NCBI GenBank assembly: GCA_022800525.1
Contig: JAAWQM010000027.1
Coordinates: forward strand, 1-38,120
DNA length: 38,120 nucleotides
Direction of reading: 5' to 3'
From: Oscillospiraceae bacterium
GTDB lineage: Bacteria > Bacillota > Clostridia > Oscillospirales > Oscillospiraceae
Shown one piece after another: positions 1-38,120 of this stretch. Numbering within the stretch: position 1 is the stretch's first letter; each line of letters opens with the position of its first letter. The translations under genes and the position numbers were made by a program. The notes under the pieces were generated by a model. It was not told where the DNA came from and searched no databases. It saw nothing but the letters and a program-made list of their open reading frames with translations.

Positions 1-409
1 TGGACCTCTGTGACCGGCGGATTGTCTCCTTTGTCCTCCGGGACGCCAACGACAGCGCTCTGGTACATGAGACGCTGGACCGGGCCCTTGCCGCCAACCT
101 GGACGCACATCCTCTGTTTCACAACGACAGGGGCTTTCAATATACGACCAGGGTGTTTCATGACAAGCTGGCCGCGGCTGGGATGACGCAGGGTAGTCCC
201 GGGTAGGTAAGTGTATCGACAACGGGCCTATGGAGGGCTTCTGGGGTATTCTCAGGCGGGAGCGGTATTATGGCAGAAAATTTACCAGCCGGGAGCAGCT
301 GAGCCAGATGATCCGGGAGTATATCGTTTACTACAATTTCAGCCGCCTCCAGCGCCGCCTGGGCGTCCATACGCCTATGGAGGTCTACACCCAATGCCGT
401 GCAGCCTGA
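1..409 (+). pseudogene. IS3-family (OrfB, DDE) transposase, C-terminal part, frameshifted
   Basis: The 5' end lies outside the window. From base 3 the frame reads DLCDRRIVSFVLRD..., then HPLFHNDRGFQYT and GMTQ, the integrase-core region of IS3-family OrfB. It hits a stop at 204-206. The reading continues one frame over from base 197 as KCIDNGPMEGFWGIL, RKFTSREQL and YNFSRLQRRLG to a stop at 407-409. Restoring a single T between 195 and 196 (GGTA[T]GTCC) rejoins the two frames and gives the usual MTQ-x-MSRVGKCIDN motif, so this is a clean one-base deletion. A programmed frameshift is unlikely, because IS3 frameshifting occurs between OrfA and OrfB, not inside the catalytic core. Catalytically dead unless the base loss is a sequencing error. 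Confidence 0.85.
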
Positions 410-431
410 CAAAATTTCACATATTATTTCA

Positions 432-457
432 CTGTCTACTTGACGGGGAGCAGTTCA
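432..457. repeat. Right terminal inverted repeat of the IS3-family element
   Basis: Read on the minus strand from 457 the sequence starts TGAACTGCTCCCCGTC and continues AAGTAGACAG. This is the TG-ACTG-CCCC type of terminal repeat carried by IS3/IS150-group elements, and it lies about 25 bases after the transposase stop, where the right end is expected. The left end is outside the window, so no target duplication can be checked. Confidence 0.6.
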
Positions 458-886
458 AGTCTCCCCATAGTGTTCCATCAAAGCGGCCTGAATGTAAGGT
501 GCCCAGCGGTTCCCATCCGTCCAAAAGCAGTCTGTGGCAGTCTGTTTTGCGATGATTCTGTCAGAGACAATGATACTCCCGTCCTGCCAAATGGAGGGCG
601 GCCGGCAGAGATATCCTGCCGGGGGTGAGAGTCCCGTGGAACGGTGAAGCCAGCCGCCGTCTATTTCTTTGCCCTGTCACCTAGGGGAGTAGTGTCGAAT
701 ACAGGTGTGTAAAGCGAGACTTATCTGAGTCTCAATGTCAGAAGCACCAGGGATCGCCGCAGCAAAAGCGGTCAAGAGATAGCATCGCAGCATTAACTAG
801 CCGGAGTGCGGATGTTAAGGATGCCGCGCAAAAGACCTCTTCTATGCGGCGGTCCCTGTTTTTGTGACATTGAGTGAAAAATTTAT
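458..886. other. Gene-free structured stretch between IS3 remnant and excisionase
   Basis: No convincing protein is seen; short open frames here lack a ribosome site. Several local hairpins are visible: CCGGCAG/CTGCCGG at 602-608/616-622, GGG-tgagagt-CCC just after it, and a GC-rich run ending in a T-rich stretch near 855-865. The text around 620-760 (ggtgagagtccc, gtgaagcc, ctgagtctcaatgtcagaag) is loosely like domain I of group II introns, but no domain V and no reverse transcriptase are visible. It could be a decayed intron, an untranslated leader of the excisionase, or a transfer-element non-coding RNA. Confidence 0.3.
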
Positions 887-904
887 ATGAAGGAGCGATC
901 AATT

Positions 905-1120
905 GTGAACCAGATATGTAAATCTATGGAAGACCTTCCCGCCATACTGACCATCACGCAGGTGGCCTCCGCCCTGAACATTTCCCGCACCAGCGCCTAC
1001 GAGCTGGCCCACGGCAAGAACTTTCCCGCCATGCTCATCGGCAGGAGGATCATAGTCCCCAAGGACCGGCTGGTAACCTGGATTAACGATAAACTGGCTC
1101 TCAATGAGCTTGCAGGCTAA
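905..1120 (+). CDS. xis: Excisionase-like helix-turn-helix DNA-binding protein
   Basis: Small MerR-type HTH_17/excisionase protein of the Tn916 Xis kind that would bend DNA and bias integrase toward excision. The core is LTITQVASALNISRTSAYEL followed by the wing IGRRIIVPKDRLVTWIN, so the whole protein is one winged-helix domain. I place the start at GTG 905 because AGGAG at 891-895 sits nine bases before it. ATG 887 is in frame but would lie upstream of that ribosome site. Its 3' end overlaps the integrase start by 17 bases, so the two are translationally coupled as usual for xis-int pairs. Confidence in the family is high; regulation of excision is inferred. Confidence 0.85.
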   Translation: MNQICKSMEDLPAILTITQVASALNISRTSAYELAHGKNFPAMLIGRRIIVPKDRLVTWINDKLALNELAG

Positions 1121-2321
1121 GGAGGGCAGAGAGATAGCAAAGCGCAGAGCCCGCGGCGAAGGGAGCCTCCGTAAGCGCAGCGATGGCCGCTGGGAGGGCC
1201 GATACACGGTTGGCCGGGACGAGGAAACAGGGAAGCTCCTGTACCGGAATGTCCTGGCCAGGACCCAGGCAGAGTGCAAAACAAAATTGCGTGAGGCTAT
1301 GCGGAACATTCAGCAAGCAGAACCCGCACAGCAGGCCCCTGAGCGTCCCAAGAAGGAATCCGCCGCTCCCGCCAGTCAGTTCACTGTAGGGGAATGGCTT
1401 CGGACATGGTTCGAGCTGTACTCTAAGCCGAATCTCCGCGAGACTACACAGGAACAGTATACCAACTTTCTGGAGAAGCACCTGATCCCCAACATTGGCG
1501 ACATTCCTCTGGAGAAGCTGACCAGCTTGCGGTTACAGAAACCGTACCAGGATCTGCGGACCAGCGGCAGAGTCATTCAGAATAACACAGAATGCTCCGG
1601 ACTGAGTTCCAAGACAGTCCGGAGCATTCATATGGTTTTACACAGTGCCTTGGAGCAGGCGGTAAAGGAAGATCTCATCAAAAAGAATCCCACCGATGGC
1701 TGCAATCCCCCCAAACTGGAGCGGAAAGAGATGAAGGTCATCCAACTGGAACAGTTCGGTGCGTACCTCCAGGCCGCAGCAAGTCGAAATGTTCTCTCGA
1801 TGTTTTATCTGGAGTTGACCAGCGGCCTGCGCAGGGGAGAGCTGCTTGCTCTTCTCTGGACTGACCTGAACCTGGAAAAGAACAGCATATCTGTCTGCAA
1901 ATCCGTCCGGGGCAGCCAGGCGGAGCTGAAGGGCAGCGCCCCCAAGACCCGGCACTCCATCCGCACGGTGGTGATACCCCAGCAGGCCGTAGACCTGCTG
2001 ATCCAGGAGCACGAGCTCCATCCGGACAACCCCGATATGTTTCCCTCGCCGGTGACCGGAACTATGTACCACCCCAACGCCGCCGGACGCATTCATCGAA
2101 AATTATTGAAGGAAGCGGGCATAGAACACGTCAGATTTCATGATTTAAGGCACACTTTTGCGACTTTAGCGCTGCAAAACGGCGTGGACATCAAGACGCT
2201 GTCCGGGATGCTGGGGCATTATTCCTCCGGCTTCACGCTGGACACCTACACCAACATCACTGACAAGATGCAGCAGGAGGCGGCGGAAAAGGTGGGCAGC
2301 TTTATGGAGATGACTTTTTAG
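1104..2321 (+). CDS. int: Tyrosine recombinase / phage-type integrase (Tn916 Int-like)
   Basis: Site-specific recombinase that would integrate and excise the element ending at tRNA-Pro. Residues 16-70 form the AP2-like arm-binding domain (GSLRKRSDGRWEGRYTVG), about 92-190 the SAM-like core-binding domain, and about 210-400 the catalytic domain. Catalytic residues are all present: R243 in GLRRGE, K281, H346 and R349 in FHDLRH, H372 in GMLGH and nucleophile Y382 in TYTN. The length (405 aa) is normal. Start ATG 1104 lies inside xis; a strong AAGGAGGG at 1119-1126 lies inside the gene with no in-frame start after it, so coupling to xis probably drives translation. The stop overlaps the stop of the opposing Uma2 gene. 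Apparently intact and active. Confidence 0.93.
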   Translation: MSLQAKEGREIAKRRARGEGSLRKRSDGRWEGRYTVGRDEETGKLLYRNVLARTQAECKTKLREAMRNIQQAEPAQQAPERPKKESAAPASQFTVGEWLRTWFELYSKPNLRETTQEQYTNFLEKHLIPNIGDIPLEKLTSLRLQKPYQDLRTSGRVIQNNTECSGLSSKTVRSIHMVLHSALEQAVKEDLIKKNPTDGCNPPKLERKEMKVIQLEQFGAYLQAAASRNVLSMFYLELTSGLRRGELLALLWTDLNLEKNSISVCKSVRGSQAELKGSAPKTRHSIRTVVIPQQAVDLLIQEHELHPDNPDMFPSPVTGTMYHPNAAGRIHRKLLKEAGIEHVRFHDLRHTFATLALQNGVDIKTLSGMLGHYSSGFTLDTYTNITDKMQQEAAEKVGSFMEMTF

Positions 2322-2890
2322 AAGGTATCAGAAAAGACATCTTCCAATAAAATCAGCAGATCATCGTACAGAGAGCAATGAAACGCGGTGGGAACTGCCG
2401 CTTTTTCTGCTTCCGTCATTTTTTCCAGAAGATAGTCAGGGTAAACAGAATAGACGTTGTCTAAAGCAAATTTCCCGTCTGTCAACAAATAGACTTCTAT
2501 CATCCTTGAATCCGGTTCAACGATCCAATATTCACGAACTCCAGCCGCTTCATACGCATCTTTCTTGTGACCACGGTCATAACGGGCTGTGCTGGGAGAG
2601 AGGACCTCGATTACAAGGTCTGGTGCGCCATAGATACCATTCCTTTTGATTTTGCATGGATCACAGACAACCATCCCATCAGGGATAAATCGATCCTTCT
2701 CCGTAAGGTACAGATCAACGCCGTCGCCAAAGGGACGGCAGGTTTTTCCATTCAAATACCTGGAAAAGATATTGGCGATATTCAGCGACACTTGGTGATG
2801 ATTCACGGAGGGCCGCGGCGACATAGCAACGACTTTTCCATCGATCAACTCGTCCCAGGACTCTTCCTGATAAGCTAAATTATTCCCCAT
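2318..2890 (-). CDS. Uma2 family (DUF820) PD-(D/E)XK-type nuclease
   Basis: Putative restriction-endonuclease-fold protein. Visible family signature: FIPDGMVVCD, then APDLVIEVLSPSTARYD, KKDAYEAAGVREYWIVEP, which carries the D...E-x-L active-site pattern and the conserved tyrosine/tryptophan block. Length about 190 aa is typical. ATG 2890 (MGNNLAYQ) is chosen because GAGAGGTGG lies just upstream; GTG 2899 is in frame but is part of that ribosome site. It is convergent with the integrase, with a four-base overlap of the stops, so it may be cargo or the chromosomal neighbour of the insertion point. Uma2 genes are very abundant in cyanobacteria and some Firmicutes and their role is unknown. Confidence 0.85.
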   Translation of the reverse strand: MGNNLAYQEESWDELIDGKVVAMSPRPSVNHHQVSLNIANIFSRYLNGKTCRPFGDGVDLYLTEKDRFIPDGMVVCDPCKIKRNGIYGAPDLVIEVLSPSTARYDRGHKKDAYEAAGVREYWIVEPDSRMIEVYLLTDGKFALDNVYSVYPDYLLEKMTEAEKAAVPTAFHCSLYDDLLILLEDVFSDTF

Positions 2891-2945
2891 AGATACCACC
2901 TCTCAAGCTGTAAACCGTCCGTTTTGTCCGGCTCCGTCCGCCCTG

Positions 2946-2981
2946 TAATGGGTCAGATAATGGGTCACTGAATGGGTCAGA
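2946..2981. repeat. Three tandem 12-bp direct repeats next to the attachment region
   Basis: AATGGGTCA occurs at 2947, 2959 and 2971, an exact 12-bp period (TAATGGGTCAGA, TAATGGGTCACT, GAATGGGTCAGA). The repeats lie about 65 bases from the tRNA-Pro 3' end and on the integrase side. Direct repeats of this size near the end of an element are typical arm-type binding sites of Tn916/lambda-type integrases. The assignment is inferred from position. Confidence 0.55.
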
Positions 2982-3006
2982 AAAATCAACTGCTCTGAAA
3001 AGTTAC

Positions 3007-3043
3007 AAAAACTCGCCGAAACCAGCCAGTTTCGGCGAGTTTT
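3007..3043 (-). terminator. Intrinsic terminator of tRNA-Pro
   Basis: Perfect 16-bp inverted repeat (arms 3007-3022 and 3029-3044, loop CAGCCA). On the minus strand it reads AACTCGCCGAAAC, loop, GTTTCGGCGAG, ending in TTTTT. It begins at the last base of the encoded CCA, so the primary transcript is almost only the tRNA. Confidence 0.9.
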
Positions 3044-3119
3044 TGGTCCGAGTGACGGGATTTGAACCCACGGCCTCTTGGTCCCGAACCAAGCGCGCTA
3101 CCAGCTGCGCCACACCCGG
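3044..3119 (-). tRNA. tRNA-Pro (anticodon CGG), CCA encoded
   Basis: Folds as a full cloverleaf on the minus strand: acceptor CCGGGTG/CACTCGG with one G-T pair, D arm GCGC..GCGC, anticodon stem CTTGG/CCAAG with loop TTCGGGA (anticodon CGG), five-base variable region AGGCC, and T arm GTGGG-TTCAAAT-CCCGT. The discriminator is A and the 3' CCA is encoded (3046-3044). Its 3' end faces the integrase element, the classic attB position for tyrosine integrases. Confidence 0.96.
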
Positions 3120-3151
3120 ATATTTAACTGCTGTGACAGAACAAGCGGGTA

Positions 3152-3196
3152 GGCGGGGAACCACAGCAATCAAGTACATTATAGTGGTTCCCCGCC
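3152..3196. repeat. Perfect 13-bp inverted repeat flanking the -10 of the tRNA-Pro promoter
   Basis: GGCGGGGAACCAC (3152-3164) and GTGGTTCCCCGCC (3184-3196) are exact reverse complements. The inner 19 bases hold the -10 and the start point. One arm is inside the -35/-10 spacer and the other in the early transcribed region, so the symmetry exists in DNA but cannot fold in the mRNA made from this promoter. It could serve as an operator; with no U-run on either strand it is a poor terminator. Confidence 0.8.
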
Positions 3197-3206
3197 CATC
3201 TGTCAA
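3178..3206 (-). promoter_or_regulatory. Consensus promoter of tRNA-Pro
   Basis: On the minus strand TTGACA (3206-3201), a 17-base spacer and TATAAT (3183-3178): a perfect sigma-A consensus. The start should be near 3171, about 50 bases before the mature tRNA 5' end. Confidence 0.9.
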
Positions 3207-3257
3207 GTAGGGATTTCACAAATCCCGCTAAATTTTTCTAAAAACTTTCCGCAGCCG

Positions 3258-5282
3258 TCAAGTCCCCAGCTGCACCCACAGTTCATTATACAGCGCCCGG
3301 GTCTCCGCAGGCAGTACCAGATAGCTCTCGCAACGCTCCAGCACCTCGGCAGGAGCCGCCATGATTTCATACAGCTCCATATCCAGCTCCTCCGCATACA
3401 GCTCCTCGTAGTACGCTGGATACTTCTCCAGAGCTTCCCGGTTGGGGGAGGCGTAACCGATATAATCCATGTTGGCCAGATTGGCCTCCGTTGAAGCGAT
3501 GAAGTTGATCCACTGCTCAGCGGCGTCCTTGTGGGGGGCGTCCTTCAGTACGCACATAGCGTCCACAAACCAGTTGGAGCCCTCCTCCGGGATCACATAG
3601 GCCAGTTCAACCCCATCCGCCTGATTATCCAGCATGGACAGGTAGTCACCGGCATAGTAGGTGGCGATGGCAGCGTTGCCGCCCTCCATCTTTTGGAACA
3701 CCTCGTCTGAAGCCTTGCCCTGGAACACGCCCCGGCGGTTGGCGCTGGCAATCAGGTCAAAGGCCTGACGGATCTCCGCCTCATCCGTGGTGTTGACAGA
3801 ATACCCCAGATAAAGCAGCGCCTCGCCCAGGGCGTCCCGGGAGTTGTTAATCAGCAGCACATTCCCGGCATACTTGTCGTCATACAGGGCGCTCCAGCTG
3901 GTGATTTCCTCGCTCACAACATTGGTGTTGTAAATAATCCCCAATGTTCCCCAGGTATAGGGAACCGTAAATTGGTTCTCCGGATCATAGGGGAGGTTCC
4001 GGAACCGCTCGTCGATCCGCTCAAAATTGGGGATATTTCCGTAATCCAAAGGCTCCACCATGTCCTCCTCAATGAACTGGGCAATCATATAGTCAGAAGT
4101 GACCACTACGTCATAGTCCGCGCCGCCGCTTTTCAGCAGGGAGTAGATTGCCTCATTGCTTTCCGCAGTCTGATAGTTTACCCGGATGCCGGTCTCCTCC
4201 TCGAACTGGTTAATCAGATCTGTGTCAATATATTCACCTAGACTGCACACATTGACAACCGGGCGGGAGGTGGTTGCGTTTGCCAGTCCGGAAACCACAA
4301 TCGCAAAGACGGCCACGCACAACGCTGCCAGTCCCCGCTGCGCCCAGCGTCCTGTGGGAGAGCCCATCCACTGGGCCGCTTTTTCCACGGCGGCAGGCCG
4401 GGGCTTGGCCGGGGCAGGGGAGAAGTCCTTGGCGTTCCGTTTTTCCAACCGGGCTTCCCGTACATTGGTAATCACCAGCAACGTCAGCACCGACAGAAAC
4501 AGCAGGGTGGAGACCGCGTTGATTTCCGGCGTGATGCGCCGCTTGGTCATGCCGTAAATGGTCATCGCCAGCGTGGAGCTGGAGGAACCGGCTGTAAAGT
4601 AGGAGATGACAAAGTCATCGATGGACATGGTGAAGGCGATCAGCGCACCGGAGACGATGCCCGGCTTGATCTCAGGCAGGGCGACCTTCCAGAAAGCCTG
4701 CATCCAGGTGCAGCCCAGGTCCTGGGCCGCGTCCAGCAGATTCTTGTCCATCTGCCGCAGCTTCGGCGCCACATTCAGGATAACATAGGGAATGTCGAAG
4801 GCGATATGGGCCAGCAGCAGCGTCCCCAGGCCCAGCGTCAGCCGGGTGGGCAGCGCCACTGCGCCCTGGATGCCGTTGAACCACTTGGCAAAAACGCCCC
4901 AGCCCTGAAAGAACGCCACGAAGAACAGGCACAGACTGACGCCCGTGACAATGTCTGCGTTCATCATGGGAATATTGTTCACCGTCATCAGGGCCTCCCG
5001 CTTCCGTCGGCTGAGGCTGTAGAGCCCTACGGCGGCGAAGGTGCCCGCCGCCGTGGAGATTACGGTGGCCAGCAGGGATACCAGCAGCGTCATATAGACG
5101 CTCTCCATGATGATCCGGTTCTGGAACAGTTGGGCGTACCAATGGAGAGAGAAGCCCCTCCAGACCGCGCTGCTGTCCCCCGCGTTGAAGGAGAACACAA
5201 TCAGCAGCAGAATCGGCGCATACAGAAACAGGAAGACCAGGCCAATCAGCAGGCGGCTTCCGAAGCGGCTTTGCTTTCTCAT
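3258..5282 (-). CDS. potCD: Spermidine/putrescine ABC transporter, fused permease PotC and substrate-binding PotD
   Basis: One 674-residue protein. Residues 1-275 are a PotC permease: six membrane segments and the EAA loop DAAQDLG...ALPEIKPGI (about 184-209) that docks on PotA. A charged cytoplasmic linker (about 276-315, rich in A/P/K) leads to a seventh membrane segment (LAALCVAVFAIVVSGLA, about 318-335). From about 342 on there is a complete PotD/periplasmic-binding domain (VNVCSLGEYIDTDLINQF, DYDVVVTSDYM, NWFVDAMCVLKDAPH). The extra membrane segment places the binding domain outside the cell, replacing the lipid anchor of a free PotD. The start ATG overlaps the potB stop (ATGA), so the two are coupled. 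Last gene of the potA-potB-potCD operon. Fusion is seen directly; substrate is inferred from the family. Confidence 0.93.
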   Translation of the reverse strand: MRKQSRFGSRLLIGLVFLFLYAPILLLIVFSFNAGDSSAVWRGFSLHWYAQLFQNRIIMESVYMTLLVSLLATVISTAAGTFAAVGLYSLSRRKREALMTVNNIPMMNADIVTGVSLCLFFVAFFQGWGVFAKWFNGIQGAVALPTRLTLGLGTLLLAHIAFDIPYVILNVAPKLRQMDKNLLDAAQDLGCTWMQAFWKVALPEIKPGIVSGALIAFTMSIDDFVISYFTAGSSSSTLAMTIYGMTKRRITPEINAVSTLLFLSVLTLLVITNVREARLEKRNAKDFSPAPAKPRPAAVEKAAQWMGSPTGRWAQRGLAALCVAVFAIVVSGLANATTSRPVVNVCSLGEYIDTDLINQFEEETGIRVNYQTAESNEAIYSLLKSGGADYDVVVTSDYMIAQFIEEDMVEPLDYGNIPNFERIDERFRNLPYDPENQFTVPYTWGTLGIIYNTNVVSEEITSWSALYDDKYAGNVLLINNSRDALGEALLYLGYSVNTTDEAEIRQAFDLIASANRRGVFQGKASDEVFQKMEGGNAAIATYYAGDYLSMLDNQADGVELAYVIPEEGSNWFVDAMCVLKDAPHKDAAEQWINFIASTEANLANMDYIGYASPNREALEKYPAYYEELYAEELDMELYEIMAAPAEVLERCESYLVLPAETRALYNELWVQLGT

Positions 5283-6133
5283 AGCATCACCGCCTGTTCT
5301 TCACCCTCGCCGAAGTGATTCATGACCACCATGCATACCACCACAATAACCATCATCACCAGCGAGATGGCCGCGCCCAGGTGGGGGTTGTAGGCCCCGC
5401 CCAGGAACTGCTGCTCAATGAGGTCACCCAGCATCATCTGGGTGCCGCCGCCCAGCAGCCGGGAGATGGCGAAGGTGGATACGGAGGGGACGAATACCAT
5501 CGTCACTCCGGACAGCACTCCCGGCAGGGAGAGGGGCAGAATCACCTTCCGGAATACCCTGGCGGAGTTGGCGCCCAGGTCCTGGGCGGCCTCCAGCAGG
5601 CTGTGGTCCAGCTTGACGATGACCGAGTAAACCGGCAGGATCATGAAGGGGAGGTAGTTGTAGACCATTCCCAGCACCACCGCTCCGGAGGTGCCGATCA
5701 TAGGGAAGTATTGCAGCTCAGAGCCGGTCAGCCGGTTCACAAGGCTGATAAGCCCGATATTGCGGAAGAGCTGATTGAGCAGGCCGTTGTTCTCCAGAAT
5801 AGACATCCAGGAGTAGGTCCGCAGCAAAAAGTTCATCCACATGGGCAGCATGATGAGGGCCATCGCTACCCGCTGGAACCCCGCCCCCTCCCTGGCCATC
5901 CAGTAGGACACTGGATAGCCGATGAGCAGACACACCAGCGTGGCGACAGCCGCCAGCCGGAAGGAGCGCAGAAATACAGAGGCGTAGGTGCCCATCTGCG
6001 CGAAGTTGTCCAGCGTGCCGCCGGACTCCGCAGTGGTGAAGGCGTACCACACCATAATCAGAATAGGGATCACTACAAACAGCGCCATCCAGACGACATA
6101 GGGGACAGCAAACAAGGAGCGCTTATTCTTCAT
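5279..6133 (-). CDS. potB: Spermidine/putrescine ABC transporter permease PotB
   Basis: 284-residue inner-membrane permease with six predicted membrane segments (first: [24 protein letters not shown]). It carries the EAA loop [20 protein letters not shown] that contacts PotA, and the family motif [15 protein letters not shown]. Partner of the PotC half of the next gene. Start ATG 6133 (MKNKRSLF) is preferred over 6154 because GGAGGGCGGAG precedes it. It overlaps the 3' end of potA by 11 bases and is overlapped by potCD through ATGA, indicating one tightly coupled mRNA. Confidence 0.93.
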
Positions 6134-7286
6134 CTCCGCCCTCCTGGAGGGCATCCTCCAGCTCCTCGTACTCCTCGGAATAGGAACTGTAGTCGCCGAA
6201 CATGCCGGAATATTGGCTCTTGTGCATAATGTGGATGTCGTCGGGGTTGAGGATAATGCCGATGGTCTCGCCCTCCGGGTGATAGTCCGTGGTCTGGATC
6301 AGCCACTTGAAGCCCTTGAAATCCACGATTGTATCATAGTGGACGCCCTTGAAGGTGACGCCCGTCACAATGCCCTTCAGCTGCCCCTTGTCCTTGGGCA
6401 CGATGTCCACGTCCTCGGGCCGGATGACCACATCCACCGGCTCCATGGGCGCGAAGCCCTTGTCCAGACACTTGAACTTCCGGTTGAAGAACTCCACCAC
6501 ATAGTCCTCGTGCATGATGCCGTCAAGGATGTTGCTCTCGCCGATGAAATCCGCCACGAAGGCATTTTTCGGCTCGTTGTATACGTCCTCCGGGGATCCA
6601 ATCTGCTGAATCCTGCCCTGGTCCATGATAACAATGGTGTCGCTCATGGCCAGCGCCTCCTCCTGGTCGTGGGTGACGTAAATGAAGGTGATGCCAAGCT
6701 GCTGCTGGATTCGCTTCAGCTCGTTCTGCATATCCTTCCGCAGCCGCAGGTCCAGCGCCCCCAGGGGCTCGTCCAGCAACAGCACCTTGGGCCGGTTCAC
6801 CAGGGCTCTGGCGATGGCTACCCGCTGCTGCTGCCCGCCGGAGAGCTCCGTGACCCGGCGGTGCTCGAAGCCCTTGAGGCTCACCACCTCCAGCATTTCC
6901 AACACCCTCTGGTGGATCTCCTCCTCCGGCAGCTTCACTTTTTTCCGGCTGCGCCCCTCGCCCTCCGTTTTCGGGATGCGCAGGCCGAAGGCCACGTTCT
7001 CAAAGACGTTCAGGTGCGGGAACAGGGCGTAACGCTGGAAAACAGTGTTGACTTGCCGCAAATAAGGCGGAATATCGTTAATCCTCACCCCGTCGAACAT
7101 CACTTCTCCTGAAGTGGGCGTTAAAAAGCCGCCAATGATGCGCAAGGTGGTAGTCTTGCCGCAGCCACTGGGTCCGAGCAGTGTGAGGAACTCACTGTCA
7201 TTGATATAGAGATTAATGTGATCGAGAACCAGCTCGCCGTCAAACGCCATGCAGCAGTCTGCAAGGCTGATTAACTTTTTGGACAT
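6123..7286 (-). CDS. potA: Spermidine/putrescine ABC transporter ATP-binding protein PotA
   Basis: 387-residue ATPase that powers polyamine import. The N-terminal domain has Walker [14 protein letters not shown]-loop region [14 protein letters not shown], signature [15 protein letters not shown], Walker [13 protein letters not shown] and the H-loop VTHDQEEA. The C-terminal third is a TOBE/MOP-type regulatory domain ([12 protein letters not shown]). The Q-loop reads FQRYALFPH where FQ-x-YALFPH is usual. Start ATG 7286 (MSKKLISL) follows GGGGGAGG at only three bases; ATG 7310 is in frame with a weaker site and is the alternative. First gene of the operon; its own promoter lies at 7398-7426. Confidence 0.93.
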
Positions 7287-7345
7287 TATCCTCCCCCGTT
7301 CTTTTTTCATAATTTGATGTCCCCGCGCTGGGGCGCGGAGCATAG

Positions 7346-7392
7346 AAAAACTGCCTGTTTTCCTGAGTATCTTTCCCCCAGGAAAACAGGCA
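7346..7392 (-). terminator. Terminator-like hairpin between the histidine-kinase gene and potA
   Basis: Perfect 14-bp arms (7379-7392 and 7352-7365, TGCCTGTTTTCCTG and its complement), 13-base loop, then GTTTTTC on the minus strand. It can end the response-regulator/kinase transcript. It also coincides with the very start of the potA transcript, so it could act as an attenuator or a 5'-protecting hairpin for pot mRNA. Confidence 0.75.
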
Positions 7393-7397
7393 AGCTT

Positions 7398-7426
7398 ACT
7401 ATAGCTGTTTTGTGTCGAAATGTCAA
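7398..7426 (-). promoter_or_regulatory. Promoter of the potA-potB-potCD operon
   Basis: Minus strand TTGACA (7426-7421), 17 bases, TATAGT (7403-7398). The expected start (about 7391) is at the first bases of the 7352-7392 hairpin. AAAACAG/CTGTTTT arms (7405-7411 and 7383-7389) flank the -10. Confidence 0.8.
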
Positions 7427-7472
7427 TGATTTCTTTCAAAAAACTTTGAAAATTTTTCTGGAGCGGATACCT

Positions 7473-9362
7473 TTATGCCCGCAGCGTCAACTCCGCCTTG
7501 AACAGATCGCCGTCCACGCTGAGGCTGAAGCCGCCGCCCATGAGGTCCATAAGGCTCCTGGCGATATTCAGGCCCAGGCCGCTGCCCTCGGTGTGCCGGG
7601 AGGCGTCGCCGCGGACGAACCGCTCCATCAGCTCGTCGGCGGACACGTTCAGCGGATCCCGTGAGATGTTCTTCATGGACAGAAACACCTTTCCATCCCT
7701 GGCGCTGAGATCCACATACACCCGCGTGCCCGCCATGGCGTACTTGCACACGTTGCTCAGCAGGTTGTCCAGCACACGCCACAGCAGCCGCCCGTCCGCC
7801 AGGGCCATCAGATTGCCCTCGTAGGTGTTCACAATGACCTCCAGCCGTCCGGCGGCCAGCTTCTCGTCGTAGTCGCCGATGGCCTGATGGATGATCTCAT
7901 TGACCACAATAGGCTCCAGGTTCACGGTCATGTTGCCGGTGGACGCCTTGCTGGCCTCCACCAGGTCCTCCGTCAGCTTCTTCAGCCGCTGGGCCTGCCG
8001 GTCCAGTACCGCCGCGTACTCCTCGGCGGCAGGGGAGAGCGCCTCCTTTTTCAGCAGGTCCACATAGTTGACAATACTGGTCAGGGGCGTCTTGATGTCA
8101 TGGGAGACATTGGTAATCAACTCCGTTTTCAGCCGTTCGCTCTTGAGCCGCTGCTCCACAGCCTTGTTCATGCCCACGCCGATGGCGTTCAGGTCCTCGG
8201 CGTGGCGTTTCACGTCGAAATACATTTTCTCCGTGTCCAGCTGGGCCTCCAGGTCTCCGGCGGCCAGGGCCGCGCCCATATCCCGGACCCTCTGGAGCTG
8301 GACGGTCAGCCACGCCGCCCCGACCACCAGGGCGCAGTCCATGGCGGCGGTCAGCAGGAAGAAGAAAAAGCCGGTGTCGGATGCCAGAATAAAAAAGCAC
8401 ATCAGGGAGTGTACCCCCAGGATTCCAATTACCGACAGAATCACTCGCCAGGTCATCGGCAGGATGCTTACCAGTTCCATCATAGCCCGCCAGCACCTCC
8501 TCCATGTCCGGACACACCAGCGGCACAGCCGCCAGCAGATGGTATTGCGCCACCACTTGCCCTTTTTGAACCGGGTGGCCAGCGTCATCAGCGCGGCCAG
8601 CGCGACCACCGCGCAGCCCGCAGCGGACATGCAGGCGGTGGCGATCCTCAGCGCCACTGGCATCCAGCTGTCAGCGGACAAGAATGGGACCATTGCCAGA
8701 CAAAACAGGACTGTGGCAAGGCTGAGGTACAGATCCAGGGGCACCCGGTCCTGCCAGTTAAGGGAGATGCCCTCCTTCCCCGCCTTGTGTCCGGCGGCGC
8801 AGCACAGGAACACCAGCGCCACCAGGGTCAGGACGTAAGCGGACGCCGTCAGCGCCACGGTCCCGCTGAAGGAAAGGCCGTGCAGGGTGTAGTAGAGGTC
8901 GTAGCGGATGGAAAAGTCGCTTCCCGACGGGATCTCCTGGGCGATATAGCCCACCACGGTGTACCACTCGTCCCCGCCGGTCTGGATGGACTCCTCCACC
9001 CGGCAGCGGTATTTCTCGGGGATCTCACCCCAACCGCCCAGCGGCGTGCCGGAGGCGGACGTCCCTTCATAGACCACGGCGGAGAAGCCTCCGGCCCGCT
9101 CCAGCGCGGTCTGGTAATAGTAGACGCTGTGTCCGCCGCTGCCGCTGCTGTTGCGGACATAGTAAAGAGCGTCCGACATCGCCTCCTGGATCGCGTACTT
9201 GCCGATGGGATCGTCCTGGAAGTGGTCAGCCGCGCCGTAACCGCAGGAGATGAAGGTCACTGCGAAGGTGCCCAGTACAGCGCCCGCTCCCGCCAGGAAC
9301 AGCAGCGCGACTGCGATGCATTTCGCCAGCGGGCTTTGCCGCAGGTCCTTTTTCTTTTCCAT
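7473..9362 (-). CDS. Membrane sensor histidine kinase (HisKA/HATPase_c)
   Basis: 629-residue sensor of the OmpR-partner class. A first membrane segment (about 14-37) is followed by an extracellular domain to about 160 and then several membrane segments (about 166-190, 209-229, 235-263, 305-325, 330-352). A short HAMP-like linker leads to HisKA with the phospho-acceptor H421 in NVSHDIKTPLTS. The ATPase part has N box DNLLSNVCKYA and G box GSGLGLNIARSL. Start ATG 9362 (MEKKKDL) has AGAGGTGA just upstream. ATG 9416, which overlaps the response-regulator stop as ATGA, would add 18 residues and is possible. An odd W/R/C-rich loop (about 270-292) lies between two membrane segments. The signal is unknown. 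Second gene of a regulator-kinase operon. Confidence 0.9.
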   Translation of the reverse strand: MEKKKDLRQSPLAKCIAVALLFLAGAGAVLGTFAVTFISCGYGAADHFQDDPIGKYAIQEAMSDALYYVRNSSGSGGHSVYYYQTALERAGGFSAVVYEGTSASGTPLGGWGEIPEKYRCRVEESIQTGGDEWYTVVGYIAQEIPSGSDFSIRYDLYYTLHGLSFSGTVALTASAYVLTLVALVFLCCAAGHKAGKEGISLNWQDRVPLDLYLSLATVLFCLAMVPFLSADSWMPVALRIATACMSAAGCAVVALAALMTLATRFKKGKWWRNTICWRLCRWCVRTWRRCWRAMMELVSILPMTWRVILSVIGILGVHSLMCFFILASDTGFFFFLLTAAMDCALVVGAAWLTVQLQRVRDMGAALAAGDLEAQLDTEKMYFDVKRHAEDLNAIGVGMNKAVEQRLKSERLKTELITNVSHDIKTPLTSIVNYVDLLKKEALSPAAEEYAAVLDRQAQRLKKLTEDLVEASKASTGNMTVNLEPIVVNEIIHQAIGDYDEKLAAGRLEVIVNTYEGNLMALADGRLLWRVLDNLLSNVCKYAMAGTRVYVDLSARDGKVFLSMKNISRDPLNVSADELMERFVRGDASRHTEGSGLGLNIARSLMDLMGGGFSLSVDGDLFKAELTLRA

Positions 9363-9412
9363 AGGGTCACCTCTTTCTGTCGGGACGCGTCCGCCCTTTG
9401 ACCAGGGGACCG

Positions 9413-10105
9413 TCATTGCCCTGCTTCCATCTTATACCCCAGGCCCCAGACAACCTTCAGGTATCTTGGGTTGGAGGGGTCGATCTCCAGCTTCTCCCGC
9501 AGGTGCCGGATATGCACCGCAACAGCCCCCTCGGAGCCGAAGGCCGTCTCGTTCCACACCTGTTCGTAGATCTGCGCGGAGGAGTACACTCGCCCCGGGT
9601 GCCGCGCCAGCAGCAGGAGGATGTTGTACTCAATGGGCGTCAGATTCACCGGCTCGCCGTCCACGGACACGGTCTTGGCCTCGTCGTCTACGGCGATGGA
9701 GCCGATGACCAGCTTGCTGGGCTTCTGCTCCATGCCGCCCAGGGTGGTGTACCGCCGCAGCTGGCTGCGGACTCGGGCCAACACCTCAATGGGGTTGAAG
9801 GGCTTGGTGATGTAGTCGTCCGCCCCCACGTTCAGCCCCAGCACCTTGTCGGTGTCCTCGCTCCTGGCGGTGAGGAGGATAATGGGGATGTTGTAATCCT
9901 CCCGCAGCTTGGCGGTGCCGGAGATGCCGTCCATCTCCGGCATCATAATATCCATCAATATGAGATGGATGTCGTTCTTTTTCACGATCTCCAGGGCTTC
10001 CCGACCGGTGTAAGCCTCAAAGAGGGTGTAGTCCTCTGAGCTGAGGTATATCTTCAGCGCGGACACAATGTCCCGCTCGTCGTCGCAGATCAGAATATTC
10101 GCCAT
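9413..10105 (-). CDS. OmpR/PhoB-family response regulator
   Basis: 230 residues. Receiver domain with acidic pair in CDDERDI, phospho-acceptor D52 in LILMDIMMPEMDG, switch threonine in LLTARSE, and lysine in DDYITKPFNP. The C-terminal winged helix (about 130-228) has VNLTPIEYNILLLLARHPG and VHIRHLREKLE, and ends in the usual VWGLGYKME. Start ATG 10105 (MANILI) is preceded by GGGAGGA; the upstream extension to 10147 has no homology. The kinase gene follows directly. Tandem TTTAAGA-type repeats in its upstream region could be its own binding sites. Confidence 0.94.
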   Translation of the reverse strand: MANILICDDERDIVSALKIYLSSEDYTLFEAYTGREALEIVKKNDIHLILMDIMMPEMDGISGTAKLREDYNIPIILLTARSEDTDKVLGLNVGADDYITKPFNPIEVLARVRSQLRRYTTLGGMEQKPSKLVIGSIAVDDEAKTVSVDGEPVNLTPIEYNILLLLARHPGRVYSSAQIYEQVWNETAFGSEGAVAVHIRHLREKLEIDPSNPRYLKVVWGLGYKMEAGQ

Positions 10106-10135
10106 ATAGAGTCGTTCCTCCCTTTCTATGGTATC

Positions 10136-10218
10136 AGTATAGCACAATGAGGATTAAGAATAAAGACGTGTAATCTTTAAGAGCGGTTTAAGATTGCCGA
10201 GTTAAACAATCCTTAAAC
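10136..10218 (-). promoter_or_regulatory. Response-regulator promoter with 11-bp-spaced repeats
   Basis: A -10 TATACT lies at 10141-10136 (minus) with no good -35, as in activated promoters. Upstream are TTTAAGA at 10176 and 10187 (11-bp period) and TTAAAC at 10202 and 10213 (11-bp period). Paired direct repeats one helical turn apart are the standard binding layout of OmpR/PhoB regulators. They may serve both the regulator operon and the divergent glycosyltransferase gene. Confidence 0.5.
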
Positions 10219-10307
10219 TTTCCCCCTCTTTCAATTTAAAGTTTCTCTGCTAGGATAACAGCATACCAACTTTCCAGATAATGAATCCGACAGGAGGGAG
10301 CCGTATC

Positions 10308-11522
10308 ATGGAGCTGATTCACTACATTTTGCTGACGCTGTCTTTCAGCCTGAAAATTTTCACACTGTACTTTGCGGTGGTAGCCGTGTTCGCGCTGCTC
10401 CGGCGGCGGAGCTATCCCGCCGCCGCGCCCCAGACTCGCTTTGCCGTGGTCATCGCCGCACGGAATGAGGAGACGGTCATCGGCAACCTGATCTACAGCC
10501 TGCTGAACCAGGACTATCCCGCTGAGCTGCTGGACGTCTATGTGGTCCCAAACAACTGCACGGACTTCACCGAGGCCGCCGCAGCAGCGGCGGGGGCGAA
10601 GATCCTCCATTGCCTTGGGCCTGTCTCAAGCAAGGGCGACGCCCTCCATCAGGCATTCGCCCAGCTGATGCCACTCGACTACGACGCCTTCCTGGTCTTC
10701 GATGCGGACAACGTGCTGGAGCCGGACTATCTGGCCCGCATGAACGACGCCTTCGCCTCCGGCGCGATGGTATGCAAATCCCAGACCAGGGCGGGGAACC
10801 CCTCTGCCAGCGCGGTGGCTGGATGCTACGGATTGTACAACGTCTGCTTTGAGCTGATCTGGAACCGTCCCCGGGCGGCCTGCGGGCTCTCTGCCAAGCT
10901 GGTGGGCACCGGCTTCGGCTTCCGCCGGGAGGTCCTGGAGCGTTTGGGCGGCTGGAACACCTCCACCATCGCCGAGGACGCGGAGTTTGCCGCCCAGTGC
11001 GCCAAGGCGGGCATCCGGGTCAGCTGGGTGCCTGACGCTGTCAACTATGACGAGGAGCCCACCAGCTTCCGTGTCTCCCTGCGCCAGCGCTACCGGTGGT
11101 GCAGCGGCGTCATGCAGGTCGCCAAGCAGAACGTGGGGAAGCTGTGGCGGTCCGGCGTACCCCGGCCCATGCTGCGCTGGGATATGACCATGTTTATGCT
11201 GGCGCCCTTCACCCAGGCGGTCTCCGGGCTGCTGCTGGCGGCCAGCGTTGCGGCGGGCATCCTGAACGGCAGCGCCGCCGCCGCAATCGCGGCCCTGTGC
11301 GGGCTGGGGCTGTACTGCGTGGGAGGCATGGCCCTGGGGGTGGTCCTCTGCGTCCTGGGCGGCTACGCCCTCCAGGGTATGACAAAGAGCATTCTTTTCT
11401 TCCCGGTTTTCATGGCCTCCTGGCTGCCGCTCCAGATCGTGTCCCTTTTCCGCGACAACACCCAGTGGCGGCAGGTGACGCACCAGGGACAGGGCGCCCT
11501 CCGCTCCGCCAAGGCCAGATGA
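10308..11522 (+). CDS. Membrane glycosyltransferase, GT2 family (processive-type)
   Basis: 404 residues. An N-terminal membrane segment (ILLTLSFSLKIFTLYFAVVAVFALL) is followed by a GT-A domain: FAVVIAARNEE, metal-binding DxD in VFDADNVLE, GTGFGFRREVL, catalytic ED in TIAEDAEF, and QRYRW (the Q-x-x-RW motif of cellulose/hyaluronan-type synthases). Three or four C-terminal membrane segments (about 290-380) follow. This is the layout of processive polysaccharide synthases; product unknown. Start ATG 10308 (MELIHYI) has AGGAGGG nine bases upstream. It is divergent from the two-component operon and shares a 200-base control region with it, so regulation by that system is plausible. Confidence 0.88.
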   Translation: MELIHYILLTLSFSLKIFTLYFAVVAVFALLRRRSYPAAAPQTRFAVVIAARNEETVIGNLIYSLLNQDYPAELLDVYVVPNNCTDFTEAAAAAAGAKILHCLGPVSSKGDALHQAFAQLMPLDYDAFLVFDADNVLEPDYLARMNDAFASGAMVCKSQTRAGNPSASAVAGCYGLYNVCFELIWNRPRAACGLSAKLVGTGFGFRREVLERLGGWNTSTIAEDAEFAAQCAKAGIRVSWVPDAVNYDEEPTSFRVSLRQRYRWCSGVMQVAKQNVGKLWRSGVPRPMLRWDMTMFMLAPFTQAVSGLLLAASVAAGILNGSAAAAIAALCGLGLYCVGGMALGVVLCVLGGYALQGMTKSILFFPVFMASWLPLQIVSLFRDNTQWRQVTHQGQGALRSAKAR

Positions 11523-11529
11523 GCAGGCG

Positions 11530-11558
11530 GGGCGGAGCAGGCGGCGCCTGCTCCGCCC
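11530..11558. repeat. Perfect 13-bp GC hairpin after the glycosyltransferase gene
   Basis: GGGCGGAGCAGGC (11530-11542), loop GGC, GCCTGCTCCGCCC (11546-11558). No U-run follows. It sits eight bases after the stop and may protect the mRNA 3' end. Confidence 0.6.
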
Positions 11559-11574
11559 TGGATACAGCAGAAAG

Positions 11575-11609
11575 AAGCGTCGTCCGGTTTTATACCGGAC
11601 GACGCTTTT
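11575..11609. terminator. Bidirectional terminator between glycosyltransferase gene and rpsU
   Basis: Arms AAGCGTCGTCCGGT (11575-11588) and ACCGGACGACGCTT (11594-11607) are exact complements with a five-base loop; TTTT follows on plus and CTTCTTTC on minus. It ends both convergent genes. Confidence 0.88.
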
Positions 11610-11614
11610 GCAAC

Positions 11615-11800
11615 TTAATAATAGCGCTTGTTGCGGTTCTTCCGAGCAGCCTCAGACTTCTTGCGGCGCTTGACGCTGGGGCTTTCGTAATGCTCCCGGC
11701 GGCGAACCTCGGCCAGAACACCGGCCTTGGCACAGCTGCGCTTGAAACGCTTCAGCGCGCTGTCCAGAGATTCATTTTCCTTGACATGAACTTCAGACAT
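11615..11800 (-). CDS. rpsU: 30S ribosomal protein bS21
   Basis: 61-residue basic protein: [39 protein letters not shown], ending [15 protein letters not shown]. Full length for Firmicute bS21, a late-binding small-subunit protein near the anti-Shine-Dalgarno region. GGAGGGAGGG precedes ATG 11800. Transcribed alone, with a consensus promoter about 75 bases upstream and a terminator just after the stop. Confidence 0.97.
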
Positions 11801-11876
11801 CTATCTTCCCTCCCTCCGATGCATCCGGCTTGATCCAGGATACTCTCTAGGGCCATTTCGTGGCTTGACAAAGGGC

Positions 11877-11905
11877 ATTATACCTAGTTTCTTTCCATTT
11901 GTCAA
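11877..11905 (-). promoter_or_regulatory. Consensus promoter of rpsU with flanking inverted repeat
   Basis: Minus strand TTGACA (11905-11900), 17 bases, TATAAT (11882-11877). The -35 lies in CTTGACAAA, and its exact reverse complement TTTGTCAAG occurs just after the -10 (arms 11898-11906 and 11864-11872). Confidence 0.88.
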
Positions 11906-11906
11906 G

Positions 11907-12045
11907 GCTAAATTATGCAAAAATTCGGGGATTCGACCATTTTTCCGCTGAGGGCCCGCTCCCGCAGGCGGTCCGGCGTGCGGCGTCCTGCTTCCTGGCG
12001 CGCGGCGGTCCGCTCCCAAACATGAAAAAAACGTGAATTTTCTGG
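11907..12045. other. Gene-free stretch between rpsU promoter and orphan terminator
   Basis: About 140 bases, AT-rich at both ends and GC-rich in the middle (11946-12014). I see no protein and no good promoter. It could hold a small RNA ending at the hairpin 12046-12082. Confidence 0.3.
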
Positions 12046-12082
12046 AAAAACGCCCTGCCTCACTTGCGGCAGGGCGTTTTTT
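12046..12082 (+). terminator. Terminator-like hairpin in the leader of the helicase gene
   Basis: Arms AAAAACGCCCTGCC (12046-12059) and GGCAGGGCGTTTTT (12068-12081) are exact complements, followed by T. It is a textbook intrinsic terminator on plus, and good on minus too. No gene upstream needs it on either strand, since rpsU and the helicase diverge. It could be an attenuator of the helicase or the end of a small RNA. Confidence 0.8.
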
Positions 12083-12136
12083 GTGTTAAACTGTGCTGAG
12101 TATCACACAGAGATCATATAAAAAGAGGATAACTAT

Positions 12137-13294
12137 ATGGAAATCACACAGGGCGCGCGCTTTGATACCCTGGGGCTTTCGCCCGAGATTATGCGCGCGC
12201 TGGAAAAAAAAGGATATGAGGTATCCACTCCCATTCAGGCGGGGGGCATCCCTCCCATGCTGGACTGGCAGGACGTGACCGCGAAAGCGCCCACCGGTAC
12301 CGGAAAGACCTTCGCCTTCGGCATCCCCATCATCGAGCACGTGGACCCTGGCTCCGATCAGGTTCAGGCGGTAGTGCTGGCTCCCACCAGGGAGCTGGCC
12401 ATGCAGATCACCAGCGAGATGCGGGACCTGGCCCAGTTCAAGCCCAATATCCGCATGGTCTGTCTCTACGGCGGCCAGCCTATCGGCAAGCAGATCGACG
12501 CGCTGAAAAAGCGTCCCCAGATCGTTATTGCCACCCCCGGACGCCTGGGGGACCACCTCAAGCGCCGCACGGTCCGCCTGGACCATGTGCAGACCGCCAT
12601 CCTGGACGAGGCGGACCGGATGCTGGACATGGGCTTTATCCACGACGTGACCCGCCTGCTGGACCAGATGAAGAGCCGGAGGAACCTGGGCCTCTTCTCC
12701 GCCACCATCAGCCGGGAGGTTATGGACATCGCCTGGGTATACCAGCGGGACCCGGTGGAGATCACCGTCCGGGCCGACGAGGAGAACAAGCCGGATATCC
12801 TCCAGTACAGCCTGGAGCTGAGCATGAACGAGAAGGTGGACGCGGTGGAGAGAATATTGAACCGGGAGCGGTTTGACCGCGTGATGATCTTCTGCAACAC
12901 CAAGGGCAACACGGAGCGGGTGACCAAGCTGCTGCAAATGCGGGGCGTGGACGCCCAGTGCATCCACGGCGACATCCCCCAGGAGAAGCGGGAGAGGGTC
13001 ATGGCCCGGTTCCGCCGGGGGGAGCTGCGGGTCTTCGTGGCCACCGACGTGGCCGCGCGGGGCATCGACGTGGACGATGTGGACGCGGTGTTCAACTACG
13101 ACGTGCCCGACGAGAACGAGTATTACGTCCACCGCATCGGCCGTACCGGGCGGGCCAGACGGCGCGGCGCGGCCTATACCCTTGTGACCGACTATCCCGC
13201 CCTGGTGCGTCTGAAGGACATCGCAAAGCATACGCGCAACGAGATCCAGCCGGTAAAATTCGGGGAGGACGGCTCCCTTGTTCCGGCGAACTGA
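12137..13294 (+). CDS. DEAD-box ATP-dependent RNA helicase
   Basis: 385 residues with all helicase motifs and no C-terminal RNA-binding extension. Q motif F-x-x-LGLSPEIMRAL...STPIQ, Walker A APTGTGKT, Ia PTRELAMQ, TPGRL, DEAD in LDEADRMLDMGF, SAT, then VMIFCNTK, ARGIDVDDVD and YYVHRIGRTGRA. Compact forms like this act as general RNA chaperones in ribosome assembly, cold adaptation or mRNA decay. AGAGGA precedes ATG 12137. The gene ends ten bases before the next lipoprotein gene, probably in the same transcript. Autoregulation through the hairpin at 12046 is possible, as known for some cold-induced helicases. Confidence 0.95.
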   Translation: MEITQGARFDTLGLSPEIMRALEKKGYEVSTPIQAGGIPPMLDWQDVTAKAPTGTGKTFAFGIPIIEHVDPGSDQVQAVVLAPTRELAMQITSEMRDLAQFKPNIRMVCLYGGQPIGKQIDALKKRPQIVIATPGRLGDHLKRRTVRLDHVQTAILDEADRMLDMGFIHDVTRLLDQMKSRRNLGLFSATISREVMDIAWVYQRDPVEITVRADEENKPDILQYSLELSMNEKVDAVERILNRERFDRVMIFCNTKGNTERVTKLLQMRGVDAQCIHGDIPQEKRERVMARFRRGELRVFVATDVAARGIDVDDVDAVFNYDVPDENEYYVHRIGRTGRARRRGAAYTLVTDYPALVRLKDIAKHTRNEIQPVKFGEDGSLVPAN

Positions 13295-13304
13295 TGAGGA
13301 ACCT

Positions 13305-15143
13305 ATGAAAAAAAAGAGTACCACCCTGCTGGCGCTGCTGCTGGCGGTTCTGCTGGCCGCGTGCGGCGTGGGGCAGCCAGCGCCTGATAAAGCCGGGCCG
13401 TCCGGCGTCCAGCCCCAGGAGCCCTACAGCCTCACCGTGCGCCTGAGCGAGGCGCAGACCACCCTGGACCCGGCCAGCGTCACGGCCCGGGGCGGGGAGG
13501 CCATCCTGTTCCACCTGTTCGAAAACCTGATGCGCTGGGAGGACGACGGCCACGGCTGGGCTGTGACCGGCTATGGGCAGGCGGAGAGCTTCGCCGTGGA
13601 GACCGACTACGCCGGGAACAGCACATACACCTTCACCCTGCGGGAGGACGCTGTCTGGTCCGACGGGACGGCGGTCACTGCCAATGATTTTGCCGCCGCG
13701 TGGCGGCGGCTGGCGGACCCGGCCAACAACCTGCCGCACCGCATGCTGCTGGAGGCTGTGTCCGGCTACGCCGAGGTTCAGGAGACAGGGGACACGTCCC
13801 TGCTGGGCGTGTCCGCTCCGGATGAGCGGACGTTCATCGTGTCCCTGACCGGCAGCCCCTCCTACTTTCTGGAGGAGGTCTGCGCCAGCGCCTATACCAT
13901 GCCGCTCTATCCCGGTGCGGATTCCAATACCAAAGGCGAGTTTACCAATGGAGCGTATGTCGCAAAAAGCGCAGCCGGGGATGTGGTCACGCTGGAGCGC
14001 AGCGGAACCTATTATCAGGCCGGAGAGCTTCAGGGCCCTCAGAAGCTGAATTTTGCCGTAATCGAGGATGCCGAGGCGGATTATGCCGCTTTCCAGTCGG
14101 GAGAGGCGGCTCTGGTAGTGGATCTGCCGGAGGAGGTTCTCCAGGAGCTGTCAGACAGCGGGAGCTGGACGCCGGAGCCGGTGAGCGCATCCTACGCCGT
14201 GCTGCTGAACACCCGGCAGGCGCCCTTTGACAATCCCGATGTGCGGCTGGCCTTCCTCCTGACCGCCGCCTCCCAGGCGGTGACGGAGCGGATGGGGCTG
14301 CTGACCATCCGCGCGACGCCCGGCATCATCCCCTACGGAGTGGCCGACTACAGCGAACGGCCTGTGGAGGAGGAGCCGGAGGAACCGGAGGAGCCCACCC
14401 TGCCTGACCCCAACGCCGTCCCCGTACCGGAGGAGCACGCCGCCCCTGTCTTCTGGGACTACCGCGCCCACAGCCTCCATCTGGTGACCCTGGGAGCGGA
14501 CGAGCAGGACTATGAGGCCGACTGCCGTCAGGCCAGGGCTCTGATGGCCCAGGCGGGCTACGCCAACGGCAGCGGCTTCCCGGCGGTGGAATATCTCTAT
14601 GTGGAGTCCGAGGAGGGCCGCGCCGCCGCCCAGGCTCTCCAGGCCATCTGGAAGGAGCAGCTGGGGGTCACCGTTACCCTGAAGAGCGTGAGTCAGGCGG
14701 AGTATGACGAGAGAACCGCCCTGGTTCCCATTGACCAGGAGACCCTGGACAGCGGGGAGGACATCCCCCGCCGGGTGGACGGGCTGCCAACCGCTACCGG
14801 CAGCTTTTCCATGGCGGCCCAGCCCTTCACCGCGCCCTACAGCGACGCAGGGGCGCTGCTGGAGCAATGGCACAGCGAGGACCCGGCCAACGTCACCGGC
14901 TATGTCAGCGCGGCCTTTGACATCCTGCTGGATTCCGCCCACAGTGTGGTCTCGCCGGACGCAAGGGACGCTTACCTCCACGACGCCGAGGCCATTCTGC
15001 TTACCGACGCGCCGGTAATTCCCGTGTTCTGCCGGAGCGGCAGCTATCGGCTGAGGGAGGACCTGACGGGTCTCTACCGTGGACCCAACGGAGTCTATTT
15101 CCTGCAAAATGCGGCACCGTCGGAGAGTCCGGACAACAGTTAA
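13305..15143 (+). CDS. Oligopeptide-type ABC transporter substrate-binding lipoprotein (SBP family 5)
   Basis: 612 residues. Lipoprotein signal peptide MKKKSTTLLALLLAVLLAAC with lipobox LAAC (Cys20). Family-5 features: LTVRLSEAQTTLDPASV, then YTFTLREDAVWSDGTAVTANDFAAAWRRL (strong match), VSLTGSPSYFLEEV, LLNTRQAPFDNPDVR. An acidic proline-rich insert (EEEPEEPEEPTLPDPN) is unusual. Start ATG 13305 follows TGAGGA; an in-frame TTG at 13278 overlaps the helicase. No permease or ATPase genes are next to it, so it is an orphan binding protein that may use a transporter elsewhere or act as a peptide sensor. Confidence 0.9.
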   Translation: MKKKSTTLLALLLAVLLAACGVGQPAPDKAGPSGVQPQEPYSLTVRLSEAQTTLDPASVTARGGEAILFHLFENLMRWEDDGHGWAVTGYGQAESFAVETDYAGNSTYTFTLREDAVWSDGTAVTANDFAAAWRRLADPANNLPHRMLLEAVSGYAEVQETGDTSLLGVSAPDERTFIVSLTGSPSYFLEEVCASAYTMPLYPGADSNTKGEFTNGAYVAKSAAGDVVTLERSGTYYQAGELQGPQKLNFAVIEDAEADYAAFQSGEAALVVDLPEEVLQELSDSGSWTPEPVSASYAVLLNTRQAPFDNPDVRLAFLLTAASQAVTERMGLLTIRATPGIIPYGVADYSERPVEEEPEEPEEPTLPDPNAVPVPEEHAAPVFWDYRAHSLHLVTLGADEQDYEADCRQARALMAQAGYANGSGFPAVEYLYVESEEGRAAAQALQAIWKEQLGVTVTLKSVSQAEYDERTALVPIDQETLDSGEDIPRRVDGLPTATGSFSMAAQPFTAPYSDAGALLEQWHSEDPANVTGYVSAAFDILLDSAHSVVSPDARDAYLHDAEAILLTDAPVIPVFCRSGSYRLREDLTGLYRGPNGVYFLQNAAPSESPDNS

Positions 15144-15159
15144 TGTGAATGAGCCGTGA

Positions 15160-15198
15160 ACGGACGGCGGAAGCTTGGACGCCTCTGCCGCCCGTTTT
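15160..15198 (+). terminator. Terminator after the SBP gene
   Basis: Arms ACGGACGGCGGA (15160-15171) and TCTGCCGCCCGT (15184-15195) pair with one mismatch and one wobble, followed by TTTTGTGTTT. Confidence 0.65.
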
Positions 15199-15300
15199 GT
15201 GTTTGGACCTTTTGGGAATGAACGGTATGTTGCATCCGCAACTGTACAATTTCGCAGGATGCAGTATGCTGTCATTATAACCTGACGCGCCTGAACAGGT

Positions 15301-15360
15301 AAAATTTTGGACCGCCTGGGCAAAGCCCTGGCGGGTTTGGGCGGAGCCCAACGCCCACAA
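15301..15360. repeat. REP-like intergenic element, copy 1 (in the cooS leader)
   Basis: TTTTGGACC, then hairpin CCGCCTGGGC-AAA-GCCCTGGCGG, then GGGTTTGGGCGGAGCCCAAC with a second small hairpin. The same order of blocks occurs at 25591-25640. Similar modules are common between genes in Clostridia as far as I know. Here it would fold in the 5' leader of cooS. Confidence 0.5.
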
Positions 15361-15432
15361 GCCCCGGTCAAGTGCGCCGGTCACCCCCGCAGTCATTTTG
15401 GAAATCATTCATTGGAGGAGGAAAACATCATC

Positions 15433-17322
15433 ATGAACACCTGCACCGGCTGCCTCAGCCGAAACACCTGCCCCAGCGCGGATCAGCCTATGGAGGAATA
15501 CATCCGCCAGCTCCCCCTTGAGACCGCCCACCACCGGGTGGCCACTCAGGAAACCAAGTGCGGCTTTGGCCTGCAGGGCGTGTGCTGCCGCCTGTGCGCC
15601 AACGGTCCCTGCCGCATCACCCCCAACGCGCCCCGCGGCATCTGCGGGGCCAGCGCCGACACCATTGTGGCCCGGAATTTCCTGCGGGCCGTGGCCGCCG
15701 GGTCCGGATGCTACATCCATGTGGTGGAGAACACCGCCCGCCAGCTGAAGAACACCGGCCTGCACAAGGATAAGATCCGCAGCGAGAAGGCTCTGAACCA
15801 TCTGGCAGAGCTCTTCGGCGTCACTGGAACGGACAAGTACGACCTGTGCGTGAAGGTGGCGGATGCGGTGCTCAGCGACCTGTACCGCCCCGAGTACGAG
15901 CCGATGGAGCTGGTGGAGAAGATGGCTTACGCGCCCCGGGTGAAGAAGTGGAAGGAGCTGGGCATCATGCCTGGCGGCGCTAAGGGCGAGGTATTCAACA
16001 ACATCGTCAAGACCTCCACCAACCTCAGCTCTGACCCTGTGGAGATGCTGGTTTCCTGTCTGCGGCTGGGTATTTCCACCGGTGTGTACGGCCTCCAGCT
16101 GACCAACCTGCTCAACGACGTGGTGCTGGGCGACCCTGAAATCCGCACCGCGCCTGTGGGCATGAACGTCATCGACCCTGATTACATCAACATCCTCATT
16201 ACCGGCCACCAGCACTCCCTGTTTACCTATATCCAGGACCGCCTCCTGGACGGGGACGTAGTGGAGAAGGCCAAGGCCGCCGGCGCCAAGGGCTTCAAGT
16301 TGGTGGGCTGCACCTGCGTGGGCCAGGACCTCCAGCTGCGGGGCGCGCACTACACGGAAATTTTCGACGGACACGCGGGCAACAACTACATCTCTGAGGC
16401 GGTGTTGTCCTGCGGCGCGATTGATGCGGTGCTCAGCGAGTTCAACTGCACGCTGCCGGGCATCGAGACCATCTGTGATGAGCTGAAGATCAAGCAGATT
16501 TGCCTGGATGCCGTCGCAAAGAAGGCCAACGCCGAGTACATCCCCTTCAACTACGAGACCCGTCAGGCGGACGGCGACAGGATCATCGACGAGATCATCA
16601 CGGCCTACAAGGCCCGCCGGGGCAGCGTGCCCATGAACCTGTTCACCGATCACGGCAATAAGAACACCCTCACTGGCGTCAGCGAAGGGAGTCTGAAGGC
16701 GTTCCTGGGCGGCAGCTGGAAGCCCCTTGTTGACCTCATCGCCGCGGGGAAGATCAAGGGCCTGGCGGGCGTCGTGGGCTGCTCCAGCGTGGCCTACGGC
16801 CACGACACCCTGACCGCCGAGCTGACAAAGGAGCTGATCGCCAGGGACATCCTGGTCCTGACGGCGGGCTGCTCCTCCGGCGGTCTGGAGAACATCGGCC
16901 TAATGACCCCCGAAGCCGCCGAGCTGGCCGGTCCAAACCTGAAAGCGGTCTGCAAGGAACTGGGCATCCCGCCGGTTCTGAACTTCGGTCCCTGTCTGGC
17001 CATCGGCCGTCTGGAGATCGTGGCCACCGAGATCGCGGAGGAGCTGGGCATAGACCTGCCCCAGCTGCCGCTGGTGATTTCCGCCGCCCAGTGGCTGGAG
17101 GAGCAGGCGCTGGCGGACGGCGCGTTCGCATTGGCGCTGGGCCTGCCGCTGCACCTGGGCGTGCCGCCCTTCATCACTGGCAGCAAGCTGGTCACCAAGG
17201 TGCTGACCGAGGACATGGTTGGCCTCACCGGAGGCCGGGTCATCGTCGATCCGGACGGCAAGTCCGCCGCCGGCCAGCTGGAGGCCATCATCGAGGAGAA
17301 GCGCAAGGCCCTGAACATTTAA
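15433..17322 (+). CDS. cooS: Divergent anaerobic Ni-Fe carbon monoxide dehydrogenase catalytic subunit
   Basis: 629 residues, normal CooS length. CO + H2O to CO2 + 2 e- + 2 H+ is the family reaction. D- and B-cluster cysteines: C43, C51, C52, C55, C60, C71 (KCGFGLQGVCCRLC, NGPC, GIC). C-cluster ligands by alignment: H259 (ITGHQH), C295 (VGCTCVG), C339 (EFNCTLP), C450 (VVGCSS), C480 (TAGCSS), C521 (FGPCLA), so all are present. However the second-shell residues differ from characterised CODHs: the AAHSDHGRH histidine relay is AAGSGCYIHVVEN here, and the catalytic Lys of W-x-x-EKA is Gln (WLEEQA, Q558). Activity is therefore uncertain. GGAGGAGG precedes ATG 15433. First gene of a three-gene operon with a CooF-like ferredoxin and an FAD/NAD oxidoreductase. 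Confidence 0.9.
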   Translation: MNTCTGCLSRNTCPSADQPMEEYIRQLPLETAHHRVATQETKCGFGLQGVCCRLCANGPCRITPNAPRGICGASADTIVARNFLRAVAAGSGCYIHVVENTARQLKNTGLHKDKIRSEKALNHLAELFGVTGTDKYDLCVKVADAVLSDLYRPEYEPMELVEKMAYAPRVKKWKELGIMPGGAKGEVFNNIVKTSTNLSSDPVEMLVSCLRLGISTGVYGLQLTNLLNDVVLGDPEIRTAPVGMNVIDPDYINILITGHQHSLFTYIQDRLLDGDVVEKAKAAGAKGFKLVGCTCVGQDLQLRGAHYTEIFDGHAGNNYISEAVLSCGAIDAVLSEFNCTLPGIETICDELKIKQICLDAVAKKANAEYIPFNYETRQADGDRIIDEIITAYKARRGSVPMNLFTDHGNKNTLTGVSEGSLKAFLGGSWKPLVDLIAAGKIKGLAGVVGCSSVAYGHDTLTAELTKELIARDILVLTAGCSSGGLENIGLMTPEAAELAGPNLKAVCKELGIPPVLNFGPCLAIGRLEIVATEIAEELGIDLPQLPLVISAAQWLEEQALADGAFALALGLPLHLGVPPFITGSKLVTKVLTEDMVGLTGGRVIVDPDGKSAAGQLEAIIEEKRKALNI

Positions 17323-17337
17323 GGGAGGCGCGGGAAG

Positions 17338-17811
17338 ATGAAACGAATTTTTATTGACCCTGCCAAGTGTGACGGGTGCAAGAACTGCACCGTCGCGTGC
17401 ATGGCGTCCCACAGCGACATGCCCCTCAGGAAGGGGACTCTGACAGAGCTCCGTCAGGCTGTCTACGCCCTGGACCTGACCGATCCCGAGAACCAGTCCC
17501 GCAACCGCATCATTTCCGACGGCAAGGGCGGCTATAAGCCCATCTTCTGCCGCCACTGCGACGTCCCCGACTGCGCGGGGACGTGCATGAGCGGCGCGCT
17601 GCAAAAAAATATGGAAAACGGTCTGGTGGAGTATAACGCGGACAAATGCGCGGCATGTTATATGTGCGTTATGAACTGCCGCTACGGCGTGCCCGCCGTC
17701 ACTCCTGACCGGAAGCGGGTCATCAAGTGCGACTTCTGCGCCCATCTGGAGGAGGGCCCCGCCTGCGTGAGGTCCTGCCCCAAGAAAGCTATTGAAGTAA
17801 GGGAGGTGTGA
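17338..17811 (+). CDS. cooF: CooF-like polyferredoxin (four 4Fe-4S clusters)
   Basis: 157-residue electron carrier of the HycB/CooF/DMSO-reductase-B family. Cysteine groups: CDGCKNCTVAC (about 11-21), CRHCDVPDCAGTC, CAACYMCVMNC, and CDFCAHLEEGPACVRSC. That is 16 cysteines, enough for four clusters. The first group loops through a short insert, as in CooF. It would take electrons from CooS and pass them to the FAD/NAD protein. GGGAGG precedes ATG 17338, 15 bases after cooS; its stop is two bases before the next start. Confidence 0.92.
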   Translation: MKRIFIDPAKCDGCKNCTVACMASHSDMPLRKGTLTELRQAVYALDLTDPENQSRNRIISDGKGGYKPIFCRHCDVPDCAGTCMSGALQKNMENGLVEYNADKCAACYMCVMNCRYGVPAVTPDRKRVIKCDFCAHLEEGPACVRSCPKKAIEVREV

Positions 17812-17813
17812 CC

Positions 17814-19043
17814 ATGGAGCGATTTGTCATCATCGGCGCCGGCGCGGCAGGTATCACCGCCGCCCAGACGCTGCGGGACTTCCGCCCCGACGATATCATC
17901 ACCGTAATCTCCATCGACGGGCACGTCCATTCCCGCTGTATGCTCCATAAGTTCTTAGGCCACGAGAGGACCATCCAAGGGATCAACTTTGTGGGGGAGG
18001 ATTTTTTTGAGAAGAACAATATCTTCCATATTTCCTGCCAGACTGTCAATCGGATCGACACCGGGGCCAAAACCGTCCATTACGGCGAGGATTACAGCAT
18101 CCCCTATGACAAGCTGCTGATTGCCACGGGTTCCGGCTTCTTCATCCCGCCCATTCCCCATTTCCGGGAGGCCCCCAACGTGTTCGGCTTCCGGGATCTC
18201 AGCGATGCGCTGAAGATCGACGAGGCGTTCGCCAAGGGCAAGCGGGTGTTCATCGTGGGTTCCGGCCTGGTGGGCCTGGACGCCGCGTCGGCCCTCTGCC
18301 ACCGGGGCGGTCAGGTCACCATCGCCGAGATGGCACCCCGGGTGATGCCCCTGCAAACGGACGACTACGCCGCCAGCGTCTATCAGAAGGTCTTTGAAGA
18401 CCAGGGCTGCCGGTTCCTGCTTGGCATCGGGGCCTCGGACGCGGTGGTGGACGGAGAGGGGAACATCACGGAGGTGATCCTCTCCACCGGAGAGCATGTG
18501 CCCTGCGATTTCATTATCATGGCTGCGGGCGTGCGGCCCCGCATCCAGATTGCCCTGGACAGCGGCATCAAGGCGGAGCGTGCCATTGAGGTGGACGATC
18601 ACCTGCGGACCTCCGCACCGGACGTGTACGCGGCGGGGGACTGCACCGGACTTTCCGGCGTGTGGCCCGACGCCATGGCCCAGGGCAAGGCGGCGGCGGA
18701 GAACATGGCCGGACTCGACACGGTATACGAGAAGCCCTATCCCTTCAAGAACACCAGCAACTTCTTCGGCGTGACCATGCTGTCCGTAGGCCGGATGGAC
18801 CTGACGGAGGGCGCGGATATCCTGGTCCACAGGACGCCCAAGGAGTACAAGAAGGCCATTATCACCAACGGCAAGCTGACAGGCTATCTGTCCCTGGGGG
18901 ATATCTCCAACCACGGCCTGTACCTGCATCTTATCAAGAACGGCATCGACGTCAGCGACAAGAAGGACAGAGTCTTCCGTCTGACCTTCGCCGATTTCTA
19001 CGGGATTAACGAGAAGAACGGCGAGTACGTCTATACGGTGTAA
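17814..19043 (+). CDS. FAD-dependent pyridine-nucleotide-disulfide-type oxidoreductase (FNOR, CO-linked)
   Basis: 409 residues. FAD-binding VIIGAGAAGITAAQTL at the N terminus, ATGSGFFIPPIP, NAD(P)-binding VFIVGSGLVGLDAASAL, and the second FAD motif DVYAAGDCTG. A C-terminal NirB/rubredoxin-reductase-type domain follows. The known cooS-cooF-FNOR arrangement of clostridia and Geobacter suggests electrons go from CooS through CooF to NAD(P)H; this is inference from context. Start ATG 17814 (MERFVI) has GGGAGGTG upstream; GTG 17808 would add two residues. A strong terminator follows. Confidence 0.9.
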   Translation: MERFVIIGAGAAGITAAQTLRDFRPDDIITVISIDGHVHSRCMLHKFLGHERTIQGINFVGEDFFEKNNIFHISCQTVNRIDTGAKTVHYGEDYSIPYDKLLIATGSGFFIPPIPHFREAPNVFGFRDLSDALKIDEAFAKGKRVFIVGSGLVGLDAASALCHRGGQVTIAEMAPRVMPLQTDDYAASVYQKVFEDQGCRFLLGIGASDAVVDGEGNITEVILSTGEHVPCDFIIMAAGVRPRIQIALDSGIKAERAIEVDDHLRTSAPDVYAAGDCTGLSGVWPDAMAQGKAAAENMAGLDTVYEKPYPFKNTSNFFGVTMLSVGRMDLTEGADILVHRTPKEYKKAIITNGKLTGYLSLGDISNHGLYLHLIKNGIDVSDKKDRVFRLTFADFYGINEKNGEYVYTV

Positions 19044-19072
19044 CAGGGGCGGAAAAATTCCCCCAGAACAGG

Positions 19073-19119
19073 CCAGCGGCGGCTGTCTCCCTCAGAAGAG
19101 GCGGCCGCCGCTGGTTTTT
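19073..19119 (+). terminator. Terminator of the cooS-cooF-FNOR operon
   Basis: Arms CCAGCGGCGGC (19073-19083) and GCCGCCGCTGG (19104-19114) followed by TTTTT. Confidence 0.9.
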
Positions 19120-19166
19120 GACACCATACCGTGTCAGCGGTTCCCGCAATTTTGTCAGATTGCCTG

Positions 19167-19194
19167 TTGAAATTCTGAAAGAAATGTCTATAAT
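19167..19194 (+). promoter_or_regulatory. Promoter of the lipase operon
   Basis: TTGAAA (19167-19172), 16 bases, TATAAT (19189-19194). TGTTGAA (19165-19171) and its exact reverse complement TTCAACA (19197-19203) flank the spacer and -10. Confidence 0.78.
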
Positions 19195-19233
19195 AGTTCA
19201 ACAAGCAAGTTTTCCAAAAGTCGGAGGTAAAGG

Positions 19234-20094
19234 ATGAAAACAGGAATCGTAGACGTAGGCGGAGGCTTCCGGGGCATCTATGCGGCAGGGGTGTTCGACT
19301 ACTGCCTGGACCGGGATATCCATTTTGACCTGTCCATCGGCGTGTCGGCGGGCAGCGCCAATGTGGCCTCCTATCTGGCGGGGCAGCGGGGACGGAACTA
19401 CACATTTTATACGGAGTATGCCATGCGGAAGGAGTACATGGGGGCCAGGAATCTTCTGACCCAGCGGTCATACATCGATCTTGACTATGTGTATGGAACG
19501 CTGAGCAACTCCACCGGGGAATATCCGCTGGACTACAGGGCGATGATGGAAAACCCCGGGGAGATGCTGGTGGTAGCCACCAACGCGCTGACTGGCAGCG
19601 GGCGGTATTTCGGCAAGGGGGAGGTGGTTCAGGACTGCTACGACATGTTCAAGGCGTCCTCCGCCATCCCCTTCGTGTGCAGGCCCTACATGGTGGGCTG
19701 GATGCCCTATTTTGATGGTGCGCTGGCCGACCCGGTGCCCGTTGAGAAGGCGTTCCAGTGCGGCTGTGACAAGGTGGTGGTACTGCTGACCCGTCCGGCG
19801 GACCGGAAGAGGGGGCCGGGGAAGGACGCGTTTTTCGCGGACAGAATCCAGCATAAGTATCCCTTCGCCGCCCGGAAGCTCCGTACCCGCGTGGAGCGGT
19901 ACAACGCCGGGGTGGAGCTGGCAAAGCGGTATCAGGCGGAGGGCCGCGCACTGATTGTCGCGCCGGACGACACCTGTGGGGTGGACACCCTGACGCGGGA
20001 AAAAGCCTCGCTGACGCGCTTTTACCACAAGGGCTATCAGGACGCCCAGGCAATTCTGACATTTCTGGCCGGAGAGAAAAAGGAGGTGGTATGA
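19234..20094 (+). CDS. Patatin-like phospholipase (YjjU/RssA-type)
   Basis: 286-residue serine acyl hydrolase, cytoplasmic (no signal peptide). Oxyanion-hole loop DVGGGFRGIYAAG, nucleophile S38 in GVSAGS, and Asp of the dyad D161 in YFDGALADP. These are the three patatin signatures. Lipid substrate unknown. CGGAGG precedes ATG 19234. It has its own promoter, and its stop overlaps the next start as ATGA, so it is coupled to a secreted lipase-like protein. The pair acts on either side of the membrane, by inference. Confidence 0.92.
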   Translation: MKTGIVDVGGGFRGIYAAGVFDYCLDRDIHFDLSIGVSAGSANVASYLAGQRGRNYTFYTEYAMRKEYMGARNLLTQRSYIDLDYVYGTLSNSTGEYPLDYRAMMENPGEMLVVATNALTGSGRYFGKGEVVQDCYDMFKASSAIPFVCRPYMVGWMPYFDGALADPVPVEKAFQCGCDKVVVLLTRPADRKRGPGKDAFFADRIQHKYPFAARKLRTRVERYNAGVELAKRYQAEGRALIVAPDDTCGVDTLTREKASLTRFYHKGYQDAQAILTFLAGEKKEVV

Positions 20095-21278
20095 CGGTGA
20101 AGAAACGTTGGAGCCGGATGCTGGCCGCGCTGCTGGCGATTGCGCTGCTGATTCCGCCGGCGGCGCTGGCGGCGGAGGAGGGGACTGCAGTGACCATCGG
20201 CACCGGGATAACGGAGAGACCGGAGGCGGAGGTTACGGTCAAATGGGACGATGCATGGTTCGCCGTGGACGCAGACGTCTACCAGCATGAGCTGGCAGTG
20301 ACCGCCATGGCTCTTAGCGCCGCGGCCTATGTGAGGACGGCCCAGGGGGTGAGCGTGCAGAAGGCGATGGAGGCGTTCGGATTCCAACAGGTGCGGTCCT
20401 ACAACTACCAGTTTTCCGCTCAGTCCAGCGAACAGACGGCCTACACCCTTGCGGTCAAGACGGTAAAGGACCGGAATAACAAGGCCGTCAGGCTGGTCGC
20501 CGCCGTTATCCGGGGCACAGGCGTGTATACCGAGTGGGCGGGGAACCTGAACGTTGGCGCCGGCAACGAACACGCGGGCTTTGCCCAGGCGCGGGACGAG
20601 CTGATGGACAATCTGGAGAAATACCTGGAGGAGACAGGCGCCGCCGGCAGGACGAAATTCCTGGTCACCGGCCACAGCAGGGGAGGAGCGGCGGCCAATC
20701 TGACGGCGGCCCGTCTGATGGAAGCGGGGCTGGCGGAGAAGGAGGATATTTACGGCTATACCTTCGCCGCTCCGGCGGTCTCCACGGAAGCGAAGGCGGA
20801 GGGCTATGAGAACATCTTCAACACCGTCAGCGGGAGTGATCTGGTTCCTCAGGTTCCTCTGGCCCAGTGGGGCTACCGCCGCTACGGAATTGACCGCCCG
20901 CTGCCCGATGGAAGCGGGGAGAACTACGGCGCGCAGTTCGCCGCGATGAGCCGGCAGTACGAGGCTCTGACCGGCCAGTCCTACGCCGTCTACCAGGACG
21001 CGGAGACGGTGGAGAGGCTGACCGGGACGCTCTGCCAGCTGGCCCCCACGGTGTCCGGCCCCAACATGACGATGCTGTCCGCGCTGCTGCGGGGCGACCT
21101 GGAAGGGCTGACTGCCCTGGTGGAGGGAAACCCTGTTGCGGCGCTGCTGATGGGCCGGACAGCGATCCGGGCGTCCTCCGAACTGACGCCTCTGCTCCAG
21201 CGGGAGCAGGCGGCCCTGGTCTCCGCCCATTGCATGGCGGGCTACTATAGCTGGCTGTCCGCTGGAAGCGTGGCCTGA
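20091..21278 (+). CDS. Secreted alpha/beta-hydrolase, class-3 lipase-like
   Basis: 395 residues with a Sec signal peptide (LAALLAIALLIPPAALA, cleavage near A27-A28). The lipase nucleophile elbow is FLVTGHSRGGAAANL (S196). The likely acid is D250 in SGSDLVPQVPL, as in fungal-type and Mbeg1-like lipases, and the likely histidine is in SAHCMAGYYSWL near the C terminus. No anchor is visible, so it is probably released. It starts inside the patatin gene (ATGA), with AAGGAGG just upstream. Exact substrate unknown. Confidence 0.85.
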   Translation: MTVKKRWSRMLAALLAIALLIPPAALAAEEGTAVTIGTGITERPEAEVTVKWDDAWFAVDADVYQHELAVTAMALSAAAYVRTAQGVSVQKAMEAFGFQQVRSYNYQFSAQSSEQTAYTLAVKTVKDRNNKAVRLVAAVIRGTGVYTEWAGNLNVGAGNEHAGFAQARDELMDNLEKYLEETGAAGRTKFLVTGHSRGGAAANLTAARLMEAGLAEKEDIYGYTFAAPAVSTEAKAEGYENIFNTVSGSDLVPQVPLAQWGYRRYGIDRPLPDGSGENYGAQFAAMSRQYEALTGQSYAVYQDAETVERLTGTLCQLAPTVSGPNMTMLSALLRGDLEGLTALVEGNPVAALLMGRTAIRASSELTPLLQREQAALVSAHCMAGYYSWLSAGSVA

Positions 21279-21381
21279 GAAGGCGTGCAAACAGAAAGAA
21301 AACGCTGCCAAAACAGCCATTTATAGGCAGGAGTGCCAAGATCCGGTTGCAATTATCCCATTTCTTTGTGAATGGAACGCA

Positions 21382-21410
21382 TTGCAAAACGGAAAAATGA
21401 GGTATACTAT
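21382..21410 (+). promoter_or_regulatory. Probable promoter of the DUF6465 gene
   Basis: TTGCAA (21382-21387), 17 bases, TACTAT (21405-21410); TATACT and TATAAT also overlap here with less good spacing. A leader hairpin AAGTACCGGA/TCCGATACTT follows at about 21417-21442. Confidence 0.55.
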
Positions 21411-21469
21411 AATAAAAGTACCGGAATATGCTCCGATACTTCACTAAAGTAGATTGGAGAACGTGAAAA

Positions 21470-21784
21470 ATGCCCAGAAAGAAAGCTGTTGAGGCCGCCG
21501 GGCCCGCCCAGGCGGAAACCGCCAAGAAAGCCTCGTCCATCCTGAAGAAAGCCGCCGCCAAAAAGGAAGCCGAGAAGCCCGTCGAGAGGGTTGAGGAGAT
21601 CTATCTCCAGGCTGGCGGTACAGAGTGGAACATTTCCGCCTGTAAGGACCGCGCTGTTGCCGCCTATGTGGCGGAGGGCCACCGCGCGTCCAGCGTGAAG
21701 AAGCTGGTGATTTACCTCAAGCCCGAGGAGGGCAAAGCCTACTACGTCATCAATGACAGTGTGAATGGCAGCGTTGACCTTTAA
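21470..21784 (+). CDS. DUF6465 family protein
   Basis: 104 residues. An alanine/lysine-rich N-terminal tail (about 1-42, KKASSILKKAAAKKEAEKP), probably disordered and nucleic-acid friendly, precedes a compact domain: EEIYLQAGGTEWNIS, AYVAEGHRASSVKKLVIYLK, AYYVINDSVNGSVDL. This domain is conserved in Clostridia and has no known role. The match is from memory of the family. GGAGA precedes ATG 21470. Single gene with its own promoter and terminator. Confidence 0.82.
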   Translation: MPRKKAVEAAGPAQAETAKKASSILKKAAAKKEAEKPVERVEEIYLQAGGTEWNISACKDRAVAAYVAEGHRASSVKKLVIYLKPEEGKAYYVINDSVNGSVDL

Positions 21785-21797
21785 TCAAAATGAAGCG

Positions 21798-21838
21798 AAA
21801 AAGAAGCGATGGGCCTGACGGGGACATCGCTTCTTTTT
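21798..21838 (+). terminator. Terminator of the DUF6465 gene
   Basis: Arms AAAAAGAAGCGATG (21798-21811) and CATCGCTTCTTTTT (21825-21838), perfect 14 bp with a T-run. Confidence 0.9.
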
Positions 21839-21869
21839 CAAACAGGATCATAAAAGGGAGGAAAAGGAT

Positions 21870-22607
21870 ATGGATATGCCTGTGGTGGGGATCATTCCGC
21901 TGGTGGACGCGGGCCGGGAAAGCCTGTGGATGCTGCCCGCCTACATGGAGGGGGTCACCCATGGGGGAGGACTGCCCGTGATGCTGCCCCTGACGGACAG
22001 GGAGGACCAATTGGAGCGGATGCTGGAGCTGTGCGACGGCTTCCTGTTCACCGGAGGCCACGACGTGTCGCCAGATGTCTACGGTGAGGAGACGCTGCCA
22101 GTGTGCGGGGAGCTGTGCCCGGGTCGGGACCGGATGGAGAAGCCCCTGCTGCTGGAGGCCCTGGCCCGGGATAAATCCATCCTGGGCATCTGCCGGGGGC
22201 TTCAGTTCCTCAACGCGGCCCTGGGCGGTACACTGTACCAGGACCTGTCCGCGCAGCGGCCAACGGATTGCAGCCACCGCATGGCCGCGCCCTACGACCG
22301 CCCGGAGCACCCGGCGGTCCTGACGGAGGGCGCACCGCTGCGGCGGCTGCTGGACAGCGCGTCTATTGGCGTGAACAGCTGCCACCATCAGGCGGTCAGG
22401 GACCTGGCTCCGGGGCTTTCCGTGATGGCCGAGGCGCCGGACGGTGTGGTGGAGGCGGTCTGGATGCCTGGGAAGCGGTTTGTGTGGGCGGTACAGTGGC
22501 ACCCGGAGTTTTCCTACTATGCCGACGCCAACAGCAGAAGGATATTTAACGCTTTTGTGGAAAGTATGAAAAAACAGGAAGATCACAGCAAAATCCCAAA
22601 TGAATAA
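21870..22607 (+). CDS. Gamma-glutamyl-gamma-aminobutyrate hydrolase family (peptidase C26, PuuD-like)
   Basis: 245-residue class-I glutamine-amidotransferase-like hydrolase. Nucleophile C108 in ILGICRGLQ, His/Glu in AVQWHPEF (H211, E213), and the family motif FTGGHDVSPDVY. PuuD removes glutamate from gamma-Glu-GABA in putrescine breakdown; relatives split other gamma-glutamyl compounds. The potABCD importer in the same window makes a polyamine role attractive, but they are 15 kb apart. GGGAGG precedes ATG 21870. Confidence 0.88.
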   Translation: MDMPVVGIIPLVDAGRESLWMLPAYMEGVTHGGGLPVMLPLTDREDQLERMLELCDGFLFTGGHDVSPDVYGEETLPVCGELCPGRDRMEKPLLLEALARDKSILGICRGLQFLNAALGGTLYQDLSAQRPTDCSHRMAAPYDRPEHPAVLTEGAPLRRLLDSASIGVNSCHHQAVRDLAPGLSVMAEAPDGVVEAVWMPGKRFVWAVQWHPEFSYYADANSRRIFNAFVESMKKQEDHSKIPNE

Positions 22608-22690
22608 GAAACAGGAGATGGGCCGCCGCCTTCAGCGGACCGTTCTCTATTTGATGATCGCTATGATTCTAAAATTTTTGCGATTTGGTC

Positions 22691-22719
22691 TTTACTCCGG
22701 CTGTGTTTTGCGCTATAAT
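22691..22719 (+). promoter_or_regulatory. Promoter of pepC
   Basis: TTTACT (22691-22696), 17 bases, TATAAT (22714-22719). A small leader hairpin GCGTCC-GCCAG-GGACGC follows near 22730. Confidence 0.65.
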
Positions 22720-22775
22720 TCCAGTAGCCAGCGTCCGCCAGGGACGCACATTGATCGAGAGGAGTACATAGAAGC

Positions 22776-24119
22776 ATGGATGAGAAATATACCGTTACCG
22801 CAGAGGACATGAGCCGCTTTGAGGCGGCGTTTGACAAGGAACGGGCCAACGCCGTCGCCATGACCGCAGTTGTCAACAATGGCCTGCTCAAGAGCGCCAA
22901 GGCCGCCCCGGCGGTTCAGGCGGACACCCACGTATTTTCCGTCAGCCTCAAGCAGGGGGAGATCACCAACCAGAAGCAGAGCGGACGCTGCTGGATGTTC
23001 GCCGGGCTGAACATCGTCCGCTCCAGAATCATGCGGGAGCGGGAGATGAAGAATTTCGAGCTGTCCCAGGGATATCTGTTTTTCTATGACAAGCTGGAGA
23101 AGTCCAACTATTTCCTGGAAAATATTCTGGAGACCCTGGATGAGCCGGTAGGCGGCCGTCTGGTGTCCTTCCTGCTCCAGGCCCCTCTGGGCGACGGCGG
23201 GCAGTGGGATATGCTGCGGGGGCTGATTGAGAAGTACGGCCTGGTTCCCAAGACCGCCTATCCGGAGACCGTTCACTCCTCCTCCAGCGGGGAGATGAAC
23301 AGCTGCCTGACGGAGAAGCTGCGGGAGGACGCCTGCATTTTGCGCAAGAAGCATTCCGCCGGAGCGGGGGAGGAGGAGCTGCGCTCCGCCAAGAGGGCGA
23401 TGATGGAGGAGATCTACCGCTTCCTGTGCATCTGCCTGGGCAAGCCACCCAAGACCTTCGACTTCGAGTACCGCGACAAGGATGACGGGTTCCACCGCGA
23501 CTGCGGCCTGACGCCCCATACGTTCATGGAGAAATACGTCACCATGAACCTGGACGAGTACGTCAGCCTCATCAACGCCCCCACAGCGGATAAGCCCTAC
23601 GGCAGAAGCTACACCGTCAGATACCTGGGCAGCGTGAAGGAGGGGACGCCGGTGCGGTATCTGAACCTGCCCATCCAGGAGCTGAAGCGGGCGGCTATCG
23701 CTCAGATGCAGGACGGCGAGCCGGTGTGGTTCGGCTGCGACGTGGGCAAGCGCTCCGAGCGGGATGGCGGCATCATGGACGTTGACCTCTACAGCCTGGA
23801 GACCCTGCTGGATACCAGATTCACCATGACCAAAGCGGAGCGTCTGGACTACGGACACAGCCTTATGACCCACGCCATGGTGTTCCAGGGCGTGAACCTG
23901 GACGAAAACGGCGTTCCCAACCGCTGGCGCGTGGAGAACAGCTGGGGCAAGGACCCCGGTCAGGACGGCTATTACGTCATGACGGACAAGTGGTTTGACG
24001 AGTACATGTATCAGGTCGTGGTGAACAAGAAATATCTGACGCCGGAGCAGCTGGCGGCCTACGAGGACCAGCCCATCGAGTTGGAGCCCTGGGACCCCAT
24101 GGGTTCGCTGGCGGACTGA
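22776..24119 (+). CDS. pepC: Aminopeptidase C (C1B cysteine peptidase, bleomycin-hydrolase family)
   Basis: 447-residue cytoplasmic aminopeptidase that forms a hexameric barrel. Oxyanion Gln66 and nucleophile C72 in ITNQKQSGRCWMFAGLN, H366 in LMTHAMVF, N388 in VENSWG. The length and the whole fold match Firmicute PepC. Function: removes N-terminal residues in peptide catabolism. GAGAGGAG lies about 12 bases before ATG 22776, a little far. Confidence 0.95.
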   Translation: MDEKYTVTAEDMSRFEAAFDKERANAVAMTAVVNNGLLKSAKAAPAVQADTHVFSVSLKQGEITNQKQSGRCWMFAGLNIVRSRIMREREMKNFELSQGYLFFYDKLEKSNYFLENILETLDEPVGGRLVSFLLQAPLGDGGQWDMLRGLIEKYGLVPKTAYPETVHSSSSGEMNSCLTEKLREDACILRKKHSAGAGEEELRSAKRAMMEEIYRFLCICLGKPPKTFDFEYRDKDDGFHRDCGLTPHTFMEKYVTMNLDEYVSLINAPTADKPYGRSYTVRYLGSVKEGTPVRYLNLPIQELKRAAIAQMQDGEPVWFGCDVGKRSERDGGIMDVDLYSLETLLDTRFTMTKAERLDYGHSLMTHAMVFQGVNLDENGVPNRWRVENSWGKDPGQDGYYVMTDKWFDEYMYQVVVNKKYLTPEQLAAYEDQPIELEPWDPMGSLAD

Positions 24120-24143
24120 CGGCCTGGATCTGACATAACGACA

Positions 24144-24178
24144 GCCCAGGGTGACTTGATGCTGCCCTGGGCCTCTTT
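24144..24178 (+). terminator. Probable terminator of pepC
   Basis: GCCCAGGG (24144-24151) and CCCTGGGC (24165-24172) followed by CTCTTTC; short stem and weak U-run. Confidence 0.5.
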
Positions 24179-24207
24179 CTGCCGCAAAACGGCACATAGC
24201 AGGTGAC

Positions 24208-25590
24208 ATGATGAACGAACGAAAAGAAAACCAGGGCGGCGTGACCGTCCTGACGGAGGGCAGTCCCTGGCGGCTGCTGTTCCTGTTCTCCTTGCCGCTG
24301 ATGGCGGGGAACATCTTCCAGCAGATGTATACCGTAGTGGATACCGCAGTAGTAGGGAAGGTGCTGGGCGTGGACGCTCTGGCGGCTTTGGGGGCGGTGG
24401 ACTGGCTGAACTGGTTGACCCTGGGGGCGATCCAGGGGTTCACCCAGGGATTTTCCATCCTGATGGCCCAGCGGTTCGGCGCGGGGGACTACGGCAAGCT
24501 GCGCCAGACGGCGGCGAATTCCATCGTCCTGGCGGCGCTGTGCGCCGCCGTCCTGACAACAGCCAGTCAGGCGCTGGCGGGGACGGCGGTGGACCTGCTG
24601 CAAACGCCGGGGGAAATCCGTCCCATTTCCATAGCCTATCTGCGTATCATCTTCGGCGGACTGCCCATCGTCATGGCATATAATCTGGCGGCGTCCATCC
24701 TGCGGGCGCTGGGGGATGGCCGGACGCCGCTGGCGGCGATGATCGTAGCCTCGCTGACCAATATCGCCCTGGACCTGCTGTTTGTCATGGGGTTCCGCTG
24801 GGGAGTCCAGGGAGCGGCGGCCGCCACGCTGATGGCCCAATGTCTGGCGGCGGGGTACTGTATCTGGCGGCTGAGCCGGATGGAGGTACTGCGCCTGAGC
24901 AGGGAGGACTGGGTCCTCAGCGCACCGCTGTGCGGGCGGCTGATGTGGCTGGGGTCCCCCATGGCGTTCCAGAACACCATCATCGCCATAGGCGGGATGA
25001 TTATTCAGACAATCGTCAACGGCTTCGGCGTGGCCTTCATCGCAGGCTATACGGCGGCCAATAAGCTCTACGGTATCTTGGAGGTGGCCGCCACCTCTTA
25101 CGGCTATGCCATGACAACCTACGCCGGACAGAACCTGGGGGCAGGGAAAGTCCGCCGCATTTCCCAGGGCATCCGGGCCGGTATGGTTATTGCCCTTGCA
25201 ACGTCGGTGGTCATCACGGCGCTGATGCTGGCCTTCGGGCGGCTTATCCTGTCCTTCTTCCTGCCTGCCGGGGCGGAAGCGAGCGCAGAGGCGCTGGGTG
25301 TGGGCTACCAATATCTGTCGCTGATGGCGCTGTGCCTGCCGGCGCTGTATGTCCTCCATGTAACCCGCAGCTGTATCCAGGGCCTAGGGAACACCGTGCT
25401 GCCCATGGTATCCGGCATGTCAGAGTTCGTGATGCGTACCGGAGGCGCGCTGACGCTGCCGCCGGTCATCGGAGAGACGGGCGTGATGATTGCGGAGGTC
25501 CTGGCGTGGTTCGGAGCGGACCTGATTCTGGCGCCCAGCTATTTCTTTGTCATGAAACGGGTCCGGCGGGAAATGCCGGAGGATCATTAA
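24208..25590 (+). CDS. MATE family multidrug efflux transporter
   Basis: 460 residues, about 12 membrane segments. Family signatures: SLPLMAGNIFQQMYTVVDTAVVGKVLG at the N terminus, FTQGFSILMAQRFGAGD, AASILRALGDGRTPL, and the second-half counterparts TYAGQNLGAGK and IQGLGNT. This is the DinF/NorM-like clostridial branch that exports cationic drugs or metabolites using Na+ or H+. Start ATG 24208 with AGCAGGTGA upstream; the next codon is also ATG. Ends beside a REP-like element. Confidence 0.92.
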   Translation: MMNERKENQGGVTVLTEGSPWRLLFLFSLPLMAGNIFQQMYTVVDTAVVGKVLGVDALAALGAVDWLNWLTLGAIQGFTQGFSILMAQRFGAGDYGKLRQTAANSIVLAALCAAVLTTASQALAGTAVDLLQTPGEIRPISIAYLRIIFGGLPIVMAYNLAASILRALGDGRTPLAAMIVASLTNIALDLLFVMGFRWGVQGAAAATLMAQCLAAGYCIWRLSRMEVLRLSREDWVLSAPLCGRLMWLGSPMAFQNTIIAIGGMIIQTIVNGFGVAFIAGYTAANKLYGILEVAATSYGYAMTTYAGQNLGAGKVRRISQGIRAGMVIALATSVVITALMLAFGRLILSFFLPAGAEASAEALGVGYQYLSLMALCLPALYVLHVTRSCIQGLGNTVLPMVSGMSEFVMRTGGALTLPPVIGETGVMIAEVLAWFGADLILAPSYFFVMKRVRREMPEDH

Positions 25591-25640
25591 AGTTTTGGTC
25601 CAGCCTTTTCGAAGGATGGTGGGTTCGGGCAAAGCCCAAC
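25591..25640. repeat. REP-like intergenic element, copy 2 (between convergent genes)
   Basis: AGTTTTGGTCC, then AGCCTTTTCGAAGGATGG, then GGGTTCGGGCAAAGCCCAAC. Same block order as 15301-15360. It lies exactly between MATE and the opposing membrane-protein gene and may end both transcripts. Confidence 0.5.
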
Positions 25641-25642
25641 AC

Positions 25643-26170
25643 TCACCGCAGCTTTCTCCGAAAGACACTATCCAGCACACCCAATACCCGGTCAAAGAGC
25701 AGGAAGGTGACATTCCCCAAAATAAACAGACCTGCAATCATCCAGACAGAGTACTCCGCAAACTCCTCCACAAGCGCTTCCATCCGAAAGAGGAACAGCA
25801 ACAGCGCATACATCGCCGCCATAGCCGCAGTAAACAACCCGCACTTGACGGCAATCCGGAGAACCCTGGGCAGCCGTCCCAGCCGGGGCCGCAGAGTGGG
25901 ATACCACCCAAGAAACAGGTAAAAGCACGCCAGCTCCTTGTCCGCGCACAGCAGAACCGCCAATACCGACACCGCCGCATACACCAACAAGGAGGTCCCC
26001 AAGCCATAGGAGCCAGCCACCGGCAGGAGGCATACCATCGCCAGCATGGGACAGGCGAAGGTGGCCAGCGGGATGATGCTGCCCAGCGACAGGATCACAA
26101 CGGACAGAGCCGCCAGCAGCCCGCAAAGGGCTGTTTGGCGGCTTTTCCGCTGGAATTGGTCATGCGTCAT
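25643..26170 (-). CDS. Small polytopic membrane protein, ECF-transporter-S-component-like
   Basis: 175 residues with about five membrane segments (TALCGLLAALSVVILSLGSIIPLATFA, LAMVCLLPVAGSYG, LLVYAAVSVLAVLLC, LFTAAMAAMYALLLFLF, WMIAGLFILGNVTFLLF). The N-terminal LCGLLAALSVVILSLGSIIP followed by a DKELA loop resembles clostridial proteins labelled ECF transporter S component, but I see no ligand-specific motif. GGAGGAG precedes ATG 26170. It starts 14 bases after the Sel1 gene and is likely in its operon. Confidence 0.6.
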   Translation of the reverse strand: MTHDQFQRKSRQTALCGLLAALSVVILSLGSIIPLATFACPMLAMVCLLPVAGSYGLGTSLLVYAAVSVLAVLLCADKELACFYLFLGWYPTLRPRLGRLPRVLRIAVKCGLFTAAMAAMYALLLFLFRMEALVEEFAEYSVWMIAGLFILGNVTFLLFDRVLGVLDSVFRRKLR

Positions 26171-26184
26171 AACACTCCTCCATA

Positions 26185-26841
26185 TTAAAAGCGTTCCAGC
26201 AGTATCTGCTTCGCTTCCTCGCTGCCGTTCCTGGCGGCGATCTCCAGCCAGTAGCGGGCCTTCTTAGGATTGCGTGTCTCCGCCCGGCCGCTGTGATACA
26301 TGCGCCCGCATTTCAACTGTGCGCCCACATCCCCCTGTTTGGCCGCCTGCTCATACCAGGACAGGGCCCGCTTCAGATAAATCTCTGTGCCCGCGCCCTC
26401 CTCATACATCGCGCCGCAGGCAATCTGCGCCCGCAGGAATCCCTGCTTCGCCGCCCGCTTGTACCAGGAGAGGGCCGCCCTGCAATTTTTCTCAGCGGCG
26501 ATGCCGTTCTGGTACATGTGCCCGCAAAGGAACTGGGCCTCCATATGTCCCACCTCCGCGGCGCGGAGCAGAGCGGCCAGCGCCTCCTCCGGCCGCTTTT
26601 CGCGATAGGCCAGAATTCCGGCCTCATAATCGTCCTGTCCTGGCGCCCGCTCCGGCGGGAGCGGTTCCGCGAAGGGGTCATCGTCCCAGCCTTCTGCCGG
26701 CGTTTCGCCGGAAGGGGAGGAGATCTCCGCCTCTTCTGAAACCTGGGAAGGCTTGGGCGGTTCAGGCTCCTGGGGGGTTCTGGAGGACTTCCCGGGAATC
26801 TGGAGGAATTGCAGGCCCTTTGTTACATAATCTCTCAGCAT
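26185..26841 (-). CDS. Sel1-like repeat protein
   Basis: 218 residues. Residues 1-70 are acidic and proline-rich, probably disordered (PQEPEPPKPSQVSEE). From about 75 onward there are four Sel1/TPR-like repeats, e.g. AALSWYKRAAKQGFLRAQIACGAMYEEG and ALSWYEQAAKQGDVGAQLKCGRMYHSG, each about 36 residues. Such solenoids hold protein partners. No signal peptide. GAGAGGTGG precedes ATG 26841. It is first in an operon with the membrane protein, so a link between them is plausible. Confidence 0.88.
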   Translation of the reverse strand: MLRDYVTKGLQFLQIPGKSSRTPQEPEPPKPSQVSEEAEISSPSGETPAEGWDDDPFAEPLPPERAPGQDDYEAGILAYREKRPEEALAALLRAAEVGHMEAQFLCGHMYQNGIAAEKNCRAALSWYKRAAKQGFLRAQIACGAMYEEGAGTEIYLKRALSWYEQAAKQGDVGAQLKCGRMYHSGRAETRNPKKARYWLEIAARNGSEEAKQILLERF

Positions 26842-26884
26842 GATACGTTTGTCCCACCTCTCGATACTAGTTCACGCAAAGCTT

Positions 26885-26914
26885 ATTATAATCCAAAAGG
26901 GGGGGAGATGTCAA
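26885..26914 (-). promoter_or_regulatory. Promoter of the Sel1-repeat operon
   Basis: Minus strand TTGACA (26914-26909), 18 bases with a C7 run, TATAAT (26890-26885). Confidence 0.8.
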
Positions 26915-26995
26915 CTTTCTGTCGAATGCTGGACAAGGTATTTGAATGAGTGAATAAACTGTGAACAAAATCGAAGTAAAGGATATCATAGGTGC

Positions 26996-27419
26996 ATGGA
27001 TAATTATGTGAACTATAATCTCACCGATGAATAATGGGAACATATTCAGCCACTGCTGCCACCGGAAAATACGGGAAAGAAAGGACAACCTGGAAAAGAC
27101 GACCGGACGATGTTGAACAGTGTGCTTAGGATGAATCGCAGCGGGGTGCAATGGCGACAGCTTCCAAAGCGTTACGGACCTTGGTAAAGCGTTTATGCGC
27201 GATTTGCCAAATGGTGTAACGATTGAGATTTCTCCTAAAAGCAATGCCAAAGAGCCGTGGGAGATCGATTATTTCTTGTGCAAAGAGCTGCGCCTCGTTG
27301 AATGCTTCTTCCAAAAGTTGAAACGGTTTCGCCGAGCTGCCACACGGTACGATAAACTAGACAGATCCGGGATTGTTGTTTCTGGCACAGGGTGCCCCAA
27401 TACCCAGATTGACAGATAG
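26996..27419 (+). pseudogene. Decayed IS5-family transposase with internal deletion
   Basis: From ATG 26996: DNYVNYNLTDE-stop-WEHIQPLLPPENTGKKGQPGKDD, then RMNRSGVQWRQLPKRYGPW-stop-SVYARFAKW, the N-terminal domain of IS5-type transposases. The reading then jumps to another frame (from about 27210) with ISPKSNAKEPWEIDY and LVECFFQKLKRFRRAATRYDKLD, the C-terminal end. The DDE centre is missing, so several hundred bases were lost. Two in-frame stops also confirm decay. No terminal repeats are recognised. Confidence 0.88.
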
Positions 27420-27550
27420 AGAAAGGTATGTAAACTGGACAATTATAAATTGCTCATTTTTAATAGTAATATTGACAATTTCAATTTACAGATAAGCTCT
27501 TAATGCCTTCGTTGGTGCGCTGGTCTTCTGCGTCTACCCATTTGTTCTAT

Positions 27551-27628
27551 CGGTGGCGGGTCGCTGCGGTATCACTGCAGGGCCGTCATTGTCCGTAGGA
27601 CAATGACGGCCCCCGCCTGCTGCCACCG
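27551..27628. repeat. Long nested hairpin
   Basis: Inner arms GGGCCGTCATTGTCC (27580-27594) and GGACAATGACGGCCC (27598-27612) are perfect over 15 bp with a three-base loop. Outer arms CGGTGGC (27551-27557) and GCCACCG (27622-27628) also match, giving a 78-base imperfect cruciform. It lies between the IS5 remnant and the DJ-1 gene. It may be a MITE-like insert or the 3' end structure of the ABC-F/DJ-1 transcript, though there is no U-run. The rest of 27420-27699 is AT-rich and shows nothing else. Confidence 0.7.
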
Positions 27629-27699
27629 CCATCCATGCAGCTGGTCAACGATTTATTCGCAGAATGCTTTGTAACGGAACACCCCTGTATGGGCGCATA

Positions 27700-28350
27700 T
27701 CATCCGCCCGTTTTCTCCAGACATCTGTCCCAATCGGCCCGCGCTTCCTCCATCACCTCTGGCGGCAGATGGAAAACAAAATCCTCTTCTGAATAGTTCT
27801 TCCCCGCCATAGGCTCAAAAATGGTATCTGAGCAATCAATTCCTACTTTTCGTGCCACAGCCGCAGCAAACTCCCGGAATGCCCCGCCATAGGCGGTAAC
27901 CAGATTCCCATCCTCCACCAAAAATGTGCGTGCAACTCCCTCCCGGGGTATCACCGGAAAGGCATCCAGAAATTCCTCAAATACACCATGGGTAAACCGT
28001 TTGCTCTCCAGCAGCCCCGCCTTTCCCAGCAGCAAAGGCGCGGAGGATATGGCCGCAATGACAAAGCTTCCATCCCCCCGGAACTGCTCCAGAAACCGGA
28101 TATTCCGCTCATCCAGCATAACCGGCAGCGGCTCCCAGATTCCCGGCAGGAGCAGACAGTCAAACTCTTCCCGCTCAAACTCCGTAAAAGCCTTATCCGG
28201 CAGAATGGTAAATCCATCCTCACTCCTGACCGCTTCCCCACCTGCGGTGAAGGTGACAATCTCCTTGTCATAGAACTTGAATAATTCTGTCGTACAGCTA
28301 ATTTCCTGCATGGAAAACAGCGGATAAAGCATCACAGCAGCTTTTTTCAT
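27700..28350 (-). CDS. DJ-1/PfpI family protein with serine at the nucleophile position
   Basis: 216 residues. Class-I GATase-like fold: KAAVMLYPLFSMQEI (N-terminal strand), FDCLLLPGIWEP, and the elbow VIAAISSAPLLLGKAGLL (residues 97-114). The usual nucleophilic cysteine is replaced by serine (S102/S103), so thiol-dependent glyoxalase or protease activity is unlikely. The C-terminal part (about 120-216) gives FLVEDGNLVTAYGGAFREFA, as in ThiJ-like proteins of Clostridia. Coupled to the ABC-F gene by ATGA overlap, so it is expressed with it. Confidence 0.88.
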   Translation of the reverse strand: MKKAAVMLYPLFSMQEISCTTELFKFYDKEIVTFTAGGEAVRSEDGFTILPDKAFTEFEREEFDCLLLPGIWEPLPVMLDERNIRFLEQFRGDGSFVIAAISSAPLLLGKAGLLESKRFTHGVFEEFLDAFPVIPREGVARTFLVEDGNLVTAYGGAFREFAAAVARKVGIDCSDTIFEPMAGKNYSEEDFVFHLPPEVMEEARADWDRCLEKTGG

Positions 28351-29906
28351 AATGAAACCTCCATCAGCTGTTCCCGTTCCACCGGGAACAGCCCGTCTTC
28401 AGTAAACCGGTACAGCTTACCGCATACCTGCGTGAGGAACTTCCGGTCATGGGACACGCTGATGACCGTCCCCTCGTAGTCCGCCAGCGCCTCCCGCACT
28501 CTTGGTCCGGAAATCGGCGAAAAGTTCCGGGTCGGCTCATCCAGAATCAGCACATTCACCCCGTCCAGCATCATTTTCGTCAGTAGCAGCTTCGCCTTCT
28601 GCCCGCCGGACAGCTCCCGGATCGGGTGGGCCATCTCCTGCCGGGTATAGCGGATACTGCCCAGATACGTCCGCGCTCTCGTCTCTGACGCCGTGTCCCC
28701 CTCCGGGGCCAGGTACTGCACCGGCGTCTGCTCCAGCGGCAGTGTATCGGCGTAATCCTGAGACATATAGGCGGCGTGAATGTCCCTGCGGGACAGCAGC
28801 TCCGCCACGATGCGCCGCAACAGCGTGGTCTTCCCCGCCCCGTTGGGACCCAGGATGCCCACCTTCTCTCCGCCGGAGACATGGAGCCGGACATTCCTTG
28901 CCAGTAGCCTCTCTCCCGCCCGCAGCTCTGGCAGACTCAGATCCAGTACGGTCTTTCCGGCAGGCACAGCCGTCCCGCCTGGAAAACGGAGGAACACAGC
29001 CTCCTCCACCTCCGGCAGTTGGGTCATATCCTCCGCCTCACGCTCGAACCGGCGGCCCATGGACAGCACAGTATGCATCTTCTTTTTCAATAGCCGGCCC
29101 GTACCCGGATCCTGGCGGGAAACCGCGCCCTGTGCGCGCTCCACGCTATGCTGGATGCGGCGGTATTTTTCCATCTTCTTGTCGTACGCTTCCCGCTCCT
29201 TTCGGGCCTGCTGGGTCTGAGTGACGATGGCCTCCTCCCGGCGGCTGATATAGGCCGCGTAGTCCAGCCGGTGGACCGTACACCGGGGCGGCTTCCCCTC
29301 CCGGGGATGCTCCATGTGAAGCACCATCGTCGCGGTGTTCTCAATCAGCGTCTCATCATGAGAGATATACAGTACGCTCCCGTGAAACGCGCAAATGAAT
29401 CCTTCCAGCCACTCCAGCGTCTCCAGGTCCAGATCGCTGGACGGCTCATCCAGCAGCAGCGCCGCCGGACGGCTGAACAGCAGCCGTCCCAGCTGGAGCT
29501 TGATCCGTTCCCCGCCGGAGAGGCTGGAGACCGGACGGCCGCTGTAGAACTCCTCCGCCGGGAAGCGCAGCTTCCGGGCGATATCCGCCAGCTCCCTGGG
29601 CGTCAGGTCGAAGAAGGCCGGGGATGCGGCGCAGAAGTCATAGACGCTCCCCGCCTTCTCCTCCTCGCTGAGGTCCTGGGCCAGATAGCCAATGAAGCCC
29701 GGATCCCCAGCCAGCTCGCCGCTCCATTCGCAGTAGGACTCAATCAGCCCGGGATCATAGACCCATTTCAGCAGCGTCGATTTCCCGTTGCCCTCCTCTC
29801 CGATGACTGCGGCCTTGTCTCCATCGCCGATGACGAAGGAAAAATCCGCCGCCAGGTCCCGCAGGTCCTTCCGGTGCGTCAATGTCAGGTTCTTTACTTG
29901 GATCAT
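28347..29906 (-). CDS. ABC-F family ATPase (putative ribosome-protection protein)
   Basis: 519-residue soluble protein with two ATPase domains and no membrane segments. Domain 1: Walker A GEEGNGKSTLL, signature SLSGGERIKLQ, Walker B ALLLDEPSSDLD. Domain 2: GPNGAGKTTLLRR, ELSGGQKAKLLL, LILDEPTRNFSP. The interdomain linker (about 225-300), rich in charged residues (QQARKEREAYDKKMEKYRR), is the part that enters the ribosomal peptidyl-transferase region in antibiotic-resistance ABC-Fs. DEPTRNFSP is typical of such clostridial forms. GAGGAGG precedes ATG 29906. The 250-base leader has an uORF and a terminator, the standard drug-inducible layout. Specific drug unknown. Confidence 0.9.
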   Translation of the reverse strand: MIQVKNLTLTHRKDLRDLAADFSFVIGDGDKAAVIGEEGNGKSTLLKWVYDPGLIESYCEWSGELAGDPGFIGYLAQDLSEEEKAGSVYDFCAASPAFFDLTPRELADIARKLRFPAEEFYSGRPVSSLSGGERIKLQLGRLLFSRPAALLLDEPSSDLDLETLEWLEGFICAFHGSVLYISHDETLIENTATMVLHMEHPREGKPPRCTVHRLDYAAYISRREEAIVTQTQQARKEREAYDKKMEKYRRIQHSVERAQGAVSRQDPGTGRLLKKKMHTVLSMGRRFEREAEDMTQLPEVEEAVFLRFPGGTAVPAGKTVLDLSLPELRAGERLLARNVRLHVSGGEKVGILGPNGAGKTTLLRRIVAELLSRRDIHAAYMSQDYADTLPLEQTPVQYLAPEGDTASETRARTYLGSIRYTRQEMAHPIRELSGGQKAKLLLTKMMLDGVNVLILDEPTRNFSPISGPRVREALADYEGTVISVSHDRKFLTQVCGKLYRFTEDGLFPVEREQLMEVSL

Positions 29907-29930
29907 GGTGGTGTCCTCCTCTCTTTTGCC

Positions 29931-29963
29931 AAAAGAAAAACGCCTTCGGACTTGCCGAAAGCG
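29931..29963 (-). terminator. Attenuator terminator just before the ABC-F ribosome site
   Basis: Minus strand CGCTTTCGG (29963-29955), five-base loop, CCGAAGGCG (29949-29941), then TTTTTCTTTT. Stem of nine with one G-U. It lies about 24 bases before the ABC-F start codon and within its own leader, so default termination with drug-induced read-through is the simplest reading. Confidence 0.75.
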
Positions 29964-30120
29964 CAGAAAGACACATCAGGGCGCACTGGAGCGAGACGCT
30001 CCGGCCAGACAGGTGATTCCCCGTCTAAAATGACCCAGGCATCTTTTGACTTCCGGCAACACAAGACAGACCCCGCGCTGCGCGCGGCGTCCAAAAGCGT
30101 CCTGTTACACGAAAATCAAA

Positions 30121-30132
30121 TCAGCCGATCAT
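30121..30132 (-). CDS. Three-codon upstream ORF (Met-Ile-Gly-stop) in the ABC-F leader
   Basis: ATG ATC GGC TGA on the minus strand, with GGAAGGG seven bases upstream (30146-30140). It starts about 25 bases after the predicted transcription start and 215 bases before the ABC-F start. Very short uORFs in ABC-F leaders are known to sense ribosome stalling and prevent termination. The codons and ribosome site are seen directly; function is inferred. Confidence 0.55.
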   Translation of the reverse strand: MIG

Positions 30133-30162
30133 TTTTTCACCCTTCCTTTTTCAATTACCACC

Positions 30163-30190
30163 AGCATATCACGATTTTACGAAATGTCCA
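30163..30190 (-). promoter_or_regulatory. Promoter of the ABC-F / DJ-1 operon
   Basis: Minus strand TGGACA (30190-30185), 16 bases, TATGCT (30168-30163). Its -35 abuts the -35 of the divergent promoter at 30192. Confidence 0.6.
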
Positions 30191-30191
30191 G

Positions 30192-30220
30192 TTACAATTT
30201 TGTTACAAACGATGTATAAT
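30192..30220 (+). promoter_or_regulatory. Promoter of the 77-residue orphan gene
   Basis: TTACAA (30192-30197), 17 bases, TATAAT (30215-30220). GTTACAA is repeated 12 bases apart in this -35/spacer region. Confidence 0.68.
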
Positions 30221-30285
30221 TCCCCGGATTTTGCCGCACAATAATGTGAATCGTCCCATCAGGGCGAAGAAAGGATCAGAGAACC

Positions 30286-30519
30286 ATGAAAACCTACGAA
30301 GTTATCAGAGAAGAATACGTCCCCTGCACCGGGGACATGCTCCCGGACCGTCGGGAGATCTTGGAGCTCCAGCTGGAAAATCCCGCCATGTATGTTCAGG
30401 ATCAGTACCGCAGGGAGCGGTCCGTGGAATTCCTGGCTACCGAGCACGACGGCAGCCCCGTCATCGAGGCTCTGCTGGAGGGCGGCCGGAAGCACCGGTA
30501 TATTTTCAGCGAGATCTGA
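30286..30519 (+). CDS. Conserved-looking small protein of unknown function
   Basis: 77 residues: MKTYEVIREEYVPCTGDMLP, DRREILELQLENPAMYVQ, ...YRRERSVEFLATEHDG..., ending GRKHRYIFSEI. No known domain, no signal peptide, no membrane segment; highly charged (many E and R). One cysteine. AAAGGA lies about a dozen bases before ATG 30286 and a good promoter lies upstream. Codon use resembles its neighbours. It could be a small adaptor. I do not recognise the family. Confidence 0.75.
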   Translation: MKTYEVIREEYVPCTGDMLPDRREILELQLENPAMYVQDQYRRERSVEFLATEHDGSPVIEALLEGGRKHRYIFSEI

Positions 30520-30521
30520 GG

Positions 30522-30561
30522 GCATCGGAGGCGGAGAGCGTCAGCCCTCCGCCTCCGATGC
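30522..30561. terminator. Shared hairpin between the orphan gene and recQ
   Basis: Arms GCATCGGAGGCGGAG (30522-30536) and CTCCGCCTCCGATGC (30547-30561), perfect 15 bp. The right arm encodes the last residues of RecQ (SEAEG). No U-run, so it may block read-through only partly or protect the 3' ends. Confidence 0.6.
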
Positions 30562-32385
30562 TTCATAGTCTGCGATGACGGACAGGAAGTCCTCTCCGTA
30601 GCGGGCGGCCTTCTTCTCGCCTACGCCGGAAATCTCCAGGAATTCCTCCATGGAATGGGGCATCCTGGCCGCCATGCCGGAGAGAACGGCATTGGAAAAA
30701 ACAATGTACGCAGGCACGCCCTCCCTCTGGGCCAGCCGGTAGCGCTCCGCCTTCAATGCCGCCAGCAGGCCGCTGTCCACAGGCACCTGCTGCCGGAGCT
30801 GTTCCCGCTTTCTCCGGGACCCGACGATCTCATCCGCCGGAGGCTTCTCCCTCGCCAGCATGGTCACCCGTTCCCCACGGAACAGCACTGCGCCCGCCCG
30901 CTGGGTCAGGCGCAGGGTGGAGTGGGCCTGCTCTGTAAATACATAGCCCCCGCTCTCCAGACAGTCAAGAATCGCTCTGACCTGGTCACTGGGGCTCTCC
31001 TTCATCAGGCCGTAGGTGGGCAGCGCATCCAGCTCCAGCTCCCGAATCCGCTGGCTGTGCCCGCCCCGCAGCACCTGCACAAGCAGGGACGCGCCCACAT
31101 AGTATCCCAGCTTGTCCCTGACACGCTTGACGCAGGAGAGGATCATCTGGGCCTGGACGGTCACATCCACCTCTGTGAAAACGCTCTTGCAGTTGCCGCA
31201 GTTGCCGCATGTTTCTGAATGGGGCTGGCCGAAGTAGTCCAGCAGACATCCCCGCAAGCAGTCTGTGGTCTTGCAGTAGCCCACCATTACGTCCAGCCGG
31301 TCCAGGTCACGCTGCTGAAGCAGCTCCCGTTTCTCCTCATTCTGACTGCTGTTCTCCATCAGTAATTTTGCCGTCACCACGTCCCCTGCGCCGTAGAGTA
31401 GGATGCAGTCCGCCGGTTCTCCGTCCCGCCCGGCGCGGCCAGCTTCCTGGTAATAGGACTCCAGATTTTTAGGCATGTTGTAGTGGATTACAAAACTGAC
31501 GTTTGATTTGTCTATGCCCATGCCAAAGGCGTTGGTGGCGACCATCACCGTTCTGCGGTCAAAGCGGAAATCATCCTGGTTCCGCCGCCGCTCCTCCTCG
31601 CTGAGGCCCGCGTGATAGCGGGTGGCGGGGATGCCAAAGTCCAGAAGGCCCTGGCAGACCCGCTCCACGCTGGAGCGGGTGGCGCAATAGACGATGCCGC
31701 TCCTTCCCCTCCGCTCGGACAGCAGGGCCATGAGGCTGGTCAGCTTGTTCTTTGGCCTGCGGACATCGAAGAACAGGTTGGGACGGTCGAAGCCTGTGAC
31801 CACCCGGACAGGGTCCTGAAGGGACAGCTGCCCGACAATGTCCTCCTGCACCTTGGCGGTAGCGGTGGCGGTGAAGGCCGCCAGCACAGGGCGGCAGGGC
31901 AGCCCCGCCACAAAATCCGCGATTTTCAGATAGCTGGGCCGGAAGTCCTGTCCCCACTGGGAGATGCAGTGGGCTTCGTCCACAGCCACCAACGGGATGT
32001 CCAGTGAGCTCACCAGCTCCAGGAAGCGGGGATTCTCCAGCCGCTCCGGCGCGACATAGAGCAGGCGCAGCGCCCTCCGCCGGAGGGCGGACCACACGGC
32101 GCGGGACTCCTCCAGGTCCTGGGAGCTGTTGAGGAAGGCAGCGTCCACACCTGCCGCCGTCAGCGCGGCCACCTGATCCTTCATAAGGGAGATGAGGGGC
32201 GAGATGACCAGGGTGAGTCCCGGCAGCAGCAGGGCCGGGACCTGATAGCATATGGATTTTCCGCCGCCCGTGGGCATGATACCCAGGGCGTCGCGGCCGG
32301 ACAGGATGCCGGTCACCAGCCGCTCCTGGCCGGGGCGGAATGCAGTATGTCCGAAGTATTTTTGCAGGACGGCGCTTGAGTCCAT
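30541..32385 (-). CDS. recQ: ATP-dependent DNA helicase RecQ
   Basis: 614 residues, full-length RecQ: helicase core with GIMPTGGGKSICYQVPAL (Walker A), VAVDEAHCISQWGQDFRPSY (DEAH plus aromatic loop), FTATAT, FGMGIDKSNVSFVIHYNMPK and YYQEAGRAGRDG. The zinc-binding RecQ-Ct domain has CLRGCLLDYFGQ and CGNCGNC. A C-terminal HRDC domain is present (LKAERYRLAQREGVPAYIVFSNAVL). 3'-5' DNA unwinding in recombination and fork repair. Start ATG 32385 (MDSSAVLQKYFG) follows AAAGGA; the longer open frame upstream has no homology and contains the promoter. Confidence 0.95.
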   Translation of the reverse strand: MDSSAVLQKYFGHTAFRPGQERLVTGILSGRDALGIMPTGGGKSICYQVPALLLPGLTLVISPLISLMKDQVAALTAAGVDAAFLNSSQDLEESRAVWSALRRRALRLLYVAPERLENPRFLELVSSLDIPLVAVDEAHCISQWGQDFRPSYLKIADFVAGLPCRPVLAAFTATATAKVQEDIVGQLSLQDPVRVVTGFDRPNLFFDVRRPKNKLTSLMALLSERRGRSGIVYCATRSSVERVCQGLLDFGIPATRYHAGLSEEERRRNQDDFRFDRRTVMVATNAFGMGIDKSNVSFVIHYNMPKNLESYYQEAGRAGRDGEPADCILLYGAGDVVTAKLLMENSSQNEEKRELLQQRDLDRLDVMVGYCKTTDCLRGCLLDYFGQPHSETCGNCGNCKSVFTEVDVTVQAQMILSCVKRVRDKLGYYVGASLLVQVLRGGHSQRIRELELDALPTYGLMKESPSDQVRAILDCLESGGYVFTEQAHSTLRLTQRAGAVLFRGERVTMLAREKPPADEIVGSRRKREQLRQQVPVDSGLLAALKAERYRLAQREGVPAYIVFSNAVLSGMAARMPHSMEEFLEISGVGEKKAARYGEDFLSVIADYEASEAEG

Positions 32386-32418
32386 TACAATCAGTCCTTT
32401 TCTTTTTCTTTCAGTCGG

Positions 32419-32448
32419 ATTATAGCACAGAGGAGGGGGCGGTTGCAA
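32419..32448 (-). promoter_or_regulatory. Promoter of recQ
   Basis: Minus strand TTGCAA (32448-32443), 18 bases, TATAAT (32424-32419). Confidence 0.7.
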
Positions 32449-32535
32449 GGAAGCCCTTCCCGAAAAAGCGGACAGCAAAATGAGAGAAAAAGCGGAATGA
32501 ATTTGTCGAGATGTGAGATAGGTCAATTAAAATGC

Positions 32536-32579
32536 AAAAAATCACCGGCATGACTGGTACAAGTCACGCCGGTGATTTT
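32536..32579 (-). terminator. Terminator of the siderophore-uptake operon
   Basis: 18-bp arms (32562-32579 and 32538-32555) around ATCACCGGC/GCCGGTGAT with one G-U, then a T6 run on minus. It lies five bases after the substrate-binding-protein stop. Confidence 0.92.
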
Positions 32580-32583
32580 CTGT

Positions 32584-33624
32584 TTATGGCAGCAGGGTAC
32601 TCTCCAGGTCCGCCAGCATCAAATCCAGTGCAGTGATGCCGCCCTCGGCGGTGTACCACACAGCGGGATGGGCCAGATACACAATGTGCCCGTTTTTGTA
32701 GGCATCCGTTCCCATGACCAGCTCATTCTCCAGAATCTCCTGGGCGAGCTGCGCGCCCTCTGTGGCAATGGCGGCGTCACGGTCCATCACAAAGATGTAC
32801 TCCGGGTTTTTATCAACGATGAACTCAAAGGACGCCTCGTTTCCGTGAGTGGAGGTATCAATGTTGGCATCCACGCCCACGTTCTCGAATCCGATCTCCA
32901 CGCCGATGATAGAGCAGCGGCCATCGTTGCCCAGGACATTAAAGCCGCCGCTGGTACACAGGCCCACAATGGCGTTCTTGCCCTCCGCAAAGGTTTTCAG
33001 CGTTTCGATGCGGCTGTCAAACCCACCCATCAGCGCTGCCACCTGATCCTCCAGACCGAATATGGAAGCAATCGTGGCGGCATTTTTACGGACAGACTCC
33101 ACCACGCCAAGGCTGCTGTCGGTGGACAGATAGACCACCGGAGCGATCTCACTGAGGGCGTCATAGGATTTGCTCAGACGCCCACCGATGAAGATCACAT
33201 CAGGCTTGCAGGCCATGGCCGCCTCTAAATCGGCTTCTTTGATCGTCCCCAGGTTGGAGATATTCGCATCCGTCACATAGCTCTGGAGGTAATCCAGACT
33301 GGTAGAGGCGGAGCCGACCACCCGATCCCCTACACCCAGCGCGTCCAGAATATCCAGACTGGCCATATCCAGAATGGCGATGCGCTGGGGGTCATAGGGA
33401 ACCTCCAGCTCCACAGGCTCCCGGTTGCCGTTCAGGCTGGTAATGGTAATGGTTTCAGGAGCGGCAGGAGTCGAGGGGGGGCCAGAGGGAGTCGATGGAT
33501 CGGAAACCGGGGCCGTACTGTTCTCCTGCTGGTCCGTATCAGGCGCACCGCCGGCCTGTCCGCCGCAGGCGGCGAGGCCAAGCATAAGCATGGCGGCGAG
33601 GAGCAGGGACATCATTTTTTTCAT
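32584..33624 (-). CDS. yclQ: Siderophore ABC transporter substrate-binding lipoprotein (YclQ/FatB-type)
   Basis: 346 residues. Lipoprotein signal MKKMMSLLLAAMLMLGLAAC, lipobox LAAC, then a Ser/Thr/Pro-rich tether (NSTAPVSDPSTPSGPPST). The type-III binding domain has RIAILDMASLDILDALGVGDRVVG, KPDVIFIGGRLS, NVLGNDGRCSIIGVEIGFENVG and ADANIDTSTHGNEASFEF-like text, close to Bacillus YclQ (petrobactin/catechol receptor). Captures a ferric siderophore outside the membrane for YclN/YclO. AAGGAGA precedes ATG 33624. Last gene of the four-gene operon. Confidence 0.92.
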   Translation of the reverse strand: MKKMMSLLLAAMLMLGLAACGGQAGGAPDTDQQENSTAPVSDPSTPSGPPSTPAAPETITITSLNGNREPVELEVPYDPQRIAILDMASLDILDALGVGDRVVGSASTSLDYLQSYVTDANISNLGTIKEADLEAAMACKPDVIFIGGRLSKSYDALSEIAPVVYLSTDSSLGVVESVRKNAATIASIFGLEDQVAALMGGFDSRIETLKTFAEGKNAIVGLCTSGGFNVLGNDGRCSIIGVEIGFENVGVDANIDTSTHGNEASFEFIVDKNPEYIFVMDRDAAIATEGAQLAQEILENELVMGTDAYKNGHIVYLAHPAVWYTAEGGITALDLMLADLESTLLP

Positions 33625-33669
33625 AGTGTAATTCTCCTTTTCAATAAAAGTACCGAAAAATGTGGGGGC

Positions 33670-34422
33670 TTAATAGTAGATGGACAGCGGACGGCCTGCG
33701 ATCTCCATGATCTCAAAGTCCACGCCGTACACCTGGGATAAATTTTCCTTGGTCATCACCTCCTTTACCGTGCCGAACCTGGCAATCCTGCCATCTTTAA
33801 ACGCACAGATATAATCAGAATAGAATGCCGCGTAGTTGATTTCGTGCAGCACTAAAATCACCGTCTTGCCCAGCTCATCGCAAAGGCGACGGACGATTTT
33901 CATCATGTTGGTGGCATGGTAAATATCCAGATTGTTGGTCGGCTCGTCCAGCAGAACATATTCCGTATCCTGGGCGATCACCATGGCGATATACGCCCGC
34001 TGGCGCTGCCCGCCGGAAAGCTCGTCAATAAACTGGTCTTCAAACGCCCCCAATTCCATGTAGGAGATGGCCCGGTTGATGATCTCCTGATCCTCCGCCG
34101 TAATCCTTCCCCCGGAATAAGGAAAACGCCCAAAGCTCACCAATTCCCGAACCGTCAGCTTCATCTGGATATTGTTGGTCTGCGTCAGAATGGCCAGCCG
34201 CTTGGACAGCTCCCGGCTTTTCCATTTCCCGATGTCCGAACCTTCAAAATCCACCGTTCCGCCGTCCCGCGCGATCAACCGGGAGATAATTCCCATAACG
34301 GTAGACTTCCCGGCTCCGTTAGGGCCGATCAAAGAAATCACTTTCCCTTTGGGAATGGCGAAGCTGACCTGGTTTACCACCGTTTTCCCATCGTACCGCT
34401 TGGTCAATTCTTTTACCTGCAT
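33670..34422 (-). CDS. yclP: Ferric-siderophore ABC transporter ATP-binding protein (YclP-type)
   Basis: 250 residues. Walker A GPNGAGKSTVM, Q-loop LTQTNNIQMK, signature DELSGGQRQRAYIAMV, Walker B YVLLDEPTNNLD, H-loop LVLHEINYAA. Matches FepC/YclP. Two starts are in frame: ATG 34428 overlaps the yclO stop as ATGA but is only two or three bases from AGGAGG; ATG 34422 (MQVKELTKRY) has the better spacing and is chosen. Confidence 0.93.
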   Translation of the reverse strand: MQVKELTKRYDGKTVVNQVSFAIPKGKVISLIGPNGAGKSTVMGIISRLIARDGGTVDFEGSDIGKWKSRELSKRLAILTQTNNIQMKLTVRELVSFGRFPYSGGRITAEDQEIINRAISYMELGAFEDQFIDELSGGQRQRAYIAMVIAQDTEYVLLDEPTNNLDIYHATNMMKIVRRLCDELGKTVILVLHEINYAAFYSDYICAFKDGRIARFGTVKEVMTKENLSQVYGVDFEIMEIAGRPLSIYY

Positions 34423-34424
34423 AG

Positions 34425-35402
34425 TCATGCCCTCCTGTTGGTAAGAAGTAGATAGAGGAAATACACGCCGCCGCCCACTGTGATAAATACGCTGACCGGG
34501 ATCGTATAGGAATAGGCGTGCTCTACAAGAAGCTGGCCTCCCACTAATACGATCATGCCGAACAGGGTGGAGCCGAGGATCAGCTGCGAGTGGCGGTAGG
34601 TTTTCAATAGTTGCCAGGACAGGTTTGCAATGATCAGGCCAAGAAAGGAGATCGGTCCAACCATGGCGGTGGCCACAGCAATGCACAGCGTGACCCCCAG
34701 CAGCAGGCGGCGGATGCATCGGTCATAATCCACGCCCAGGTTAATGGCCTGATCCTTCCCCAGTGTAATCACATCCAGTAAAGCCAGCTCTTTCCGCAGC
34801 ATGAAAATGATTGCTGCCAACACAATCAGTGATATGACAATGATCTCCGAGTTGATATTGCTGAAGCTGGCCACAAGGGTTGCCAGAAGATTGTCGTACT
34901 CATTGGGGTCCATCACGCGGGTGAGGGTACTTTGAATGCTGGAAAAGAAAGAGGACAGGACAGTCCCAATAAGCAGCACATAAAGAACATTGTGCTTGGC
35001 CTTTTTGAACAGATAGCTGTAAACCACCGTTGCCACTACACCCATCAGCACCAGGTCCACTGCAAACGAACAGTTTGCGTTTGTGGCCAGAATACTGCTG
35101 GACCCCGCAAGAAAGACAACTGCGGTATGAATCAACGTATAGAGAGAGTTCATGCCCAGCAGACAGGGGGTAACGATGGTGTTATTGATAATAGACTGAA
35201 ACACGATAGACGCCCCGCCAATGGCAAAAGCGGTAATGAGCATAACGATCAATTTGGGAAAACGTATCCTCAGCGCGTACTGAAACAGCTTTGCGTTGTC
35301 AGAATGTACGCCTACCAACATATACCCTGCGGCGCACAGCAGGACAAGCGCGGCAAGGATGGCCAGCTTCCGCCGGTTGGCGCGCACTGCTTTTGTGTTC
35401 AT
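34425..35402 (-). CDS. yclO: Ferric-siderophore ABC transporter permease (YclO-type)
   Basis: 325-residue FecCD-family permease, about nine or ten membrane segments. Motifs LRIRFPKLIVMLITAFAIGGASIVFQSI and VGPISFLGLIIANLSWQLL (coupling region toward the ATPase) are typical. Forms a heterodimer with YclN. ATGA overlap with yclN upstream and with yclP downstream: fully coupled operon. Confidence 0.93.
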   Translation of the reverse strand: MNTKAVRANRRKLAILAALVLLCAAGYMLVGVHSDNAKLFQYALRIRFPKLIVMLITAFAIGGASIVFQSIINNTIVTPCLLGMNSLYTLIHTAVVFLAGSSSILATNANCSFAVDLVLMGVVATVVYSYLFKKAKHNVLYVLLIGTVLSSFFSSIQSTLTRVMDPNEYDNLLATLVASFSNINSEIIVISLIVLAAIIFMLRKELALLDVITLGKDQAINLGVDYDRCIRRLLLGVTLCIAVATAMVGPISFLGLIIANLSWQLLKTYRHSQLILGSTLFGMIVLVGGQLLVEHAYSYTIPVSVFITVGGGVYFLYLLLTNRRA

Positions 35403-36403
35403 GCCGCGCCGCCCCCTTTCCTGCCCAGACGAATCGCTTTTCGTCCATGGCTGAGGCGATAGAGCAGCAGCGCTACAAAAAGGACGCTTCCAATAATGCC
35501 GACAATCAATTCAATGGGCAGCTCATACGGGAAAATCACCATTCGGCCTGCCATGTCGCACACCAGCACAAATAACGCGCCAAACAGAGCCGTATCAATC
35601 AATGTACCACGGATTTTATCACCCTTGAACATGGCCACCAAATTGGGAACGATCAGGCCGATGTAGGAGATAGAGCCTACCACCACGACAACGGAGGCAG
35701 TGATCATCGCGGCAATCGTCAAGCCCAGGAATAATACAAAGTTGTATGGAACGCCGAGGTTTTGTGAAAAGTCTTTCCCCATGCCTGCAATGTTGAAATG
35801 ATTGGCAAATAGAAAGGCCAATGCGACCAGAGGGAGCGTCAGCCAGACGATCTCATACCGGCCCCGCAGAACCATGGAGAAGTGGCCAACCAGCCAGGTA
35901 GAGAGGGCCTGTGTCATTTCGTACTTGTACGCCAGATAATTCGTAATGCCGCCAATCACATTGCCGAACATGATACCTACCAGCGGAACCATCACCACGT
36001 CCTTGAACTGGATACGCTGGATGAACCAGACAAATATCCATGTGCCGAGGATCGCAAAGACAAAGGAAAAAACAGCCCTCCCCCATAGAGTGGAATTGGG
36101 CAGGAACAGCAATGCCAACAGGATGCCGAACTGCGCGGAGGAAATGGTGGCCCCTGTGGTTGGAGAGACAAACTTGTTCATGCAGAGCTGCTGCATGATC
36201 AGGCCCGCCACGCTCATGCCGGTGCCGGTACAGAGAATTGCCAGGAGACGGGGCAGACGGGAAATCAGGAAAATTTCCAAATGCGCACTGTCCCCCTGTA
36301 GCAACCCTGATAGTTCCATGTCCAGGACGCCAATGAACAGCGACCAGATGGACAGGATCAAAAGCAGTGCGAACAAAACAATGGTAGTCAAATATTTTTT
36401 TAT
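35399..36403 (-). CDS. yclN: Ferric-siderophore ABC transporter permease (YclN-type), apparent AUA start
   Basis: About 334-residue FecCD permease: ISRLPRLLAILCTGTGMSVAGLIMQQLCMNKFVSPTT (diagnostic of YclN), VPLVGIMFGNVIGGITNYLAYKY, ISYIGLIVPNLVAMFKGD. First gene of the operon. The only good ribosome site (GGAGGTG, 36416-36410) sits six bases before ATA at 36403-36401, followed by KKYLTT; Bacillus YclN begins M-K-x-RYL at this place. In-frame GTG at 36418 and 36412 overlap or precede that ribosome site and have no site of their own. So the start is either a rare AUA or a mutated AUG with reduced output. Confidence 0.88.
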   Translation of the reverse strand: MKKYLTTIVLFALLLILSIWSLFIGVLDMELSGLLQGDSAHLEIFLISRLPRLLAILCTGTGMSVAGLIMQQLCMNKFVSPTTGATISSAQFGILLALLFLPNSTLWGRAVFSFVFAILGTWIFVWFIQRIQFKDVVMVPLVGIMFGNVIGGITNYLAYKYEMTQALSTWLVGHFSMVLRGRYEIVWLTLPLVALAFLFANHFNIAGMGKDFSQNLGVPYNFVLFLGLTIAAMITASVVVVVGSISYIGLIVPNLVAMFKGDKIRGTLIDTALFGALFVLVCDMAGRMVIFPYELPIELIVGIIGSVLFVALLLYRLSHGRKAIRLGRKGGGAA

Positions 36404-36426
36404 AACCGACACCTCCACAAAAGTTT

Positions 36427-36440
36427 GTTATAGCTAACTA
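36427..36440. promoter_or_regulatory. Operator-like half palindrome near the yclN ribosome site
   Basis: GTTATAGCTAACTA on plus: same ATA-x-CTAAC half as the palindromes at 36679 and 37921, second half degenerate. Lies 11 bases upstream of the yclN ribosome site. Confidence 0.4.
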
Positions 36441-36507
36441 AAGGGCATTAAGAAATGCGCATGACGGAAGGCGAGGAAACTTGCCCATCACAACGCACAG
36501 CGCAATC

Positions 36508-36538
36508 AGTATAGCACATCGGTTAGTTATACACAACT
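36508..36538 (-). promoter_or_regulatory. yclN promoter overlapped by a GGTTAG operator-like site
   Basis: Minus strand TTGTGT (36536-36531), 17 bases, TATACT (36513-36508). GGTTAGTTATACACAACT at 36521-36538 covers the -35 and part of the spacer, where a metal-dependent repressor would block polymerase. Confidence 0.6.
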
Positions 36539-36640
36539 GCATGATTGAACAAGAAAAACTGTATTCAAAGCAGGAAAATTTATCTATTATCACGAGAGCC
36601 ATTCAGGAGACGGCAATTAAGACAAGTTCCAATTTATCTC

Positions 36641-36696
36641 TTGACAAAAGTCCCCACCTGTGTTAACGTTTGTTTTGAGGTTAGTGATATCTAACC
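36641..36696 (+). promoter_or_regulatory. Flavodoxin promoter with perfect GGTTAG-TGATAT-CTAACC palindrome
   Basis: TTGACA (36641-36646), 17 bases, weak -10 TAACGT (36664-36669). The palindrome GGTTAGTGATATCTAACC at 36679-36696 lies just after the expected start. It resembles DtxR/IdeR-type boxes (TTAG-GnnnnC-CTAA) and not the classic Fur box. The region 36539-36640 between the two promoters shows nothing else. Confidence 0.65.
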
Positions 36697-36819
36697 AAAG
36701 CAGCGTATGCCCCCCTGCTTTCTTCTCCCCAAGGCCCTCTTCCCTTGTGGCTTCTCTGGCTGCGGAGGTTGGCCATTACTAACTGCAACCAAAAATATTT
36801 CATGAAGGAGTGTTCAACT

Positions 36820-37251
36820 ATGAATAAGATCGCAATCGTATTCTGGAGCGGGACCGGAAACACGGAGGCCATGGCTGGCTTTATTGCCGAGGGCGTCCGG
36901 GCCGCTGGCGGCGAGGCGGAGCTGCTGGGGCCTGGGGATTTCTCTGCCGGTCAGTTCTCCGCTTACAGCGCCGTGGCCTTTGGCTGTCCCGCCATGGGCA
37001 GCGAGGTGCTGGAGGAGATGGAGTTCGAGCCTATGTTCGCCTCCCTGGAAGGCAGTCTCAGCGGTAAGCGGATCGCCCTGTTCGGTTCCTACGGCTGGGG
37101 TGACGGCCAGTGGATGCGGGACTGGTGCGCCCGGTGCGACAACGCTGGGGCCAACCTTCTGGATGAAAATGGCCTGATGGTAAACGAAACGCCGGATGCG
37201 GAAGCGGAGGAATTTTGTAGGGAACTGGGGAAAAAGCTGGCGGCGTGGTAA
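36820..37251 (+). CDS. Short-chain flavodoxin
   Basis: 143 residues, FMN electron carrier that replaces ferredoxin under iron limitation. Phosphate-binding loop WSGTGNTEAMA (about 9-19), aromatic/FMN-flanking region FGCPAMGSEVLEE, and FGSYGWGDGQWMRDW (about 86-100). AAGGAG nine bases before ATG 36820. Next to an iron-siderophore operon and behind a metalloregulator-like palindrome, consistent with low-iron induction. The DUF3793 gene overlaps its end. Confidence 0.93.
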   Translation: MNKIAIVFWSGTGNTEAMAGFIAEGVRAAGGEAELLGPGDFSAGQFSAYSAVAFGCPAMGSEVLEEMEFEPMFASLEGSLSGKRIALFGSYGWGDGQWMRDWCARCDNAGANLLDENGLMVNETPDAEAEEFCRELGKKLAAW

Positions 37252-37832
37252 GTCGGAGTGCCAATGTTTCCCGGACGCTTGAGGCTATATTGGTCCGGCA
37301 CTGCGCGCCTACACTGGCAGGGATGAAACCGGGAAGCATTTTCTGTGTCAAACCACCTGTGCCGGAAATCGTCCGGCAGCAAGTCAAGATATGGAACGAG
37401 CGGTTGGCCGCCTTGGGGCTGTCCATTCAAATTCTTTTGGAGCGCCCTGTTTCTGGTTCTATGATTGTTTATGTGTACCGGAGAAACCTCTTGGAGAGCG
37501 CCTTATCCGATTGTGACTGCCAGCATTTTTTAGAGAAAACCGGATATGATAGAGCGGATTTGGATGGTATGCTGACACAGCTTGCATACCGGCTGGAAAC
37601 ACAAGCGGAGTTTCCCCATGAAATCGGCGTGTTCTTGGGCTACCCTCTCCAGGATGTGATTGGGTTCATTGAAAACCAGGGCCGGAATTTTACCTGCTGC
37701 GGATTTTGGAAATCATATAGTGACCCGGCAGAAATTCAGACGTGCTTTGATTGTTACCGCAGATGTATCAATATCTATGTAAAACTTTTTGAGCAGGGAG
37801 TCCCTCTTGAAAAACTCGCTGTGCCGGCGTAA
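37245..37832 (+). CDS. DUF3793 family protein
   Basis: 195 residues, soluble. Family marks: LVRHCAPTLAGMKPGSIF at the N terminus, FPHEIGVFLGYPLQDVIGFIENQG in the middle, and cysteine-rich NFTCCGFWKSYSD...CFDCYRRC at the end. Cys/His content suggests metal or flavin contact, but the role is unknown. The family is repeatedly found beside flavodoxin and ferrous-iron genes in Clostridia, as here. GTG 37245 overlaps the flavodoxin stop and has no clear ribosome site, so coupling is likely; a later TTG is possible. Confidence 0.88.
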   Translation: MVSRSANVSRTLEAILVRHCAPTLAGMKPGSIFCVKPPVPEIVRQQVKIWNERLAALGLSIQILLERPVSGSMIVYVYRRNLLESALSDCDCQHFLEKTGYDRADLDGMLTQLAYRLETQAEFPHEIGVFLGYPLQDVIGFIENQGRNFTCCGFWKSYSDPAEIQTCFDCYRRCINIYVKLFEQGVPLEKLAVPA

Positions 37833-37837
37833 ATGAT

Positions 37838-37872
37838 CGTCCCCATAGGGTAATTCTTGTGGGGACGGTTTT
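37838..37872 (+). terminator. Terminator of the flavodoxin-DUF3793 operon
   Basis: CGTCCCCA (37838-37845) and TGGGGACG (37860-37867) followed by GTTTTC. Confidence 0.78.
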
Positions 37873-37885
37873 CTTGTATGTCGCA

Positions 37886-37938
37886 TTGACAACGGGAAAG
37901 AAATGTTATAAGATAAACGGGATTAGGCATATCTAACT
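37886..37938 (+). promoter_or_regulatory. Promoter and operator of the ZIP gene
   Basis: TTGACA (37886-37891) with TATAAG at 15 bases or TAAGAT at 17 bases. GATTAGGCATATCTAACT (37921-37938) follows and agrees at 14 of 18 positions with the palindrome at 36679-36696. Confidence 0.6.
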
Positions 37939-37955
37939 ATCGGGTTGGAGGAACT

Positions 37956-38120
37956 ATGATAATTTGATTCTCCCTGCGCTGCCTTATCTGCTCAGTTTTA
38001 CGACTGGAGCTATGACCTATATTGTGGTCGAGGAACTGATTCCAGAGGCATCTGCCGGGACGCACTCCAACATCGGGACGCTGTTCTTTGCGGCGGGATT
38101 TACCATCATGCTGGCGCTGG
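37956..38120 (+). pseudogene. ZIP-family metal transporter, N-terminal part deleted (runs off the window)
   Basis: GGAGG and ATG 37956 are in place, but the frame stops after three codons (ATG ATA ATT TGA). One frame over, from 37964, the reading LILPALPYLLSFTTGAMTYIVVEELIPEAS and HSNIGTLFFAAGFTIMLAL is the C-terminal third of ZIP transporters, including the metal-site E-E-x-x-P-E helix. The first about 180 residues are missing, so the start of the gene has been joined to its 3' part by deletion. A TTG at 37964 could in theory start a stub. The 3' end is beyond the window. Confidence 0.8.

Follow-up and report, generated by a model that had tools for sequence, protein, structure and literature searches.

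The window, that is, the whole 38,120-nt stretch of DNA analyzed here, contains a gene for a CO dehydrogenase (CODH) that is followed on the same strand by genes for a CooF-like ferredoxin and for an FNOR (Table 1). The CODH gene is translated without internal stops into a protein that scores 763 bits against TIGR01702 (cut-off, 478), and purine-rich stretches resembling its putative ribosome binding site (GGAGGAGG) occur 5′ of the start in most of 15 aligned relatives. By eye, the FNOR gene more likely starts with the ATG at 17814. The arrangement cooS-cooF-FNOR is best explained as a three-gene operon. Homologs of CooF (up to 1.5 kb downstream of the CODH) and of FNOR (up to 4 kb downstream) were each found in 74 of 75 clade-C-type loci (see below), these being the ones among 80 named loci that have at least 1,500 nt of downstream sequence; L128 is the sole locus without either homolog. 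The CooF-FNOR link of the original prediction is thus borne out, both by the adjoining genes and by these homologs.

Table 1. Features of the cooS-cooF-FNOR region in window coordinates.
Feature	Coordinates	Strand	Remarks
TTGC-N4-GCAA palindrome (15230-15241) and -10-like TATGCT (15265-15270)	15230..15270	+	Predicted CRP/FNR-type activator site
Ribosome binding site	15414..15421	+	Identified by eye
cooS-type CO dehydrogenase catalytic subunit	15433..17322	+	629 aa; clade C/group C-1 features
N-terminal Cys motif C4, C7, C13	15442..15471	+	Feature of group C-1
D-/B-cluster Cys C43, C51, C52, C55, C60, C71	15559..15645	+	Type II D-cluster, C-x7-CC
C93-Y94-I-H96-V-V-E99	15709..15729	+	Replaces the His relay
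H259-Q260-H261	16207..16215	+	C-cluster His and clade-C neighbors
T294-C295	16312..16317	+	C-cluster Cys kept (Glu in CooS-V)
N338-C339	16444..16449	+	Asn (= CooS-V Asn337) preceding C-cluster Cys; Gln in E/F-type
E556-E557-Q558	17098..17106	+	Glu at hybrid-cluster iron-ligand position, Gln at catalytic Lys position
CooF-like ferredoxin	17338..17811	+	157 aa; Fer4_11 and relatives; four [4Fe-4S] Cys motifs by eye
FNOR, FAD-dependent NAD(P) oxidoreductase	17808..19043	+	Pyr_redox_2, Rubredoxin_C

Upstream of the CODH gene, and on the same strand, there is a gene for a family 5 solute-binding lipoprotein (13278–15143) that, where found in relatives, is conserved at 38–62 %, far below the CODH. 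A single ORF of 674 aa on the minus strand (3258–5282) fuses a transporter permease domain to a solute-binding domain. A pemK RNA motif (567–639), a phage-type integrase (1104–2321) and a tRNA-Pro (3044–3119) lie close together, and may mark the border of an integrated element; an Rfam search of the window identified only the tRNA and the pemK RNA, neither of them near the operon.

As originally predicted, the protein keeps all the metal ligands, comprising the D- and B-cluster cysteines (Table 1) and the C-cluster ligands H259, C295, C339, C450, C480 and C521. The relay segment (AAGSGCYIHVVEN) and the Lys motif (WLEEQA) are also as reported, and align without gaps in the five alignments listed with solved CODHs. 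The sequence GHQHSLFTY following the C-cluster His is real as well, with E/F-type rows showing Pro at His+2 in 15/15 readable cases. Residues 1–10 had low confidence in a structure model of the CODH.

The presence of Tyr94 and Gln558 had been taken as a peculiarity of this enzyme, namely the loss of the proton relay and of the catalytic lysine. The replacements are indeed there, but they are not peculiar, because the published clade C (groups C-1 to C-4; Inoue 2019, Table 2, PMC6344411) is itself defined by a complete C-cluster accompanied by Tyr in place of the acid-base His and Gln in place of the Lys. Nor is the active site merely stripped: an alternative set of nine residues is almost invariant across the clade, as described below. 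According to the same source, group C-1 carries two to four Cys as an N-terminal motif, together with a type II D-cluster, Cys-(X)7-13-Cys-Cys, and genes of groups C-1 and C-2 are grouped with those of FNOR and CooF (COG0437). The protein studied here has the C-cluster His and five Cys, Tyr94 and Gln558, a type II D-cluster (C43-x7-C51-C52) and extra N-terminal cysteines (C4, C7 and C13), and its CooF and FNOR neighbors were recognized by family matches instead of COG labels. Two to four Cys precede C43 in 101 of the 108 distinct clade-C-type rows readable there, the start sites of these relatives being uncurated. In a tree built without published-label clade C sequences, a single branch (100/100) separated 33 clade-C-type rows from CooS-V and the E/F references. 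Judged by the published features, the protein is an ordinary representative of clade C, group C-1, and no oddity.

A search of 60 relatives identified the gene, at 84–96 % identity, in 17 of 24 other genomes of the same genus, 12 of these matches being full length or within two residues of full length. At the class level it was found in 11 other genomes of 391 with 63–74 % identity, one of them (G374) with an in-frame stop, and a search of the phylum (398 genomes) yielded more rows at 58–75 %. Scanning named genomes gave 374 encoding stretches; the 80 retained have titles from Oscillospiraceae, Lachnospiraceae, other Clostridia, one Peptacetobacter and seven Spirochaetota. These 80 loci were found with patterns TCVGQDLQ and GGAK[SG]EVF, and Thr294 and Cys295 are therefore partly built into their rows; the rows from protein searches were not selected in this way, and Cys295 is present in all 44 of them that are readable. 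The seven loci titled Spirochaetota (L102, L126, L127, L130, L134, L141 and L145) contain a clade-C-type CODH-CooF-FNOR arrangement, and the three of them on a tree (L102, L126 and L141) are placed inside Bacillota rows.

Among 13 copies from the genus, dN/dS had a median of 0.075 and a maximum of 0.171, computed over the 67 of 78 pairs for which it was finite, which indicates that the CODH gene is under purifying selection and not decaying. An assembly artifact was rejected, because Tyr94 is found in 16/16 other rows of the same genus and Gln558 in all 12 that reach this position; the piece from the 17th genome, G013, is too short and was left outside this check.

The active site was compared in an alignment of 172 rows, counted as distinct sequences, that included 110 clade-C-type, 16 E/F-type, 6 D-1-type, 14 D-2-type and 11 D-3/D-4-type rows, as assigned by ourselves from the residue patterns in Table 2 of PMC6344411. 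Readable clade-C-type rows contained Cys93 (108/108), Tyr94 (108/109), His96 (109/109), Glu99 (108/109), Gln260 (110/110), Thr294, Cys295 and Asn338 (109/109 each), Glu556 (106/106) and Gln558 (105/106); the single exceptions at 94 and 558 are broken-frame rows (L043 and L107). The D-type rows shared Asn338 and Glu556 but had Lys558 (31/31 for each residue), whereas E/F-type rows showed His94 (15/15), Gln338 (16/16) and Lys558 (14/14), with neither Asn338 (0/16) nor Glu556 (0/14). Cys93, Tyr94, His96, Glu99, Gln260, Thr294, Asn338, Glu556 and Gln558 are thus jointly almost invariant in clade C, and a pattern nearly fixed in 110 distinct relatives under purifying selection is more than chance. 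The clade C site is rebuilt, not simply lost: it combines the cysteines of Ni-CODHs with the glutamate of hybrid clusters, and a replaced shell describes it better than a lost relay.

A maximum-likelihood tree was built from 61 of the 172 aligned rows, without an outgroup and without two long rows (6vwy and L023). Clade C was on one side of a branch (100/100), and C and D were jointly split from E/F (100/100), with one change each for Glu556 and Gln558. Since the tree is unrooted, gain and loss of these two residues are indistinguishable in it. Clade D was only weakly a single group (84/80), with a program warning that long branches meet there. The rooting of a first tree was discarded, the outgroup row from L065 being a 1049-aa ORF and not Hcp.

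In CooS-V, Fe3 of the hybrid cluster has Glu556 as a ligand, and a cluster water lies at a short hydrogen-bond distance from Asn337 (PMC9311411), and the HCP equivalents of Glu556 are also ligands (PMC10502027). Variants C295E and C295A of CODH-II are described as Ni-deficient and without CO oxidation (PMC9311411). The text portions of PMC6344411 consulted note the 556 Glu for group D-1, with no remark on clade C, and the main text of PMC13056359 contains no mention of "glutam", "tyrosine" or "motif". Among the titles and abstract openings listed by a literature search, no paper plainly treated clade C Glu556. A separate search returned no activities for CODH-II H93A/K563A, for which mutant structures exist.

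The genome of the source organism (2.87 Mb in 112 contigs) encodes a second CODH, on contig C50, with canonical HSDH and SEKA motifs and situated ca. 2 kb from a CdhC (AcsB-type) match. A profile search of this genome found no Hcp above the cut-off; across the genus, CdhC is present in 23 of 25 genomes and Hcp above the cut-off in two. The clade C enzyme is, therefore, an extra beside CODH/ACS, and this agrees with the co-occurrence of clade C and CODH/ACS reported by PMC13056359.

The palindrome upstream of the CODH gene is separated by 23 nt from the -10-like sequence, and its center would fall near -41.5, the position characteristic of class II CRP/FNR activators. Its pattern occurs once in the window, whereas shuffled sequences contained it 0.07 times on average and 5 of 100 had it at least once. 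A stricter pattern has matches in 15 of 25 genomes of the genus, and its reversed control in none. These matches are situated upstream of the clade C gene in seven genomes, including that studied here, beside a gene for a CRP/FNR-type regulator (domains cNMP_binding and HTH_Crp_2) in 11, and elsewhere in two cases (G000:C109 and G021:C93). The regulator of the source organism is encoded on contig C9, and its promoter palindrome (G000:C9 near 29062, L213:2563) lacks the T with which the stricter pattern opens. Downstream of position 2563 in L213, and divergent from the regulator, there is an ORF of ca. 87 aa, starting with ATGATGCAG and with an NrdD C-terminal-like end; the same small NrdD-like ORF is found beside the regulator in the genus loci L179, L180, L193 and L196. 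Seven more distant regulator rows (32–36 %) are among the matches listed, and five of them have an Hcp-type match, weak in two cases, on the same contig.

In an alignment of upstream regions, the palindrome occurs with the same spacing in 6 of 15 relatives and is absent in this form from the other nine. Because a looser pattern has hits within coding sequence too, for instance in L088, L116, L120, L131 and L136, little weight can be given to any single match. Scanning 15100–19300 for sigma-70 promoters and terminators gave no plus-strand match between 15100 and 15433, so the proposed promoter relies solely on the palindrome/-10 spacing and its conservation. The operon is perhaps switched on by a CRP/FNR-type regulator acting on this predicted site. 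Of the 80 named loci, 23 have, at most 0.6 kb upstream, a gene clustering with an Rrf2-type regulator, as identified from one representative (the L104 protein) tested against family libraries; none of these 23 loci is among the six with the palindrome.

With about even confidence, we read this clade C (group C-1) CooS type as an NAD-linked, probably slow, CO-oxidizing Ni enzyme, building on the observed protein, ligand set, gene neighbors and clade-wide conservation. The ligand set would still assemble a Ni-Fe-S C-cluster, and CO leaked from the cell's own CODH/ACS, or coming from the gut, would be slowly oxidized there. The rebuilt shell, with Tyr94, His96 and Glu99 and with Glu556 beside the cluster, would handle protons in place of the His chain and the Lys, and electrons would travel from the C- to the B- and the D-cluster, and then through CooF and FNOR to NAD+. 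The NAD+/NADH couple lies at about -320 mV. The direction from CO to NAD+ would thus be favored, because CO/CO2 lies at about -520 mV (PMC11338639). Since the cell has a separate canonical CODH/ACS, the clade C enzyme would be auxiliary, as a CO valve or a source of NADH.

The six C-cluster ligands fixed in clade C and the inactivity of the C295 variants of CODH-II argue, by homology, for CO oxidation, as do the CooF and FNOR genes of 74 of the 75 loci, the cell's own canonical CODH/ACS and the purifying selection. The CooS of T. kivui, placed in clade C by PMC13056359, oxidizes CO with a low activity, 13.9 U/mg with methyl viologen and 0.5 U/mg with ferredoxin, and deletion of cooS abolishes growth on CO (PMC8683389); by analogy, this activity may support CO oxidation by clade C, to the extent that the T. 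kivui enzyme shares Tyr and Gln. Counting against it are certain caveats about T. kivui, whose CooS is regarded as an early branch and a poor representative of clade C (PMC13056359), and whose cooS and cooF1, in a strain adapted to CO, showed lower expression with CO than with H2/CO2 (PMC12056078). The same holds for the low or absent CO activity expected for clade C by PMC13056359 and for the observation, cited in PMC6344411, that O2 induces expression of the C-1 genes of C. ljungdahlii and C. acetobutylicum. In the literature covered, we found no activity assay of a group C-1 enzyme. Also apparently unfavorable to CO oxidation is the fixation here of Glu556 and Asn338, hybrid-cluster features of CooS-V that are absent from readable E/F-type rows.

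These last observations favor a close rival, for which we hold a real, if tentative, expectation: a hybrid-cluster-like reductase in which electrons would pass from NADH through FNOR and CooF to a cluster bound by five Cys, His and Glu556, for the reduction of small oxidants (hydroxylamine, NO, peroxide or O2-derived species). Clade C would then consist of stress enzymes like HCP or CooS-V, not of CO enzymes. The role of Glu556 as a ligand in CooS-V and of its equivalent in HCP is consistent with this, as are the distribution of Glu556 and Asn338, fixed in clade C and D-type rows and absent from E/F-type rows, the O2-induced C-1 genes, the Rrf2-type gene upstream in 23 of 80 loci, the CRP/FNR lead, and the lack of an Hcp above the cut-off in the genome. 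Going further, the clade C active site might represent a third type within the CODH/HCP superfamily, in which Glu556 joins the five Cys and the His, either as a seventh ligand or as a built-in base, around a cluster restructured by redox changes. It would serve an NADH-driven reduction of stress molecules or a CO reaction gated by redox state, controlled by CRP/FNR or Rrf2; this combined proposal is speculative, and we consider it rather doubtful.

That the protein is a redox or gas sensor of low turnover, signaling CO or the redox state via CooF-FNOR or through cluster rearrangement, seems unlikely. Redox-sensing or regulatory roles have been proposed for clades C and D (PMC13056359), and deletion of the clade C gene alters growth of C. 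autoethanogenum; this deletion decides nothing because the two sources describe opposite effects, a growth deficiency with CO (PMC6344411) and a shorter lag with faster growth (PMC13056359). However, an NAD-linked electron chain conserved in 74 of 75 loci suits catalysis better, family scans detected no output domain, and the regulators are encoded by genes of their own. A pseudo-CODH that is decaying and survives by chance might be invoked from the exchange of residues traditionally regarded as catalytic and from the in-frame stop in the relative G374, but this is extremely improbable, and was rejected, given the median dN/dS of 0.075, the copies with 84–96 % identity in 17 of 24 other genomes of the genus and an active-site set kept across families.

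The source organism is a gut bacterium carrying a known, biochemically little explored type of CODH. Such genes are common in the gut: 179 of 1,380 putative CODH genes of gut bacteria belong to clade C and were counted as putative CO enzymes (PMC11338639). Cys295 and Glu556 together pose a clean question, whether the enzyme holds a Ni cluster or a hybrid cluster, and the answer bears on how much of the predicted "CO metabolism" of the gut really is CO metabolism. The coexistence of both residues and the link between palindrome and regulator make the function of clade C testable.

In comparison with known systems, CooS-V of Carboxydothermus hydrogenoformans (clade D-1, PDB 7b7q) has the iron-ligand residue Glu556 in common with the CODH studied here, but has Glu instead of Cys at 295 and Lys instead of Gln at 558, and it is without the type II D-cluster and the CooF-FNOR operon; membership of clade D-1, defined by the change of Cys295 to Glu, was rejected on C295. 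The canonical E/F-type CODHs (CODH-IV, R. rubrum CooS and D. vulgaris CooS), to which the cell's own CODH on contig C50 belongs, share the metal ligands and the fold, whereas they have His/Lys acid-base residues, Gln338, Ser or His at 556, and Cys294. The hybrid cluster protein (class III HCP, 7e0l) is from the same Pfam family, Prismane/CODH, and has the equivalent of Glu556, but with Glu at position 295, whereas our CODH has Cys there and also has CODH-type N-terminal clusters; membership among the HCPs (hydroxylamine reductases) was rejected (TIGR01703, 33 bits against a cut-off of 360.8). With clade C, group C-1, the protein shares the ligands, Tyr and Gln, the type II D-cluster, the Cys motif, and CooF and FNOR, and we found no difference that would exclude it. 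An Rrf2-type gene lies upstream in 23 of 80 named clade-C loci and a CRP/FNR-type site instead in some members of this genus. The Tyr/Gln oddity having already been described as clade C, what is new here are small additions, namely the combination of Glu556 with Cys295 and the link between the palindrome and the regulator.
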